Assembly (NCBI GenBank): GCA_016791365.1
Contig: JAEUMT010000008.1
Span: 1-64,000 of the forward strand
Direction of reading: 5' to 3'
DNA length: 64,000 nt
From: Hyphomonadaceae bacterium
GTDB lineage: Bacteria > Pseudomonadota > Alphaproteobacteria > Caulobacterales > Aquidulcibacteraceae
Position 1 is the stretch's first letter, and the number at the start of each line of letters is the position of its first letter. Position numbers and translations under genes: made by a program. The notes below the pieces were generated by a model. That model searched no databases. It was not told the origin of the DNA and was given only the letters and a program-made list of their open reading frames with translations. Below, one piece after another: positions 1 to 64,000 of the stretch.

Positions 1-318
1 CAGCATCCGTTCAGCCGAAATAGCGTTTTATCATCCCCGGTTCCGGACGATTTTCGTCCCTCGCTCGGACCGGGATCAGGTTCTCACTCCACCTGAGGGG
101 TGAAGCAAAAGCACCGGCAGCCGGCTCAGCTGCCGGTGCAATTCGTTTCTGCACACTGGTTTGCCGTCGGCGGGCTTCAGGCCAAGTGGAGGCCGGTTGG
201 CCGCCCGGAAGCCCGCCCATTCTATATTGCGCGCATTTCGAGCGCCGAACCGGAATCCACTTCGGCTAAATGCGCGCCCCATGTTGCGCCGCCGCGTTCC
301 CCTCCGTAAACGAGCGCC
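1..318. other. Leading intergenic region with hairpins, no gene seen
   Basis: No convincing coding frame was found upstream of scoA. Two structured stretches are visible. Positions 36-84 can fold around the small hairpin GGACGA-TTTT-CGTCC, with CCGGTTCCG pairing to CGGACCGG outside it. Positions 112-138 form a 9-bp perfect hairpin (CACCGGCAG with CTGCCGGTG), followed on the minus strand by a short T-rich run (CTTTTGCTT), so it could end transcription leftwards. I tried to read the region as a riboswitch, tRNA, tmRNA or SRP RNA and could not match any of them. The scoA promoter should lie here, but I cannot assign a -35/-10 pair. Confidence 0.4.
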
Positions 319-1026
319 ATGGCTAACAAAGTTTACCCGGACGCGAAGTCCGCGCTCGAAGGCTTCACCTTCGACGGCATGTCGGTGATGAGCGGCGGCT
401 TCGGCCTCTGCGGGATCCCGGAAAACCTGATCATCGCGCTGCGCGACACCGGCGTTAAGAACATCACGGTGATCTCAAACAATGCGGGCGTCGATGGCTG
501 GGGCTTGGGGCTGCTGCTCGAGACCAAGCAGATCAAGAAAATGGTGTCCTCTTATGTCGGTGAGAACAAAGAGTTCGCGCGCCAGTATTTGAGCGGCGAG
601 CTGGAACTTGAGTTCAACCCGCAGGGCACCCTCGCCGAGCGTTGCCGGGCAGGGGGCGCTGGGATTGCGGGCTTCTATACAAAGACGGGCGTTGGGACAC
701 TCGTCGCCGAGGGCAAGGAAACGAAAGTGTTCAACGGCGAGACGTTCGTTCTTGAGACTGGCTTGGTTGCCGACCTCTCAATCGTGAAAGCCTGGAAGGG
801 CGACAAGGAAGGCAATCTGATCTTCCGTAAAACCGCGCGTAACTTCAATCCGATGATGGCGACGGCCGGCAAGAGATGCGTCGCCGAGGTCGAAATCCTT
901 GTCGAGACCGGCGAACTCGATGGCGACGCCATCCACACACCCGGTATTTATGTTGACCGGATCGTTAAGGGCAATTTCGAAAAGCGCATCGAACAGCGCA
1001 CGGTCACCAAGCGGGAGAATGCATAA
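319..1026 (+). CDS. scoA: 3-oxoacid CoA-transferase subunit A
   Basis: 235-residue alpha subunit of a succinyl-CoA:3-ketoacid (3-oxoacid) CoA-transferase. The enzyme moves CoA from succinyl-CoA to acetoacetate in the cytoplasm, for ketone-body or PHB-derived carbon use. The N-terminal glycine-rich stretch [13 protein letters not shown] (about residues 27-39) and the [11 protein letters not shown] segment are typical of the family, and the length matches. The stop overlaps the scoB start (TAATG), so the two subunits are translationally coupled. The related AtoD-type acetate CoA-transferase is the main alternative name; substrate cannot be settled from sequence. Confidence 0.93.
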
Positions 1027-1670
1027 TGGCTTGGTCCCGCGATCAGCTTGCACAGCGCGCATCGAAAGAACTGCGCGACGGCTTCTACGTCAACCTCGGC
1101 ATCGGCATTCCGACTTTGGTGGCGAACTACATTCCGGACGGGATGGAAGTCACTTTGCAGTCAGAAAACGGCATGCTCGGCATGGGGCCCTTCCCGTACG
1201 ACGAGGATGTCGACGCTGATCTGATTAACGCCGGTAAACAAACGATCACGGCGTTGAAGAAGACCTCCTACTTCTCGTCATCTGACTCTTTCGCGATGAT
1301 CCGCGGCGGCCACATCGATCTTTCGATCCTTGGCGCCATGGAAGTGAACGAGCGCGGCGACCTCGCCAACTGGATGGTCCCCGGCAAGATGGTGAAGGGA
1401 ATGGGCGGGGCGATGGATCTCGTCGCCGGCGTCAAACGCGTCGTCGTCGTGATGGAGCACACCTCCAAGGATGGCGCCTCGAAGCTGTTGAAGAAGTGCA
1501 CATTGCCCGTCACCGGCATCAACGTGGTTGATCTCGTGATAACCGATCTCGGCGTGTTCGAGATCGACAAGCATGGTTCACAACCGATGAAATTGCTTCA
1601 ACTCGCAGACGGTGTGACGCTCGAAGAAATCACGGCGAAGACGGAAGCAAGTTTTGTAAACGCGCTCTAA
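1026..1670 (+). CDS. scoB: 3-oxoacid CoA-transferase subunit B
   Basis: 214-residue beta subunit of the CoA-transferase, partner of the upstream subunit A. It carries the catalytic-glutamate motif SENGMLG, with Glu47 as the residue expected to form the glutamyl-CoA thioester, and the GIGIPTLVANY segment that packs against it. Length is normal for the family. It starts inside the scoA stop codon. A strong palindromic repeat begins 4 bases after its stop and probably serves as the operon end. Confidence 0.93.
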   Translation: MAWSRDQLAQRASKELRDGFYVNLGIGIPTLVANYIPDGMEVTLQSENGMLGMGPFPYDEDVDADLINAGKQTITALKKTSYFSSSDSFAMIRGGHIDLSILGAMEVNERGDLANWMVPGKMVKGMGGAMDLVAGVKRVVVVMEHTSKDGASKLLKKCTLPVTGINVVDLVITDLGVFEIDKHGSQPMKLLQLADGVTLEEITAKTEASFVNAL

Positions 1671-1673
1671 CTT

Positions 1674-1727
1674 CTTGGACCGCGGACCTTCAGGTCCGCA
1701 TGCGCGTCTGAAGACGCGCGGTCCAAG
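1674..1727. repeat. Palindromic cloverleaf repeat, family R1, copy A
   Basis: An 11-bp outer stem (CTTGGACCGCG at 1674-1684 with CGCGGTCCAAG at 1717-1727) encloses two adjacent perfect hairpins: GCGGACC-TTCA-GGTCCGC (1682-1699) and GCGCGTC-TGAA-GACGCGC (1702-1719). The two loops are complementary to each other. The whole element is therefore close to self-complementary and can form a cruciform or cloverleaf. It starts right after scoB and may act as a terminator. Related copies lie at 7962-8038, 8959-9011 (inside mazG) and 12681-12744. Confidence 0.85.
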
Positions 1728-1762
1728 TATTCATGCTCATCAACACAAATGAACAAACCTAA

Positions 1763-1792
1763 ACGCGCGAACATCGAATGATGTTTGCGCGT
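1763..1792. other. 13-bp-arm hairpin upstream of an outer-membrane gene
   Basis: ACGCGCGAACATC (1763-1775) pairs with GATGTTTGCGCGT (1780-1792) with a single G-T pair and a 4-base loop. There is no T-run on either side, so a leader structure or an operator is as likely as a terminator. No family was recognised. Confidence 0.4.
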
Positions 1793-1899
1793 CTTCACGC
1801 TTCCTCATCACCTCACAAGTAAGCTCACCGGAATAATTCGTGCAGAGAGGGCGCCATGGGCAGCTCTCCAACATGGGTCTGGTGATGCTTCGTGCCGGA

Positions 1900-3279
1900 A
1901 TGAAGCGAACGGTGCACCGTCGCGCGGCTGCGTTAGCCGCGTGTGCGATGGCTGCTTGCGCATTTTTGTGGAGTGGTGAGGCGCACGCGCAGGCGTCGTC
2001 TCCTGAATTGACTCGTGTGCTCTCGCTGATCCAGCAGCAAGAGCAACGTCTCAACGAGCAAGAGCGTCAATTGATCGAGCAACAGAGGCAGCTGTCCGAG
2101 CAGCGGTCCCTGATTGAGCGGCAACGACAGGAAATACAATCGATGGCGGGCCTCAGCGAGGCGGATCTTGGCGAGATCCGCGGCGCTGGCGTGCCGCATT
2201 CGAGCTTGGCGTACGAAGAACTGGGTCCCGACGAGCCGATCCGGCTCAACCGGCGCTCGGTTCGCACCGTCGAGCAGGCAACAGGTGGCGGATCAGTGCC
2301 ACCGGAAGCGACGCCAACCGCCGCGCCTCAAGGTCCGGTCGGTGAAGCCCCACCCGAGAGCACGCAAACCTCGACGGTGGACGCGCTTCCAGAAGGGCAG
2401 AACGCCCTTTTGGGCCGCGGGCGTCTCGTAATTGAGCCCTCGTTTGAGTTTTCGCGCAGCTCCGGCAACCGTTTGGTCTTCCGCGGCGTCGTGCCGATCA
2501 CGGGGATTCAGATTGGTTTGATCGAAGCTGACGATGCGGCGCGCAACACGCTCTCAGCATCGGTTGCCGTGCGCTATGCACTCACGGACCGTCTCGAAGT
2601 CGAGGCGCGCGTGCCGTACATTTACCGCGACGATCGCGTTACGACGCTCTCTCAGAATAGCACCACGACCACACGGACCTTCAATTTGAGCGGTTCGGAC
2701 ATCGGCGACGTTGAATTGTCGGCCCGTTATCAACTCACCCAGGGCCGTAACGGCGCTCCGATCTTCGTGGCTGGCGCGCGCGTGAAGTCAAATACCGGCA
2801 GCGGCCCGTTCGATGTTGAGCGTGATGCGCAAGGCGTTGCGGCGGAATTGGCGACCGGTTCGGGCTTCTGGGCGGTGCAAGGCAACGTCTCGATGTTGTA
2901 TCCGACCGACCCGGCCGTGATCTTCGCGAACCTCAGCTACATGTACAACATGCCTGAGACCGTTGATCGCACGTACGGCACGGTGACCGTTGGCGAAGTC
3001 GACCCGGGCGACTCGATCGGCTTTGGCTTTGGCTTCGGCTTCGCCATGAACCCGCGCTTTTCCACCTCTCTCGGCTATTCGCACTCTTACGTGCTGCCGA
3101 CCGAAACCGAGCTGAACGGCGCCGTGCAAGAGTCGACCGAGCTGCAAGTCGGCAGCATGCAGGTAGGCCTCTCGTACCGCGTCAGCGAGCGGTTGACGCT
3201 TTCAACCGGCGTCGACTTCGGGGTCACCGAAGACGCCCCGGACGTCCGGGTCTCCTTCCGTGCGCCCTACCGCTGGTAA
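1900..3279 (+). CDS. Outer-membrane channel-like protein with N-terminal coiled coil
   Basis: About 459 residues. A signal peptide (KRTVHRR, then an Ala-rich core, then GEAHAQA cleavage) is followed by a Gln/Glu-rich coiled coil (about residues 37-85, repeated QEQRL/EQERQL/EQQRQL units). Next come a Pro/Thr linker and, from about residue 190, alternating amphipathic segments ending in an aromatic residue (YRW), as outer-membrane barrels do. The barrel part, with phrases such as VRYALTDRLEVEARVPYIYR, resembles the Phenol_MetA_deg type of channel-like proteins; that is inference. I chose the ATG at 1900 because it gives the best signal peptide; ATG 1885 and 1873 and GTG 1840 are in frame, and no start has a clear Shine-Dalgarno. 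An intrinsic terminator follows. Confidence 0.75.
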   Translation: MKRTVHRRAAALAACAMAACAFLWSGEAHAQASSPELTRVLSLIQQQEQRLNEQERQLIEQQRQLSEQRSLIERQRQEIQSMAGLSEADLGEIRGAGVPHSSLAYEELGPDEPIRLNRRSVRTVEQATGGGSVPPEATPTAAPQGPVGEAPPESTQTSTVDALPEGQNALLGRGRLVIEPSFEFSRSSGNRLVFRGVVPITGIQIGLIEADDAARNTLSASVAVRYALTDRLEVEARVPYIYRDDRVTTLSQNSTTTTRTFNLSGSDIGDVELSARYQLTQGRNGAPIFVAGARVKSNTGSGPFDVERDAQGVAAELATGSGFWAVQGNVSMLYPTDPAVIFANLSYMYNMPETVDRTYGTVTVGEVDPGDSIGFGFGFGFAMNPRFSTSLGYSHSYVLPTETELNGAVQESTELQVGSMQVGLSYRVSERLTLSTGVDFGVTEDAPDVRVSFRAPYRW

Positions 3280-3300
3280 GCGAACAGGCCAAAAAAACAG

Positions 3301-3332
3301 AACCGGCGGCGCCTCTGGCCCGCCGGTTTTTT
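3301..3332 (+). terminator. Rho-independent terminator
   Basis: A 9-bp stem AACCGGCGG (3301-3309) pairs with CCGCCGGTT (3320-3328), followed by a run of six T starting at 3327. It lies 22 bases after the stop of the outer-membrane gene and before tRNA-Ser, so it ends the former transcript. Confidence 0.85.
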
Positions 3333-3389
3333 GTTGGACGTATTGTCCGCTTGAAGTGAAGCGGGGACACTGATACCCGCCACCGCTTC

Positions 3390-3479
3390 GGAGGGATGGC
3401 CGAGTGGTTTAAGGCACTAGTCTTGAAAACTAGCGAGGATGCAAGTCCTCCGTGGGTTCGAATCCCACTCCCTCCGCCA
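3390..3479 (+). tRNA. tRNA-Ser(UGA)
   Basis: A 90-nt class II tRNA. The acceptor stem GGAGGGA (3390-3396) pairs with TCCCTCC (3469-3475), followed by discriminator G and an encoded CCA. The anticodon arm reads CTAGT-CTTGAAA-ACTAG, giving anticodon TGA, which reads UCA/UCG codons. The long variable arm (GCGAGGATGCAAGTCCTC) and the T arm GTGGG-TTCGAAT-CCCAC are as expected for serine tRNAs. Confidence 0.97.
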
Positions 3480-3544
3480 CCCTACGCCCTCACGGGCTTC
3501 GGGTGGCAGGCCACCGAGGCGAGCGAGGCGAGAGGGGCGTAGGG
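3480..3544. repeat. Nested inverted repeat directly after tRNA-Ser
   Basis: CCCTACGCCC (3480-3489) and GGGCGTAGGG (3535-3544) are perfect 10-bp inverted arms. Between them sits a second perfect hairpin, GGTGGC-AG-GCCACC (3502-3515). The outer arm begins at the first base after the encoded CCA of the tRNA. There is no T-run. It may be a processing or transcription-end structure for the tRNA, or a repeat inserted at the tRNA end. Confidence 0.6.
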
Positions 3545-3688
3545 CGATCTCCCGAAGCTGCGTAGCGCAGTGAGAGCATTGCCTGATCACCGATTATTGG
3601 TGAACCTGAAATAAGGATAAATCCTTACGCGGCCTAAAGTCCCCGCCGCGTATAAGAGCGCATCGCAGAATTGCGTTGGGGTTCTTTG

Positions 3689-4876
3689 ATGCTTCGCCGT
3701 ACACCGCGCGCGCTCATGGTTTCTTGCATCGGTTTGATGGCGTTCGCGTCCGCCGCTTCGGCCCAGCGCGCGCCGATCACATATTCGGGGCAGGGCGGCG
3801 GCGGCGCTGCTGCCGTGACTGAAGTGGCGTCGCTTGGCGCCAGCGGCCTCAGTGGCGGTGCGGAAAATTCATATGGCTATGGCCGCGAGCGTGGCCGCGA
3901 TGCCGCCGTGATCGATCTCCGCCGCTCCGATGCGCGGCGTTCGGCGCCGGTTGTGTTCGAACAAGCGGCCAGCGAGCAAGATGATGAAGATGACACGGAT
4001 GGTCCGGTTAGTCTGACGCCTGTGGCGCAGCAGCAAGTCGCGCAAGCTGAGCCCGCGCCACAACCCGAGGCCGCGCCGCCAAGCGAGCAGGGCGCTGCGC
4101 AATGGCTCGAGCGCGAACAGGTCGGCCCGCCCTACGAAGCCAACGGCCAATGGTATGTCCCCACACCGGAGCCGGGCTATCAACAGACCGGGACCGCATC
4201 CTGGTATGGCGCGCAGTTTCAAGGGCGCCGCACCGCAAGCGGCGAGACATTCGATCAGGCCGCACTGACAGCCGCGCATCCGACACTGCCGATCCCGAGT
4301 CTGGTGCAGGTCACCAATCTTGAGAACGGCCGTGAAGTGATCGTGCGCGTCAACGACCGCGGTCCGTTCAGCGGCGGCCGCGTGATCGATCTGTCGCGCG
4401 GCGCGGCGCAAGTGCTGGGCTTTGAAGAAGCCGGTCACGCACGCGTTCATGTTCGTTACTTGGGCCCTGCTCCGCGCCGCGTTAACGGCGACGGCAGCGC
4501 TGCGCCGGAATCTGTGCACGCCCCCGCCTCCATGGCGCAACAAACGGAAGAGGGGCCCCGCGCCCTGCTCCCGCCACACAGCCCCGAACACGCTGAGCTC
4601 TCCGGCGCGCCGGTCGCACAAGCTCCCGTCTATCCGTCCTCACCGGGCGCGTTCTTCGTGCAGGTAGGCGCGTTTTCTGACCCGCTGAACGCCCGGCGCG
4701 TCCGCGATGCAGTCTCTTCGGCAGGGCCGGTGGTTGTGGATAGCCGCACCAGCGCGTCAGGCGCCGAGTTGTTCCGGGTACGGGTTGGGCCGTACGCTAC
4801 GCGGGAAGAAGCGGACGGCGCGCGCCGCTCGCTGGGCGCCCTGGGTTACGGTGAAAGCGTCGTCGCAGCGCGCTGA
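3689..4876 (+). CDS. rlpA: RlpA-family septal lytic transglycosylase with SPOR domain
   Basis: About 395 residues. A signal peptide (LMAFASAASAQ) leads into a low-complexity Gln/Pro-rich region. A double-psi beta-barrel RlpA domain follows (about residues 165-262: TGTASWYGAQFQGRRTASGE, then VNDRGPF and the RVIDLSRGAA motif), and a C-terminal SPOR domain (about 317-395: FFVQVGAFSDPLNARRVRDA to the end). RlpA proteins cut naked glycan strands at the septum, and SPOR domains bind that denuded murein, so a role in daughter-cell separation is likely. ATG 3689 is preferred over the upstream TTG 3671 because it directly precedes the signal peptide. Confidence 0.9.
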   Translation: MLRRTPRALMVSCIGLMAFASAASAQRAPITYSGQGGGGAAAVTEVASLGASGLSGGAENSYGYGRERGRDAAVIDLRRSDARRSAPVVFEQAASEQDDEDDTDGPVSLTPVAQQQVAQAEPAPQPEAAPPSEQGAAQWLEREQVGPPYEANGQWYVPTPEPGYQQTGTASWYGAQFQGRRTASGETFDQAALTAAHPTLPIPSLVQVTNLENGREVIVRVNDRGPFSGGRVIDLSRGAAQVLGFEEAGHARVHVRYLGPAPRRVNGDGSAAPESVHAPASMAQQTEEGPRALLPPHSPEHAELSGAPVAQAPVYPSSPGAFFVQVGAFSDPLNARRVRDAVSSAGPVVVDSRTSASGAELFRVRVGPYATREEADGARRSLGALGYGESVVAAR

Positions 4877-4958
4877 GTGTCCGTTTGTTGACGTGAAAGC
4901 GCCGCGCCGGTCTGCTCCAATTCAACCACGTAACGGCGCTAACGATTCGGCGGATTAA

Positions 4959-6149
4959 ATGAACTTGCAGCGGAAATTTGGGGCGTTCGCCCTGGCGGCG
5001 CTTTTGGTGATCGCGCTTGCGCCGGACGCCGACGCGCAGCGTCGCCGTGCGCGGCGTGCGCCCGCGCCGCCGCCGCCGCCGGCCATCGCCCAGCACGTCA
5101 CCATCATGGACGGCGCATCGGGTTCAATCCTGCGCTGCGAGGATTGTGAGACCGCGATCCCACCGGCGTCGATGGCGAAGCTGATGACGGTGCTTATCGT
5201 CCTTGAGCAATTGCGCGCCGGCCGGATCAGCTACGACACGACGTTCCCGGTGAGTGAATATGCCTGGCGTGAGCATGGCGCGATGTCAGCCGGTTCGCAC
5301 ATGTTCCTGCCGATCAACGCGCAAGTGCGCGTCCGGGACCTCATTCAAGGCGCCGTTATTGTGTCGGCGAACGATGCTTGCGTTGTGCTCGCCGAAGGCA
5401 TCGCCGGTTCGGAGCAAGCGTTCGTCGCGATGATGAACCGCCGTGCGCAAGAGCTAGGCCTTCGCTCAGCGCATTTCCGCAATGCCACCGGCCTCGACGA
5501 TCCCGAGCAGCGGATCAGCTCGGCTGATTTGGCGCGTCTGGCGCGCCACATCATGGTGACTTACCCGGAATTCTATCCGGTCTATTCGCGCCGCCAGTTC
5601 ACTTACAACAACCACACTCAAGCCAACCGTAACCCGTTGCTTGGCGCCTACGAGGGCGCCGATGGTGTGAAGACAGGCCACACGGACGAGTCCGGCTATG
5701 GCTTGGTCGGCTCAGCCCTGGTCAATGGCGAGCGCCGCATCATCGTCTTCAACGGTCTGCCCACGATGGCGGCGCGCAATTCGGAGGCGCAGCGTCTGAT
5801 GCGCGCGGCGTTCAACGACTACGCGCTCGCCCAGATCGCCGCCGCTGGCGATGAGGTTGGACAGGCGCGGGTGCGTCTTGGCTCGCGCGCCACGGTGCCG
5901 CTGGTAGCGCAGCGGAACATCGTCATCGGCGGGCCGCGCGGCGTGCAGCAAGGCCTTACCGCGCGCATCGTGTATGACGGCCCGTTACGCGCGCCGATCG
6001 CCGAGGGTGATGTCGTCGCCCGCCTCGTGATCGAAGGTCCGAATTTCCGGACTCAGGAATTTCCGTTGGCCGCCGGACGTAAAATTGGTCGCGCCAACTG
6101 GTTCTCGCGCGCGTTTGAGGGCTTGCGCCTGACCTTCTTCGGCCCTTGA
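4959..6149 (+). CDS. D-alanyl-D-alanine carboxypeptidase (PBP5/DacF type)
   Basis: 396-residue periplasmic penicillin-binding protein that trims the terminal D-Ala from murein pentapeptides. A signal peptide ending DADAQ is followed by an Arg/Pro-rich spacer (residues 28-42). All three active-site motifs are present: S71-M-A-K74 (SxxK), S136-A-N138 (SxN) and K238-T-G240 (KTG). A C-terminal beta-rich domain (about residues 290-396) is typical of PBP5, and the final amphipathic stretch WFSRAFEGLRLTFFG may anchor it to the membrane. The next gene, holB, follows at once. In many relatives tmk lies between these two genes; here it does not. Confidence 0.93.
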   Translation: MNLQRKFGAFALAALLVIALAPDADAQRRRARRAPAPPPPPAIAQHVTIMDGASGSILRCEDCETAIPPASMAKLMTVLIVLEQLRAGRISYDTTFPVSEYAWREHGAMSAGSHMFLPINAQVRVRDLIQGAVIVSANDACVVLAEGIAGSEQAFVAMMNRRAQELGLRSAHFRNATGLDDPEQRISSADLARLARHIMVTYPEFYPVYSRRQFTYNNHTQANRNPLLGAYEGADGVKTGHTDESGYGLVGSALVNGERRIIVFNGLPTMAARNSEAQRLMRAAFNDYALAQIAAAGDEVGQARVRLGSRATVPLVAQRNIVIGGPRGVQQGLTARIVYDGPLRAPIAEGDVVARLVIEGPNFRTQEFPLAAGRKIGRANWFSRAFEGLRLTFFGP

Positions 6150-6157
6150 TAAGGCCC

Positions 6158-7153
6158 ATGAAGGCCGAAAAGCCAGCCGCCGAACTCGACAAGGAACCGG
6201 GCGCCCCGCACCCGCGGGAGACGTTTTCGTTCGTTGGTCACGAGGCCGAGGAGCAGGCGTTCGCGGAAGGCCTGCGCGGCGGCCGCATGCATCATGCGTG
6301 GTTGCTTGCTGGTCCCAAGGGTTTGGGCAAAGCGACGCTCGCATATCGCGTGGCGCGCGCCGCACTTGGCGCCAAACGCATCGGCCCGCGCCCGCTTGAT
6401 GTTGATCCGGAGGATCAGGTCGCGCGCCGCATCATGGCGCTTTCACATCCCGATCTCTTCGTCTTGCGCCGTGGGTTGAACGATCGCGGCAAACCGCGCC
6501 GCGAGATTGCCGTCGATGATGCGCGCGAACTCGGTCACTTCTTTTCGCTGGCGCCGTCCGAAGGCGGCATGCGCGTCGCCATCGTGGACGCCGTCGACGA
6601 TCTCAACCGCAACGCCGCCAACGCCATCCTGAAGACACTCGAAGAACCGCCGGCACGCTCAATCCTGCTTCTGGTCTGCCATGCGCCTGGCGCCATCCTG
6701 CCGACGATCCGTTCGCGCTGCCGTCGCCTCGCGCTGCGCACCTTGAGCGACGAGCACGTGAAGAAAGCCAGTGGCGCCGACGCCGGCATTGTGGCGCTGG
6801 CTAAGGGCCGCCCAGGCCGCGCCATCGCACTGAAAGCGCAAGGCGTCGATACGGCTGGCGCTGACCCAAAGCGTGCGCATTCTGAAATTGCGCGTGGCGC
6901 TTCGGCAGCGCTGCTTGGCGGTCTCTATGACAAGATGAGCGGCGAGCCGTTCGAGAAGCTGGCGGGCGTGCTCGAGCTTGCCGGCGAATGGACGCGTGCG
7001 GCGGCCGTTGAGCAGGGCGGTGAGCAGTGGGCGGAGGCCTGGTCCGCGCTCGAAACTCTGCGCGGCGAAGCCGAAGGCTTGGACATGGATCCGCGCCACG
7101 CGCTCGCACGCGCGGCTGGCGTTCTCGATCGCGCTGGAGCGTCGCGCCGGTGA
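6158..7153 (+). CDS. holB: DNA polymerase III delta' subunit
   Basis: 331 residues, part of the clamp-loader complex that places the beta clamp on primed DNA. The N-terminal AAA+ module has the P-loop GPKGLGKATLAYR (about residues 53-65) and the sensor region NAANAILKTLEEPPARSILLL, nearly invariant among delta' and gamma/tau proteins; SRCRRLAL follows. The Cys cluster of many zinc-binding delta' proteins is not visible. ATG 6158 follows the carboxypeptidase stop by 8 bases; a TTG overlapping that stop (6146) is in frame but less likely. The stop overlaps the tatD start (GTGA). Confidence 0.9.
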   Translation: MKAEKPAAELDKEPGAPHPRETFSFVGHEAEEQAFAEGLRGGRMHHAWLLAGPKGLGKATLAYRVARAALGAKRIGPRPLDVDPEDQVARRIMALSHPDLFVLRRGLNDRGKPRREIAVDDARELGHFFSLAPSEGGMRVAIVDAVDDLNRNAANAILKTLEEPPARSILLLVCHAPGAILPTIRSRCRRLALRTLSDEHVKKASGADAGIVALAKGRPGRAIALKAQGVDTAGADPKRAHSEIARGASAALLGGLYDKMSGEPFEKLAGVLELAGEWTRAAAVEQGGEQWAEAWSALETLRGEAEGLDMDPRHALARAAGVLDRAGASRR

Positions 7154-7941
7154 CGCTTCTGATCGACAGCCACGTGAACCTGCATCACCATAGCTTCGAC
7201 GAAGATCGCGAAGCGGTGATCCAGCGCGCGCGAGACGCAGGCGTCGCGCGCATGATCACGATCTGCGACAGAATCGAGAATTTCGACCAAGTCATCGCCA
7301 TCGCCGAACAGCACGACGACATCTACGCCAGCGTTGGCGCGCATCCGCACTACGCCAAGGACCACCTCGATATCACCGCCGAGCGCCTGATCGAACTCGG
7401 AGGGCGCGAGAAGGTGGTTGGAGTAGGGGAAACTGGTCTCGATCAGCACTACAAGCACAGCCCGTTTGAAGACCAGGTGCAGGTGTTCCGCGCCCACGCG
7501 AAGGCCGCACGCACCCTTGGCAAAACGCTGATCATCCACACGCGCGAAGCCGATGACGCGATGGCGGAGCTGTTAGAAGAAGAGGCGGGGAAGGGCCCTC
7601 TTCGCATTCTCATGCACTGCTACACGTCCGGCGCCGAACTCGCGCGCCGTGCGCTGGCGCTTGGCGCCTACATCTCGTTCTCCGGCATCATGACCTTCAA
7701 GAACGCCAACGACGTGCGCGCCATCGCCAGCGAGACGCCGCTCGATCGCATCATCGTTGAGACCGATTGCCCCTATCTCGCGCCCGTGCCGCACCGCGGC
7801 CAACGCTGCGAACCGATGCATGTCGCTGACGTGCAGCGCGCGTTCGCGCACCTGAGAGGGCTTGAGGAGGAGGAGGCGAGCGCCCTGCTCGCCGACAACT
7901 TCCACCGCCTCTTCCCAACCATCCCGCGTGTGACGCCATGA
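7150..7941 (+). CDS. TatD-family metal-dependent hydrolase
   Basis: 263-residue TIM-barrel hydrolase of the TatD DNase/deacylase family. Metal ligands can be followed along the chain: H8 and then N10 where the family normally has a second His (DSHVN instead of DSHCH), E94 in GVGETGLD, H130 in IIHTRE, H156 in LMHCYTSG and D206 in ETDCPYLAP. The HxH to HxN change is notable because the other ligands are kept. It starts with GTG overlapping the holB stop by 4 bases. metG, often found between holB and tatD, is absent. Confidence 0.88.
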   Translation: MTLLIDSHVNLHHHSFDEDREAVIQRARDAGVARMITICDRIENFDQVIAIAEQHDDIYASVGAHPHYAKDHLDITAERLIELGGREKVVGVGETGLDQHYKHSPFEDQVQVFRAHAKAARTLGKTLIIHTREADDAMAELLEEEAGKGPLRILMHCYTSGAELARRALALGAYISFSGIMTFKNANDVRAIASETPLDRIIVETDCPYLAPVPHRGQRCEPMHVADVQRAFAHLRGLEEEEASALLADNFHRLFPTIPRVTP

Positions 7942-7961
7942 GCGGGCGCGATGGTCACCAG

Positions 7962-8038
7962 GTTGGAGCGCGAGCTTCCAAGCCCGCACATCTAGGCGCC
8001 GGGCCTAGTCATGCGCGCTTGGAAGCGCGCGCTCCAAC
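7962..8038. repeat. Palindromic repeat, family R1, copy B (variant)
   Basis: Outer arms GTTGGAGCGCG (7962-7972) and CGCGCTCCAAC (8028-8038) are perfect 11-bp inverted repeats. The right half holds the perfect hairpin GCGCGCTT-GG-AAGCGCGC (8013-8030), the left half an imperfect partner, and a third hairpin (CTAGGC...GCCTAG) lies in the centre. The architecture matches copy A at 1674-1727 with different arm sequence. It fills the gap between tatD and the MBL hydrolase gene and ends about 18 bases before that start codon. Confidence 0.75.
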
Positions 8039-8056
8039 TTTTAAAGGGTGGCGCTA

Positions 8057-8872
8057 GTGGGTACGCTACGCGTCACCATCCTCGGCTGCGGCTCCTCCGG
8101 CGGCGTCCCGCGCGCGACCGGCGATTGGGGCGTGTGCGATCCGAACGAACCGAAGAACCGGCGCACGCGTTGCGGGATCATGCTGCAGAAATGGAGCGGG
8201 CAGGCGACGATTCCGAATGAGGCCACCACCGTCCTCATCGACACGCCGCCGGAGTTGCGTCAGCAACTGGCGCAAGCCGGCCCGTCACATCTCGACGCCG
8301 TACTCATCAGCCATGACCACGCCGATCAGATCCACGGCTTTGACGACATCCGCGCCTTCTTCATCAAGCAGCGCAAACAGATCCCGACCTGGATCGACGC
8401 CTCGACGCGCGCCAGCTTCATGCAGCGCTTCGGCTATTGCTTCGTCAGCGAGAGCGGCTACCCGGCGATCGCACGCGACGTCGGCCGGATGACGCCGCTC
8501 ATCCCGGTTGAGATCGACGGCCCTGGCGGCAAGCTCGAAGTGCTGCCGCTCGAGCAGGATCACGGATTCTCGAAATCGTTGGGCTTTCGCGTCGGGTTGA
8601 TCGCATACTCGAACGATCTCGTGGCGATGCCTGAGACGACGTTTGCTGCGCTCGATGGCTTGCAGCTTTGGATCGTCGACGCGCTGCGCGACACGCCGCA
8701 TCCAACGCACGCACACGTCGCCAAAGCGCTGGAGTGGATCGAGCGGCTCAAGCCGGCGCATTCGGTGCTCACGAACATGCACATCGATCTGGACTACCAG
8801 GCGCTGAAGGCGAGGCTGCCCAGCGGCGTCGAACCCGCATACGATGGCTGGGCTGGCGACTATCCGATCTGA
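8057..8872 (+). CDS. MBL-fold metallo-hydrolase (PhnP-like)
   Basis: About 271 residues of the metallo-beta-lactamase fold, closest in feel to PhnP-type phosphodiesterases. The N-terminus has GCGSSGGVPR, also seen in the group. The metal motif reads SHDHADQIHG, so the usual final His of HxHxDH is Gln here, a form I believe is common in related alphaproteobacteria. Later ligands are likely in EQDHGF and the C-terminal LTNMHIDLDY. GTG 8057 is placed 8 bases after AAAGGG; GTG 8048 is the alternative. The conserved position after tatD suggests a housekeeping role, but the substrate is unknown. Confidence 0.85.
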   Translation: MGTLRVTILGCGSSGGVPRATGDWGVCDPNEPKNRRTRCGIMLQKWSGQATIPNEATTVLIDTPPELRQQLAQAGPSHLDAVLISHDHADQIHGFDDIRAFFIKQRKQIPTWIDASTRASFMQRFGYCFVSESGYPAIARDVGRMTPLIPVEIDGPGGKLEVLPLEQDHGFSKSLGFRVGLIAYSNDLVAMPETTFAALDGLQLWIVDALRDTPHPTHAHVAKALEWIERLKPAHSVLTNMHIDLDYQALKARLPSGVEPAYDGWAGDYPI

Positions 8873-8915
8873 GTCGTGATATCGCTTCCCATAATCTATC
8901 TTATGCGAGATTTGC

Positions 8916-9797
8916 ATGTCGGCCCAAGATACTGATAAGGCAGACGAAAAGAGCGCTTCCTGGACCGGGGACCTTCAACTCGGCAGCGGGTCTGAAGACC
9001 CGCGCTCCAAGAACGCCGCCGCCACCCAGGCCGTGCTCGATGTGATGGCCCAGCTCCGGAATCCCAACGGCGGCTGCCCGTGGGACGTGGAGCAAAACTT
9101 CCGCACCATCGCGCCATACACGATTGAGGAAGCCTACGAGGTCGCTGATGCGATTGAGCGCAACGACATGCCGGCGCTCAAGGAAGAACTCGGCGATCTG
9201 CTCTTCCAAGTCGCCTTCCACGCCCGCATGGCCGAGGAGCTTGGCGCGTTCGATTTCGCCGACGTCGCCCAGGCGCTCGCCGACAAGATGATTGAGCGCC
9301 ATCCGCACGTGTTCAGCGAAGCTGGCGACGGCCGCACGGCAGAGCAGCAGACCGTCGCGTGGGAAACGCTCAAGGCCGAGAAGCGTGCCGCCAAGGGCGT
9401 CACGTCGCTGCTGGACGATGTCGCCATGGCCCTCCCTGCCCTGCAGCGCGCCGAGAAGCTCACCAAGAGGGCGGCCCGCATCAATTTCGATTGGCCGAGT
9501 TCGACAGAGGTGCTCGAGAAGCTCGACGAAGAGCTGGCTGAATTGAAAGCCGCCGAAGCCAGCGGGGACCAGGACCACATCGCCGAAGAGATGGGCGACA
9601 TCCTCTTCGTGATGGCCAACCTCGCCCGCAAGCTGAAGGTCGATCCCGAAGAAGCCCTCCGCCGCGCCAACGCCAAGTTCACCCGCCGCTTCCAATACAT
9701 CGAGCGCGCGCTAGCCGAAGCTGGCCGCACTGGGCCCCAGCCGCTGGACGACATGGAAGCGCTGTGGCTGGAGGCTAAGCGGGCTGAGAGGAAATGA
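8916..9797 (+). CDS. mazG: Nucleoside triphosphate pyrophosphohydrolase MazG
   Basis: 293 residues with two MazG helical domains. Each has the paired acidic motif that binds Mg2+: the first around residues 64-105 (EEAYEVADAI, then EELGDLLFQ), the second around 205-240 (EELAELKAAE, then EEMGDILFV). MazG hydrolyses NTPs and dNTPs to monophosphates and limits (p)ppGpp or damaged nucleotides. Homology starts at about residue 37 (TQAVLDVMAQLRNP). The preceding 36 residues are an extension in which residues 15-32 are encoded by a palindromic repeat (8959-9011). A diverged second copy of its last 24 codons lies 1.26 kb downstream at 11057-11128. Confidence 0.93.
   Translation: MSAQDTDKADEKSASWTGDLQLGSGSEDPRSKNAAATQAVLDVMAQLRNPNGGCPWDVEQNFRTIAPYTIEEAYEVADAIERNDMPALKEELGDLLFQVAFHARMAEELGAFDFADVAQALADKMIERHPHVFSEAGDGRTAEQQTVAWETLKAEKRAAKGVTSLLDDVAMALPALQRAEKLTKRAARINFDWPSSTEVLEKLDEELAELKAAEASGDQDHIAEEMGDILFVMANLARKLKVDPEEALRRANAKFTRRFQYIERALAEAGRTGPQPLDDMEALWLEAKRAERK
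8959..9011. repeat. Palindromic repeat R1, copy C, inside the mazG reading frame
   Basis: The sequence runs TCCTGGACCGGGGACCTTCA, then a degenerate left hairpin, then the perfect hairpin GCGGGTC-TGAA-GACCCGC (8986-9003) and GCTCCAAG. Order, loop sequences (TTCA and TGAA) and outer GGACC/GCTCC arms match copy A at 1674-1727. It lies wholly inside the 5' part of mazG, in frame and without a stop, and codes for residues 15-32 of the protein. Confidence 0.8.
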
Positions 9798-9879
9798 CGG
9801 CTGCGCGGTCAAGCTCGTGGCGCCATTGTCCCACTCGATAATTGCTTTAACGTGGTTGCCGCTTCACAGAGGGCACAGA

Positions 9880-10524
9880 ATGAGACTTGGCTCTATAGCT
9901 CTGTCTATTGCGCTATCGCTTTGCGGCGTCGCCTATGCTCAGCGTGCGGACCTCACCACCGCATCGTCGGGCTACCTCTACTTTAATCGCCCCGGCGCCA
10001 CACTTAGCCGGCATAATTCTGAGCTAGCGAACTGCATGTTGGTTTGGGCGACGGCATCATCTGTCGATACCTCACGGACAACTCAACATCCCTTGGTGCC
10101 TGGGATTATCGACGGCGCAATAGCCGACGCTGTGAATGATCAAATGGTTCGCGGATTCGAGCGCGCGAGGCGCGCAGTGAACGTGGAACATTGTATGATC
10201 GCTCGCGGCTGGAGACTCATGGCGCTGGAAGAGCGAGAAGGCGCCCGCCTAGCCGCGCTCGATGACCCGCAGTTGGCTGAACAACTCCTCACCGCGATTG
10301 GTTCTGAAACCCCTCCCGGATCCGAAATTCGGCGGTGGCGCAATGAAGGAGCCCGATTTGATACTGTGATTTTCAGCAGTCCAAGGATGCGGCGCCAAAC
10401 GTTGTTGAGTGCGCGCGTCTTGCGATCAGCTCCACTTGAGACAATCCAGCTTTTGGAGGCCGCTCAAGTGTCTGAGTATCAGCCCTCGAAGACTGCTCGT
10501 TGGAAGTGGTTTGTCAGCAGTTGA
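9880..10524 (+). CDS. Hypothetical exported protein, probably the 5' part of a frameshifted gene
   Basis: 214 residues starting with a clear signal peptide (MRLGSIALSIALSLCGVAYAQ). The rest matches no family I know. Two Cys (in ANCMLVW and EHCMIARGW) and acidic/Arg-rich helices are visible. The ATG lies 10 bases downstream of an AGAGGG sequence. Base composition looks lower in GC than the surrounding housekeeping genes, which suggests transfer. The frame stops at 10524, but an open, well-behaved frame (10409-11050, shifted by one) continues with no start or signal of its own, so one indel near 10510 may have split a protein of about 390 residues. Confidence 0.6.
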   Translation: MRLGSIALSIALSLCGVAYAQRADLTTASSGYLYFNRPGATLSRHNSELANCMLVWATASSVDTSRTTQHPLVPGIIDGAIADAVNDQMVRGFERARRAVNVEHCMIARGWRLMALEEREGARLAALDDPQLAEQLLTAIGSETPPGSEIRRWRNEGARFDTVIFSSPRMRRQTLLSARVLRSAPLETIQLLEAAQVSEYQPSKTARWKWFVSS

Positions 10525-11050
10525 TCTTACGAGGGCTCAAACGCCGCCAGAAGGGTTTGCGTTGATAGTAGTGGGCGTGGTGGGCTCGCGCTCGTCCCCT
10601 TCCTACTTGTTCAGCGTCGAACGCTCGACGCAAAGCCAAGAGGGAATGCAAGACTATTTCCACGTCGAAGTTCACGGTGCTCAGCCAAATGCGGACGGCC
10701 GTCTTACGAAGACAATGGCGTTGCTTGTGCCCGCCGGGGAGTGGCGCGTTTATGGGCACCGTCTGCAGTTGGACTATTGCATCGGGGCGCCGTTCTTTGC
10801 GGCTAACTCCGGCGAGGTGGTTTTCCTTGGCGAGTTTGATTTTGATAGCGGTGCTCTGAATCCGAACGTTTCTGACCAAGCCTTGAGGCGCCACCTGCCC
10901 ACAAGCCTCGCAATCAGCACCGCGGCACGTGCGGCTTCGTGGCAAAACGGCGCCACTTGGCCATGCCGCATGGAACTGATGTATGCGCTTGAGTTCGATG
11001 GATTTCCGTACGCGTCGGACTATGCTTGGGGCGGCGCTGCCGACAACTAG
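10409..11050 (+). CDS. Hypothetical protein, probably the 3' part of the frameshifted gene
   Basis: This open frame overlaps the end of the preceding hypothetical gene by 116 bases, and its sensible protein begins near TRAQTPPEGFALIVVGVVGS (about 10530). It reads like a beta-sandwich domain: LIVVGVV, then a run of strands, then LLVPAGEWRVYG, GEVVFLGEFDFDSG. No signal peptide and no good start codon are present, and the GTG at 10409 has no ribosome site. I therefore treat it as the C-terminal half of the upstream protein, separated by a frameshift. An independent gene is the less likely alternative. The product is unknown. Confidence 0.5.
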   Translation: MRASCDQLHLRQSSFWRPLKCLSISPRRLLVGSGLSAVDLTRAQTPPEGFALIVVGVVGSRSSPSYLFSVERSTQSQEGMQDYFHVEVHGAQPNADGRLTKTMALLVPAGEWRVYGHRLQLDYCIGAPFFAANSGEVVFLGEFDFDSGALNPNVSDQALRRHLPTSLAISTAARAASWQNGATWPCRMELMYALEFDGFPYASDYAWGGAADN

Positions 11051-11056
11051 TCTGAC

Positions 11057-11128
11057 CGCACCGGCCCGCAGCCGCTGGACGACATGGAAGCGCTGTGGTT
11101 TGAGGCTAAAGCGCACGAACCTAAATAG
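11057..11128 (+). pseudogene. Duplicated 3' end of mazG
   Basis: This stretch encodes RTGPQPLDDMEALWFEAKAH and a short tail before a stop. The intact mazG end (9726-9797) encodes RTGPQPLDDMEALWLEAKRA and a similar tail. Thirty consecutive bases from the CAG codon to the TGG codon are identical, while the rest carries scattered substitutions. The frame has no start and is only a remnant. With mazG itself it brackets the two hypothetical frames at 9880-11050. Confidence 0.88.
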
Positions 11129-11134
11129 CGCGTG

Positions 11135-11243
11135 TCCCCTTCTCCCTTGCGGAGAAGGGGTTAGGGGATGAGGGGCGTTCAAACACGCAGGCGCCGCTCG
11201 TTGGAGCGCCCCTGACTCCGGTCGCTTGGCGACCGACCCTCTC
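11135..11243. repeat. C/G-rich palindromic repeat, family R2, copy a
   Basis: The first hairpin, CCCCTTCTCC (11136-11145) with GGAGAAGGGG (11151-11160), is followed by GTTAGGGGATGAGGGGCGTTC. A second half holds GGTCGC-TTG-GCGACC and the hairpin CCCTCTC-CGC-GAGAGGG. The layout (C-rich hairpin, GAGGGGCGTTC core, second C-rich hairpin) matches the copies at 30024-30132 and 41085-41205. Confidence 0.65.
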
Positions 11244-11743
11244 CGCGAGAGGGTTGGTGACGGCGAGCGCGTCGTGTTTCTACCCACACCTCCACTCCAA
11301 GATTCCGCGCACAATCAACGCCCCTCACAAAATCTATCCCACACCTCCAGACCCGCGCGATACTGCGCTCGTCTCTTGCACGGGAGGTTCATGGGCTAGC
11401 CGAGCCACACGAGCGCGAGAGACGGGATCGAGCGTGAGAAAGCCGGCGTGAGTGCGTTTGTAAGGTAGTGCGCACACGAAAGCGTCGGGGTCCGGGACAA
11501 CGGCCAAGTCCCGCACGCCGCCAGGGCCTTGGGGTTCACCTGCGTAAAAAGCGCAAACCCAAGACCTGGCGAGCACAGATCTCCACGGGGCGCGCGAAGC
11601 GCGCAGCGGCGTTCAGAGATGATCGTCGCACCCGACAACTAAACCAAGCGCGGATCGCGCGCCCCGTTCTCCCGACTTCGGGAGCGATTAGTGAGGAGCG
11701 AATGGAGCGGGTCGCACCGCTCACAACCGCTGCGCGCCATCCA

Positions 11744-11846
11744 CCGTCATCCTGGGTCGCGCGTAGCGCGAGCCCGGGATCCAGGGGCAAACGACACAGC
11801 TCGTGGCCCTGGATTCCAGACGCGCTCCGCGCGTCCAGAATGACGG
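11744..11846. repeat. Inverted repeat of the TCATCC/AATGAC type (family R3)
   Basis: CCGTCATCCTGG (11744-11755) is nearly complementary to CCAGAATGACGG (11835-11846). Inside are GGTCGCGCGTAGCGCGAGCC, a central GATCCAGGGGC...GCCCTGGATTC pair, and a CGCGCTCCGCGCG hairpin. This kind of mosaic palindrome is common between genes in alphaproteobacteria. It ends about 50 bases before the next gene. Confidence 0.65.
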
Positions 11847-11894
11847 AAGGATTTCTAACGGCTACGCTGATCGCTTGGGCCGAGGGAAACACAA

Positions 11895-12662
11895 ATGCTG
11901 ATGCGCCGTATCCGCGAACACGTTACCGCGCACAATTGGTTCGCCGTTGGAATTGATCTTGTCATCGTCGTGCTCGGCGTCTTTCTCGGTACGCAGGTTA
12001 GCAACTGGAACGCGGAGCGCCTCGCGCATGAAGCCGGCGACACATACCGCGCTCGCATCGTCCGCGACCTGGAGAACAACCAGAGCGATCTGCAGAGCCG
12101 TGGCGCCTATTTCACCCAGCTCCGCGGCTTCGCGCTGCAGGTGCTAGGCGATCTTGAGGGCAGCGCCCGGCTATCGGACGAGCAATTCCTGATCGCGGCC
12201 TACCAGGCGACGCAGATCTATCCGCGCCCTCTCACGCGCGGCGCGTACGACGAAATCCAGTCTGTTGGCGCGCTCGATACGCTGGGCGACGTCGCGACGC
12301 GCGACAACATCGCGAACTATTATGTGGCCGTGGAAACAAGCGAAGCGACGTTTCGCAACGTGCCGCCGTATCGTGAGATTGTCCGCCGGGCCATTCCGTA
12401 TCGCGTGCAGGCGCGTATTCGCGAGGCGTGCGCCGAGGTGATGACCACGGCGACGACCGGCCTTGCGCGGCTGACGCTGCCGGAGCGCTGTTCGCTGGAG
12501 ATCGACCGCAGCGTGCTGGTCCAGGCCGCTGCCCGAGTGCGGGCGACGCCTGGGCTGGAGCTGGATGTCACGCGTCTGCTCGCTGACTTGGATCAGAAGC
12601 TCATTCAGACCGAGCGCTCCCAGCAACGCGCCGCGATGCTCATCGCGGAGCTGTCGACATAG
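11895..12662 (+). CDS. Hypothetical protein with one N-terminal membrane segment
   Basis: 255 residues. After a short basic N-terminus there is a single membrane helix (FAVGIDLVIVVLGVFLGTQV, residues 16-35) followed by SNWNAER. This arrangement, and the helix-then-NWN motif, resembles the DUF6090-type family of unknown function. The rest is helical and Arg/Glu-rich and would lie outside the membrane, most likely in the periplasm. A second in-frame ATG at 11901 is possible; a GAGGGAAA ribosome site lies upstream. It stands alone beside a palindromic terminator-like repeat. Function unknown. Confidence 0.7.
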   Translation: MLMRRIREHVTAHNWFAVGIDLVIVVLGVFLGTQVSNWNAERLAHEAGDTYRARIVRDLENNQSDLQSRGAYFTQLRGFALQVLGDLEGSARLSDEQFLIAAYQATQIYPRPLTRGAYDEIQSVGALDTLGDVATRDNIANYYVAVETSEATFRNVPPYREIVRRAIPYRVQARIREACAEVMTTATTGLARLTLPERCSLEIDRSVLVQAAARVRATPGLELDVTRLLADLDQKLIQTERSQQRAAMLIAELST

Positions 12663-12680
12663 CCGTGGCGGCGCGAACGC

Positions 12681-12744
12681 TATGGACCGCCGGCGTCTCG
12701 CCGGCATGCTCTGGAGTCGTCCGGCGAGACGCCGGCGGTCCATA
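12681..12744. repeat. Perfect 24-bp-arm palindrome, family R1, copy D
   Basis: Arms 12681-12704 and 12721-12744 are perfectly complementary over 24 bases, with a 16-base loop. The arm begins TATGGACCGCCGGCG. The GGACCGC start links it to copy A (1674-1727), although the inner hairpins have merged into one long stem. The right arm touches the stop codon of the minus-strand carboxypeptidase gene, so it probably ends transcription from both converging genes. Confidence 0.85.
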
Positions 12745-13587
12745 TTAGCGCTTCAACGGCCCGAACGGCACGATCTTGTTCTCCACGTCGTGGCCGATGT
12801 CGCAGCGGCCGAGATACGCAATGCCGGCTTTGGCGCACCAATAGCGCATCATGTCTTCAGCCGTGGCGCCGAAGGGTTTGTCGTTCTCCGGCACGTCGCT
12901 GACGCGGCCGAGCTTAATCCCCTTCACGCTCCGTACGTTGGCGGAGGAGGTGATTTGGAAGAGGGCGCGGTCTAGGCGGTAGAGATACTCGCCGACATCT
13001 TCGAGCATCAGCACGTGGCCGCTCAGATCAGGTTCAAGCGACGTGCCGAGCATCGATTGAAACACGGTGATATTGAAGGCGGCGCACTTGGCGTCAAACA
13101 TCACGCCGAGTTCGACGCTCTCTGGCGCGCGGTCGATGAGCCAGTTGAGCGCCCTCTTCACGGCCCCCTCTCCGCCGGCGCGCGTCATGTCGACGGGAAT
13201 AGGGCCGTGCGCAACGTTCTCGTAGCCACGCGCATAGAGCCCGCCAAGAATGGCGCCGTTGTCGCTGTAGCCGAGATAGGTTTTGACGCGCGAGGCGCCG
13301 TTGAGCTGCGCCAGCGCCGCTTCCGCGATCCTGCAGGCGCCATAGCCGCCGCGTGCGAACCAGATAGCATCCAGCGTGGGATCGTTGGCGTAGTCCACGA
13401 ACGCCTTGAGCCGCGTGTCGTCGTCGCCGGCGAAATGACCGTCGCTCTCAAAGCATTGCGGATGAACAACGATCTCCGGCGCGCGGTCGAGAAAACTGTC
13501 TGCCGCGAACGCTTTAAGCCGAGCCGCCAACTCCGGCTCAATGCGCGTGCCGGGCGCGACGACGCCAATACGAAGCGACGGGGCCAT
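12745..13587 (-). CDS. Murein LD-carboxypeptidase (S66 family)
   Basis: 280 residues of the S66 serine peptidase family, which removes D-Ala from recycled murein tetrapeptides in the cytoplasm. Expected catalytic elements are in order: the nucleophile Ser in YLGYSDNGAIL (about residue 112), the Glu in MLEDVGEYLYRLDR (about 205) and the C-terminal His in DIGHDVENKIVPFG (about 263). RGGYGACR precedes the nucleophile as in other members. No signal peptide is seen, which fits recycling. It is divergent from a Mur ligase gene that would use its tripeptide product. Confidence 0.9.
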   Translation of the reverse strand: MAPSLRIGVVAPGTRIEPELAARLKAFAADSFLDRAPEIVVHPQCFESDGHFAGDDDTRLKAFVDYANDPTLDAIWFARGGYGACRIAEAALAQLNGASRVKTYLGYSDNGAILGGLYARGYENVAHGPIPVDMTRAGGEGAVKRALNWLIDRAPESVELGVMFDAKCAAFNITVFQSMLGTSLEPDLSGHVLMLEDVGEYLYRLDRALFQITSSANVRSVKGIKLGRVSDVPENDKPFGATAEDMMRYWCAKAGIAYLGRCDIGHDVENKIVPFGPLKR

Positions 13588-13639
13588 GCTGTGTTCACGT
13601 CCTTCCGAAAATCAGCGTTTCTCGTCATAACCGGCACGC

Positions 13640-15040
13640 ATGAGTCAGGCAAAATCCTATTTCTTCAGCGGCGTCGGCGGCTCCGGCATGTTGCCGCTGG
13701 CGCTCATCCTGCGCGGCAAGGGCGTGACGGTTGCGGGCTCTGACCGGTCGCTCGATCAGGGCCGCTTGGGCGCGAAGTTCGAGTACCTGAAAGCGCAAGG
13801 CGTCGCCCTCTTCCCGCAAGACGGTTCAGGCATCACCAGCGCTGACCAGATCCTGGTGCGCTCAGCGGCTGTAGAAGACACCGTGGGCGACGTTGTCGCC
13901 GCCAAGCGCGTTGGTGCGGAGGATTTGAAGCGTCCGCAGCTGCTGGCGGAATTGTTCAATGCGGCGCCCGTCCGCATTGGCGTCGCCGGCACCAGCGGCA
14001 AGAGCACAACCACGGCCATGATCGCCTGGATGCTCCACCGCGCAGGACGCGATCCCACGGTGATGAACGGCGCTGTCATGAAAAACTTCGTGACGCCAGA
14101 CGCGCTGTTCGCGAGCGCGCTCGTTGGCAGGGGCGATGCGTTCGTGTCCGAGGTCGACGAAAGCGACGGCTCGATTGCGCGCTATGAACCGACGATCGCT
14201 GTCGTCAACAACATCGCCCTTGACCACAAGAGCATGGACGAGCTGCGCGCGCTGTTCACCGGCTTTGTCAACAAAGCCGAGATCGCGGTGCTGAACCTCG
14301 ACAATGAGGAAACGGCGGCGCTGGTGATGGCGACCAAGGTTCGCACCCGAACCTACGCGCTACGTTCGGGCCTTGCTGACCTGCACTGTTCAGCGATCCG
14401 CCTGGCGCCCGATGGCGTTTCGTTTGACGTGCTGGAAAAGGACACGCGCGCGACGGCGACGGTCGATATGGCCGTGCCGGGCGAGCACAACGTCTCCAAC
14501 GCGCTGGCGGCGCTCTCAGCCGCGCGTGCGTACGGTTTGTCCCTTCCGGAAGCGGCGGAGGCGCTCAGGGGGTTTTCCGGCACCAAACGGCGTCTCGAAG
14601 TTGTTGGCAAAACCAACAACGTCATCGTCATCGACGATTTCGGGCACAACCCCGATAAGATCACCGCAACGCTCAACACGCTGCACGCCTTCCCGGGCCG
14701 CCTGCTGATCATGTTTCAACCGCATGGCTTTGGGCCGCTCCGGCTGATGCGCGACCAGTTCATCGATTGCTTCGCGCGCAACATGGCCGAGGATGATGTG
14801 CTGATCATGCCTGATCCGGTGTACTTTGGCGGCACCGTCGATCGCTCTGTCACCAGCGAGAACATCGTCGCCGGCGTGCGCTCGCGCGGCCTGCAAGCGA
14901 TGGCGTTCGCGGAACGCGGTGCGTGTGGCGACAAGCTGATCGAACTCGCCGAGCCTGGCGACCGCATCGTCGTGATGGGCGCGCGTGACGACACGCTTTC
15001 GCTGTTCGCGGCGGAGTTGGTTGAGCGGATTGGCGTCTGA
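13640..15040 (+). CDS. Mur ligase family protein (MurC/Mpl-like)
   Basis: 466 residues. The N-terminal Rossmann part has GVGGSGMLPLALILRGKGV and GSD, the central domain the ATP loop GVAGTSGKSTTTAMIAWML (residues about 113-131) and EVDESDGS, and the C-terminal domain EVVGKTNNVIVIDDFGHNP, matching MurC and Mpl. MurC adds L-Ala to UDP-MurNAc; Mpl reattaches recycled tripeptide. The head-to-head LD-carboxypeptidase, which makes tripeptide, favours a recycling role, but I cannot separate the two from sequence alone. The stop overlaps the next start (TGATG). Confidence 0.82.
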   Translation: MSQAKSYFFSGVGGSGMLPLALILRGKGVTVAGSDRSLDQGRLGAKFEYLKAQGVALFPQDGSGITSADQILVRSAAVEDTVGDVVAAKRVGAEDLKRPQLLAELFNAAPVRIGVAGTSGKSTTTAMIAWMLHRAGRDPTVMNGAVMKNFVTPDALFASALVGRGDAFVSEVDESDGSIARYEPTIAVVNNIALDHKSMDELRALFTGFVNKAEIAVLNLDNEETAALVMATKVRTRTYALRSGLADLHCSAIRLAPDGVSFDVLEKDTRATATVDMAVPGEHNVSNALAALSAARAYGLSLPEAAEALRGFSGTKRRLEVVGKTNNVIVIDDFGHNPDKITATLNTLHAFPGRLLIMFQPHGFGPLRLMRDQFIDCFARNMAEDDVLIMPDPVYFGGTVDRSVTSENIVAGVRSRGLQAMAFAERGACGDKLIELAEPGDRIVVMGARDDTLSLFAAELVERIGV

Positions 15041-15291
15041 TGATCCGGTGCGCGGGTCACGAGCTCGTTCCCAAGTTGGATGCTGAAGGCTATGTGCGTG
15101 AGCTGACCGGCAAAGGTATACGCATACTGGGCATCGAGGCGTTCGTCATCGACGGCGATCAAATCGTGCCGCAGATGGACTTAATCGCTGACTTTTCCGG
15201 TTCGGTCGATGTGCAATCCTCGCTCGTTGACGCCTTATCCTTCTTGCGACGCGACGACGATCGGGCGCTCTATTTCTACTTCACGACGTGA
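15040..15291 (+). CDS. Small conserved-looking hypothetical protein
   Basis: 83 residues, soluble, acidic at the C-terminus (FLRRDDDRALYFYFTT). The start codon overlaps the stop of the Mur ligase gene (TGATG), which points to translational coupling and a real gene. I recognise no domain. The short beta-alpha pattern (GIRILGIEAFVIDGDQIVPQ) suggests a small ferredoxin-like fold. A link to murein recycling is only inferred from the coupling. Confidence 0.6.
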   Translation: MIRCAGHELVPKLDAEGYVRELTGKGIRILGIEAFVIDGDQIVPQMDLIADFSGSVDVQSSLVDALSFLRRDDDRALYFYFTT

Positions 15292-15294
15292 CCC

Positions 15295-16647
15295 CTACTC
15301 CGCCGCCGGACGCAATTCTTCGGGTAGGGGTTCGAGTGGTGCGAAGCGCGCCGCATCTTCAACGAGCAACTCAGCGCGCAGCGTGAGATTGCCGTCATCG
15401 TCAGTGCTTTCTTCGACAATTTTCCCGTGCGCCGCGACTTGCGCGCGCACGCGGCCGGCATCGTCCGGCGACAAGGTGAGGGTGACGACGCGCGTTGCGG
15501 AGAAGGCGGCGCGATCGATCGCGGCGAGCAGGGCCTCTACGCCCTCCCCCGTTTCCGCTGAAAGCGCAACGGGGGGCAGGGCGCCCTGCCCCTGTCCCGC
15601 CGCTTGCGCGCGACGGAGGCGGCCAATGCGTGTGTCTTCATCGAGAAGGTCGATCTTATTCCACGCTTCGAGAACGGGCGGCGACTTGTCACTGGCGTCT
15701 TTGGAAAGCTGGGCGAGAACGCCCAGAACATCCCTCTTTTGATCTTCACTCTGCGGATGCGCGATGTCGCGCACGTGGACGAGCAAATCGGCTTCCGTGA
15801 CCGCTTCAAGCGTGGCGCGGAAGCTTTCGACCAGTTCGTGCGGCAAATCTGAAATGAAGCCGACGGTGTCGCTCATGATCACGGCGCGGCCGCTCGGCAG
15901 CTTCACTTGCCGCGCCGTGGGATCGAGCGTGGCGAAAAGCATGTCTTTTGCCAGCACGCCAGCGTGCGTGAGACGATTGAAGAGCGTCGATTTTCCGGCG
16001 TTGGTGTAGCCGACGAGCACGATGGCCGGCAGGCCGGCGCGCGAGCGTGCACGACGTTGCAGCCCGCGCGTGCGCCGCACGTCTTCGAGGTCTTTCTTTA
16101 GCCGGATGATACGGTCGGCAATGATGCGGCGGTCGAGTTCGATCTGTGTCTCACCAGGGCCGCCGGTCTTGCCTAAACCGCCGCGCTGGCGTTCCAGGTG
16201 CGTCCAGGTGCGCACGAGGCGCGAGCGCTCGTAGCCTTGGCGCGCGAGTTCGACCTGCAGCTTGCCTTCCTTGGTGCGCGCGCGGAGGCCGAAGATTTCG
16301 AGGATCAGCCCGGTGCGGTCGATCACCTTGGAGCCGATGTCGGTTTCAAGATTGCGCTGTTGAGCTGGCGAGAGCGGCGCATCGATGACGATCACGCCGG
16401 CGCCGAGTTCCTCGGACTGATCCTTGAGCCGCTCAACCCGCCCCGAGCCGAAATAGGTGCGCGGGTTGATTTGCCGAAGCGGCGCGGCTTCCGCGCCCGC
16501 AACCTCGAGCCCAAGCGCCTGCGCGAGGCCGACAGCCTCGAGCAAACGCGCTTCGCCATCGCGCACGCTTTCTTCCGCGCTCGCGAGCGGGCGCAGCACG
16601 ATGGCCTTGTTCAAATCCTTGAGCGGCGTATCAGCCGTCGACTTCAT
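15295..16647 (-). CDS. hflX: GTPase HflX
   Basis: 450 residues. HflX binds the 50S subunit and splits stalled ribosomes under stress. The N-terminal HflX domain contains [14 protein letters not shown], then a coiled linker with [21 protein letters not shown]. The G domain has G1 [17 protein letters not shown]3 [10 protein letters not shown] and G4 [26 protein letters not shown] is family specific. A C-terminal extension of about 80 residues follows. The start at 16647 gives MKSTADTPL and lies inside the last 17 bases of hfq, so both are read from one transcript. Confidence 0.94.
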
Positions 16648-16882
16648 CAGTCGCCTTTTCGCTCTCGAACAGCTGGACGGGCGCGCCCGGCATGATGGTC
16701 GAGATCGCGTGTTTATAGACAAGCTGCACTTGGCCGTCCCTGCGCAACAACACACAGAAATTGTCGAACCAGGTGACGACGCCCTGCAGCTTTACGCCAT
16801 TGACCAGAAAGATCGTGAGCGGCGTCTTCGACTTGCGGACCGCGTTGAGGAACGTGTCCTGCAGGTTTTGTTTCTTATCCAT
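16631..16882 (-). CDS. hfq: RNA chaperone Hfq
   Basis: 83-residue Sm-like protein that forms hexameric rings and pairs small RNAs with mRNAs. [11 protein letters not shown], the proximal-site segment [24 protein letters not shown] and the hallmark [10 protein letters not shown] are all present. The start MDKKQNL (16882) has GGGGG eight bases upstream; an ATG five codons earlier (16897) is in frame. The 3' end overlaps hflX by 17 bases, the classic hfq-hflX pair. Confidence 0.96.
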
Positions 16883-16996
16883 GGTGTTAGCCCCCATGTT
16901 GGATGAGTTTTATAGCGCCCCATCGAACGCGGGGCTGCGACTAGAGCTATAGGGTGCGCCGCATCATTCGCCAACCGCAACGGCGCCGATTTGCTG

Positions 16997-17842
16997 TCAG
17001 GCGCCTAAATAAGCGGCGCGCAAAGCTTCTGTGACAGAGCCGGGTTTGCCGTCGCCGATACGAACGCCGTCAATTTCGATGGCGGCGGTCGCGGCGTTAG
17101 AGGCTGCGGTGATGAAGGCCTCGCGCGCCGTCTTCGCTTCCTCGATCGTGAATGGCCGCTCCTCGACCTTCATCTGGCGTTCCTGAGCGATTTTGAGCAC
17201 AGCGCCGCGCGTGACGCCGTGGAGAATGTCGAACGAGAGTTCGCGCGTTCGCAGCACGCCGTTGGAGTCGACGATCCAGGCGTTGGAAGAGGTCCCTTCG
17301 GTGACAAGGCCGTGCTCATCAACGAACCACGCTTCGAAGGCCCCCTTCTCTTTTGCTCCCTGGCGGGCGAGCACATTGGGGAGGAGGTTGACCGACTTGA
17401 TGTCGCGGCGCCGCCAACGCGTCTCAGGGGCGCTGATAACTTTGATGCCGGCAGCCGCGCGCTTTGCAATCGCGGCGCGGTCGAGGTTCTTCGCCGTGAC
17501 GACGATCGTTGGCGCGGTCCCTGGCGCGGGAAACACATGATCGCGGCTGGCGGCGCCGCGGCTGACCTGCACATAGACGATGCCGTCGCTCACCCGATTG
17601 CGCCGCATCGTTTCGCGCATCACCGCCATGAGCGATGCTTCGCTCATCGGAGGCGTGATGCGCAGTTCCGCTAGCGAGCGCTGCAGGCGCGTCATGTGCG
17701 CCTCCGTGTCGAACATGCGCCCGCCGCGGATGGCCCAGACTTCGTAGATCGAATCCGCGAACTGAAAGCCGCGATCCATGATCGAGACGCTCGCGCTACG
17801 CAAAGGCACGTAGGCGCCGTTCACGTAGGCGATGCGACTCAT
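16997..17842 (-). CDS. dat: D-amino-acid transaminase (class IV)
   Basis: 281 residues, PLP-dependent fold type IV. The PLP lysine is in DIKSVNLLPNVLARQ (about residue 145), and the phosphate-binding loop reads EGTSSNAWIV. D-alanine transaminases share this D-I-K-S-x-N-L-L motif, and they make D-Ala and D-Glu for murein. The alternative is a branched-chain aminotransferase, but the length and the MDRGFQFADSIYEV start favour D-amino acids. The start overlaps the ntrX stop (ATGA), so it is the last gene coupled to the Ntr cluster. Confidence 0.86.
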   Translation of the reverse strand: MSRIAYVNGAYVPLRSASVSIMDRGFQFADSIYEVWAIRGGRMFDTEAHMTRLQRSLAELRITPPMSEASLMAVMRETMRRNRVSDGIVYVQVSRGAASRDHVFPAPGTAPTIVVTAKNLDRAAIAKRAAAGIKVISAPETRWRRRDIKSVNLLPNVLARQGAKEKGAFEAWFVDEHGLVTEGTSSNAWIVDSNGVLRTRELSFDILHGVTRGAVLKIAQERQMKVEERPFTIEEAKTAREAFITAASNAATAAIEIDGVRIGDGKPGSVTEALRAAYLGA

Positions 17843-19233
17843 TCGGGGTCAACGCCGTTGCGGCCCGGCGGATCAACGCCGAGCGATTTCAGTTTCCGGT
17901 GCAGCGCCGAACGCTCCATGCCGATGAAGGCGGCGGTGCGTGAGATGTTGCCGCCGAAGCGCGTGATCTGGACGTTGAGATATTCGCGCTCAAAACGCTC
18001 GCGCGCGTCGCGGAGCGGCAGGCCGATGACTTGCTGGAGGCCGTCGCGTTTGGACGATCCGGCCTGAGGCCACGCATCTTCAGGAAGATTGTCGACCGTG
18101 ACTGGTGTGGAGACGTCGCCCGTCGCCAGGATCAGGATACGCTCGATCACGTTGCGCAGCTGGCGGACGTTGCCTGGCCATTCGGCCGCTTGCAGCGCCG
18201 CCAACGCGTCTTCTCCGATCTGGCGCGCAGGCACGCCCGACATGCCGGCCAAGCGGCCAACGAAATACCCGGCGAGTTCCGGAATATCTTCTCGTCGCTC
18301 GCCCAGACTTGGCGACCGCAAGGGCACGACATTCAGACGGTGATAAAGATCTTCGCGGAAGCGGTTTTCCGCGATGTCGTCTGTGAGTTCGCGCGACGTG
18401 GACGAAACCACACGCACGTTGACTTGAACATCCGTGCTGCCGTGCAGGCGCTTGAAGCGTTGATCGACCAGCACGCGGAGAATCTTCGATTGGGTCTCAA
18501 GCGGCATGTCGCCGACTTCGTCAAGGAAGAGCGTACCCATGTGAGCTTGCTCGAACACGCCAATCTTCTTGGGACGTCCGTCCGCGCCTTCCTCACCGAA
18601 AATCTCGGTTTCCATGCGGTCCGGCGCGATTGAAGCCGCGTTGATCGCAACGAACGGACCCGCTGCACGCGGGCTGCGCTCGTGCAGCAAGCGCGCCACG
18701 AGTTCTTTGCCGGCGCCCGCCGGGCCGGTGATGAGCACACGTGAGTTCGTCTGCGCGACGCGATCAATCGACGCGCGAAGCGCGGCCATGACAGCGGACG
18801 AGCCGATAAGATTGTCGCTGGCGGCGGAGCGCGCCTTGAGCTCAACGTTTTCGCGTTTGAGTCGCGTCGTCTCCAACGCGCGGGATACGACGTGGAGCAA
18901 ACGATCGGCGGTAAACGGCTTTTCGACGAAGTCGTAAGCTCCCTTGCGGATTGCCGCGACGGCCGTCTCGATGGTCCCGTGTCCGGAGATCACAACGACT
19001 GGCAGGTCGGGATCAATGTCCTTGAAATTCGCCAGCAAATCCAAGCCGTCCATGCGGCTTCCTTGCAGCCAGATATCGAGCACGATCAAAGATGGACGCC
19101 GCTTGCCGAACGCGCTGAGCGCCTCGTCGCTATCGCGGGCGGTGCGGACTTGGTGGCCGTCGTCTTCGAGAATGCCGGACACCAGGTCGCGAATGTCGGC
19201 CTCGTCATCTACGACGAGAATATCTTGTGTCAT
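17839..19233 (-). CDS. ntrX: Sigma-54-type response regulator NtrX, without GAFTGA loop
   Basis: 464 residues: receiver domain (about 1-120, phospho-Asp in LIVLDIWLQG), AAA+ domain (about 140-370, Walker A GPAGAGKELVARLL, Walker B GTLFLDEVGDMP) and a C-terminal Fis-type helix-turn-helix (SRTAAFIGMERSALHRKLKS). The L1 loop, normally GAFTGA, reads EEGADGRPKKIGVFEQ, so contact with sigma-54 is unlikely. In relatives NtrX works with NtrY in nitrogen and redox or envelope signalling. It overlaps ntrY by the TGATG junction. Confidence 0.94.
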   Translation of the reverse strand: MTQDILVVDDEADIRDLVSGILEDDGHQVRTARDSDEALSAFGKRRPSLIVLDIWLQGSRMDGLDLLANFKDIDPDLPVVVISGHGTIETAVAAIRKGAYDFVEKPFTADRLLHVVSRALETTRLKRENVELKARSAASDNLIGSSAVMAALRASIDRVAQTNSRVLITGPAGAGKELVARLLHERSPRAAGPFVAINAASIAPDRMETEIFGEEGADGRPKKIGVFEQAHMGTLFLDEVGDMPLETQSKILRVLVDQRFKRLHGSTDVQVNVRVVSSTSRELTDDIAENRFREDLYHRLNVVPLRSPSLGERREDIPELAGYFVGRLAGMSGVPARQIGEDALAALQAAEWPGNVRQLRNVIERILILATGDVSTPVTVDNLPEDAWPQAGSSKRDGLQQVIGLPLRDARERFEREYLNVQITRFGGNISRTAAFIGMERSALHRKLKSLGVDPPGRNGVDPE

Positions 19234-21485
19234 CAGGTGGCTCCTGCGCCGTGTTCTGCAGCGTTGTCGATCGCGTCTTCGCCGCGTTTGGGGAGAACAA
19301 AACGAACGACCGCGCCTGGCCCTCCACCTGGCGCATCGTCCAACTCGATTAACCCCCCGTGGTCTTCAATGACGCGTGCGACGATGGCGAGCCCGAGGCC
19401 GGCGCCTTTCGTGCGCGTGGTGACGTATGGTTCGATAAGCCGGTGACGATCCTTCTCCGGGAAACCCAGCCCGTTGTCGATCACTTCAAACTGTACGCCA
19501 AAGTCGAGATCGCGAAGCCGAAGCGTGACGAACCCGTCTTTTGGTTCGCCATCGCGCTCACGCCGCGCCTGAACGCTTTCGCTCGCGTTCTTGATCAGAT
19601 TGAGCAGAGATTGGCCGATCAGCCGCTCGTCGCTTACAAGCCCGATTGGCTGCTCGGCGCCTTCGACTTCAATACGGATGTCGGGAAACACCAGACGCTG
19701 CGCGAACACCGTATCGCGCGCGACTTCGCTGATGTCGGCGAACGCCATGCGGGGCGTTGGCATGCGGGCGAAAGAAGAAAACTCATCGACCATGCGGCCA
19801 ATGTCGGCGACCTGACGCAGGATGGTGTCGGTGCACTTGGTGAAGGTATCCGGATCGGATGTGATTTCCGCCGCGTATTTCTTGCGCAACCGCTCCGCCG
19901 AAAGTTGGATCGGCGTCAATGGGTTCTTGATTTCATGCGCGATGCGACGGGCGACATCCTTCCACGCTTCCTGACGTTGCGCTGAAATGAGTTTCGTCAT
20001 GTCGTCGAAGGTCAGCACGACGCCGCCGTCGGCTTCCGGGTTCATGCGGACGCTGAGGTTTACCGATCCGCCCTCACGCATCAGGTCGACGCGCTGCGCG
20101 GGCGCTTCGCCGGGATGCGGCGGGCGATTGAGGAGTTCCGCGAACTCCGGGGCGATGTCGATCAAGCGCCGACCGCTGATTTCCGAGGTTTGAAGGCCGA
20201 GGAGCTGCACAGCGGAGCGGTTGGCGGCGCTGATGCGGCCATTGTTGTCGAGACCCATCACGCCGGCGCTGACGCCGCCGAGAACCGCTTCGATGAACGA
20301 GCGGCGGTTTTCGGAGTCTTCCTGCGCGGCGACGAGATCGCGCCGCTGCGTTTCAAGTTGCGCCGTCATTTTGTTGAACGCGCTCGCCAGCGCATCCACT
20401 TCGTCGCGTTCTTCGCCTACTGAAACGCGCGCCTTAAGATCGCCCGAAGCCACGCGTCGCGCCGCGCCCACCAAACGTCCAATCGGCTCGGCGACACGTG
20501 AAGCGCTCGTGAGGCCGACCCAACCTGCGCTGAGCAGCAGAAGCAGCGCCGTCGACAGGTATGCCATGCCGAGCAGGCCACGCATGGAATTTTGCTGATT
20601 GCGCGCGGCCCGATACTCGATGACCGATTCTTCGAACTGACGCAGCTGAGCCACTAAGCCCGGCTCTATTCGTTTTGAGACGTAAACGTAGGCGTTGTTG
20701 TAAGCGGTCAAACGATAGAGCGCGAGCAATCGGTCATTGTCCTGATCGAAGCGCACGGACATCTCGTTTGCGTTGGCCGCCGCGAATGCTTCTTGAGATG
20801 GCGCCCGATACGGCACTGCGTTCTCAACCAGCGCCCCGCCGGCAAGCACGCTGCCGCCGCTGTCGATGACATAGACCGACGAGAGCTCGCGGCGTTCGCC
20901 CTGGAGCTGCAAGAACGTTGCGTACCGCGTTGGATCGGACGTTAGGCCGGCGCGTGCATTGTTGAGGTCCTCAGCCATCGCTTCGACCTGGCCGCCAAGT
21001 CCGCCCGAGGCGAGATTGACGTAGGCGCGGCCAACATCGGCTGCGTTCTCGATGGTGCTGACGACACGCTGGCTGAACCAGCGATCCATGCCTTGCGAGA
21101 AGGTCACGCCGAGAAACGCCGCCACGATGATCGCGGGCGCGAGCGCGGCCAGACTGAACAAGGTCACGAACCGCAAATGCAGACGCGCCCCTGTCGCGGC
21201 TGCGCGCCATGCGCGTGCGACGCGGAGAATGCGGTGAACCAGGATGCCCGCAAGTCCGGCGGAGATGATCAGACTGACGATCAACAGCGTGCGGATGAGA
21301 CCGTTATTTTCGCCCGCGAGCCCATCGCCCATCAGAAGCGTGATCGTGGCGACAGCCGTCAGCAAACCCGCCACGGCGAGCCCAACCATGAAGGTCAGCG
21401 CGCTACGGCTCTGCGGCTGGTCTGAGAGCACGGCCGCTTCGGCCGGCTCGTTTGCTGTGATTTCGGCCATGGCCGGGGGCACCAT
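19233..21485 (-). CDS. ntrY: Membrane sensor histidine kinase NtrY
   Basis: About 750 residues. Several N-terminal membrane helices (LTFMVGLAVAGLLTAVATITL, LIVSLIISAGLAGILV, ALAPAIIVAAFLGVTF) surround a periplasmic part, then come HAMP (EPIGRLVGAARRVASGDLKARV), PAS (VLGGVSAGVMGLDNNGRI), the H box AHEIKNPLTPIQLSAERLRK, and an ATPase domain with N box NLIKNAS and G boxes DNGLGF and GAGLGLAIVARV. It phosphorylates NtrX. ATG 21485 and 21470 are both possible starts; I chose the former. It follows ntrC by 44 bases. Confidence 0.92.
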   Translation of the reverse strand: MVPPAMAEITANEPAEAAVLSDQPQSRSALTFMVGLAVAGLLTAVATITLLMGDGLAGENNGLIRTLLIVSLIISAGLAGILVHRILRVARAWRAAATGARLHLRFVTLFSLAALAPAIIVAAFLGVTFSQGMDRWFSQRVVSTIENAADVGRAYVNLASGGLGGQVEAMAEDLNNARAGLTSDPTRYATFLQLQGERRELSSVYVIDSGGSVLAGGALVENAVPYRAPSQEAFAAANANEMSVRFDQDNDRLLALYRLTAYNNAYVYVSKRIEPGLVAQLRQFEESVIEYRAARNQQNSMRGLLGMAYLSTALLLLLSAGWVGLTSASRVAEPIGRLVGAARRVASGDLKARVSVGEERDEVDALASAFNKMTAQLETQRRDLVAAQEDSENRRSFIEAVLGGVSAGVMGLDNNGRISAANRSAVQLLGLQTSEISGRRLIDIAPEFAELLNRPPHPGEAPAQRVDLMREGGSVNLSVRMNPEADGGVVLTFDDMTKLISAQRQEAWKDVARRIAHEIKNPLTPIQLSAERLRKKYAAEITSDPDTFTKCTDTILRQVADIGRMVDEFSSFARMPTPRMAFADISEVARDTVFAQRLVFPDIRIEVEGAEQPIGLVSDERLIGQSLLNLIKNASESVQARRERDGEPKDGFVTLRLRDLDFGVQFEVIDNGLGFPEKDRHRLIEPYVTTRTKGAGLGLAIVARVIEDHGGLIELDDAPGGGPGAVVRFVLPKRGEDAIDNAAEHGAGAT

Positions 21486-21529
21486 GTTGCGGATAAGCAA
21501 CACGGTGTTGAACCAATATCACGGTGAGG

Positions 21530-22909
21530 TCAATCGTTTCGGCCAGTAGTCAGGCCAAGGGCCTGTATTTTCTTCCGGAGGGTATTCCGGTTGATGCCCA
21601 GGATCGCCGCAGCCTTGATTTGGTTGCCGCGTGTCGCCTGGAGCGCCTGAGTGATGAGCGGTCGCTCCACTTCGGCCAGCAGCCGATCATAGAGCCCCGC
21701 CGCCGGGAAGCCAGGGTTCGCAGCAGCAAACTCCCCTTCCACCCGTCGCGTGACGGCGGACTCGAACCCGTCGGTTGCTTCTTCGGCCACGACATTGTTG
21801 TCGGCGTGACCAAGTTCGCGACCGATCTCGCGAGCGGTGATGACGCTGGCGGGGCTGAGCGCGGTGGCGCGCCGAAGCAGGTTCTCGAGTTCGCGGAGGT
21901 TGCCGGGAAAGCTGTGCGCCTTGAGCCGTTCAATGGCGGCGTTGTCGATGGACTTGTCCGGCAAGCCTTCGCGCTTGGCGCGTACAAGGAAGGCGCGCGC
22001 GAGATCGCCAATATCTTCAAGCCGCTCACGCAATGGCGGCATACGGATGACGACGACGTTCAGGCGATAAAACAAATCCTGCCGGAAACCGCCTTGGCGT
22101 GTGAGTGTCGCGAGGCTGCGTTGCGACGACACGATGAGCCGCGCATCAGGACGGTCACCGGGCTCTTCCGCGTGAAGCAGCCCTGCGAGCCGTGTTTGCG
22201 AGTCCTGCGGCAGTTCATCAATGTCTTCGAGAAAGAGCGTGCCGCCTTGCGCCTGCGCGAACTTGCCTTGCGGACCGAAGAGCTCGCGCTCAAGCTGGAG
22301 TGACTGCGCGCCGGCGAGGCTCATGGCGACGAACGGACCGGTTGCGCGGCGACCGTGATCGTGGATCGCGCGGGCAACGCGTTCCTTGCCGGTGCCGCTT
22401 TCGCCCTCGATGAGCACCATAAGGTCAGTGCCGGCGACACGCGCCATCACGCGATAAACGTCCTGCATCGGCGCCGAGCGGCCGATTAAGGGCAGCCGCT
22501 CTTCGCGTTCGGCTCTCGACGCTTGCGCGCGGGTCTTTGCGTCCGGGCCACCGATCAAGGCGCGTTTCACGGCCGCCATCAGATCATCGAGATCGAACGG
22601 CTTTGGCATGTAGTCGAACGCGCCGGCGCCGGCGGCGCCCAGCGCTGTGCTCACCGTGCTTTGCGCGCTCATGACGATGACCGGCAAATGCGGTCGCGCC
22701 ATACGCATGGCCGGGAGCGCGTCGAACACGCAATCGTCGCCCATATAGACGTCGCTCAGCACCAGATCGCCTTCGCCGTCGCGCACCCATTTTGAGAGCG
22801 TCGCGACATTGCCGGTGGCGCGCACATCGTAGCCTTCCTTGCCAAGCGCTTGTGAGAGCACCAGACGCAGCGAGTTGTCGTCTTCGGCTAGGAGAATGCG
22901 TGCGCTCAT
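21530..22909 (-). CDS. ntrC: Nitrogen response regulator NtrC, lacking the GAFTGA motif
   Basis: 459 residues: receiver (phospho-Asp in DLVLSDVYMG), AAA+ domain (Walker A IEGESGTGKERVARAI, Walker B GGTLFLEDIDELP) and Fis-type DNA-binding helix (IKAAAILGINRNTLRKKIQAL). Where enhancer-binding proteins have the GAFTGA loop, this protein runs from ELFGPQGKF straight to AQAQGGTLF: the loop is deleted. The same deletion is, as I recall, described for Caulobacter NtrC, which acts without sigma-54. It overlaps the ntrB stop by four bases. Confidence 0.94.
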   Translation of the reverse strand: MSARILLAEDDNSLRLVLSQALGKEGYDVRATGNVATLSKWVRDGEGDLVLSDVYMGDDCVFDALPAMRMARPHLPVIVMSAQSTVSTALGAAGAGAFDYMPKPFDLDDLMAAVKRALIGGPDAKTRAQASRAEREERLPLIGRSAPMQDVYRVMARVAGTDLMVLIEGESGTGKERVARAIHDHGRRATGPFVAMSLAGAQSLQLERELFGPQGKFAQAQGGTLFLEDIDELPQDSQTRLAGLLHAEEPGDRPDARLIVSSQRSLATLTRQGGFRQDLFYRLNVVVIRMPPLRERLEDIGDLARAFLVRAKREGLPDKSIDNAAIERLKAHSFPGNLRELENLLRRATALSPASVITAREIGRELGHADNNVVAEEATDGFESAVTRRVEGEFAAANPGFPAAGLYDRLLAEVERPLITQALQATRGNQIKAAAILGINRNTLRKKIQALGLTTGRND

Positions 22910-23988
22910 GTGGTTTCGTCCGGATCGATGGGGAGAAGAATTTTGAAAGCGGTGCGCCCGGGTTGGCTCTCGACTTCGATGCGGCCGTCATGGCGGGCGA
23001 TGATGTCGGCCGCGACCGTGAGACCAAGGCCCATGCCATCCCGCTTGGTGGTGGCGAAGGCTTCAAAAAGTCGATCGGCCACGTCAGGATGCAGGCCCGG
23101 GCCGTTGTCGACGATCTGGACTTCAAGTTGCGCGCGCGCGGCGCCGCTCGCGGCGGAGCGGAATTTCACGCCGGAGCGATATGACGTCGAAATCGCGATC
23201 TCGCCGTCCTCCTGATCGGTTACGGCTTCAGACGCGTTTTTGGCGATGTTTAGAAGCGCCTGGATCAGCTGATCCAGATCGCCGCGAACCTGCGGCAAGC
23301 TGGGATCATAGCGCTCACGGATCATCACTTCGGGCGCGCTGGAGCCGATGAGCTTGCGAACGCGATCAAGCGCTTCGTGAATATTGAAGCGATCAAAGCG
23401 CGGCGCATCCACGGCGCCCAGCGGGTCGATGCGGTCGGTCAGACGACGCACACGATCGACTTCGTCGACGATGAGTTTCGCGAGCGCGGCCGAGTCCGGA
23501 TCATCGGCGCGCGAGATAAGTTGGGCCGCGGCGCGAATGCCAGCGAGCGGATTGCGGACCTCGTGTGCGAGCGTGCGTGCGGCGGAACTGGCAGCCGCGG
23601 GCGGCGCGGCGCGCGCGCGCGGCGGACGCGTCATCACCAGCGCGATGTAGCCGTTCTCCCCCACCGGGCCAGCGGCGACGCTGGCATGACCAAGCGCGAA
23701 GCCGGGCCCCACCAAAGCGACATCCGCTTCCGCGACGCCGCTGGCGCCTGTGAGTGTGCGGCGCGCGAGCGCGATGATGGGCGCATCGGCGCCAAAGACT
23801 TCGTCGAGCCGCCTTCCCAGAAGACCGCGGCCGACGCCCGCCAGCAACTCGGCCGCAGCGGCGTTCACGAAGCGAATGCGTTCGCCGGCATCGATCCCCA
23901 GAACCGGCGCGGGCAGTGCTTCGAGCCACCGTTCCGCATCGGGGGCCAGGGAGCGCTGTGGCAGCGGTCGGATGATCGGATCGTTCAT
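22906..23988 (-). CDS. ntrB: Nitrogen sensor kinase NtrB
   Basis: 360-residue cytoplasmic kinase, PAS-like domain first (about 20-130: LPAPVLGIDAGERIRFVNAA), then the H box LAHEVRNPLAGIRAAAQLI and the ATPase domain with NIAKNASEAV, DNGPGL and GMGLGLTVAADIIARHDG. NtrB phosphorylates or dephosphorylates NtrC depending on PII. It overlaps dusB (upstream on the minus strand) by 4 bases, so dusB-ntrB-ntrC form one unit. Confidence 0.94.
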   Translation of the reverse strand: MNDPIIRPLPQRSLAPDAERWLEALPAPVLGIDAGERIRFVNAAAAELLAGVGRGLLGRRLDEVFGADAPIIALARRTLTGASGVAEADVALVGPGFALGHASVAAGPVGENGYIALVMTRPPRARAAPPAAASSAARTLAHEVRNPLAGIRAAAQLISRADDPDSAALAKLIVDEVDRVRRLTDRIDPLGAVDAPRFDRFNIHEALDRVRKLIGSSAPEVMIRERYDPSLPQVRGDLDQLIQALLNIAKNASEAVTDQEDGEIAISTSYRSGVKFRSAASGAARAQLEVQIVDNGPGLHPDVADRLFEAFATTKRDGMGLGLTVAADIIARHDGRIEVESQPGRTAFKILLPIDPDETT

Positions 23989-24968
23989 GCCGCGGCCCGA
24001 TCCAAACCTTCATCGAAAAGCGCGACGAGCGCCTCGCGAACGCGATTGGGATCCTCCAGCATGCAAATCCGCTTGCGGATGTCTCTCGCCTCCGGGCCGA
24101 ATTCCGCGTCGATCATCCAGGCGATGTGTTTGCGGGCAACACGAACGCCAAGCTTGCGATCGTAGAAGTCGAGGGTGTCGTCATAAAGCGCGAGCAGGCT
24201 GTGCAACATGCGGGCGCGCGGCGGTGGTGAAATCTCGCCACCATGCTTCAGCGCGCGTTCGATCGCCGCCGGCAGCCATGGTTTGCCTTGCGCGGCGCGT
24301 CCGATCATCACGCCTGCGGCGCCTGAAAGCTCACGCGCGTGTCGTGCATCGGTCGCCGTCGCGATATCGCCGTTTGCGATCACCGGAATGGATACAGCCT
24401 GCACGACGGGCGCAATGGCCGCCCAGTCGGCGGCGCCACGGAAGAACTGGTTGCGCGTGCGGCCATGAATCGTGAGCATGCGTACGCCGGTGTCCTGGGC
24501 GCGCTTGGCTATGTCCGGCGCGTTCAGCGAGTTGTCATCCCAGCCCAAACGCATCTTCAGCGTCACCGGCAGCTTGGTGGCGCTCACTGTCGCTTCCACC
24601 AGCCGCATTGCATGATCCGGCTCGCGCATGAGCGCCGAACCGCATGAGCCGCTCGTTACGCTCTTAGCCGGGCAACCCATGTTGATGTCGATAACGTCCG
24701 CCCCTGCCGCCTCCGCGAGACGTGCGCCCTCGGCCATCCATTTCGGGTCGCGGCCGGCCAGCTGGACGACCAACGGCGCGATCACGCCCGCGCCGGCGGC
24801 GCGGCGCACCATGTCGATGCGCGCCAGCGCCAATTGGTCCGAGGCCACCATCTCAGAGACGCAGTATTGGCCGCCGAACGCCTTGACCTGGCGACGGAAC
24901 GGGATGTCGGTCACGCCCGCCATCGGTGCGAGCGAGACAAGAGGCGGATTTTCGTTCAAATCGAACAC
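23985..24968 (-). CDS. dusB: tRNA-dihydrouridine synthase DusB
   Basis: 327-residue FMN-dependent enzyme that reduces uridines in the tRNA D-loop. APMAGVTDIPFRR near the start, the catalytic Cys in DINMGCPAKSVTSGSCGSAL, LKMRLGWDD, ITIHGRTR-type LTIHGRTRNQF and IGRAAQGKPW are diagnostic. It opens the dusB-ntrBC transcript. The GC-rich interval to ispDF (24969-25067) must hold divergent promoters. Confidence 0.94.
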   Translation of the reverse strand: MFDLNENPPLVSLAPMAGVTDIPFRRQVKAFGGQYCVSEMVASDQLALARIDMVRRAAGAGVIAPLVVQLAGRDPKWMAEGARLAEAAGADVIDINMGCPAKSVTSGSCGSALMREPDHAMRLVEATVSATKLPVTLKMRLGWDDNSLNAPDIAKRAQDTGVRMLTIHGRTRNQFFRGAADWAAIAPVVQAVSIPVIANGDIATATDARHARELSGAAGVMIGRAAQGKPWLPAAIERALKHGGEISPPPRARMLHSLLALYDDTLDFYDRKLGVRVARKHIAWMIDAEFGPEARDIRKRICMLEDPNRVREALVALFDEGLDRAAA

Positions 24969-25067
24969 TCAGCACCCCGGTTCAACGAGGAGCTTAGGGC
25001 GCCTAAAAAGCGGGCGCCAAGGGTTTTATGCTGCGATGCAACATTTTTGGACCGGGTTTCTCCAGTT

Positions 25068-26216
25068 ATGAGGACCGCGGCGATCATTGTGGCCGCCGGG
25101 CGGGGCGAACGCGCCGGCGGCGGGCTTCCCAAACAATATCAACCTTTGATGGGTCGCCCGGTCATCCATTGGTCGATGCTGGCGCTCGTCGGCGAAGTTG
25201 ACGACGTCGTTGTTGTCGTCGCGCCGGAACATGAAGACCTATGCCGTAGCGCACTTGAGCAAGCCTTCGGTCCAACAAAAATCGTGCACGGTGGCGCAAC
25301 CCGAACCGCTTCCGTCCGCGCAGGCCTGGCCGCGACCAGCAAGGCTGACGTGATCCTGATCCACGACGCCGCGCGCCCAGGCGTGGAGTTTCGGATCATC
25401 CGTGCATTGCTCGCGAAGGTCGCCGAAGGCGCATCCGCGGTCGCGCCTGGTTTGGCCGTGCCGGACGCGCTCGCACGCATCGACGGGAGCGGTCGCATCC
25501 TGGCGGACGTCGACCGCGCCAACACCCTGCGTGTGCAGACGCCTCAAGCTTTCCGGGGAGACGTCATCCGCGCCGCTTACGCAGCCCTCCCCCACGATGC
25601 GGTGATGGCTGACGACCTCGCTGTCGTGCGAGTTCATGGCGTTGAAGCCGTGCTGATCCCGGGCGAGCACGACCTGATGAAGATCACATATGCCGAGGAT
25701 CTGGATATGGCCGAGCGTCTCATGACCAGCCCCATGGTCACGTGTGTCGGAAACGGTGTTGATGCGCATCGTTTCGGCGATGGCGAGTTCGTCACGCTTT
25801 GCGGCGTGCGTATCCCGCACACCAAAGGGCTTGTCGGTCACTCGGACGCGGATGCCGGCTGGCACGCATTGGTCGACGCTATTCTCGGCGCGCTCGGTGA
25901 AGGCGACATCGGCGCCCACTTCCCTCCCAGCGATCCCAAATGGAAAGGCGCCGACTCCGCGCGCTTTCTACGGCACGCGGTCGACCTCGCCGAAAACGCT
26001 GGCGCGCGCATCGTCCACGTTGATGTGACGCTTCTCTGCGAACGCCCAAAAATCGGCCCGCACCGCGACGCGATGCGCGCGCGCACCGCCGAGGTGCTTG
26101 GCTTGCCGATTGAGCGCGTCAGCGTGAAAGCCACGACGACCGAGCGCATGGGCTTTCTTGGCCGCGAGGAAGGCTTGGCGGCGCAAGCTACGGCGACGGT
26201 TGAGCGGCCGGCGTAG
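25068..26216 (+). CDS. ispDF: Bifunctional IspD/IspF of the MEP isoprenoid pathway
   Basis: 382 residues joining two enzymes. Residues 1 to about 222 are IspD (AAGRGERAGGGLPKQYQ, GGATRTASVRAGL, IHDAARPG), which makes CDP-methylerythritol. Residues about 224 to 382 are IspF (GNGVDAHRFGDG with the metal ligands D and H, GHSDADAGWHALVDAILGA), which closes the cyclodiphosphate. The fused form is common in alphaproteobacteria. The ATG at 25068 is in a long open frame; earlier codons make no sense as protein. Its last 29 bases overlap the convergent gene's 3' end. Confidence 0.95.
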   Translation: MRTAAIIVAAGRGERAGGGLPKQYQPLMGRPVIHWSMLALVGEVDDVVVVVAPEHEDLCRSALEQAFGPTKIVHGGATRTASVRAGLAATSKADVILIHDAARPGVEFRIIRALLAKVAEGASAVAPGLAVPDALARIDGSGRILADVDRANTLRVQTPQAFRGDVIRAAYAALPHDAVMADDLAVVRVHGVEAVLIPGEHDLMKITYAEDLDMAERLMTSPMVTCVGNGVDAHRFGDGEFVTLCGVRIPHTKGLVGHSDADAGWHALVDAILGALGEGDIGAHFPPSDPKWKGADSARFLRHAVDLAENAGARIVHVDVTLLCERPKIGPHRDAMRARTAEVLGLPIERVSVKATTTERMGFLGREEGLAAQATATVERPA

Positions 26217-28875
26217 GCGTTGCTTCCGCTGGCGGCGCGCCGCTATGGCATTGCGCCAGGTACGGATAGATGAGGCACGTCTCTGTGCCGGCCAATCCGT
26301 CCCACAGCGCACGCGGCAGATTGATGTAGTCGTCGGTCCAGGCGCGGCCGGCGGGCGGCGGGATCACACGCCAGTCGGGATTGATTGCCAGCACGCCCAT
26401 CGTCTCCGGGCGCTTGGCGATGATCATCACGCTCGCTGCGAGGCCGCCATAATATGAAACGTACGGCTGCTCGAAACGATCGCTGATGCGATAGAGGTAC
26501 GGCGCATTGAGCGCATGCGCGACGCGCGCGGCCTCGGACACCAGCGCAAGGTTGCGGTTCGACAGATGCAGAATGACGATGCCGCGATCGCTGAGCTTGC
26601 GCAGATAAAGCCCGATCGCCTCCCGCGTCAGCAAGTGCGCCGGGATGGCGTCGGAGGAGAATGCGTCAACGACGATAACATCAAACTCGCCGTCCGGTTC
26701 TTCGGCGATCTGTAAACGGGCGTCACCGAGTTCAATGCGCGCGTTGGGTTGGCATGTCGGCACGTACGTGAAGTCGCCGCCCGGGCGGGCCGATAGGCGC
26801 ACCACCGCGGGATCGATTTCGAAGATGCTGAGACGGTCGTCCGGGCGCATCAAGCACGCGGTAGAGCCGGCGCCGAGACCGATAAGCGCGAGATGGGACC
26901 TGGGTCCGGTGCTTAGCCCTGCAAGGATGGCTTCGCCGAGCGCCGTACGGGGATGGTAATATGTCAGCGGCTGGCGCTCGAAGCGCGGGTCCGCGATCTG
27001 CGCGCCGTGAATGGTGGTGCCGTGCATCAGGATGCGCAGCGGCGGCGTATTTGGCTGCGATCGATCGGTGAATTCGCGGGTTCGCAGCACGCCGAAGAAG
27101 CTACGCTCCTGCGTAATGATCCTGGAGCCGCGCGTTTCGTCGAGAAAAATGATTGTGAACGCGACGAGGACAATCGCCGCCAAAGCGATCGGCCTGCCGC
27201 GATTGAAGAACACGGCGACACCGCAAAATAGGATCGCCGTGATGATCAGGTTGCTGGCGCTGAGGCCGTCGCCTTGAATAAGCAACAGAATAAGCAGCAC
27301 ACCCGACGCGAGCGCGGCGCCCAGCCCCCAGTCCGCGACCTGTCGTTTGTCGCGGCGCGGGAGAATTGTGCCGTGAACACAGAGCACGATCACAAGCAGA
27401 GTCGTCGCGGAGAGGATCGCGCCGAATGGTTGACGCGCCACGGTGTGCGTTTCGTCGCCGCTGACGGCGGGCACAAATATGCTGGAAAGATTGAACGCAA
27501 CATAGATGACGACGATTGCGTGGATCGCGGCGATGGCCAGAAACGCGTAGCGATACGCCACCGGCCTGCTCTCATCGCTCCAGCCCGCAGCCAGGACCGC
27601 GGCGGCCGCGCCAAGCGCGGCGATCGCCATGGTTGAGCTTAGTGGCTCCCAGCTGAGCAGCAGGACCGACAAGAGCCCCATGACGATCGCCGCCGCGAGC
27701 GAGCCGTCGACCAGACGCGGCATGTCGCTTTCTTCGCGCGGCCGGAAAAGACACGCCGCCGCCAGCGCCAAGGGATATTCATAGACGTTGTTGAAGATGA
27801 GCGGCGCCAGCAACGCCGCAAAGGCGCCGCCGATGACGCCGCCTAAGGAAACGAACAGGTAGAATTCCGTCAGCCGATCAGCGCCGGGCCGCGAGCGCGC
27901 TAGGGCCAAGTGGCAGATGAGCGCGCTGAAGAAAAAGCCGGCCAGAATGCCGGAGACCGAGCCGATCCAATTGCCCGACGAATAGTAGGACATGATCATC
28001 AGCGCGATCGCGATCGGATGTATGAACAGCGTCCCCGCTTCCATCTTCTCGCTGCCCCGCATGAAGGCGAGCACGAATGTGAGCAGATAGAGCGCCAGCG
28101 GCACGACCCACAGCATCGGCGCCGAAGCGACGTCGGTGGAGATGTGAAGCGTGACGCCAAGCGACAGCGCCGATGGGACAGCGGCCGCTGCAACCCAATA
28201 TCCCCGCTGGCGCCAACTCGGCGCGGGTTCGGTGTGTTCAAGCGGCTTCGGTGTTTCGCCGTGCGAGATGATCGCCATCGCCGCGGCGAGCGCAATCAGG
28301 GCTCCGACAACAACGTAGCCCAGCGACCAGGCGGCGCCTTGCGCATGCACGCCGAGCATCGGCTCCATCAGCGCGGGATACGCCAAGAGCCCCGCGAAAC
28401 TGCCGAGGTTGCTGGCGGCGTAGAGATAATACGGATCGCTGGCGTCAGCGCGTCCGGTGCGCGCGTACCAGGCTTGCAGCAGCGGCGCCGTGGCGGACGC
28501 AGCGGCGAACGGCGCGCCCACCGAAAGCGCCAAGACGCCGATAAGCCACCAGACCGGATGGTCGGAGCTTGGTTCGCCGAGCGCCGCGGTCACATGGACC
28601 GGCAACACGAACCACGCCGCGAGCAGCATAAGGCCATGCACGGCGGCTTGAATGCGCAGATCTTTCACGCGCGCGAGCAAGTGGGCGTAAAGGTAGCCGA
28701 CGAGCAACGCCGCCTGAAAGAACGCCATCGACGTGTTCCAGACTTGTGGACTGCCTCCGAGAAGCGGCGTCACCATGCGTCCGAACAGCGGCTGCAGGAC
28801 GAAGATGAGCGCGGCGCTTGAGAACAGCGCCAACGCAAATACCGGCGCTGCGATCCGACGCGCTACGGCTTCCAT
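26188..28875 (-). CDS. Fused multi-pass transporter-like and spermidine-synthase-like membrane protein
   Basis: About 895 residues. The N-terminal two thirds form many membrane helices of MFS character (FALALFSSAALIFVLQPLFG, AFFQAALLVGYLYAHLLA and onwards to about residue 590). The C-terminal part (about 610-850) is a Rossmann methyltransferase-like domain of the spermidine synthase fold (ALIGLGAGSTACLMR, IFEIDPAVV, DVIVVDAFSSDAIPAHLLT). Such fusions are widespread in bacteria and their function is not established. Start 28875 is preceded by GGGAGG at good spacing; 28908 is the longer alternative. It converges with ispDF and overlaps it by 29 bases. Confidence 0.85.
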   Translation of the reverse strand: MEAVARRIAAPVFALALFSSAALIFVLQPLFGRMVTPLLGGSPQVWNTSMAFFQAALLVGYLYAHLLARVKDLRIQAAVHGLMLLAAWFVLPVHVTAALGEPSSDHPVWWLIGVLALSVGAPFAAASATAPLLQAWYARTGRADASDPYYLYAASNLGSFAGLLAYPALMEPMLGVHAQGAAWSLGYVVVGALIALAAAMAIISHGETPKPLEHTEPAPSWRQRGYWVAAAAVPSALSLGVTLHISTDVASAPMLWVVPLALYLLTFVLAFMRGSEKMEAGTLFIHPIAIALMIMSYYSSGNWIGSVSGILAGFFFSALICHLALARSRPGADRLTEFYLFVSLGGVIGGAFAALLAPLIFNNVYEYPLALAAACLFRPREESDMPRLVDGSLAAAIVMGLLSVLLLSWEPLSSTMAIAALGAAAAVLAAGWSDESRPVAYRYAFLAIAAIHAIVVIYVAFNLSSIFVPAVSGDETHTVARQPFGAILSATTLLVIVLCVHGTILPRRDKRQVADWGLGAALASGVLLILLLIQGDGLSASNLIITAILFCGVAVFFNRGRPIALAAIVLVAFTIIFLDETRGSRIITQERSFFGVLRTREFTDRSQPNTPPLRILMHGTTIHGAQIADPRFERQPLTYYHPRTALGEAILAGLSTGPRSHLALIGLGAGSTACLMRPDDRLSIFEIDPAVVRLSARPGGDFTYVPTCQPNARIELGDARLQIAEEPDGEFDVIVVDAFSSDAIPAHLLTREAIGLYLRKLSDRGIVILHLSNRNLALVSEAARVAHALNAPYLYRISDRFEQPYVSYYGGLAASVMIIAKRPETMGVLAINPDWRVIPPPAGRAWTDDYINLPRALWDGLAGTETCLIYPYLAQCHSGAPPAEATPTPAAQPSP

Positions 28876-28961
28876 AGTCCCTCCCGGTATTTTCGCCGCT
28901 TCTGCCACTCGCCCTGGGTCAAGGGAATGGACTTTCGCCGCGCGCCAGCCACACTTGCGGC

Positions 28962-29453
28962 ATGGCGCTCCCTCTGAACTACGAGTGCGCGGACGATCTG
29001 CTGAAACAGACCAGGACGCGCGGCTACACCATCGCTACGGCGGAAAGTTGCACGGGCGGATTGATTGCTGCGTCGCTCGCGGCGGTCCCCGGCGCCTCCG
29101 CGTCTTTGGAGCGCGGCTTTGTGACCTATTCAAACGAAGCGAAGACCGAAATGCTCGGTGTGCCTGCCGAATTGATCCGCGAGCACGGCGCCGTCAGCCG
29201 ACAAGTCGCGCTGGCGATGGTCGCAGGCGTGCTGCAGCGTAGCCCAGCGGACATTGCCGTCGCGGTGACGGGTATAGCGGGCCCCGATGGCGGCACACCC
29301 GAAAAGCCCGTGGGCCTTGTGCATATCGCCGCCGCGCGCCGAGGTGGCGCTACGTTGCATGAGGAGAAGCGTTTCGGGGAAGTCGGTCGCCACGAGGTGC
29401 AAGCGGAAACAGTCGCGGCGGCGTTTGAATTGATGAAGCGCGTGCTGGACTAG
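28962..29453 (+). CDS. pncC: Nicotinamide-nucleotide amidase (CinA C-terminal domain, PncC)
   Basis: 163 residues consisting only of the CinA C-terminal domain, which deamidates NMN to NaMN for NAD salvage. [16 protein letters not shown] holds the catalytic Ser region, and [19 protein letters not shown] is the second signature. The usual N-terminal MoCF-like domain of full CinA is absent, as in most alphaproteobacteria. It is divergent from the MFS/synthase gene. Confidence 0.93.
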
Positions 29454-29569
29454 TGTGTGGCGTCGCGCTTCGACCGTCCCGGATTAAATCCTGGGATGAC
29501 GCCAATTCAGGCGCCAGTATTCAGTCGCGTCACCCAGAGCTTGTCGAAGGGCGACGCGGCCCACGTTAC

Positions 29570-30022
29570 TCACCCCAGCCGCCGCTTCGCCTCGCGTTCG
29601 AACGCCGCCATGATCCGTGATGCGAGCTTGTCCTTGTTCGCGGAGATCGCCGCTTGCAGCACCGGGTTCTTGAACTCGTAGGCGATCCAATAGCGGACAT
29701 GCGCGCCGTTCTCGTGCGGCTTGAACCACCATTTGTTGGCGAGCGAATGCAGCGGGCCTTTGACCAGCGCGACCTCCACCTCCCCTTTCGCCGGCTCGCA
29801 GCGCACGCTGGTCGCGAACGTCACTTTGATCGCCTGCCAGCCCACTTCCGCTTCGGCGACGCCATGCCAACCGCCGGCTTCGCGCGGCTCTTCCTTGGTC
29901 ACGCGCATCCTCGTCAGGAAAGGCACGAACTCGGGATAGACGCGCACATCGCCGACCAGCCGGCACAAATCCTCAGGCGCATACGGCAGCACGCGCTCGG
30001 CTTCGATGACGGTTCTGCTCAT
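29570..30022 (-). CDS. Coq10/RatA-type START-domain protein
   Basis: 150-residue lipid-binding START-like protein. SRTVIEAERVLPYAPEDLCRLVGDVRVYPEFVPF is split over a typical N-terminus, and the core has NKWWFKPHENGAHVRYWIAYEFKNP. Coq10 proteins carry ubiquinone for respiration; the toxin annotation RatA is an old alternative. The start MSRTVIEA at 30022 sits at the edge of a palindromic repeat, whose GGGGCGGGGA replaces a normal Shine-Dalgarno. Position next to lipA is conserved in the class. Confidence 0.87.
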   Translation of the reverse strand: MSRTVIEAERVLPYAPEDLCRLVGDVRVYPEFVPFLTRMRVTKEEPREAGGWHGVAEAEVGWQAIKVTFATSVRCEPAKGEVEVALVKGPLHSLANKWWFKPHENGAHVRYWIAYEFKNPVLQAAISANKDKLASRIMAAFEREAKRRLG

Positions 30023-30023
30023 T

Positions 30024-30132
30024 CCCCGCCCCCTCGTGGGGCGGGGGCGGGGGGTGAGGGGCGTTCCGACACGCCAACGTCGGCGGAAGCTGAACGCCCA
30101 CCCACCCTGCCCTCCCCCACAAGGGGGGAGGG
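30024..30132. repeat. C/G-rich palindromic repeat R2, copy b (intergenic)
   Basis: CCCCGCCCC paired with GGGGCGGGG (30024-30046), then the GGTGAGGGGCGTTCCGACAC core, then CCCTCCCCC-ACAA-GGGGGGAGGG (30110-30132). It fills most of the gap between coq10 and lipA. Read on the plus strand it gives [20 protein letters not shown], nearly the linker peptide of PdhB ([20 protein letters not shown]), and its DNA aligns with the pdhB coding strand at 41205-41085. Confidence 0.88.
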
Positions 30133-30161
30133 TTTGCGCGTTCTGCAGTGACGGATCGACA

Positions 30162-31127
30162 TCACGCGCCGAGGCTCTTTTCACGAGCTTCGCGCAGCTT
30201 CGCGAAATCGTCGCCGGCGTGATGCGAGGAGCGCGTCAGCGGCGAGGCCGAGACCATCAGGAAGCCTTTGGCGTAGGCGATGGTCTCCAACGCCTTGAAC
30301 TCTTCCGGCGTCCAGAAGCGATCGATGGCGGCGTGTTTCTTCGTTGGCTGCAAGTATTGGCCGATGGTGAGGAAATCGACGCCGGCGACGCGCAGATCGT
30401 CCATCACTTGCAGCACTTCGTCCTTGGCTTCGCCGAGGCCGACCATGAGGCCTGACTTCGTGAACTGCTTCGGGTCACGCTGCTTCACAGAGTCGAGCAA
30501 GCGCAGCGATTGGTAGTAGCGCGCGCCGGGGCGGATCGAATGATAGAGGCGCGGCACGGTTTCGAGATTGTGGTTGAACACGTCCGGCGTCGCATCGATG
30601 ACCCGCTCGGCGGCGCCAGGCTTGCGCAGGAAATCCGGCGTCAGGATTTCGATGGTCGTCGCGGGCGCCGCGCGGCGGACGGCCTGGATCGTCCGCACGA
30701 AATGATCGGCGCCGCCGTCTTCGAGATCGTCGCGATCAACGGATGTGATCACAACGTGCTTGAGACCCATCCGCGCCGTCGCGTGCGCGACGTTATCGGG
30801 CTCGCTCGCATCCAAGGGCAGCGGCTTGCCGGTCGCGACGTTGCAGAACGAGCAAGCACGGGTGCAGATGCCGCCGAGGATCATGAAGGTGGCGTGCTTC
30901 TGGCTCCAGCATTCGCCGATGTTGGGGCAGCCCGCCTCCTCGCAAACCGTGTGCAGCTTAAGATCGCGGACGAGTTCCTTGGTCTGGTGGTAGCCCACGC
31001 TCGTTGGCGCTTTCACCCGGATCCAGTCCGGCTTACGGGGGCTGGCATTATCCGGCCGCCCCTCCTTTTCAGGGTGGCGGGGACGGTTCGGGTCGCCTCC
31101 CTGGCGCAAATCAATCAGTGTCGTCAC
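30162..31127 (-). CDS. lipA: Lipoyl synthase
   Basis: 321-residue radical-SAM enzyme that inserts two sulfurs into octanoyl groups on PdhB, PdhC and similar domains. The auxiliary cluster is [12 protein letters not shown] and the SAM cluster [23 protein letters not shown] and [14 protein letters not shown] follow. I chose the GTG at 31127 ([11 protein letters not shown]), which matches the N-terminus expected for relatives; a TTG or other start upstream at 31226 would add 33 nonsensical residues. Its cofactor product is used by the nearby PDH complex. Confidence 0.93.
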
Positions 31128-31330
31128 GGAGCGAACATGAGCCTCCGGGCCTTGTCCCGCAACGTCTGGAGGCAAACCTCCCCTGCGTCGCCAAATACTT
31201 AATGGGCCCCTCCCTTGTCCGGCCACAATCGGCCCGTTAGTCTCTGTTACAACTGTGAAACAATAATCACGGGTTGGGCGTCGTACCTGTAGGCGTCCAG
31301 GCGGAACATAAGGTCGGAGGCAACACCCTC

Positions 31331-32899
31331 ATGGCGCAACGTCCTTTCGAACTGTCGCGCACGCGCGTCACTCTGTTCGAAGCTCTGCTGCGGGCCCGCG
31401 ATAAAAAGGGCGGCAAGTATCAGATCATCGAGGATCACGATCGCAAGCCGATGAGCTATGACGATCTGATCCGCGCCGCGTTCGCGCTGGGCGGAAAGCT
31501 CGACACACTAATCAAGCGCCGCGAAACCGCGGGCGTGCTGCTGCCGACAGGTGTCGGCTGCGCGGTGACGTTCTTCGCGCTTCACGCCATCGGCCGCACG
31601 CCGGCGATGTTGAACTTCACCGCCGGCATCATGAACCTTCGCTCCGCTTGCGAAGCGGCGAATGTCCGCAAGATTTTGACCTCGCGCGTCTTCATCAAGA
31701 AGGCAGGCCTTGAGTCGCTTGCGAATGAACTCTCCAAGCACGCCCAGCTGATTTACCTCGAAGACGTCCGCAAGACCGTCGACATCGGCGACAAGGTCAT
31801 CGCGTTGCTGAAAGGCGCCTTCCCGCGCATGTTCGCGGCGAAAGCCAACCCGGACGATACGGGCGTTATTCTCTTCACGTCAGGCTCGTACGGCACGCCG
31901 AAAGGCGCGGTGCTCAGCCACGCCAACATCGTGGCCAATGTCGAGCAATGCTATTCGTACGTGCCGTTCAAGCCGGCCTGGTCATTCTTCTGCCCGCTGC
32001 CGATGTTTCATAGCTTCGGGCTGACGGGCGGCGTTCTGTTGCCGCTCTTCACCGGCCACAAGACCTTCCTCTTCCCCTCGCCGCTGCAGGTGAAAGAGAT
32101 TCCGAAACTCATCCGTGAGACCGGCGCCAACGTCTTCTTCGCCACCGACACGTTCGCGCAGCAATACGCGCGCAACGCCGCCGACGGCGATTTGAACTGC
32201 ATCGAGCTCATGGTTTGCGGGGCAGAGCGCGTGAAGCCTGAGACGCGCGAGCTCTACAAGTCGCGCTTCGATGTCGAATTGCTCGAAGGTTATGGAGCGA
32301 CGGAAGCGTCGCCGGTGATCTCGATCAATCTGCCGGACAACAACAAGCACGGCACGGTCGGCGCGTTCTTGCCTGGTATCGAATGGCGCCTTGAACCCGT
32401 ACCCGGCATCGAAGGCGGCCAACGGCTCTACGTACGCGGCCCGAACGTGATGCGCGGCTATCTCGATCCGACCAAACCGTTCGGCATCGATCTCCTGCCG
32501 CAAGGCTGGCACGACACCGGCGACGTTGTTGACGTCGATCAAGACGGCTTCATCCGTATCCTTGGCCGCGTGAAGCGCTTTGCGAAAGTGGGCGGCGAGA
32601 TGGTCTCGCTGAATGCGGTCGAAGCTTACGCGCAGACCGTGTGGCCCGACCATTTGCACGCCGCCGTCGCTCTCCCCGATTCACGCAAGGGCGAGCGCAT
32701 CATCCTCTTCACCGATCACGCCGGCGCCACCAGCGAAGAACTGCAAGCCTGGTGCAAAGCCAACGGCGCAAGCGAACTCGCGGTGCCGAAGAAGATTGTC
32801 GTGGTCGATGAGATTCCGGTGCTGGGCAGTGGCAAGACCGATTACGTCGTGATGCAGCGCATGGCGGCTGAACGCTTCGCTGAGGCCAAAGCGGCGTGA
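31331..32899 (+). CDS. Acyl-ACP/acyl-CoA ligase (ANL family, Aas-like)
   Basis: 522 residues of the AMP-forming acyl-activating family. P-loop-like motif LFTSGSYGTPKGAVLSH (residues about 177-193), LLEGYGATEASPVI, DTGDVVDVDQDGFIRILGRVKRFAKVGGEMVSL and the lysine in LGSGKTDYVVM (K about 505). It resembles the ligase half of the Aas acyltransferase/acyl-ACP synthetase, which recycles fatty acids in phospholipids. GGAGG at 31316-31320 supports ATG 31331. The GTGA overlap couples it to the next lipoprotein gene. A diverged second copy of its 3' end is at 33310-33548. Confidence 0.88.
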   Translation: MAQRPFELSRTRVTLFEALLRARDKKGGKYQIIEDHDRKPMSYDDLIRAAFALGGKLDTLIKRRETAGVLLPTGVGCAVTFFALHAIGRTPAMLNFTAGIMNLRSACEAANVRKILTSRVFIKKAGLESLANELSKHAQLIYLEDVRKTVDIGDKVIALLKGAFPRMFAAKANPDDTGVILFTSGSYGTPKGAVLSHANIVANVEQCYSYVPFKPAWSFFCPLPMFHSFGLTGGVLLPLFTGHKTFLFPSPLQVKEIPKLIRETGANVFFATDTFAQQYARNAADGDLNCIELMVCGAERVKPETRELYKSRFDVELLEGYGATEASPVISINLPDNNKHGTVGAFLPGIEWRLEPVPGIEGGQRLYVRGPNVMRGYLDPTKPFGIDLLPQGWHDTGDVVDVDQDGFIRILGRVKRFAKVGGEMVSLNAVEAYAQTVWPDHLHAAVALPDSRKGERIILFTDHAGATSEELQAWCKANGASELAVPKKIVVVDEIPVLGSGKTDYVVMQRMAAERFAEAKAA

Positions 32900-33255
32900 G
32901 CCGCGTGCTCGCTGGATTTTCGATCTTGTTGTTGACCGTCTCAGCGTGCGCATCGCCGCGGACTGATTTTGGCGATGGGCCATTCCAAGTTGCTGAGCCA
33001 CGAACGGTCAGCGAGCTGTCTGGTCAGTGCATCTACGTCATGATCTCGCGCACCACGACGGCTCTAGAAGATGCTCTGATGCAGTCTTGTTACGACTACA
33101 CGTCGGCCTTCGCCGCGCGCTGGCCGACACCCTGCCCTCGCGCCGAAACCTACCTGGTCGATGAGTTCTTGATGTGGTCGCGGGCCAACCCCGCGCGCGC
33201 AGAAGATCCGGCGCCTGATGGACTGACGGCGGCAATGGCTCGCTTGGGTTGTTAG
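32896..33255 (+). CDS. Hypothetical lipoprotein X
   Basis: 119 residues. The signal sequence VLAGFSILLLTVSAC is a lipoprotein signal with lipobox TVSAC, so the mature protein is likely anchored to a membrane. Three further Cys in the mature part (GQC, QSC, TPC) and the C-terminal Cys could form disulfides. No family recognised. The GTG start overlaps the ligase stop (GTGA). Downstream come remnants of lpd and of the ligase gene, so it occupies one slot of a duplicated ligase-to-lpd interval. Confidence 0.65.
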   Translation: MSRVLAGFSILLLTVSACASPRTDFGDGPFQVAEPRTVSELSGQCIYVMISRTTTALEDALMQSCYDYTSAFAARWPTPCPRAETYLVDEFLMWSRANPARAEDPAPDGLTAAMARLGC

Positions 33256-33298
33256 CGCTTCCAGCATGGCTTCGTGCATCATTTCTAACAGCGTCGGT
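33256..33298 (-). pseudogene. Remnant of the 3' end of lpd
   Basis: Bases 33269-33298 match 33998-34027, inside the 3' end of intact lpd, at 29 of 30 positions or nearly so, in the same orientation. Translated on the minus strand it gives TLLEMMHEAMLEA, against TLSEMMHEAVLDA in Lpd. Nothing else of lpd is present. The break lies near 33299. Confidence 0.85.
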
Positions 33299-33309
33299 GC
33301 GGCGAGGTT

Positions 33310-33548
33310 CAGCGCCTCTCCGATGGCAAGAAAGCCGGCGCTGCCTCTCCATTGCTGTTCACCGATCACGCCGACGCGAATACAGAGCACCTCAAGCCTG
33401 GTGCAAGGCCAACGGCGCGAGCGAGCTTGCAGTGCCGAAGAAGATCGTCGTCGTCGACGAGATTCCTGTGCTTGGCAGCGGCAAGACGGATTGTGTCGTG
33501 ATGCAGCGCATGGCGGCTGGGCGGCTTGCTGAGGCGAAGGCGGCTTAG
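33310..33548 (+). pseudogene. Second, diverged copy of the ligase 3' end
   Basis: From about 33354 the DNA follows the ligase gene (32713 onwards): LFTDHAD, a one-base slip, then QAWCKANGASELAVPKKIVV, and on to a stop at 33548 whose last residues are GRLAEAKAA against ERFAEAKAA in the intact gene. There is no start and the frame breaks once, so it is a remnant. With the lpd remnant to its left it marks a tandem duplication of the ligase-to-lpd interval. Confidence 0.88.
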
Positions 33549-33550
33549 GA

Positions 33551-33949
33551 TCAGCGTTTCGTAAAATTGCTTTCAGCGTCAAGGCCGGGTGCGTTCGCGC
33601 GCACCACATATTCCATGCCGGGTCGCAGCCGTGCGCTTTCTCCTGCAGCCAGCTGAAAGCCCTCAGGTACCTCGGGAAAGATGTACTCACTGGGACAAAC
33701 ATCGGGTTGTTGACGCTCGATTCGCCACACATCGCTTAGCGTGTCAAAAGTCTCACCGCGTTGACGCTCGCTAATTGCAATTGTTTGAAAGCAGATGGGC
33801 CCGCTGAGAAAGCGCTCAATGAGTCCCGATCTCAACTCTATCTTGACGCGACCGTCGTCAAGTTCGTTCACATCAAGCGCTACCGTGCGATAGCAGCTCG
33901 AAAGGCAGAGAATGGCCGCCACTGTGAGCGCGGCAACGATTGCACGCAT
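33551..33949 (-). CDS. Hypothetical lipoprotein Y
   Basis: 132 residues starting at 33949 with MRAIVAALTVAAILCLSSC, a lipoprotein signal with lipobox LSSC. GAGG lies five bases before the ATG. The mature region (VKIELRSGLIERFLSG, TFDTLSDVWRIE, GMEYVVRANAPG) shows no known domain. It sits two bases from the stop of the duplicated ligase end and 11 bases from the lpd stop, and is probably read with lpd. No similarity to lipoprotein X is visible, so the two genes are different cargo in equivalent slots. Confidence 0.68.
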   Translation of the reverse strand: MRAIVAALTVAAILCLSSCYRTVALDVNELDDGRVKIELRSGLIERFLSGPICFQTIAISERQRGETFDTLSDVWRIERQQPDVCPSEYIFPEVPEGFQLAAGESARLRPGMEYVVRANAPGLDAESNFTKR

Positions 33950-33960
33950 CTTTGCCTCGA

Positions 33961-35370
33961 CTAAACGTGCAGCACTCTTCCGTACGCATCGAGCACCGCT
34001 TCGTGCATCATTTCTGACAGCGTCGGGTGGGGGAAGACGGTTTCCATGAGTTCGTGCTCGGTTGTCTCGGTCTGCATGGCGATGGCGTAGCCTTGGATGA
34101 GTTCGGTCACTTCGGCGCCGATCATGTGCGCGCCGAGGAGTTCGCCAGTCTTGGCGTCGAACACGACTTTGACCATGCCCTGATCTTCGCCGAGCGCAAT
34201 CGCCTTGCCGTTGCCGACGAACGGAAAGCGGCCGACGCGCACTTCCCGGCCACCGGCTTTCGCCTTCGCCTCGGTGAGGCCGACGCTGGCGACTTGCGGA
34301 TGCGAATACGTGCAACCCGGAATGCGCTCCTTGATCATCGGATGCGGCTTCTGCCCGGCGATGGCTTCAATGCAGATGATGCCCTCGTGGCTCGCTTTGT
34401 GCGCCAGCCACGGCGCGCCGGTGACATCGCCAATCGCATAGAGCCCGGCGACATTGGTTTTGCCGTAGCCGTCGGTGACGATGTGACCGCGATCGGTTTT
34501 GACGTTGAGGCCTTCAAGTCCAAGGTTTTCGATATTGCCGGTGATGCCAACGGCGACAATGGCGTGTGACGCCGTCAGCGTTTCTTCTTTGCCGTTCGAC
34601 GAAACGACAGCCTCAACACCGTTCGCCGTCGCCTTCAGCGATTTGGCCTCGGTGGAGGTGAGAATCTTCATACCTTCCTTCTCGTAGCGCTTCTTCGCGA
34701 ACGCCGAGATTTCCTCGTCCTCAACCGGCAACACGCGATCGAGCAATTCAACCACCGTCGTCTTCACACCGAACGCCGCGTAGAAGCTGGCGAACTCGAT
34801 GCCGATGGCGCCTGAGCCGAACACAAGCAACGATTCCGGCCACGACGGCGGCGTCATCGCATCGCGATAGGTCCAGATGCGCTTGCCGTCGGCCTTCAAG
34901 CCAGCCGCTGGAATTTCGCGCGCACGCGCGCCGGTGGCGAGGATGACGTGCTTGGCTTCGTACGCCGCGTCTTTGCCGTCCTTGCCTTTCACGATCACCT
35001 TCGGGCTCGCGCTGCCCTTCTCCAAGCGCGCTTCGCCTTCGATCACCGTGATCTTGTTCTTCTTCATCAAAAACTGAACGCCCTTCTCCATGCGTCCAGC
35101 CACGCCGCGCGACCGCTTCACGACGGCTTCGGGATCGAACTTCAGACCTTCGATCGTGAGCCCGAAATCCTTTGCATGCTGCGCGTTGCGATAGACTTCC
35201 GCCGAGCGGAGCAGCGCTTTTGTCGGGATGCAACCCCAGTTGAGGCAGATGCCGCCTAAGCGGTCGCGCTCGACGATGGCGGTTTTCAAACCAAGCTGCG
35301 AAGCGCGGATGGCGGTGACATAGCCGCCCGGCCCGGAACCGATAACGATGACGTCGAAGGATGTGCTCAT
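33961..35370 (-). CDS. lpd: Dihydrolipoyl dehydrogenase (E3)
   Basis: 469-residue FAD flavoenzyme that reoxidises dihydrolipoamide in PDH and related complexes. FAD site VIGSGPGGYVTAIRA, redox-active disulfide GGICLNWGCIPTKAL, NAD site LVFGSGAIGIEFASF, and the active-site His-Glu pair in HPHPTLSEMMHE. It is separated from pdhC by membrane-protein genes, MarC and a receiver gene, although all are on the minus strand except the receiver. Confidence 0.96.
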   Translation of the reverse strand: MSTSFDVIVIGSGPGGYVTAIRASQLGLKTAIVERDRLGGICLNWGCIPTKALLRSAEVYRNAQHAKDFGLTIEGLKFDPEAVVKRSRGVAGRMEKGVQFLMKKNKITVIEGEARLEKGSASPKVIVKGKDGKDAAYEAKHVILATGARAREIPAAGLKADGKRIWTYRDAMTPPSWPESLLVFGSGAIGIEFASFYAAFGVKTTVVELLDRVLPVEDEEISAFAKKRYEKEGMKILTSTEAKSLKATANGVEAVVSSNGKEETLTASHAIVAVGITGNIENLGLEGLNVKTDRGHIVTDGYGKTNVAGLYAIGDVTGAPWLAHKASHEGIICIEAIAGQKPHPMIKERIPGCTYSHPQVASVGLTEAKAKAGGREVRVGRFPFVGNGKAIALGEDQGMVKVVFDAKTGELLGAHMIGAEVTELIQGYAIAMQTETTEHELMETVFPHPTLSEMMHEAVLDAYGRVLHV

Positions 35371-35425
35371 GGCACTGTATCTAGCAGTCTGAAACGGCGC
35401 GTGAAGGCGGGGATTTGTTGATCTC

Positions 35426-35563
35426 CCACCTATTCCCGGATGAACGCGCAGCGTTCAGTCCGGGACCCATAAACACGTTTGCTCTTCGCAAGAGCACAAT
35501 CGGTTGAGAGTCGGGGTTATGGGTCCCGGGCTCGATGCTCCGCATCGCCCCGGGAATGGGTGG
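35426..35563. repeat. Long mosaic palindrome (family R4) next to marC
   Basis: CCACCTATTCCCGG (35426-35439) and CCGGGAATGGGTGG (35550-35563) pair with one mismatch. Inside them GGGACCCATAA (35462-35472) and TTATGGGTCCC (35516-35526) pair perfectly, and small hairpins (CTCTTCGCAAGAG, CGATGCTCCGCATCG) fill the rest. The element ends one base before the marC stop codon and likely ends its transcript. It resembles the R3 repeat in layout. Confidence 0.8.
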
Positions 35564-36205
35564 TCAAGCGATACCGAACACGTTCCTGATCCCATCCACC
35601 ACAAACTGCGCCGCCAGCGCGGCGAGCAGAATGCCGAAGATACGGGTCAGCATCGAAGCCACGGTCTCGCCCATGATCTTAGACAGCGTACCCGACATCA
35701 AGAACGCGATCAGGCAAAGCGCCAAGTTTGCGCCAACGCCGAGAAGGATAAAGCCGCGGCTTACGAGGTCTTCGTGTTCGGCGAAGAAGAGCATGATCGA
35801 GGCAATTGCGCCGGGGCCGGAAATGAGCGGGATAGCGAGCGGGAAGACCGAGATGTCGTCCTGGGCTTCGGGATGCTGCGCCTGGTGTGCGGCGACTTGC
35901 TCCGCCCTCTCCTCGCGCCGCTCAGAGCGCTTTTCGAACAGCATGTCGACCGCGATCAGGAAGAGCAGCAGGCCGCCCGCGATGCGGAACGCGTCAATCG
36001 AGACGTGGATCTGTTCCAACAGCCACGCGCCGCCGAACGCGAACGCCAACAGGATGCCCGTGGCGATGGCGATTGATTTGAACGCCATCTTGCGCCGCCA
36101 TTCGGGTGTCATGCGCGAGGTCATCGTGGTGAACATCGGCGCCATCGCCACCGGATCGATGGCGACGAAGAACGTGACAAATGAGGCGAGCAGCAGCGAA
36201 AGCAT
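35564..36205 (-). CDS. MarC-family integral membrane protein
   Basis: 213 residues with six membrane helices. LLASFVTFFVAIDPVAMAPMF opens the protein, AFRIAGGLLLFLIAVDMLF lies in the middle, and ISVFPLAIPLISGPGAIASIMLF is the family signature. MarC (UPF0056/NAAT) proteins are membrane proteins of uncertain transport function. Two start codons adjoin (TTG 36208, ATG 36205); ATG is preferred. It is divergent from the receiver gene. Confidence 0.9.
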   Translation of the reverse strand: MLSLLLASFVTFFVAIDPVAMAPMFTTMTSRMTPEWRRKMAFKSIAIATGILLAFAFGGAWLLEQIHVSIDAFRIAGGLLLFLIAVDMLFEKRSERREERAEQVAAHQAQHPEAQDDISVFPLAIPLISGPGAIASIMLFFAEHEDLVSRGFILLGVGANLALCLIAFLMSGTLSKIMGETVASMLTRIFGILLAALAAQFVVDGIRNVFGIA

Positions 36206-36298
36206 CAATGCGGCTTAACCGATTCACGCGGCGTTTACTGCAAAAAGCCTTGTTCCGTTACCGCAAATGTTAAGCTCGTTCTCGTATAAACCGCCCGC

Positions 36299-37195
36299 AT
36301 GGCGGACCGGCGTACTAAAGCTCAAAAGATTCTGAGAATGCTGGTCGTTGACGACAAGCCATTCCAGCGGCGGCTGACGATCGAGACGTTGCGCACGATG
36401 CGCAACGTTGTCGTCGAGTATGTCGAAAACGCCGATCATTGCATCGAAACGCTCGCGCTCTTCCAACCCGATGTGGTCGTCACCACGTGGGACATGGAAG
36501 GCAGCGACGGCGTCATGATGACGCGGCGCATTCGTTCCGGTGAAGGCGGCGACACGTCGCGGCGTGTTCCGGTTGTGCTCGTGACCGAGCGCGGGCGACC
36601 CAGCGACATCGCGCGTGCGCGCAGCGCGGGCGTGAATGAGTTCGTCCAAACCCCCTTCTCCACCATGACCTTGCTGAAACGGGTGCGCGAAACACAGCGC
36701 CGCACGCGCGATTTCGTTGAAAGCGCCAGGTATGTCGGTCCCTGCCGCCGCCGGCGTTTGCTGGAGGCCGGTTATGATGGTCCGCGCCGCAGGCTGTTCG
36801 ACACCAACGACAAGCAAGCGGACTCACCCGATGTGCAAATCCGCAAGGGCCTCGCGCGGATGTATTGCGAGCGCATTGCCCTCCTGTTGAAGGCGGTGAA
36901 GCCAGGCGACGCCGCGTCGCTCCGTGACCTCGGCCTCACGTGCGGTCAGCTCAGCGCGCTTGCGGGCGACATGAAGGATCGCTTGCTGATGTCGGCGTCT
37001 TCTTCTCTCTTCAATTACATTAAGGGCGTCGGCGCCGAGGCGCCGCTCAATTTGGAAGTCGTGCAGGCGCACCTGGATTCAGTTATCCAGCTTGCGGAAC
37101 TGCCCAATTCTCAGGTTGAGCTCCGCCAGACGGTGACGCAGCAGCTTTCCTTGATGGTGACAAAGAAACTCCGTCAGGCAGGCCAAGCCGCCTAA
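36299..37195 (+). CDS. Response-regulator-like protein lacking the phospho-acceptor Asp
   Basis: 298 residues. The N-terminal receiver (about 12-128) keeps the acidic pair in LVVDDK (D18, D19) and the Thr in LVTERGR, but the aligned phospho-Asp is Thr63 (VVVTTWDMEGSDG), and the conserved Lys is Gln117 (EFVQTPF). A basic linker (CRRRRLL) leads into a helical C-terminal region (residues about 175-298) without a known output domain. It probably acts as a phosphorylation-independent protein. It is divergent from marC; its end overlaps the next minus-strand gene by 4 bases. Confidence 0.85.
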   Translation: MADRRTKAQKILRMLVVDDKPFQRRLTIETLRTMRNVVVEYVENADHCIETLALFQPDVVVTTWDMEGSDGVMMTRRIRSGEGGDTSRRVPVVLVTERGRPSDIARARSAGVNEFVQTPFSTMTLLKRVRETQRRTRDFVESARYVGPCRRRRLLEAGYDGPRRRLFDTNDKQADSPDVQIRKGLARMYCERIALLLKAVKPGDAASLRDLGLTCGQLSALAGDMKDRLLMSASSSLFNYIKGVGAEAPLNLEVVQAHLDSVIQLAELPNSQVELRQTVTQQLSLMVTKKLRQAGQAA

Positions 37196-37638
37196 GGCGC
37201 CACGCCGACGACGCCGCCATTCTGTGCGGCTTGGATGAGCGTTTGGATGCTCGCCAGTGTCGCGAAGATCGTTACGGCGAATGCGACGACATCAAGAGGC
37301 AACGCCAGGTTCCGCATAAGCGGCGCAGCGCCCGCCACCGCCGCGCCCAGAATTGCGCCAATCAGGGCGCCGCCCAGCACCGCCGCAACCGGCAACCCGA
37401 CAGCGATCACGAGCAGCGTCTGATCGTGTGAGCGCGCGGTGATGTAGCCGTGCGCGAGCAAGAGTCCCGGCGTCAGCAGCGTAAGCACGAGAGCCAGGAG
37501 CGCCAAGGCGCCGTGCTTGGGCCGATCTTCATCGGGCGATCGGACCGCGCCCCATTGCTCGACCAGGACCGAGGCGGCGTCAAACGCCACAGCGACCAGA
37601 AACCAGGGCCCGACAATCTGAATCAGCGCTTCCAGCAT
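37192..37638 (-). CDS. Hypothetical membrane protein, tandem paralogue 1
   Basis: 148 residues with about four membrane helices (IVGPWFLVAVAFDAASVLV, ALLALVLTLLTPGLLLAHGYI, LLVIAVGLPVAAVLGGALIGA, LDVVAFAVTIFATLASI). The protein at 37731-38180 shares its plan: MxxALI, a GP(W/Y)F first helix, RSP/RAP-x-E, an LT helix, then LPVxA...GxLIGA. So they are tandem duplicates. Function unknown. The 92-base spacing between the two is small. Confidence 0.72.
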   Translation of the reverse strand: MLEALIQIVGPWFLVAVAFDAASVLVEQWGAVRSPDEDRPKHGALALLALVLTLLTPGLLLAHGYITARSHDQTLLVIAVGLPVAAVLGGALIGAILGAAVAGAAPLMRNLALPLDVVAFAVTIFATLASIQTLIQAAQNGGVVGVAP

Positions 37639-37730
37639 GCCTTGAGCATAAAACCGCCGATGAACACTTGTGGAGGCATTTAGCCAGGTCGCCCGTCGCT
37701 AACTCACCGGACGCGACAGTTGCGTTACGC

Positions 37731-38180
37731 TCAGTCCGCCAGCGCCTCCGCCGCGCCCAGAAGCCTGGCTGTTTGCTCGGCGGCCCAAGCGCCATTGATC
37801 CGCGGGAGGGTCACGCCGAGCGCGACGATCAGCGCGCCAAAACCGGCGACAATGCTTGCCATCCTGAACATCGCGCGGGCGCCGCGCGTCGCGAGACCGA
37901 TAAGCGCACCGAGCAGCGAGCCCGTAAATCCCGCCACGACCGGTAGCGCCATCAACGCGGAACGTTCCTCCGCGTTGCTCCCAACGACATAGCTGTAAAG
38001 CGCAAGCGCGCTTATCGTTAGCGCTGCCGCGGCCGCGCGCGTGAGCATCATGAAGCTGGGACGCGCCGGCTCCTCGCTTGGCGCGCGCGCTGCGCCGGCA
38101 CCAGCGATCAGCGCGGCTATGAAAATCGCGGCGACCGCGATGAAATAGCCCGGCCCAGCGAGCGAGATAAGCGCGTCCAT
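37731..38180 (-). CDS. Hypothetical membrane protein, tandem paralogue 2
   Basis: 149 residues, about four membrane helices (GYFIAVAAIFIAALIAGAGAA, RAAAAALTISALALYSYVV, LMALPVVAGFTGSLLGALIGL, IVAGFGALIVALGVTL). It is the paralogue of the adjacent 37192-37638 product: same helix order and shared motifs around the second and third helices. It lies 65 bases downstream of pdhC on the same strand, so it may belong to the end of the PDH transcript. Function unknown. Confidence 0.72.
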   Translation of the reverse strand: MDALISLAGPGYFIAVAAIFIAALIAGAGAARAPSEEPARPSFMMLTRAAAAALTISALALYSYVVGSNAEERSALMALPVVAGFTGSLLGALIGLATRGARAMFRMASIVAGFGALIVALGVTLPRINGAWAAEQTARLLGAAEALAD

Positions 38181-38245
38181 CCTCTCCCCCAGGCGTCGCT
38201 AACCCATCGCCACAAGCTTGTGCAATGGGCTCCGCAGCGGAAGCG

Positions 38246-39571
38246 TCAGAGCAGCATCGCCATGGGGTCTTCCAGGAAACTCTTGAAAGCTTTCAGGAAC
38301 GCCGCACCAAGCGCGCCGTCCACAACGCGGTGATCACAGGTGACCGTGACCGTCATCATGGTTGCGATCGCCAGCGCGTCGTTCTTCACGATCGGGCGCT
38401 TTTCGCCGGCGCCGATCGACATGATCATGCCGTGCGGCTCATTGATGATCGAAGCGAAGCTCTTGATGCCGAGCATGCCCATGTTCGAGATCGTAAACGT
38501 GCCGCCCTGAAATTCCTCGGGCTTCAACCTCTTTTCGCGCGCGCGCTGCGCCAGATCGGCCATCTCGGCGCTGATCTGCGCCAGGCCCTTGGTCTCAGCG
38601 GCCCACACGATTGGCGTGATCAGCCCATGCGGAATGGCGACGGCGACGCCGATATCGGCATGGTGGTGGATCGCGATGCCGTCTGGCGTGTAGCTGGCGT
38701 TGGCTTCCGGCACGAGTTTCAGCGCAAGCGCCGCCGCCTTGATGCACATGTCGTTGACGGAGATTTTCACGCCGTTGTCGGCGAAGCGCTTGTTGATCTC
38801 GCCGCGGGCTTTCAGGAGCGCGTCGATTTCGAGATCTATGGTCAGCGGAAAATGCGGCACGTCGCGGAACGAGGCCGTCATGCGCTTGGCGATGGTTTTG
38901 CGCATCATATCGAGCGGCACGAGATCGTAAGTGCCTGAGCGAATGCCGTAGCTTTCGAGTGTCGCAGGCGCCTGTTGCGGCGCGGGCTTGGAGACCTCAC
39001 GCGATTGCTGCGGCGCTTGTGTCTGCGTGCGCGGTGCTTTCGCAGCGGCTTCGACATCGGCTTTCACGATCCGGCCGTTCGGGCCGGATCCGCTCAAGCC
39101 GCTCAAGTCGATGCCGCCTTGTTCGGCGAGACGGCGTGCGAGCGGCGATGCGAGGATGCGCTCTGAGCCCCCGCCCCCTCGCGGGGCGGGGTCGGGGGTG
39201 GGGGTAGCGGCGGTGCTCTTTGCGGCTGGGCTGCCGCCGTCACCCCTCCCCCTGCCCCCGCCCACAGGGGGCGGGGGTGATTGCTGAGCCTTCAACGTCT
39301 CTTGTTTAGCCGCCGGCTGCGCCGCTTCGCCTTCGCCTGCAAGCGTCGCGATCGGCGTGTTGACCTTCACGCCTTGGCTGCCTTCCGGCACCAGAATTTC
39401 CGCGATCACGCCTTCGTCGACGGCTTCGACTTCCATCGTCGCTTTGTCGGTTTCGATCTCGGCGATGACTTGGCCCGGCTCGATCTTGTCGCCGGCCTTC
39501 ACGTGCCACTTGGCGAGATTGCCTTCCTCCATCGTCGGCGACAGCGCGGGCATAGTGATCTGGGTCGTCAT
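38246..39571 (-). CDS. pdhC: Pyruvate dehydrogenase E2, dihydrolipoyl acetyltransferase
   Basis: 441 residues. Lipoyl domain (1 to about 80, lipoyl Lys43 in [11 protein letters not shown]), long linker (about 81-136), subunit-binding domain (about 139-175: ASPLARRLAEQGGIDLSGL), then the acyltransferase core with the active-site DHRVVDG (His about 414). Residues 98-136 of the linker are encoded by a C/G-rich palindromic repeat (39168-39279), giving Pro/Gly-rich sequence SPPPPVGGGRGRGDGG. The start at 39571 is inferred from the lipoyl domain and overlaps the previous gene stop by 4 bases (ATGA). Confidence 0.95.
   Translation of the reverse strand: MTTQITMPALSPTMEEGNLAKWHVKAGDKIEPGQVIAEIETDKATMEVEAVDEGVIAEILVPEGSQGVKVNTPIATLAGEGEAAQPAAKQETLKAQQSPPPPVGGGRGRGDGGSPAAKSTAATPTPDPAPRGGGGSERILASPLARRLAEQGGIDLSGLSGSGPNGRIVKADVEAAAKAPRTQTQAPQQSREVSKPAPQQAPATLESYGIRSGTYDLVPLDMMRKTIAKRMTASFRDVPHFPLTIDLEIDALLKARGEINKRFADNGVKISVNDMCIKAAALALKLVPEANASYTPDGIAIHHHADIGVAVAIPHGLITPIVWAAETKGLAQISAEMADLAQRAREKRLKPEEFQGGTFTISNMGMLGIKSFASIINEPHGMIMSIGAGEKRPIVKNDALAIATMMTVTVTCDHRVVDGALGAAFLKAFKSFLEDPMAMLL
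39168..39279. repeat. C/G-rich palindromic repeat R2, copy c, inside pdhC
   Basis: CCCCGCCCC with GGGGCGGGG (39168-39191), then GGGGGTGGGGG and a GGCGGTG...GCCGCC region, then CCCCCGCCC-ACA-GGGGGCGGGGG (39255-39277). Its layout is the R2 layout; the core between the hairpins is more diverged than in copies b and d. It is in frame and free of stops in the minus-strand pdhC reading frame. Confidence 0.78.
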
Positions 39572-40014
39572 TGCGTGGCGGCTTTCTTCGATTGGATCTG
39601 GACGTTGACGATGTCCGGTTTCCAGCGATGCAAGAAGGTCATGTAGGCGAGCGCGGCGAAGACGGAGATCATCCCCAACCACAACAGGATGCGCACGAGC
39701 CCGTCGATGCCATTGCGCGCGTTCGCAAGCGCGCCGCGCCCGGCGGCGGAAATTTCGCCGCTTGCTTCAAACTCCGCGAGCCGTGCGATCAGGCTTGCGT
39801 GCGTGCTCTCGGCGCCGAGCATCACCACCAAAAGCAGCGACAATATAAGCGACACGAAAGCGAAGGCGCCGACACGGGCGATGAGGTGCGCGTCGCCGAC
39901 GAAATAGTTGAGCGCAACGATATAAGTCGAAACCACCGTGAAGATGATCGACACGCCAAGCAGCAACAGGCTCATATAGCCGATGAGTTGCTCAACAACT
40001 TCGCCCTCGCTCAT
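39568..40014 (-). CDS. Hypothetical membrane protein inside the pdh operon
   Basis: 148 residues, three likely membrane helices (GYMSLLLLGVSIIFTVVSTYIV, VGAFAFVSLILSLLLVVMLG, RILLWLGMISVFAALAYMTFL) separated by a charged helix with RLAEFEASGEISAAGRGAL. It lies between pdhB and pdhC and overlaps the pdhC start by 4 bases, so it is read with the PDH genes. No family recognised. Confidence 0.75.
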   Translation of the reverse strand: MSEGEVVEQLIGYMSLLLLGVSIIFTVVSTYIVALNYFVGDAHLIARVGAFAFVSLILSLLLVVMLGAESTHASLIARLAEFEASGEISAAGRGALANARNGIDGLVRILLWLGMISVFAALAYMTFLHRWKPDIVNVQIQSKKAATQ

Positions 40015-40072
40015 GGCGCGCCCTCCGTCAATGTCATGGGCGTCCAGCGTGAGTGGCAGGCGCCATTATAAA

Positions 40073-41452
40073 TCACCGGTACGTCACCGCTTTCACGGCA
40101 TCGACGATCTTCTCCACGCTGGGCAACGACAGCGCTTCGAGATTTGCGGCGTACGCCAGCGGCGCATCGACCTGGTGAACGCGCGTCGGCGGCGCGTCGA
40201 GATAGTCGAACGCCTCCGCTGTTACGCGCGCGCAGACCTCGGCGCCGACTCCGGATTGGCCCCAACCTTCTTCGACGGTGACGAGGCGGTTGGTTTTCTT
40301 CACGCTCTCGATAATCGTGGCGGTATCGAGCGGGCGCAGCGTGCGCAGATCGATGACTTCGGCTTCGATGCCTTGCTTTGAAAGCTCGTCCGCCGCTTTC
40401 AGCGAGAGCCCGACCATGCGCGAGTGCGCGGTGATGGTGACGTCGACGCCCTGGCGGCGCACCTTCGCCTTGCCGATCGGTACGACCCAATCCTTCACGT
40501 CCGGAATCTCGAACTCCTGGCCGTAGAGCATCTCGTGCTCGAGGAAGACCACCGGGTTCGGATTGCGAATGGCCGCCTTCAACAAGCCCTTCGCGTCAGC
40601 CGCGTCATACGGAGCGATGACGATGAGGCCCGGTACGTGCGCGTACCAAGACGAATAGTCCTGGCTGTGTTGTGCCGCGACGCGCGAGGCGGCGCCGTTG
40701 GGTCCACGGAAGACGATCGAGGATTTGATCTGGCCGCCAGACATGTAGAGCGTCTTGGCGGCGGAGTTGATGATCTGGTCGATGGCCTGCATGCCAAAAT
40801 TCCAGGTCATGAACTCGACGATTGGTTTCAAACCCGCCATCGCCGCGCCAACGCCGAGGCCAGCAAAGCCGTGCTCGGTGATCGGCGTATCGACCACGCG
40901 TTGTGCGCCGAACTCCTGCAGCAATTCGCGCGTGACTTTGTAAGCGCCCTGATACTCGGCGACTTCTTCACCCATGACAAAGACGCGCTCATCGGCGCGC
41001 ATCTCTTCGGCCATCGCGTCACGCAACGCATCGCGCACGGTGATCTTGATCATCTGCGTGCCGGCTGGGATTTCGAGATCTACGCCCCTCCCCCCTTGTG
41101 GGGGAGGGGTTGGGGTGGGGGGGCGTTCAGCCGTGCGTGAGCTTGAAGGCGGCGGCGCGTCGGACCGCCCCCCACCCCCTGCCCCCGCCCCACGAGGGGG
41201 CGGGGAAGTTTCAGCTTCCCCGCTCAACACCGCGATCGGCGTATTCACCTTCACGCCCTGCGCGCCTTCTTCGATCAGGAGCGCCGTCACCGTGCCTTCG
41301 TCGACGGCTTCGACTTCCATCGTCGCCTTATCGGTCTCGATCTCGGCGATGACTTGGCCGGGTTCGATCGTGTCGCCGACTTTGACGAGCCACTTCGTGA
41401 GATTGCCCTCCTCCATCGTCGGAGAAAGCGCGGGCATGAGGATTTGCGTCAT
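40073..41452 (-). CDS. pdhB: Pyruvate dehydrogenase E1 beta subunit with N-terminal lipoyl domain
   Basis: 459 residues. Lipoyl domain first (1 to about 80; lipoyl Lys42 in [11 protein letters not shown]), then a linker, then the TPP-enzyme beta subunit (about 130-459: [35 protein letters not shown] broken over motifs, [26 protein letters not shown]). The E1-beta/lipoyl fusion is standard in alphaproteobacteria. Linker residues 83-123 ([20 protein letters not shown] and on) are encoded by a palindromic repeat at 41085-41205. The start overlaps the MAPEG gene stop by one base. Confidence 0.95.
41085..41205. repeat. C/G-rich palindromic repeat R2, copy d, inside pdhB
   Basis: CCCCTCCCC with GGGGAGGGG (41085-41109), then GTTGGGGTGGGGGGGCGTTC, then CCCCCGCCCC-ACGA-GGGGGCGGGG (41182-41205). 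The reverse strand aligns almost base for base with the intergenic copy at 30024-30132. It is in the pdhB frame with no stop and encodes residues about 83-123 of the linker. Confidence 0.88.
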
Positions 41453-41850
41453 CAGACGAGGATCCCAAACAGAGCAAGGAAGATAAGCGCGCAGCCGATG
41501 ACGCCCGCGAACCAGAACAGCGGACGGATGAACGGCCATCCCGTGAGGTAGGTGATCGCGTGCGCCACGCGGGCGAAGAAGAAGACTTGCGCGCCAAGGA
41601 TCGTCCACTGATTGGAAATGCCGGCGATTGCCGCGATCAAAACGCCTGGCGCGAAGAACCAGAGGTTTTCGCGCATGTTGTCGACGTTGCGCTTGGCGCG
41701 CGCGGCGAAGGCGTTGGGCGCGGGAAGGTTGTCGCGATTGTTCGCCATGGTCACGCCGCCGTGCTGGCGGATGCCGGAGCTGGCTTGAATGAACACGATC
41801 ACGAAGAGAAGGATGATTGAATACGCGAGGTAGGTAAGTTCTGGTGTCAT
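41452..41850 (-). CDS. MAPEG-family membrane protein
   Basis: 132 residues with four membrane helices ([76 protein letters not shown]). The segment [21 protein letters not shown] is the MAPEG signature (eicosanoid and glutathione metabolism family; bacterial role unclear). It lies between pdhA and pdhB on the same transcript; its stop overlaps the pdhB start. Confidence 0.88.
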
Positions 41851-41868
41851 AAGCGTTGCCCCCGATGC

Positions 41869-42867
41869 TTAAGCTTCGATGTAAATATCCGTCATGAGTT
41901 CGCTCGGATCAGGCTCCGGGCTTTCTTGCGCGAAGGTGGCGCTCTCGCTGACGATGGCGCGGATTTCGCGATCGGTCGCCTTCAGATCATCCTCGGTCGC
42001 GTAACCCGCGTCGGTGATCAGCTTCTTCACGTGATCGATCGGATCGCGCTTGGCTTTTTGCTCGTCGACTTCTTCCTTGGTGCGATATTTCGCCGGGTCG
42101 GACATCGAATGGCCGCGATAGCGGTAGGTCTTCATTTCCAAAAGCGTCGGGCCGTTGCCGGCGCGGGCGTTTTCAACGGCGCGCTTGCCGGCTTCGCGCA
42201 CGGCGACGACATCCATGCCGTCCACTTCTTCGCCGGGAATGTTGAAGCTCACGCCGCGCTTATGCAGGTGCGTTTCAGAGCTGGAACGCTGGATCGACGT
42301 GCCCATCGCGTACTGGTTGTTTTCTACGATATAGACAACCGGCAGCTTCCACAGGCTCGCCATGTTGAAGCTCTCATAGACTTGGCCTTGGTTTGCCGCG
42401 CCGTCGCCGAAGTACGTGAGACAGACTTTTCCGTCGCTGCGATACTTGTTCGCGAACGCGAGGCCGGTGCCGAGGGAAACTTGCGCGCCGACAATGCCGT
42501 GGCCGCCGTAGAACGCCTTCTCGATGCTGAACATGTGCATCGAGCCGCCCTTGCCGCGCGAGTATCCGCCGCTGCGGCCGGTGAGTTCCGCCATCACGCC
42601 ATTCGCCGTCATGCCCGCCGCGAGCATGTGACCGTGATCGCGATAAGCGGTGATGACTTGGTCGCCGTCGCGCAGCGCGGCTTGCATGCCGACGACGACG
42701 GCTTCCTGCCCGATATAGAGATGGCAAAACCCGCCGATGAGCCCCATGCCGTAGAGCTGGCCGGCACGCTCCTCGAAGCGGCGGATCAGCAACATGTCGC
42801 GATAGTACTGAAGCAGTTCGTCCTTGGTCGCTTCCGCGCTCTGCTGCTTGCCGTTGCCTTTGGCCAT
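41869..42867 (-). CDS. pdhA: Pyruvate dehydrogenase E1 alpha subunit
   Basis: 332 residues, TPP-dependent E1 alpha. [17 protein letters not shown], the TPP motif [20 protein letters not shown] and NNQYAMGTS, and the phosphorylation-loop-like [19 protein letters not shown] are all present. It precedes the MAPEG and pdhB genes and starts 128 bases after ftsB on the same strand. E1 decarboxylates pyruvate and loads acetyl on the lipoyl groups. Confidence 0.95.
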
Positions 42868-42995
42868 CAGTCTTCGTCCTCCGCCGCTACGAGATGACGC
42901 GCGCAGACGCGAAGTCCACGCTGTACGGCGCGTTCCTCTTATGCGGGAATGACTTGGCTCGCCAGGAAGGTTTGCGATGCTGCATTGCAGCAGAA

Positions 42996-43289
42996 CTAGT
43001 TGAGATCGAAGACGATCTCATCGCTGTCGCCGGCGGCCAGCGTGATGCGCGCGCGTTCGTCGAGATAGTCGCGGTCAAAGTGCTCGCCCGGTTGCAGGCG
43101 CGCGGCGCGCGCGCGAAGGCTCGCCTCTTCGTTGGCGAGTTGCGCGACGCGTTGTTCGAGGACGCGCTCCTGCGCTTGCAGGTCCACATACGCCACGAGC
43201 CCTTGTCGGCCCGTAACGGCGTGCGCGCCGAGGTAAAGAATGGCCGCGCCCAGACCGATGCTGAGCGCCGCCGACCCGTGTTTGCCCAT
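42996..43289 (-). CDS. ftsB: FtsB/DivIC-like septum formation initiator
   Basis: 97 residues: short basic start, one membrane helix (AALSIGLGAAILYLGAHAV), then a coiled coil (LQAQERVLEQRVAQLANEEASLRARAARL) and a short C-terminal tail. FtsB bridges FtsQ and FtsL in the divisome. The position upstream of pdhA is conserved in alphaproteobacteria. It probably starts the pdh transcript; the region upstream is AT-rich (43330-43385). Confidence 0.85.
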   Translation of the reverse strand: MGKHGSAALSIGLGAAILYLGAHAVTGRQGLVAYVDLQAQERVLEQRVAQLANEEASLRARAARLQPGEHFDRDYLDERARITLAAGDSDEIVFDLN

Positions 43290-43564
43290 GGTCCCGATCC
43301 CGATTCGGCGGCACGTTGAGTCGGGTCGGTTAAAGAATCGTAAAGACTCAAAATTGTTTTTGTTTTGTTCCGCATCTGTAAAATCAATAGCTTAGGGTAC
43401 TCGCACTAGTGTTTGGGTGCTCCCCGCTTAGTCCAACACTTTGGGTTGGGGTTCGGGCGACTAGGAAAATTTTGCAGTGCCGCACCCGAAACGACTGCCC
43501 GCAGCCGAAAGCGACCGCGGACGGGTTTCGTCCGCGGCCCAAGGCATGTGGAGATAGCTGTCCC
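43290..43564. other. Intergenic: AT-rich promoter region and a terminator-like hairpin
   Basis: The AT-rich stretch 43330-43385 is unusual in this genome and is the likely promoter region of ftsB-pdhA. At 43515-43537 CCGCGGACG pairs with CGTCCGCGG around GGTTT, 28 bases after the stop of a small minus-strand gene; it is followed on the minus strand by TCGCTTTCGG, so it may be that gene's terminator. The remainder shows no coding sense. Confidence 0.5.
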
Positions 43565-43660
43565 TCAGGCGACGATTTGGGCGGCCTGTGTGAAGGTCGC
43601 GAAAGCGCCTGGCACGAACGAGACCAAGGCGAGCATCAAGCAGCTGAACCGGATCAACAT
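43565..43660 (-). CDS. Small 31-residue protein with signal peptide or membrane helix
   Basis: A 32-codon gene missed by length filters. ATG at 43660 with AAGGAG (43669-43674) eight bases upstream. The product starts MLIRFSCLMLALVSFVPGAF, continues ATFTQAAQIVA and stops. It has a positive residue, hydrophobic core and an A-F-A cleavage-like site; cutting would leave TFTQAAQIVA. Codon third positions are mostly G or C, as in nearby genes. A hairpin terminator follows. It could equally stay in the membrane as one helix. Function unknown. Confidence 0.6.
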   Translation of the reverse strand: MLIRFSCLMLALVSFVPGAFATFTQAAQIVA

Positions 43661-43809
43661 TGGCGGGGCTCCTTCTTCGTCGCGTGAGCGATGGAGCCAA
43701 CATGCCCAGGTCTAGGCCATTTCGCTGTGACCGCCGCTACACTGCCGTTCAGACGACCCTGCCCATGTTAGCGGTTTGAGCGTTTCCCCCGGCGTGAGGA
43801 GCAGCCTAA

Positions 43810-45084
43810 ATGGGCGACATGACGAGTGGGCGTGGCTTTGCGGCTGACAACAGGGTCAGGGTCTTCGTTTCGTTCAGTCGCGCCGACCTGGGGTTCGCCG
43901 ACCAACTCGGCGCGTTCCTGCACAATGCCGGTTTCCAACCACTGGTCGATCGCTACGAGAACGGCGCCGAAGGTTGGCAGGGTCGCATAGGTCGCCTGAT
44001 TGAAGAGGCGGACGCGTTGGTGCTGGTGCTGACCGAGACGTCGGCAAATGCCGAATTGTGTGTCTGGGAAGTCGAGCATGCGCAGCGCTTGAACAAGCGC
44101 GTCGTGCTCGTGCTTCCCGCGCCGATCGTGGGGTTGGCGCGCGAACTCGCGGGCCTCAACACCGTCTATTTCTATACCGACCCGTCAATTGCGAACTCCG
44201 GCTTTTATGACGGACAGCGTCGGCTCGAGACAATGCTGCGTGGGCTGGAGCGCAATCGAGCGCCTGCCGAGGCGATGCGCACGCCATCATCCGGGCCGTC
44301 ACCGCAGGACGAAGCCCGGGACGCCCGGCGCATGGCGGACCTCGCGCGCCGGCAAGAAAAGAAGCGTCAAAAGATGGAGCAGCGCGAGTTGGAGCGCAGG
44401 ATCAGACGCGCAACCGGTCCGCGCTTTCCTGTATTGCGCGTCGCGTTCTTAGGTGTTGTCGCGGCGGCGGTGATCGGCGTCGTGTTGAAGCCGGATCTGA
44501 TGACGCAAGCGCGGACGACGTGGGCCGCCATGACCTCGGCCGCCGAGGAGTTGACGGCGGAAGAAGAGCCCTATTCGCCGTTGGATGTGTCGGTGGAGGA
44601 ATATGCGCCCGAACGGCCGCTTTACGCCGGCCGCAATGGCGCAAACGTGCGGGACTATCCTCTAACCACCGGAGAGTTGCTGCTTGAAGCGCCGGCGCGC
44701 ACGCCGATGCGCGTTACCGGCCGGCGCAATGTGCAGGGACAATGGTGGTTCCGTGTTGTGCTCGAAGACGGCCGCGTAGGCTTCGTACGCGAAGACGTCG
44801 TGACTTTTTCCGCGCCGCCCGTCGTCCAGGTTGTCGCCGGCGTGACCGCGATAACGCCGGCGGTGGCGATCTCCGCCGGCCGGGCCGGCGCCAAGGTTCG
44901 CATCGCGCCGCGTCGCAACGCGACGGTCATCGTGCGCGTCGCGGCGGCGGCGCCAATGCAGGCGACTGGCAAGATCAGACAAGGCGAACACTGGTGGTTG
45001 CGCGTCACCCTGGCGGACGGGCGCACCGGCTATGTTCGCGATGACGTCATCGCCGCGGACTCGCGCACCGCGCTTTCGCTCTAG
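43810..45084 (+). CDS. TIR-domain membrane protein with two SH3-like domains
   Basis: 424 residues. TIR domain (about 16-120: VRVFVSFSRADLGFADQLG, then VLVLTETSANAELCVWEVEH), with Glu87 in the position of the catalytic Glu of NAD-cleaving TIRs. A charged helix (about 165-205, RRQEKKRQKMEQRELERRIRR) leads to one membrane helix (207-226). Two bacterial SH3-like repeats follow (about 268-335 NVRDYPLT...VGFVREDVV; about 355-420 KVRIAPRR...TGYVRDDVI). So TIR is probably cytoplasmic and SH3 periplasmic. GAGGAG supports ATG 43810. It converges with a kinase gene. A defence or envelope-sensing role is inference. Confidence 0.82.
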   Translation: MGDMTSGRGFAADNRVRVFVSFSRADLGFADQLGAFLHNAGFQPLVDRYENGAEGWQGRIGRLIEEADALVLVLTETSANAELCVWEVEHAQRLNKRVVLVLPAPIVGLARELAGLNTVYFYTDPSIANSGFYDGQRRLETMLRGLERNRAPAEAMRTPSSGPSPQDEARDARRMADLARRQEKKRQKMEQRELERRIRRATGPRFPVLRVAFLGVVAAAVIGVVLKPDLMTQARTTWAAMTSAAEELTAEEEPYSPLDVSVEEYAPERPLYAGRNGANVRDYPLTTGELLLEAPARTPMRVTGRRNVQGQWWFRVVLEDGRVGFVREDVVTFSAPPVVQVVAGVTAITPAVAISAGRAGAKVRIAPRRNATVIVRVAAAAPMQATGKIRQGEHWWLRVTLADGRTGYVRDDVIAADSRTALSL

Positions 45085-45090
45085 CGACGG

Positions 45091-46698
45091 CTACGCGCGC
45101 GGCAACGTTATCGTGACAGTCGTCCCCTGCCCCGGCGCGGACTCAATGTTGACCTGCCCGCCGCATTGGGTCGTGAAGCCATAGACTTGCGCGAGACCAA
45201 GACCAGTGCCGGCCCCTGCGGCTTTGGTTGAGAAGAATGGCTCGAAGGCGCGCGCAACGGTTTCCGCGCTCATGCCTTCGCCGCTATCGGCAACACTGAT
45301 GGCGATGCACTTCTCCTGATCGTCGGCGACGATATTCTCGGCCTGGATCAGCAGATCACCGCCGCCTGGCATTGCGTCGCGTGCATTGACCGCGAGGTTA
45401 AGCAGCGCGACTTCAAGTTGGTTGCGATCGGCCTTCACCGGCCAGAGCCCTGGCGCGATCTGCATTTCAAAGCGGATGTTCTCGCGCATCGATGACGCGA
45501 TAATGCCATGGGCGCTTTCGAGTGCGACGTTGGTGTCAATGCGTTCCAGTTTCAGCGGCTCGCGCCGCGCAAACGCAAGCAACTGGCGCGTAAGCCCGGT
45601 GCCGCGGTCCAATGCCTGGTTCAACGCCTGCATCGTGCGCATGCGCTCTTCATTCTGGCGATCAAGCGTACGCAAGCCGCCGGCGATCGAAGCGAGCAGA
45701 TTGTTGAAATCGTGCGCCACCCCGCTGGTGAGCGTGCCGAGTGCTTCAAGTTTCTGCGCCTGCACGAGTTCGTGGCGCGTTTGATCAAGAAGCGTCTGTG
45801 ATTGGCGGCGCTCGGCCGCAAGCGCGAGGCTTGGGAGCGTCGCGGAAACGATGAACGTCACAAGTTGCAGCAATGACCCATTCAGCGTCTGCTGGATGAA
45901 CGGGCTTGAGCCGGCGGTGACGCCCCACACGGCAAAACTCGAGATGAGCAGCGCCATTGTCGCGGTCTCACGCAGGCCCAAGCGCAATGCCGACCAAAGC
46001 AACGGCAAGATCACGAGGAATGCGAGCGCGCTGCGCGCCGTCGCCGGTACTGGAGAAATCGGGCTAAAGGCGATCGTGGCGATCAACAGAGCGGCGGCGA
46101 ATGAAAGCAAGGCGTTGGCGACGAGAGGCGCCGGCTCCTCGCCGCGGATGGTCCGCGCCCAGAGGACGAACGCAGGCGTTGCGAGGATCGCGCCAGCCAG
46201 ATTTCCCAGCCACCAGGTGATCCATATTGCAATAGCATCGCCCCATTGCGCGAACCCCGTCGCGCAGAGCGCCAGGATGCCGACGGTTGCGCTGATGGGC
46301 GCCGCAACGGCTGTGACGATGAGCGCGAATTTTCCAACGCCGGTTGGCGATTGGAAAACTTGCTCGCCCTTGGCCCAGCGTTGCAGCAGCAGCGTGGCGA
46401 AGAAGGCCTCGGCGCCGTTGCCGAAGGCGATCATCGCGGCGGTGGGGACCGACGGCGTTGTCAAGTAGTTCGCCGCGAATGCGCCGGCGATGATTGCCGG
46501 CAGCAGCGCGTTGCCGCGCAAAAGCAGAAGCGCGATCGCCAAACCTGTCGGCGCCCATATGGGCGTTGCGCTGGCATTGAGTGATGCAAAAAACAGGCAC
46601 GCGCGCGCGAGCGCGAAATAGACGAGCGCCGCGACGACGATTTCGATCGCGCGTACCCAGATCGGCGCCTGCGCCCTGTCGATGGTTGCCGTCGTCAC
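45091..46698 (-). CDS. MASE1-domain sensor histidine kinase
   Basis: 535 residues. An N-terminal multi-helix MASE1 sensor (about 14-300: [43 protein letters not shown]). Then a kinase core with H box [21 protein letters not shown] box [14 protein letters not shown]1 VADSGEGM and G2 [14 protein letters not shown]. No receiver or response regulator gene adjoins, so its partner is elsewhere. GTG start at 46698. It converges with the TIR gene with 6 bases between the stops. Confidence 0.88.
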
Positions 46699-46768
46699 GC
46701 CGCCTCCGCTTGCGGCAATCTAGGACGCGGTTTGCGTCCTGGGAACCGCAAGTGAAGGGAACTTGGGG

Positions 46769-48368
<1,600 letters not shown>

Positions 48369-48914
48369 TCAGGCGCAGCCTTCCATATAGCGGATCGACG
48401 GGCCGCCTGCGTGAACAGCGGTGACGATGCCCTCCTCGTTCACTTCGAAGAGCAAGCCGCTTTGATCTGGCGTTGTCCAGATAAGCAGGTTGTGCGCTGG
48501 CGCGTCGTTGTAGTGCGCGGGCTCTTCGATCACGTTCTGATATGCGGTGCGGACTTCGGCGTCCGTCGAACCAACGCCGACATTTTGCGCCGTGCGCGTG
48601 CGGGGCGCCTCAGAACTCGCCGTGATACGAGTGATCACATCGCCTTCAAACATCAGCCAAAGCTGGTCGCCATCGGCGGTTCGATACTCTTGCTCCGAGC
48701 ACGCGCCGGGCGTTGTTTCATCGAGCGGCGGATTGTCCATTCGCTGGCCGGAAAGGCGGCGCGCGTCCGCGATCGGCAAGCCGATCGTCATGTCGCCATA
48801 ACCTTCGACACTAAGCGGCGGAACGGAATTGTCGCGTGCGCCCTGCGCAGGCGGATCCTGCTGACAGGCTGCAAGCAAAAGGACGAGAGCGAGCGCTAAA
48901 GCGCGCAAGCTCAA
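48369..48914 (-). CDS. Hypothetical lipoprotein
   Basis: 181 residues. Lipoprotein signal [16 protein letters not shown] with lipobox LAAC. The mature part ([21 protein letters not shown] and [18 protein letters not shown]) has the repeated 'G-x-x-x-A-x-x' layout seen in PASTA- or BLIP-like small secreted domains, and a GD...[13 protein letters not shown] strand pair; no firm family. The TTG start overlaps the rpmF stop by three bases, so it is read with L32. Cys in GACSEQ and EGCA may pair. Confidence 0.72.
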
Positions 48915-49093
48915 TCTTCCTTCGGCTTCAGGACTTGCTTGCCGCGATAGCGGCCGGTCTTGAGATCGATATGGTGCGGGCGACGCAGCTCGCCTGACTC
49001 CGCGTCAGCGACGTACGTGTTCTTCGCCAGCTTGTCGTGAGCGCGGCGCATGCCGCGGCGCGACGGGGTGGTTTTTCGCTTCGGAACGGCCAT
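48911..49093 (-). CDS. rpmF: 50S ribosomal protein L32
   Basis: 60 residues: [20 protein letters not shown] is the invariant start of L32, with [16 protein letters not shown] at the end. This is the form without a zinc-binding Cys set, as expected in alphaproteobacteria. The ATG at 49093 is certain from homology; longer upstream frames are spurious. The 3' end overlaps the lipoprotein gene. Confidence 0.97.
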
Positions 49094-49193
49094 GGCCGGT
49101 AAACTCCTGGTCCCGGCATGGGCGCGGGAAAGCGGGGCTGATAGGCCAAAGGCGGCGCCGGGGCAAGCCTTCGACCCCTGCCCGGATGCGGTA

Positions 49194-49310
49194 TCAGGCG
49201 CCAAAAACGACAAACGAAACCAGGCACAGGATGGCCACCGCGAAGGCCAGCAGCGCGATCAGGCCCAGTTCCGGGCGGTCAGGTTCAGGCACGCTATCTT
49301 GGCCGGTCAT
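49194..49310 (-). CDS. Small membrane protein, 38 residues
   Basis: ATG 49310 to TGA 49194. The product reads [20 protein letters not shown] and then [18 protein letters not shown]. It has an acidic, Pro-rich N-terminus and one hydrophobic helix (about 17-37). Codon third positions are nearly all G or C. No strong ribosome site is visible; an AGGAAAAGCG lies about 16 bases upstream. It lies 101 bases before rpmF on the same strand. Likely a real small membrane protein, but unproven. Confidence 0.5.
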
Positions 49311-49456
49311 AACAATGGTAATGTCGCTTTTCCTGCGGCCATGGCCGTGACCGGGAGCACGCTACAATTTGGCCGTCCAGGCGGCCTCATCGCCAGGAAC
49401 ACCCGTTGGCGGGCCGGCGTTGGCCTCCCGGTCGGGGGCGCTGCGAGGAGCCAAAT

Positions 49457-49900
49457 ATGTTGGTCAAAGAGACGATGAGCCGCGATGTGAAGACCGTCGC
49501 GCCGGAAACGACGATCTGTGAAGCCGCACGGATCATGGCCGACGCGGATGTCGGCGCTCTTCCCGTTGCGGCCGGCGACCGCCTGGCCGGCATGGTGACG
49601 GACCGGGATATCGCCATACGCGCCGTGGCAATCGGCAAGGGCCCGGAGACCCCCGTCAGCGAAGTGATGACGCCAGAGGTCCTTTACTGCCACGAGGACG
49701 AGGACATCGGGCACGTCTGTACGAACATGGCCGAAATGCAGGTTCGCCGCTTGCCTGTGGTGGACGTCGACAAGCGCCTCGTTGGCATCGTGTCCCTGGC
49801 TGATATCGCCGATGCGCGCGCCCGCGAAGCTGGCGTCGCCCTCGAAGGCATTACGCAACCGGGCGGCTTGCACAACCAAGCGATCAATGGACGTGCGTAG
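49457..49900 (+). CDS. CBS-domain pair protein
   Basis: 147 residues consisting of two CBS domains (about 1-60 and 66-125): MSRDVKTVAPETTICEAARI, VTDRDIAIRAVA, then VMTPEVLYCHEDEDIGHVCT and LPVVDVDKRLVGIVSLADIA. CBS pairs bind adenine nucleotides and usually control a partner protein. GAGGAG six bases upstream supports ATG 49457. A single gene; partner unknown. Confidence 0.9.
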   Translation: MLVKETMSRDVKTVAPETTICEAARIMADADVGALPVAAGDRLAGMVTDRDIAIRAVAIGKGPETPVSEVMTPEVLYCHEDEDIGHVCTNMAEMQVRRLPVVDVDKRLVGIVSLADIADARAREAGVALEGITQPGGLHNQAINGRA

Positions 49901-49906
49901 CCGCAG

Positions 49907-50734
49907 CTAGTCCTGCGTCACCGGCTGCGCGCGAATCTCGGCTGGCGTGCCGGGCTCCTCCGGCGCGTTAAGGTGGAACTGACGCACCGAAGCGCTCTCG
50001 CAAACGCCATTTTTGATGTGAACGACTTCGGTCTCGATCACGTCTGTGTCCGGGCGCCGGATCACCGTGAAGGCACAAGGTTCGTGCCTCACCCGCTGGG
50101 AGAGCGTGCCGCTGGTAACGGCGAGCGCCCGGGTCTCGAACAAGCGCGCGGAAGCGAAATGAAGATGCCCGCTGAGAAAGAGCTCCGCGCCGGCGTCCGC
50201 CAGTTGCCGCAGCCCCCGGACGCCGCCGCGTGTAACGCCCTTGATCGGCGCGTCATTGGGCCAATCGAGCGGATGATGCGTGATCACGATACGCAGCGCG
50301 CCAGGCTTGGCGCGCTGTAGCTCGGCGCCCGCGATCGCGGTCTGGCCGCGTGAAATTTCGCCTTGCGCCCAATTGAATCGAAACTGCCACGCCCTTGCCG
50401 TGTTGACCGGCACGATGCTCCATTGATCCGTGTGCCAGGCTTGATGCTGAATTCCGTGCTGGGCCGTGCGGATTCGGTCCCAGGGATAGAACAAGCGGCC
50501 CCACATCTCATAATACGGCACGTCATGATTGCCGGGTGTGAGCATCGCCGGCGCTTCGAGACCGCGTATCCATTCGCATGCGTCGTTGAGTTCGCTCGCG
50601 AGCCCATCCTTCGAGATGTCGCCGGTGACAATGACCGCATCGGGCTTCAAGTCGCGTACGTACTTCGCGGCCGCCGCCAGCGCCGTCTTGTTTTCGCAGC
50701 CGAAGTGGAGATCAGTGAGGTGGACGAGTTGCAA
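49907..50734 (-). CDS. Calcineurin-like metallophosphoesterase
   Basis: 275 residues of the cyclic-nucleotide phosphodiesterase-like group. Metal motifs in order: VHLTDLHFG (DxH), VTGDISKDG (GDxx), TPGNHDV (GNHD), ITHHPLDW, and SGHLHFAS (GHxH). The TTG start at 50734 is supported by AGGAG, which overlaps the stop of the lipid kinase gene (50740-50742), so the two are coupled. The substrate is not defined. Confidence 0.87.
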   Translation of the reverse strand: MQLVHLTDLHFGCENKTALAAAAKYVRDLKPDAVIVTGDISKDGLASELNDACEWIRGLEAPAMLTPGNHDVPYYEMWGRLFYPWDRIRTAQHGIQHQAWHTDQWSIVPVNTARAWQFRFNWAQGEISRGQTAIAGAELQRAKPGALRIVITHHPLDWPNDAPIKGVTRGGVRGLRQLADAGAELFLSGHLHFASARLFETRALAVTSGTLSQRVRHEPCAFTVIRRPDTDVIETEVVHIKNGVCESASVRQFHLNAPEEPGTPAEIRAQPVTQD

Positions 50735-50739
50735 CCGTC

Positions 50740-51642
50740 CTACTCCTGGGCAAGCGCCAATACCTTGGGGCCGTTCTTATCAAATGTGATGCGTACGTAC
50801 GACAGGAAGGTGCGTGGTTCACCGTCGAGCGTCGCCGGAATGATGCCAGACGCATATATGTCGCCGGTTTTGCAATTGCCGATTTCTATGGTCGAGTCGT
50901 TGCGCCAATCGGCGGTTATTGCACGCAAGCTCACGCGGGCTAGATCGAGAAGGTGCTTCGCATCGAGGCGCACCCATTCGAGATGCTCAGCCTCGATGCC
51001 GCCAGAAAAGCTGGGCAGAAGAACGCCAATACCTTCTGCTTTGCGCATTTTTGCAGTGCCGGAGCGCGCGCGTATGGAGCGGGTGAATGAACGGGTGAGC
51101 GCGTGATGGAGGCGTTGCAGCGCTTTTAGCGGCTTGCCGTCACGTGCCGATTCACGCGCCAGTGCAAGCAAGGTTGTCGGCCCGAAAAGGCCCGCGACAT
51201 AAAACGCCTCGCCGTTGGCGCGGCCGACCGGCAGTCGATGCTCCACGCCACGCGTCAGCACCGCCGAGATCGCGTCCGGCCATGCCAGATCGCCATAGAG
51301 CGCCTTGGGCAAAATATTGAGCGTGCCGCCTGGCAGCAGGATGAGCGGCGGCCCGTTGCGCGGCGCCAGTTCTGCGGCGCAACGGGCTGTGCCGTCGCCG
51401 CCGAGCACGACGATGGCGTCAAACTGTGAGGCGCGTTGGAAGTGTCGCGACGACATGCGCGTCGCATCCACGATCGTGAATTGCTCGACGCCGCCGGCGT
51501 TGAGCGTTTCAACGAGTTGCGCGCCAGCTTTCGGACCGACGCTTCCGGCTTTCTCGTTCAACAGAACCAATACTTTTTTGATGCGAGTCGTGACGCGCGG
51601 CGGTTCAGGCGGCGCGGCTGCGGTGTCGGCGGCAGGTTGCAT
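50740..51642 (-). CDS. Diacylglycerol/sphingosine kinase-like lipid kinase
   Basis: 300 residues, DAG kinase catalytic domain. KVLVLLNEKAGSVGPK near the start, then the ATP loop VVLGGDGTARCAAELAP and LLPGGTLNILPKALYG. The C-terminal beta domain (GIGVLLPSFSGGIEAEHLEW) completes the fold. Such cytoplasmic enzymes phosphorylate lipids or related alcohols. Start 51642 (ATG) preferred; a TTG at 51654 is the alternative. The same transcript continues with the phosphoesterase. Confidence 0.87.
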   Translation of the reverse strand: MQPAADTAAAPPEPPRVTTRIKKVLVLLNEKAGSVGPKAGAQLVETLNAGGVEQFTIVDATRMSSRHFQRASQFDAIVVLGGDGTARCAAELAPRNGPPLILLPGGTLNILPKALYGDLAWPDAISAVLTRGVEHRLPVGRANGEAFYVAGLFGPTTLLALARESARDGKPLKALQRLHHALTRSFTRSIRARSGTAKMRKAEGIGVLLPSFSGGIEAEHLEWVRLDAKHLLDLARVSLRAITADWRNDSTIEIGNCKTGDIYASGIIPATLDGEPRTFLSYVRITFDKNGPKVLALAQE

Positions 51643-51679
51643 GGCGGGACCCAACGCGTCCCTGCCGCCGAAGTTCCAT

Positions 51680-52297
51680 CTAGTGGGTCGCTACCGAGCC
51701 GCCCATCGTCGTTGAGATGTCGCCGCTCTGGCCGCCGCCTGCGACATTGGCCGAGCCGCCCATGGCGGCCGAAACGTCATAGCGGTTGGAGGCGAACACA
51801 CGGGCGTCGCCGCCCATCGAGACAGAAATGTCGGCGTCCTGACACTCCAGCGCCTCGGCGTTGATCGAGCCGCCCATGGACGCCGAAGCGTCGAGATTGG
51901 TGCAGACCCCGCTGACGCGCAGCGAGCCGCCCATCGCGGCGGCGAGTTCGACGTTACGCGTGTTTACGTTTGCTGCCGTCAGTTCGGCGCCTCGCGACGA
52001 TGCGAGACTGATCACGCGCGGCATGGTGACATGCACGGTCGCGTCGATACGCGGCGTGCCGCCCCACATCGGCCGATTGGTGCGGCGGATGATGAGCGTG
52101 CCGTCATCAATGCGGGTCGTGACGCGCGATGCATCCGAACCTGTAACATCGACACGATAGGTTTCGCCGACGGCGACTTCCACTTCGATCCGGTCCGACG
52201 CGGATACGCCGGTGAAGTTGCGGAGATCGCGCGTCTCCGCGGTGGCGACGGTTGTGAGCGCCAGGAAGGCGGCGCTGGTGACCAAGATATTGCGCAT
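51680..52297 (-). CDS. DUF2807 exported protein, MGG-ladder paralogue
   Basis: 205 residues: signal peptide (LVTSAAFLALTTVATA) and a DUF2807 head domain (putative adhesin-type beta solenoid). Five near-regular rungs carry MGG: AMGGSLRV, SMGGSINA, SMGGDARV, AMGGSANV, TMGGSVAT. The neighbouring gene at 52309-52923 is a clear paralogue (same opening ETR...FTGVSA/FTRVSA, VEVTG/VDVTG, LIIRR/LVVEP), in which the rungs carry SSG instead. Only 11 bases separate the two genes. Surface function is inferred. Confidence 0.83.
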   Translation of the reverse strand: MRNILVTSAAFLALTTVATAETRDLRNFTGVSASDRIEVEVAVGETYRVDVTGSDASRVTTRIDDGTLIIRRTNRPMWGGTPRIDATVHVTMPRVISLASSRGAELTAANVNTRNVELAAAMGGSLRVSGVCTNLDASASMGGSINAEALECQDADISVSMGGDARVFASNRYDVSAAMGGSANVAGGGQSGDISTTMGGSVATH

Positions 52298-52308
52298 GGG
52301 ATCAGTCC

Positions 52309-52923
52309 TTAATTGGCGCGGCGGAGCGAACCGCCAGACGAGAGGGAAACATCGCCGATGCCCGCGTTGCCATAGGCCAACACGCCGCCACCGCTTGAGG
52401 CGTCCACATCAAGGCGGCTTGTTGCGTAAACGCGCGCATCGGCGCCCGACGACACCTCGACCGACCCATTCTCGCAGCGAAGCTCTTGCGCATTGAGATC
52501 AGAGCCGCTCGAGGCCTCCGCTTCAAAGGACGAGCACGTTCCGCTCACGCGAAGGTCCGCGCCTGAGGAAGATGAGAGCGAAATGGCGCTGGCATTGAGT
52601 CCGGTTGCAACGAGATCCGAGCCGCTTGACGCCTCAAGCGCATCTACGCGCGGCAAGGTCACGCGAACGTTCGCGTTGCGGCCGCCGCGCCATGACCAAC
52701 CGCGCACGGGCTCGACGACAAGCGTGCCGCCTTCGACGCGCGTGGTGATGCGGGCGGCGTCGCGGCCTGTCACCTCGACCTGAAAGCCGCTGCCGACCGT
52801 AACCTGCACGTCCGTCCCTGCGCGGGCGGAAACCCGGGTAAAGCCCGAGACGTTGCGGGTTTCGGCGTGGGCGAGACCCGCCGACGCCAAAACCATGACC
52901 GAAGCCGCCAAAATCAGACGCAT
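52309..52923 (-). CDS. DUF2807 exported protein, SSG-ladder paralogue
   Basis: 204 residues: signal peptide (VMVLASAGLAHA) and DUF2807 domain. Rungs read ASSGSDLV, SSSGADLR, ASSGSDLN, VSSGADAR, ASSGGGVL, LSSGGSLR, so Ser-Ser-Gly fills the place of Met-Gly-Gly in the tandem partner. Divergent promoter shared with the esterase at 53037. Function unknown, likely envelope-exposed. Confidence 0.83.
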   Translation of the reverse strand: MRLILAASVMVLASAGLAHAETRNVSGFTRVSARAGTDVQVTVGSGFQVEVTGRDAARITTRVEGGTLVVEPVRGWSWRGGRNANVRVTLPRVDALEASSGSDLVATGLNASAISLSSSSGADLRVSGTCSSFEAEASSGSDLNAQELRCENGSVEVSSGADARVYATSRLDVDASSGGGVLAYGNAGIGDVSLSSGGSLRRAN

Positions 52924-53036
52924 GAAGCTCTCCCCGTGCCAGTTGCGGGCAAAATGACCCCGCCTTTGACTTGGGGGATGCGCCCCGGTCCGGATTTGGA
53001 TGCATCCGGATGAAGATCGCAGCCGTATGGTGACGG

Positions 53037-53885
53037 ATGCTCCGACGTTCGCTCCTGCTCGCTGCCCTTGCCGGCGCTTGTTCCCCCTCCCTGGGCGCGT
53101 TTAACGCGCTGGCGCCAAGGGATTCGGGCGGCCGCGCCGTGGCACGCGACGTCGCTTACGGAGACAGCCCCCGCCAGCGGCTCGACGTCTATGCTCCGGA
53201 CGGCGCCCATGACCGGCCTGTGATCGTGTTCATCTACGGCGGGTCGTGGAATTCGGGGTCCAAGAACGACTACGCCTTTGCCGGCGCGGCGCTCGCAGCA
53301 CAAGGGTTCGTCACGATTGTCCCCGACTATCGTCTGGTCCCAGACGTGCGTTTCCCTGAATTTCTTACCGATTGTGCTCGTGCGGTTCGTTGGGCCGGCG
53401 ATCACGCTGGCGAATACGGCGGCGATCCAACGCGCATCGTTCTGCTTGGCCATTCGGCGGGCGCTTACAATGCGATGATGCTCGGCCTAGATACGCAGTA
53501 TCTTCATGACGCGGGCGTGGATGCGACGCACATACGCGGCGTGGTTGGCCTGGCCGGTCCTTACGATTTCCTCCCCTTCGACGTTGACGCGACCCGCGAC
53601 GCATTCGGCCAAGCGCCCGATAGCGCGCTGACCCAGCCCGTGCATTTCGCGCGCGGAGATGCGCCGCCGCTCCTGTTGCTTTGGGGCGAAGCGGACACAA
53701 CCGTCGGACCACGCAATTTGGAAGGCTTAGCGCGGGCGACGCGCGCCGCGGGCGGACGGGTGGAGACGAAGACGTATCCCGGCGTGAATCACGTCGACAT
53801 CATGCTGGCGCTCTCGCGGCCTTTACGCGGGCGGGCGCCGACGCTTGGCGATGTTATCGGGTTCGCGACGCGCGTAACGTCCTAA
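53037..53885 (+). CDS. Alpha/beta hydrolase, esterase-like
   Basis: 282 residues. Signal LLLAALAGACS suggests a lipoprotein. Oxyanion motif FIYGGSWNSGS, nucleophile elbow LLGHSAGAYNA (Ser), acid in LLWGEADTTVG (Asp), and base in PGVNHVDIM (His). It resembles the BD-FAE and kynurenine-formamidase-like esterases. Substrate unknown. It overlaps the 3' end of the convergent TerB gene by 4 bases. Confidence 0.86.
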   Translation: MLRRSLLLAALAGACSPSLGAFNALAPRDSGGRAVARDVAYGDSPRQRLDVYAPDGAHDRPVIVFIYGGSWNSGSKNDYAFAGAALAAQGFVTIVPDYRLVPDVRFPEFLTDCARAVRWAGDHAGEYGGDPTRIVLLGHSAGAYNAMMLGLDTQYLHDAGVDATHIRGVVGLAGPYDFLPFDVDATRDAFGQAPDSALTQPVHFARGDAPPLLLLWGEADTTVGPRNLEGLARATRAAGGRVETKTYPGVNHVDIMLALSRPLRGRAPTLGDVIGFATRVTS

Positions 53886-54433
53886 GTGATGTTGCCGCGA
53901 ACGAAGCCGCGCAGCATTTCCGGTGCGCCCTGGCGGTCAAAGCCAATCGCCGCGGTGTAGTCCAGCAAAGCGCTGTGCTCGGACTCATCGAACTTTCCAT
54001 CCGCCACAAAGACGCTCATCAGCGCTTTCAGAAGCGCGACCTTCTGATCGCGCGTGAAAGCACGCGACCGGGCCGCCAGGAATGCGACGAGTTCATCCTT
54101 GCTGAGACGGGCCTTAGCGAAGCATTCCTCGACCTTCGCCGCCTCAAACGCCTCGCCGCCGATCTCGCGCATTGCGTACGTGATGGCGCGCTTTTCCTCA
54201 TCGTTCACGCGGCCGTCGATCTTCGCGGCGTTCACAAGCGCCTCCAGCGCATAGCCCGTGAAATCACCGCCCGTTGCGCTTTGGGTCTTGTTTGCGCGCA
54301 GACCACGGACGAACGCGCGCAGCGCGATCCACAGCGCGACCGCAACGATGACGACAAAAAGCGCAATCACAGTGCCGCCATGGTCTGGCGCGTCGGCGGA
54401 GACGGTGGTGGCGGCGGTCCCGAAGAAGAGCAT
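53882..54433 (-). CDS. TerB-like domain membrane protein
   Basis: 183 residues: one N-terminal membrane helix (GGTVIALFVVIVAVALWIAL), then a helical TerB-type domain (about 60-183: LVNAAKIDGRVNDEEKRAITYAMREI ... ALLKALMSVFVADGKFDESEHSALLDY, split over motifs). Two acidic DGxxxxxE sites are typical of the TerB/DjlA family. Function is not settled. It is convergent with the esterase. Confidence 0.8.
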   Translation of the reverse strand: MLFFGTAATTVSADAPDHGGTVIALFVVIVAVALWIALRAFVRGLRANKTQSATGGDFTGYALEALVNAAKIDGRVNDEEKRAITYAMREIGGEAFEAAKVEECFAKARLSKDELVAFLAARSRAFTRDQKVALLKALMSVFVADGKFDESEHSALLDYTAAIGFDRQGAPEMLRGFVRGNIT

Positions 54434-54488
54434 GCTTGCCTCCTCGCATGATCAGGCTTGGCTGTCGACGCCTTGCGCCAACCCAGGC

Positions 54489-56171
<1,683 letters not shown>

Positions 56172-56918
56172 TTATTGATCGGGGCCAGCGCGCTCGCGCC
56201 GTACGGCCGCCACTCCGTTATCAGAGTTGCTCGATTCGGTAGTCAGTTGAGGATCGCTCGTCAGATCGATGCCGGAGACCGAGCCATTTGCCCCGACGGC
56301 AGGTCGCTGCGCCGCCTGCGTACCCGCCGCCGGGGTTGTTGCCGGTGCGGAACGTTGCTGGGGTGTTGTCGCTGGCGCCGTGGTCCGTTGTTGAGTGGTC
56401 GCGCTTGCCGGCGTCGTTCGTTGCTGCGTTGACGCAGTTTGTGTGGGGCGGGTCTCGATCGGGCCCGCACGCGTCGTCGCGGCGGAAGGCGCCGGCGCCG
56501 TGTTCGTGCTGGCGGCGGCCTCACGCGGTCCGAGTGTCACGAGTTGCGTGCTGCTCGGCGCGCGGCCTTCGGTCGGATCGGGCGTTGTGGTTTCGGGGGC
56601 GGCCGGCTCGGTCGTTGTCGCCGGCGGCGTTGTGGTTTGCGGCGCTGATTGGGTGCTCGGCAGCAAATCCATGACCGAGCGGGTGTTCGTGCTCGCGGCG
56701 CCAGAGATCAGCGTCAGCGCCAGCGAGGTCACAATGAAGAAGCCGCCTGCAACCGAGGTCATCTTGGCGAGCGCATCCGCCGCGCCACGGCCGCTCATCA
56801 GCGCGCTTGCGCCGCCACCGCCCATACCGAGCGCCCCGCCTTCGGAGCGCTGCAACAGCACGAGGCCGATGAGGCATACGCAAACGAGCAAATGGATGCT
56901 GAGAACGACCAATTCCAT
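56172..56918 (-). CDS. secG: Preprotein translocase subunit SecG with a long C-terminal tail
   Basis: 248 residues, over twice the normal length. The first 83 or so are a standard SecG: helix 1 LVVLSIHLLVCVCLIGLVLLQ, RSEGGALGMGGGG, helix 2 GGFFIVTSLALTLISG. The remaining 165 residues are rich in Thr, Ala, Pro, Gln (TTTPPATTTEPAAPETTTPD, QQRTTPASATTQQRTT). Such tails are known, shorter, in other alphaproteobacteria. SecG aids SecYE-driven export. The tail would be cytoplasmic or periplasmic depending on SecG orientation. Sits between pyrG and tpiA. Confidence 0.92.
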   Translation of the reverse strand: MELVVLSIHLLVCVCLIGLVLLQRSEGGALGMGGGGASALMSGRGAADALAKMTSVAGGFFIVTSLALTLISGAASTNTRSVMDLLPSTQSAPQTTTPPATTTEPAAPETTTPDPTEGRAPSSTQLVTLGPREAAASTNTAPAPSAATTRAGPIETRPTQTASTQQRTTPASATTQQRTTAPATTPQQRSAPATTPAAGTQAAQRPAVGANGSVSGIDLTSDPQLTTESSNSDNGVAAVRRERAGPDQ

Positions 56919-57031
56919 GTGTCTGTCCGTCTCCCACCCGCCGCATCGGCTCGCGCCCTCACATGGGCGCGCGCGAAAGGGCGCTCAATAGCCGAGGCCG
57001 ATCTTAAACACCAGCCTGTTGCGGCGCATCC

Positions 57032-57787
57032 CTACGCCGCAGCCGGATGGCCTAAAATTATGGCCGAAAAGTCAGCGGCCTTCAGGCTCGCACGCCCAAC
57101 AAGGGCGCCGTCCACACCGTCAACGGCGAAAATCTCGCTTGCATTCTTCGGGTTGACCGAACCGCCATACAAAATGCGCATGTCGTTCGCCTGCCCGCCG
57201 AACTGGGCCGCCAGAGTTTCGCGGATGAGCGCATGCACTTCCGCGATTTCCGCCAATGTCGGGGTTGAACTGCCGCCGATCGCCCATACCGGTTCGTAGG
57301 CGACAACGAAGGCGCCCTGCCCGGGAACGCTGCCGCGCACCTGGCTGCTCACAATCTCCGCAACCCTGCCCGCGGAGCGCTCGGCCTGGGTTTCGCCCAC
57401 GCAAACGATCGGGGTGAGCCCTGCCTCAATCGCCGCCCCGGCCTTCTGGCGCACCAAAACGTCCGTTTCACCGTGAATTTGACGCCGCTCGGAGTGCCCC
57501 ACAATGACATACCGGGCGCCCGCATCGGCAAACATTGCGGCGCTGATTTCGCCCGTGCGGGCCGCATCGGCCGCGTTCGGGCTGCAGTCTTGGGCGCCGA
57601 TCAGGATGGGGCCGGCGCGGTTTTGCCAGGCCGCCGACTGGACGAACGCCGCCGGCGGGCAGATCAGGACGTCGATTTTGCTTCCGGCGGCGCCAATCGT
57701 TTCGGCTAGCGCACCGATTTCGGCCAAATCGGCCGCGCGGCCGTGCATTTTCCAGTTTCCAGCGATCAGCGGCTTTCGCGAGCCCAT
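57032..57787 (-). CDS. tpiA: Triosephosphate isomerase
   Basis: 251 residues. GNWKMHG with the active Lys, catalytic His in VGHSERRQIHGE, catalytic Glu in AYEPVWAIG, and the phosphate-binding YGGSVNPKNA. It interconverts DHAP and GAP. Divergent from ppiD. Confidence 0.97.
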   Translation of the reverse strand: MGSRKPLIAGNWKMHGRAADLAEIGALAETIGAAGSKIDVLICPPAAFVQSAAWQNRAGPILIGAQDCSPNAADAARTGEISAAMFADAGARYVIVGHSERRQIHGETDVLVRQKAGAAIEAGLTPIVCVGETQAERSAGRVAEIVSSQVRGSVPGQGAFVVAYEPVWAIGGSSTPTLAEIAEVHALIRETLAAQFGGQANDMRILYGGSVNPKNASEIFAVDGVDGALVGRASLKAADFSAIILGHPAAA

Positions 57788-57886
57788 ACTCTCACCCCTC
57801 GTTGCGCCGCTGCGGCGGCGTGCGGCAATTGCCCCGCTCCGGGGCGCTCTCTATGGTCCGCCGCCTCACGCATAACGGAACGCCTC

Positions 57887-59839
57887 ATGCTTCTGCAATT
57901 TCGGAATGTCACCCGCGGCTGGATCGCGACGATCATTATCGGCCTCATTGGCCTCGCGACCGTGCTCTTCCTCATTCCGAGCGATGGCCTGGGGTCGATC
58001 GGCAACAACGCCGTAGCGACGGTGGGCGGACGCAACATCACGCCGCCACAGCTGACCCGAGAATTGGAACTGACGCTCCAGGGTGAGCGCGCCAACGGCC
58101 AGAACATCTCGCAGCAGGATGCGATCGACGCCGGTCTGCATATGCGTTTGCTCGAAGGCATGATCAATCGCGTCGCGATGTATGTGTACGCCGAGAAGAT
58201 TGGCGTCAGCGCCAGCGACGCACAGGTCGCGCAACGCATCCGCGATATTCCCGCCGTACACAACGCCGTCACCGGCGAGTTCGACGAACAAGCTTACGCG
58301 TCCTTTCTCACGCAGATGCGCTATAGCCGTCCGGAATTCGAGCAAGACGTGCGCGGCGATCTTACGACCGCGATCTTGCTCCAATCTCTGATGGCTGGCG
58401 TCCGCGCGCCGAGCAGCTTCGGCGCACTGACCTACGCCTACGACGCCGAAACCCGCGTTGTATCCGTCGCGGAAGCGCCCGCGTCCGCCGCCGGCGCCAT
58501 TCCGGCGCCGACGGAAGCGCAGGTCCAGGCTTTCTACGAGGACAATCAGCAAAACCTGCGTCTGCCCGAATTTCGTGCGCTGACGCTGGTCTATGCCCGC
58601 GCCGCTGATTTCACCGCCCGGGTCGACGTTCCCGAGGCTCGTATTCGCGAAGAGTTCGACGCGCGCGCCCCATCACTCACCCAGCCCGAGCGCCGCACAT
58701 ACGTGCGCATCGCCGCCGCCAACGAAGCGCAAGCGACGGAAGCCGCCGGACGCATCAACCGCGGTGAAAGCGCCGCAGCCGTGGCGCAGGCGATGAGCCT
58801 GCAAGTGACGCGTGGTGAAAACCAGGCGCGTAGCGAAGTGCCGGATTCCTCCGCAGCCGCGGCTGTATTCGGCGCCCAGGTGCGCGGCCCCGCCGTGGTG
58901 GCGCGCGGTTCACTGTCGCCATTCATGGTTGTGCGTGTGGAATCGTCCACGCCGGCAGTGACGCCGAACTACGCGGAGCACCGCGATGAATTGCGCACCG
59001 CCATTGCCGCTGACGAAGCGACCGACCTCCTCAACACCGCTGTCACGACTTTTGAAGACGCGCGCGCGGGCGGCGCTTCGCTCGCGGATGCGGCGCGTCA
59101 GGCTGGTTTGCCGGTGGTGACCATTCCCGCCGTCGAAGCCGGCGGGCGCGATCAGCAAGGCAATGAAATCGCCCTGCTCGCGGGCCATGAAGACGTTATC
59201 AGCGCCGCTTTCCAAACGCAGGAAGGCGAAGCAACGGACTTCACCCCATCCGGCGACGCCGACGTCGTCGCTGGTGTTGATCGCATCATTCCCGAAAGCG
59301 TGCGTCCGCTCGCGGAAGTTCGCACCCAACTGGTTCAGGCTTGGACCGAGCGTGAGCGCGTCACGCGCCTGCGCGAGATTGCGGAGCAGATTGTTGCAGC
59401 TGTGAATGGCGGCCAGTCGCTTGCCGCTGCCGCCGCCGCCAATCGCGCACGCGTTGTGGTGTCGTCGCGGACGATCGATCGCCGCGGCGCTCTGCAAAGT
59501 CTGCCACAAGGATTGGCGGGTCAGATGTTCGCCGCCGCCGAAGGCGCCGCGGTCAACACCGTTCAGTCCGCGGGCGTGCTGGTGGCTGTTATCGAGCGTA
59601 TCAATCGTCCCGAGACGAGCGCCGATCCGCAGATCGTCGAGGCGACCCGCACTTATGCCGAGCGGCCGTGCCAGCAGGAGGCGCTGCAAGCCGGGGCGCC
59701 TCCGTTCTGCGGGCTTAGCACCAGCGTAGCGGAATCGCTGCAGGGTCAAATTCTCGCGCAGTCAAACCCGCGCCGCTACGAGCAGCGGATCGCAAGCATC
59801 TATCGCGCGTCGACAGAAACGCCCGAAGAAGGCCAATGA
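57887..59839 (+). CDS. ppiD: PpiD-like periplasmic chaperone / peptidyl-prolyl isomerase
   Basis: 650 residues. One N-terminal membrane anchor (VTRGWIATIIIGLIGLATVLFLI), then a SurA-N-like helical region (about 40-190: ITPPQLTRELELTLQGE) and two parvulin-like regions further on (about 230-410 and 440-580). I cannot show the isomerase active residues in each. It helps outer-membrane and exported proteins fold. The ATG at 57887 follows the tpiA-ppiD divergent promoter. The stop overlaps trpE (ATGA). Confidence 0.88.
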   Translation: MLLQFRNVTRGWIATIIIGLIGLATVLFLIPSDGLGSIGNNAVATVGGRNITPPQLTRELELTLQGERANGQNISQQDAIDAGLHMRLLEGMINRVAMYVYAEKIGVSASDAQVAQRIRDIPAVHNAVTGEFDEQAYASFLTQMRYSRPEFEQDVRGDLTTAILLQSLMAGVRAPSSFGALTYAYDAETRVVSVAEAPASAAGAIPAPTEAQVQAFYEDNQQNLRLPEFRALTLVYARAADFTARVDVPEARIREEFDARAPSLTQPERRTYVRIAAANEAQATEAAGRINRGESAAAVAQAMSLQVTRGENQARSEVPDSSAAAAVFGAQVRGPAVVARGSLSPFMVVRVESSTPAVTPNYAEHRDELRTAIAADEATDLLNTAVTTFEDARAGGASLADAARQAGLPVVTIPAVEAGGRDQQGNEIALLAGHEDVISAAFQTQEGEATDFTPSGDADVVAGVDRIIPESVRPLAEVRTQLVQAWTERERVTRLREIAEQIVAAVNGGQSLAAAAAANRARVVVSSRTIDRRGALQSLPQGLAGQMFAAAEGAAVNTVQSAGVLVAVIERINRPETSADPQIVEATRTYAERPCQQEALQAGAPPFCGLSTSVAESLQGQILAQSNPRRYEQRIASIYRASTETPEEGQ

Positions 59840-61383
59840 GTCAGGCGGAGCCAGCGCTGGAACCGGCGCTGGCCGCTTACACCGAAGCACACGCACGCGG
59901 TGGCGGCGTGGTCTGGATGAAGCGCGTCTCAGATCTGGAGACGCCTGTTTCGGCGATGTTGAAGCTTGGCGCCGATAAGCCCGGCTCTTTCCTGCTGGAA
60001 AGTGTGCAAGGCGGCGATTTTCGCGGGCGCTATTCGATCATCGGTCTCAAGCCTGATTTGGTTTGGCGGGTGCGCGACGGGCGCGCCGAAGCAAGCCGAG
60101 GTGGTTTTGCTGATCGCGCGTTCCGCCCGCAGCGCGATGCCCCGTTGAAGAGCCTACGCAAGCTGCTGGCGCGGTCGGCCTTGGATTTGCCGCCGCATCT
60201 GCCTCCGATGGCCGCAGGCCTCTTCGGGTATCTTGGCTACGACATCGTGCGTCTGGTGGAGAAGCTTCCTCCAACGGCCGCCGATCCGATCGGAACCCCG
60301 GAAGCGCTTCTCGTGCGGCCCACTGTTGTCGCCGTATTCGACAACGTCACGGGCGAGATCACGCTCATTACCCCGGCGCGCAAACGCGCGGGCCAATCCG
60401 CCGAAGCGGCGCACAACGCCGCGCGTGAGCGGCTTGAGCGCGTCTGGCGCGCCCTGGATCGCCCGCTATCAAAGAAACACGGCGCCGCCGCGCCACCGGA
60501 GACGGTCGAGCCCAAGTCGAACACAACGCCTGACGCCTATCGGGCGCTGGTGGGAACGTGCAAACAATATTGCCGCGCCGGTGATGTGTTTCAGGTGGTG
60601 CCGAGCCAGCGCTTTTCGGCGCCGCTAAGAGCGCCGCCCTTTGCGCTCTATCGCTCGCTAAGGCGGCTCAACCCTTCGCCTTTCCTCTATTACCTCAACT
60701 TCGCCGACTTTGCCGTTGTGGGTTCGAGTCCGGAGATCCTTGTGCGCAAGCGCGCCGACACGATCACCATCCGGCCGATCGCCGGCACGCGTCCGCGCGG
60801 TGAAACTCCAGCACATGATCATGCGCTCGAAGAAGAATTGCTTGCCGATCCAAAAGAGCGCGCCGAGCACCTCATGCTCGTTGATCTCGCCCGCAACGAT
60901 CTGGGGCGCGTTGCTGTGCGCGGCGCGAAGCCCGGATCAAATGCCGCCGCCGCAAGCGCAGGCTCGGCGCACGTGCGCGTGACCGAGGCGTTCACGATCG
61001 AACGCTACAGCCATGTGATGCACATCGTCTCCAATGTCGAAGGCGAACTCGCAGATGGACTGGGCGCGCTGGACGCCCTGCTCGCGGGCTTTCCGCACGG
61101 CACGGTGACAGGCGCGCCGAAAATTCGCGCGATGGAAATCATCAACGAAATCGAGCCCCACAAACGTGGCATCTATGCCGGCGGCGTCGGTTACTTTGGC
61201 GCGGGCGGCGACATGGACACCTGCATCGCGCTGCGCACCGCCGTGGTGAAGGACGGTATGCTTTACGTGCAAGCCGGCGGCGGCGTTGTGCTCGACAGCG
61301 ATCCGGAACTTGAGCTGCAGGAAACGCAACACAAGTCGCGCGCGTTGTTTCGCGCAGCCGGTGAAGCCTGGCGTTACGCGTAA
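59836..61383 (+). CDS. trpE: Anthranilate synthase component I
   Basis: 515 residues, the chorismate-using subunit. Feedback motif LLESVQGGDFRGRYSIIG near residue 55, then RPIAGTRPRGETP, LVDLARNDLGRVAVRG and GTVTGAPKIRAMEIINEIE. With TrpG it makes anthranilate; the LLES site suggests inhibition by tryptophan. It overlaps ppiD by 4 bases, so a stress chaperone and Trp synthesis share a transcript. Confidence 0.96.
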   Translation: MSQAEPALEPALAAYTEAHARGGGVVWMKRVSDLETPVSAMLKLGADKPGSFLLESVQGGDFRGRYSIIGLKPDLVWRVRDGRAEASRGGFADRAFRPQRDAPLKSLRKLLARSALDLPPHLPPMAAGLFGYLGYDIVRLVEKLPPTAADPIGTPEALLVRPTVVAVFDNVTGEITLITPARKRAGQSAEAAHNAARERLERVWRALDRPLSKKHGAAAPPETVEPKSNTTPDAYRALVGTCKQYCRAGDVFQVVPSQRFSAPLRAPPFALYRSLRRLNPSPFLYYLNFADFAVVGSSPEILVRKRADTITIRPIAGTRPRGETPAHDHALEEELLADPKERAEHLMLVDLARNDLGRVAVRGAKPGSNAAAASAGSAHVRVTEAFTIERYSHVMHIVSNVEGELADGLGALDALLAGFPHGTVTGAPKIRAMEIINEIEPHKRGIYAGGVGYFGAGGDMDTCIALRTAVVKDGMLYVQAGGGVVLDSDPELELQETQHKSRALFRAAGEAWRYA

Positions 61384-61506
61384 CGCTGGGTTCCGCACTT
61401 ACAGTCATTTAAGCGAAGTTCGGCGGCGCCGAAAAAGGCGCGCGTGCGTTGTCATGCGTGCTTTCAAGCCGGAACTTCCCTTCCGGCGTCCCTCGGAGAA
61501 AATCGT

Positions 61507-62064
61507 ATGAAGAAGCTTCTCATCGCGTCAGCGGCGACGGCTGCATTGGCGTTCGCTCTGCCGGCCTTCGCGCAGGTAACCGGCACGGTAACGGGCCAGA
61601 CCCAGGCGCAAGTGAATACGCGCTCGGTGACAGCGCCGGCCACGCAAGCCGCGGAGGAAACAACTCAGCGCGCCGAAGAGACCGCCAATGCCGCGACAGC
61701 GCCCCGCACCGTGACAGGCGAAGCAAGGGAGTCGACCGAAACGCCGGTAACGACAGCGCAAGCGGAAACCACGGGCACGGTTACGACGCCGTCAGCTGAA
61801 CCAGCCGTCAACGCCGCGAGCGAAACCGCGAGACAAGCAGCCGAGACCGCCGCCGACGCGGCGCCCGATGCGACAGTGAGCGCGCAAGCTCAAACCTCGA
61901 CGCAAGTTGAAGCGTCGCCCACTGGCGCCCGCGCCGGCACGCAGACCGCGGCGCAAGCTGCGGCAACTCTGCCGCAATCGGTGCAAGTCGCTGTCGCTGA
62001 CGGCCGCTACACGACGGATGATCTCAACCGCGCGCAATTGCAGGCGCTCGGCGGCGGTCGCTAA
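61507..62064 (+). CDS. Exported Ala/Thr/Gln-rich low-complexity protein
   Basis: 185 residues. Signal KKLLIASAATAALAFALPAFAQ, then over 120 residues rich in Ala, Thr, Gln and Glu without repeats of fixed length (TQAAEETTQRAEETANA). The ordered end is SVQVAVADGRYTTDDLNRAQLQALGGG. GGAG nine bases upstream supports ATG 61507 rather than 61444. A terminator follows. No family recognised. It sits inside the trp region but has its own terminator. Confidence 0.75.
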   Translation: MKKLLIASAATAALAFALPAFAQVTGTVTGQTQAQVNTRSVTAPATQAAEETTQRAEETANAATAPRTVTGEARESTETPVTTAQAETTGTVTTPSAEPAVNAASETARQAAETAADAAPDATVSAQAQTSTQVEASPTGARAGTQTAAQAAATLPQSVQVAVADGRYTTDDLNRAQLQALGGGR

Positions 62065-62088
62065 GACCTGAAATTCGCTTACAAGGAT

Positions 62089-62119
62089 GGCGGGACCGAA
62101 AGGTCCCGCCATTTCTTTT
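62089..62119 (+). terminator. Rho-independent terminator with GAAA tetraloop
   Basis: GGCGGGACC (62089-62097) and GGTCCCGCC (62102-62110) form a perfect 9-bp stem closed by GAAA, followed by ATTTCTTTT. It lies 25 bases after the stop of the low-complexity exported gene, so trpG needs a promoter of its own in 62120-62237. Confidence 0.93.
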
Positions 62120-62237
62120 GTTCCGGCGCTGCGCTACGCTCTCGCCGGCATGATCCTCTGGCTGGCCTCCGCACGATGGCGCGTTTGACGACGCTTTGAA
62201 CTTGCTCGTCGCAACGCTTGCCTGGAGGCCCGGCGCC

Positions 62238-62813
62238 ATGATCCTCGTTATCGATAATTATGACAGCTTTGTTTATAACCTCGTGCACTACGTCGAGGAC
62301 TTTGGCGTGCGCGCCGAAGTCGTTCGCAACGATGCGCTGACGGTGGCGGAGGTGTTGAAGAAGAAGCCTAAGGCAGTGATCCTCTCGCCTGGGCCCTGCA
62401 CGCCAAAGGAAGCTGGCATCTGCCTGGAGCTTATCGCGAAGGCGCCCGACGACCTGCCGATGTTCGGCGTTTGCCTGGGGCACCAGGCGATCGGTCACGC
62501 CTTCGGCGGCGATGTCGTCAGCGCGCGGGAGATCATGCACGGCAAAGTCTCTGAGGTAACCCATGTCAACCGGGGCCTCTTTCGCGGTCTCCCGTCGCCG
62601 TTCCGTGCGACGCGCTATCATTCACTTGCCGTGAAGCGCGCGACGTTCCCTGCTGACCTGAACATCGACGCCGAAACCGCCGATGGCGAAGTGATGGGGC
62701 TATCGCACAAGACGCGGCCGGTGTTTGGCGTTCAGTTTCACCCGGAGTCGATTGCGTCCGAACACGGTCACGCGCTCGTCGGCAACTTCCTCAACGCCGC
62801 AGGCTTGCGATGA
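62238..62813 (+). CDS. trpG: Anthranilate synthase component II (glutamine amidotransferase)
   Basis: 191 residues, class I glutaminase. Catalytic Cys79 in GVCLGHQAIG, His168 and Glu170 in VQFHPES, and ILSPGPCTP early on. Supplies ammonia to TrpE. GGAGG about 10 bases upstream supports ATG 62238. The stop overlaps the trpD start (ATGA). Confidence 0.96.
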   Translation: MILVIDNYDSFVYNLVHYVEDFGVRAEVVRNDALTVAEVLKKKPKAVILSPGPCTPKEAGICLELIAKAPDDLPMFGVCLGHQAIGHAFGGDVVSAREIMHGKVSEVTHVNRGLFRGLPSPFRATRYHSLAVKRATFPADLNIDAETADGEVMGLSHKTRPVFGVQFHPESIASEHGHALVGNFLNAAGLR

Positions 62814-63820
62814 CGCTCGCGGCTACCATCGCGGCATTGCGCGAGAGCGCGGCCGTGCAGGCGTCGGACATTGACGGCGCCTTCGCGGAAATCATGGACG
62901 GCGCGGCCGCGCATGAGGACATCAAGCAGTTCTTGACGCTGACCATGCCGCTGATGGGGCATGCGCCACTCATCGCCGCGGGCGCGCGGGCGCTGCGCTC
63001 ACGGATGCTGCGGGTAAACGCGCCCGACGGCGCCATCGATCTGTGCGGCACGGGCGGCGATGGCGCTCATACGCTGAATATTTCCACCGCCGTGGCGTTC
63101 GTCGTGGCCGGGTGCGGCGTGCCGGTGGCGAAGCACGGCAATCGGGCAATGAGCTCCAAATCTGGCGCAGCTGATGTGTTGGAGGCGCTGGGTGTGAAGC
63201 TCACTGCCGACTTGGGCATGATCGAGCGCTCATTGCGCGAGGCCGGCTTGGCGTTCCTGTTTGCGCAAAATCATCACCCTGCCATGCGCCACGTGGCGCT
63301 GGCGCGGCGCGAACTTGGAAAGCGCACGATTTTCAACTTGCTCGGACCTCTCTCGAATCCGGCGGGCGTGAAGCGTCAACTGATAGGTGTGTTCAGCGTG
63401 GACTTCATCGCGCCGGTCGCTGGAGCGCTGAACGAGCTTGGCTGTGAGAAAGCCTGGGTTGTGCACGGCTCGGGCGGGCTGGATGAATTGTCGGCGCAGC
63501 ATCGTGAAGCCAACAATGTCGCGGTGCTGGATGGCGGCGCGGTTGCGCTCGTCCGGGCAAGCGTCAATGCCGAGATCAATCCCGATATCCGTGGCGGCGC
63601 CGCGACGGACAACGCCGAAGAGATGCGCGCGCTGTTGGGTGGCGCCGGGCGCCCGGGACATCGCGCGGCGGTCATCTTAAACGCAGCGGCCGCGCTCGTG
63701 GTGGCCGGCAGGGCGGTTGATGTCGTTGAGGCGTGGCCAATGGCTGAGCACGCGCTGGACAGTGGCGCGGCGCGCGGCGCACTGGAGAAGCTTGTGGACC
63801 TGACACGGAGCGCGGCGTGA
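62810..63820 (+). CDS. trpD: Anthranilate phosphoribosyltransferase
   Basis: 336 residues. PRPP-binding motif CGTGGDGAHTLNISTAV (residues about 76-92), KHGNRAMSSKSGAADVLEALG, and NHHPAMRHVALARREL. Transfers anthranilate to PRPP. Overlaps trpG by 4 bases at the start and trpC by 4 bases (GTGA) at the end. Confidence 0.96.
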   Translation: MTLAATIAALRESAAVQASDIDGAFAEIMDGAAAHEDIKQFLTLTMPLMGHAPLIAAGARALRSRMLRVNAPDGAIDLCGTGGDGAHTLNISTAVAFVVAGCGVPVAKHGNRAMSSKSGAADVLEALGVKLTADLGMIERSLREAGLAFLFAQNHHPAMRHVALARRELGKRTIFNLLGPLSNPAGVKRQLIGVFSVDFIAPVAGALNELGCEKAWVVHGSGGLDELSAQHREANNVAVLDGGAVALVRASVNAEINPDIRGGAATDNAEEMRALLGGAGRPGHRAAVILNAAAALVVAGRAVDVVEAWPMAEHALDSGAARGALEKLVDLTRSAA

Positions 63821-64000
63821 GCGTGTTGGAACGAATTGTTGCTTACAAACGCGAGGAAGTCGCGGCCCGCAAAATCGCGCGCCCGCAATCCGAACTGGAT
63901 GCCGCGATCCGCGGACAAGGCCCGGCGCGCGGGTTCGTCGAGCACCTGCTTGAGATGGAAGGGCCAGCCCTCATCGCGGAAATCAAGAGGGCGAGTCCGT
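63817..64000 (+). CDS. trpC: Indole-3-glycerol phosphate synthase, N-terminal part
   Basis: The first 61 codons only; the window ends inside. The start is VSVLERIVAYKREEVAARKI and the piece closes with ALIAEIKRASP, the conserved Lys-containing strand of the TrpC barrel. GTG start overlaps trpD stop. Confidence 0.94.
   Translation, partial: MSVLERIVAYKREEVAARKIARPQSELDAAIRGQGPARGFVEHLLEMEGPALIAEIKRASP

Follow-up and report, generated by a model that had tools for sequence, protein, structure and literature searches.

The Rickettsia palindromic elements (RPEs; Ogata 2000, 2002), as recounted in the portion of a 2024 review to which we refer here, are palindromes of ~150 bp that form several families per genome and lie in frame in unrelated genes; they also occur outside genes, and species share them unevenly (PMC10969869). 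The same portion presents RPEs as unusually frequent in-frame inserts and holds a similar process to be conceivable in other prokaryotes. Intragenic palindromes are already known outside Rickettsia. GTAG/CGTC REPs are found, as palindromic units and as dimers, in genes of several bacteria, free-living alphaproteobacteria included (Di Nocera 2013, PMC3733652). The main text of that paper gives excinuclease ABC proteins, DNA polymerase I and tRNA synthetases as intragenic targets, notes that two Xanthomonas species differ in the REP found at roughly one position of recB, and suggests neutral REP insertion in flexible linkers or loops; in this main text the words 'pyruvate' and 'dehydrogenase' occur nowhere, and linkers of the pyruvate dehydrogenase (PDH) complex are not mentioned. 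Prokaryotic MITEs such as ERIC/RU and QMITE also have intragenic copies, sometimes fused in frame (PMC10969869 and PMC5896051, in excerpt; see also PMC2759123).

The element analysed here, class A, fills the interdomain linker of the PDH E1 beta subunit (PdhB). As far as the texts cited above describe those systems, it resembles RPEs by its behaviour, being an imperfect palindrome of ~100-150 bp with many copies, in frame in unrelated conserved proteins that have insert-free orthologues. It departs from them in its host, which is GC-rich, Caulobacterales-like and outside Rickettsiales, in its GC-rich Pro/Gly peptide, and in that lipoyl-arm linkers are replaced and different families stand at the same sites in sister species. 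Like GTAG/CGTC REPs, class A is palindromic and lies within genes, an excinuclease, DNA polymerase I and a tRNA synthetase among them; unlike those REPs it is longer and composite, carries no GTAG/CGTC tag, and has stems without A/T pairs at their start. In searches of the open-licence literature, supplements aside, we recognised no account of palindromic elements occupying lipoyl-arm linkers or proteins of Caulobacterales. What is new, then, is the untagged, longer families in a Caulobacterales-like genus, the replacement of linkers in two PDH subunits, and the turnover between species.

The PdhB linker and its intergenic counterpart

The window is the whole stretch of 64,000 nucleotides that was analysed; its features are collected in Table 1. 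The pdhB gene starts with the ATG at 41452 and reads down to 40073. A first-pass annotation, made from the sequence alone, had traced residues ~83-123 of PdhB to a palindromic repeat, and the stretch 41085-41207 is indeed a full copy of an imperfect palindrome of ~110 bp. In a genome search it is matched by the covariance model R1 at E = 6e-12 (the copy being among the 15 used to build the model), and a BLAST of the whole genome gives E = 2e-23 for it. Folded as RNA it reaches -85.4 kcal/mol (z -3.7; one of 200 shuffles is equally good), and the intergenic copy at 30022-30133 reaches -84 kcal/mol (z -5.7). In the coding orientation the two DNAs align end to end and nearly base for base, as had been claimed, with gaps solely in the centre and the C-run. 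With up to three mismatches allowed, the 23-nt hairpin CCCTCCCCCACAAGGGGGGAGGG has two matches in the window, each of them exact, and no match in any of 100 shuffles.

Could a Pro/Ala/Gly-rich linker simply have come to resemble a GC-rich intergenic hairpin by chance? Both are GC-rich and of low complexity, and many relatives have Ala/Pro-rich linkers at this place. The local alignment score of the pair is 71.5, however, whereas 1000 dinucleotide shuffles average 15.4 (sd 2.5) and never exceed 28.5; the hairpins at both ends are preserved; and clean empty sites exist in ArgS, PolA and MnmC of sister species. The similarity is thus more than one of Pro/Gly composition: chance composition is ruled out by the shuffle test and the empty sites, and we give convergence practically no credence.

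The claim that the intergenic copy encodes the same peptide needs a correction. The plus-strand translation agrees, and it falls inside an open frame, 29654-30151, antisense to the flanking genes, but this frame looks spurious; the copy lies in no credible gene, and the peptide in common with PdhB is simply DNA in common. The copy reaches up to the probable start codon of the minus-strand gene that follows, which by eye looks COQ10-like, and it comes directly after a probable lipA; it could form a strong hairpin in the 5' leader of the COQ10-like gene. Two further copies in the window were absent from the first-pass annotation, those at 11135-11236 and at 39167-39278; the latter is in frame in E2, with the coding frame open on either side. 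The R1 search placed no copy within the E3 gene.

Table 1. Annotated features of the window, and class A copies lying within genes of this genome
Feature	Position in window	Strand	Details
pdhB, E1 beta subunit of pyruvate dehydrogenase; lipoyl domain at the N-terminus	40073..41452	-	NF008854 E = 1e-235, residues 2-460
PdhB Pfam domains			Biotin_lipoyl 4-77, Transket_pyr 137-312, Transketolase_C 328-450
Class A element, PdhB linker, residues ~83-123	41085..41207	-	In frame, between lipoyl domain and transketolase-type catalytic domain
Pyruvate dehydrogenase E2, dihydrolipoamide acetyltransferase	38246..39571	-	TIGR01349 E = 2e-157; Biotin_lipoyl, E3_binding 139-174, 2-oxoacid_dh
Diverged class A element, E2 linker	39167..39278	-	In frame, between lipoyl and E3-binding domains; R1 E = 7e-5
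Non-genic class A copy	30022..30133	.	Between two minus-strand genes, abutting probable start of downstream one
Weaker class A copy	11135..11236	.	R1 E = 4e-5; stretch without convincing gene
pdhA, E1 subunit alpha	41869..42867	-	TIGR03182 E = 4e-156
Dihydrolipoyl dehydrogenase, E3	33961..35370	-	TIGR01350 E = 3e-169
Genic copy, ArgS			In DALR domain
Genic copy, PolA			3'-5' exonuclease region
Genic copy, UvrC			In frame
Genic copy, AsnB			Between glutaminase and synthase domains
Genic copy, MetH			Activation domain
Genic copy, PrmA			Before methyltransferase domain
Genic copy, RsmB			Between NusB and methyltransferase domains
Genic copy, MnmC			Between its two enzyme domains
Genic copy, ChrA			Between its two transporter domains
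Genic copy, ligase-associated DEXH helicase			Between its two helicase domains
Genic copy, acyltransferase-3			In frame
Genic copy, ImuB-like protein			Pfam match on left side only; coding scores low

Structure and copy number of class A

Class A is a GC-rich imperfect palindrome of ~110 bp in which a first GC hairpin is followed by a G-run, a variable centre, a C-run and a second GC hairpin. In 15 full-length copies of this genome that were compared, each terminal hairpin is built as CCCTCCCCC-loop-GGGGGAGGG or CCCCGCCCC-loop-GGGGCGGGG. Because the whole element is an imperfect palindrome, R1 scores both strands, and 85 strand-wise matches at E <= 0.01 come down to at least 44 distinct places in the 3.46-Mb genome, a lower bound since 150 of 2059 first-look candidates were scored. 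The repeat family presupposed by the first-pass annotation therefore exists. It extends through the genus, with R1 matches at E <= 1e-3 in at least 28 of 30 genomes (up to 124 candidates scored per genome). In Rfam no family covers the class A copies of the window. An assembly artefact is unlikely: a genome in one contig, G020, has the element in PdhB, E2 and UvrC.

Like MITEs, class A is short, non-autonomous and of inverted-repeat build; MITE-type terminal inverted repeats are present in the sense that the entire element is an imperfect inverted repeat. Unlike the MITEs of the texts cited above, it shows no target-site duplication, none of 34 copies having a direct repeat of 3-9 nt beside the outer hairpin ends, and a search with PF01797 identified neither a parent insertion sequence nor a transposase linked to the element.

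Another possibility is that class A elements represent dimers of REPs whose movement depends on REP-associated tyrosine transposases (RAYTs). The paired hairpins stand in inverted arrangement, as this account would have it, and Y1_Tnp (PF01797) genes are present in 16 of the 30 genus genomes, with three in this one. RAYT and R1 counts are rank-correlated (0.41, p = 0.02) in an exploratory comparison that is uncorrected for kinship and completeness and in which the R1 counts are lower bounds. The tags of that system are nearly missing, however: hairpins of at least seven perfect pairs are found at both ends in 34 of the 44 copies, and among their 136 feet CGTC occurs at none and GTAG at one (GACG and CTAC at two each). 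Moreover, none of the three RAYT genes in this genome, the one inspected, is flanked by class A, and three genomes rich in copies (G020, G013 and G017) have no RAYT match. The link between RAYT genes and class A is weak, and we consider RAYT-borne dimers a rather improbable origin, if the least improbable of the rival accounts.

Plasmid carriage was also considered. No PLSDB plasmid is matched at E <= 1e-3, in a search where the low-complexity filter of BLAST may hide a match, and the idea was set aside. The hairpin core is present in 31 IMG/VR viral contigs (L321-L351), and R1 matches 12 of them at E <= 1e-3; either phages carry the element or host DNA was wrongly binned with the viruses.

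Copies within genes

For all 44 copies the flanks were scored for coding potential and for stop-free frames, using a codon model drawn from nine genes of the window. Sixteen copies have frames that run open through both flanks. We discarded two of them, C5:28644 (L007), which has no Pfam match and low scores, and C53:15096, whose left-side coding score is negative. The remaining 14 of the 44 lie within genes and keep the reading frame; most stand in a loop or between domains (Table 1). Thirteen have family matches on both sides and the fourteenth is the ImuB-like gene; for PrmA and the DEXH helicase the family matches were counted as two stretches or as flanking domains. Likening the PdhB linker to the Rickettsia elements was apt, and the phenomenon is wider than the one enzyme for which the first-pass annotation proposed it. 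The ArgS insert lies between query positions 493 and 538, where 4oby, which we take to be the E. coli enzyme, has only residues 476-486, and that of PolA immediately precedes the part of the protein that aligns with Klenow (query 463, chain 71).

What of the other 30 copies? None is a frame-breaking insertion into clearly scoring coding sequence that is open for at least 240 nt on both sides on one strand, in a test that takes any frame pair and, needing a clear coding score on both sides, misses weak genes of the ImuB-like type. Bacterial coding density is typically about 90%, so that with 14 of 44 the genic copies are depleted. That the genic copies are in frame is the pattern to be expected after filtering for viability.

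Is the element itself selected as an open reading frame? The non-genic copies give no support to this, having on average 3.43 of six frames open against 3.76 in shuffles (sd 0.16), i.e., slightly fewer. Compatibility with coding thus comes from GC content and not from selection on the element.

Empty, filled and refilled sites

PdhB was found in 26 of the 30 same-genus genomes. Its linker is of class A in eight of them, of a second palindrome family, class B (see below), in seven, and of neither kind in eleven. These labels, like those for the other proteins, were assigned by eye on the peptides and then checked by R1 or BLAST. At E <= 0.05, R1 finds the element at all eight class A sites in PdhB (seven at E <= 2e-4, G025 at 0.014), at nine of ten in E2 and at all 12 in UvrC; at the same threshold it has no match at any site called empty in PdhB, E2, UvrC or ArgS, nor in the class B linkers of PdhB. 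UvrC is of class A in 12, of class B in five and empty in six of the 23 labelled genomes. ArgS is filled in G000, G003 and G005, the insert of the last being shortened and missed by R1. At the PolA site R1 matches are found in seven genomes (G000, G005, G009, G012, G013, G021 and G025), and 16 others are without the element, the flanking matches overlapping or lying at most 25 nt apart; five of the clean sites were read directly. In MnmC there are R1 matches in G000, G016 and G001; G020, and perhaps G008, has an element-like peptide that escapes R1. Of the 21 MnmC sites read, 18 are without an element.

The two lipoyl-arm linkers do not go together. G005 has class B in PdhB and class A in E2, and G029 combines class A in PdhB with a native linker in E2, with G017 and G007 showing the reverse; to judge from the sequences, the E2 linker is colonised independently of the PdhB linker. 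In the window's own clade of six (support 100/99, with weaker inner forks) PdhB is of class A in G000, G003 and G029 and native in G004 and G027, and it was not found in G024. On a tree from concatenated ArgS, UvrC and PdhB with the insert columns removed, several branches of which are weak, the fewest state changes are eight for PdhB (26 rows), nine for E2 (24), 11 for UvrC (23) and three for ArgS (27), counts that do not separate gain from loss.

Since trees alone cannot tell the two apart, and since UvrC is filled in most of the species read, the linker might be ancestral, the scattered copies having been exported from genes and the species without the element having lost it. Several observations speak against this. 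ArgS is empty in 24 of the 27 genomes read and filled in only three. Class A is present in the PdhB linker of none of the 12 family- or order-level relatives compared, among which G036 is class B-like, and only one of 80 PdhB loci outside the genus (named records) has an R1 match at E <= 0.01 in the flanks available. Finally, the same element stands in 14 unrelated genes. An ancestral linker is in our judgement very unlikely. That a palindrome turned coding, in frame, between the lipoyl and catalytic domains of PdhB, as the first-pass annotation held, is supported by the repeat family and by the element-free linkers of relatives.

The nearest named relatives of PdhB belong mostly to Caulobacterales, including Brevundimonas, Caulobacteraceae, Henriciella and Asticcacaulis, and none is rickettsial; on this kinship the host genus is probably free-living.

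Effect on the protein

PdhB linkers average 52.9 residues with an element (n = 14) and 43.8 without (n = 11), a difference with p = 0.0009 that is uncorrected for kinship and leaves out G023, whose frame is broken. A full element codes for about 35-44 residues and the mean net gain is ~9, so that much of the native linker must have gone: this is replacement and not simple addition. In ArgS some 10-12 nt of the target have apparently been lost. Lipoyl-arm linkers are known to be disordered tethers. In the AlphaFold model (22 sequences; mean pLDDT 76.3) residues 80-125 of PdhB mostly have pLDDT values of 25-31 and no secondary structure, and this linker, too, is probably a disordered tether.

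Inserts of this kind could also be adaptive, if selection favours linkers made from elements in multidomain enzymes such as PDH. An insert goes with a longer linker, and both lipoyl-arm linkers of the one complex have been colonised independently and repeatedly. Native PDH linkers persist, however, in genomes with ample copies elsewhere (G017 and G007 at PdhB, G008 at E2), and the families and sequences of the inserts vary freely; the inserts are unalignable, so that selection on them is not measurable. An adaptive origin seems to us unlikely, and our default reading is of near-neutral selfish DNA filtered by protein tolerance.

Proposed mechanism

We conclude, with considerable confidence, that a mobile, non-autonomous palindrome with the behaviour of an RPE has one of its genic copies in the PdhB linker. 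Copies would enter by way of a putative trans-acting activity, and most hits on genes would be lost. Those copies that are in frame at tolerant, disordered positions would survive because high GC leaves about half of the frames stop-free and yields a Pro/Gly/Arg-rich, spacer-like peptide. In PdhB the lipoyl arm is tethered by a native Ala/Pro/Lys linker, most of which the insert would have displaced. The families would then replace one another at the same sites, either because a new element inserts once the old one is lost or because copies convert one another.

A broader proposal, which we put forward tentatively and think somewhat doubtful, is that in this genus mobile palindromes are a renewable source of interdomain linkers. 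The lipoyl arms of PdhB and E2, together with UvrC, PolA, ArgS and MnmC, would be standing docking sites at which, in one species after another, insertion or conversion puts a different family in place of the resident element; such spacers would evolve by element turnover and not by point mutation, possibly under selection for linker length.

How selfish palindromes enter working proteins has been an open question since the work on Rickettsia, which is obligate intracellular and hard to manipulate. In the present genus, with 30 sequenced species, there are filled, empty and differently filled versions of sites in ArgS, PDH and PolA. Having these versions side by side in one genus makes direct tests possible of whether the insert is translated, whether it carries a cost and by what machinery it is placed. 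Multidomain enzymes can have linkers that derive from elements, and models of linker evolution by substitution only fail there.

Class B and other repeats

The typical class B peptide is PPPLAGEVRAKRGEG...PLSQPAARPDSSPARGGAS. The family is dispersed genome-wide, with matches at E <= 1e-5 in at least 21 of the 30 genus genomes and at least 26 matches in this one (29 of 48 candidates scored). Among the class B matches listed are the PdhB copies of G005, G008, G022, G006, G018 and G023, but not that of G013. The last, along with E2 of G016 and G022 and UvrC of G016, G018, G003 and G023, was labelled class B by peptide alone; among the matches listed none falls at these places, and G016 has none at all. 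In this genome one of 11 places examined, out of the 26 matches, looks in frame, in a protein of unknown function; to judge from these 11, nearly all class B copies here lie outside genes.

Two broken frames were seen. PdhB of G023 (L141) is broken at its class B element, at a homopolymer in the hairpin, and E2 of G007 (L210) is broken downstream, in the catalytic domain; either sequencing error or real decay would account for them. In G036 (L056 / L061), from another genus of the family, both PdhB and E2 carry a class B-like right half, QSSLRADSSPSRG, like that of the G016 E2, hinting at an older or common subfamily; isolate RI_43 has apparently the same PdhB as G036.

The window also holds two direct duplications, 32737-32895 / 33386-33544 (85%) and 33256-33297 / 33985-34026 (88%). 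The second has the look of a decayed additional copy of the 3' end of the E3 gene, beside the intact gene. Lastly, at 35426-35563 there is a 52-nt inverted repeat pair, 75% complementary and 34 nt apart, which is unlike classes A and B and is perhaps a third palindrome family.
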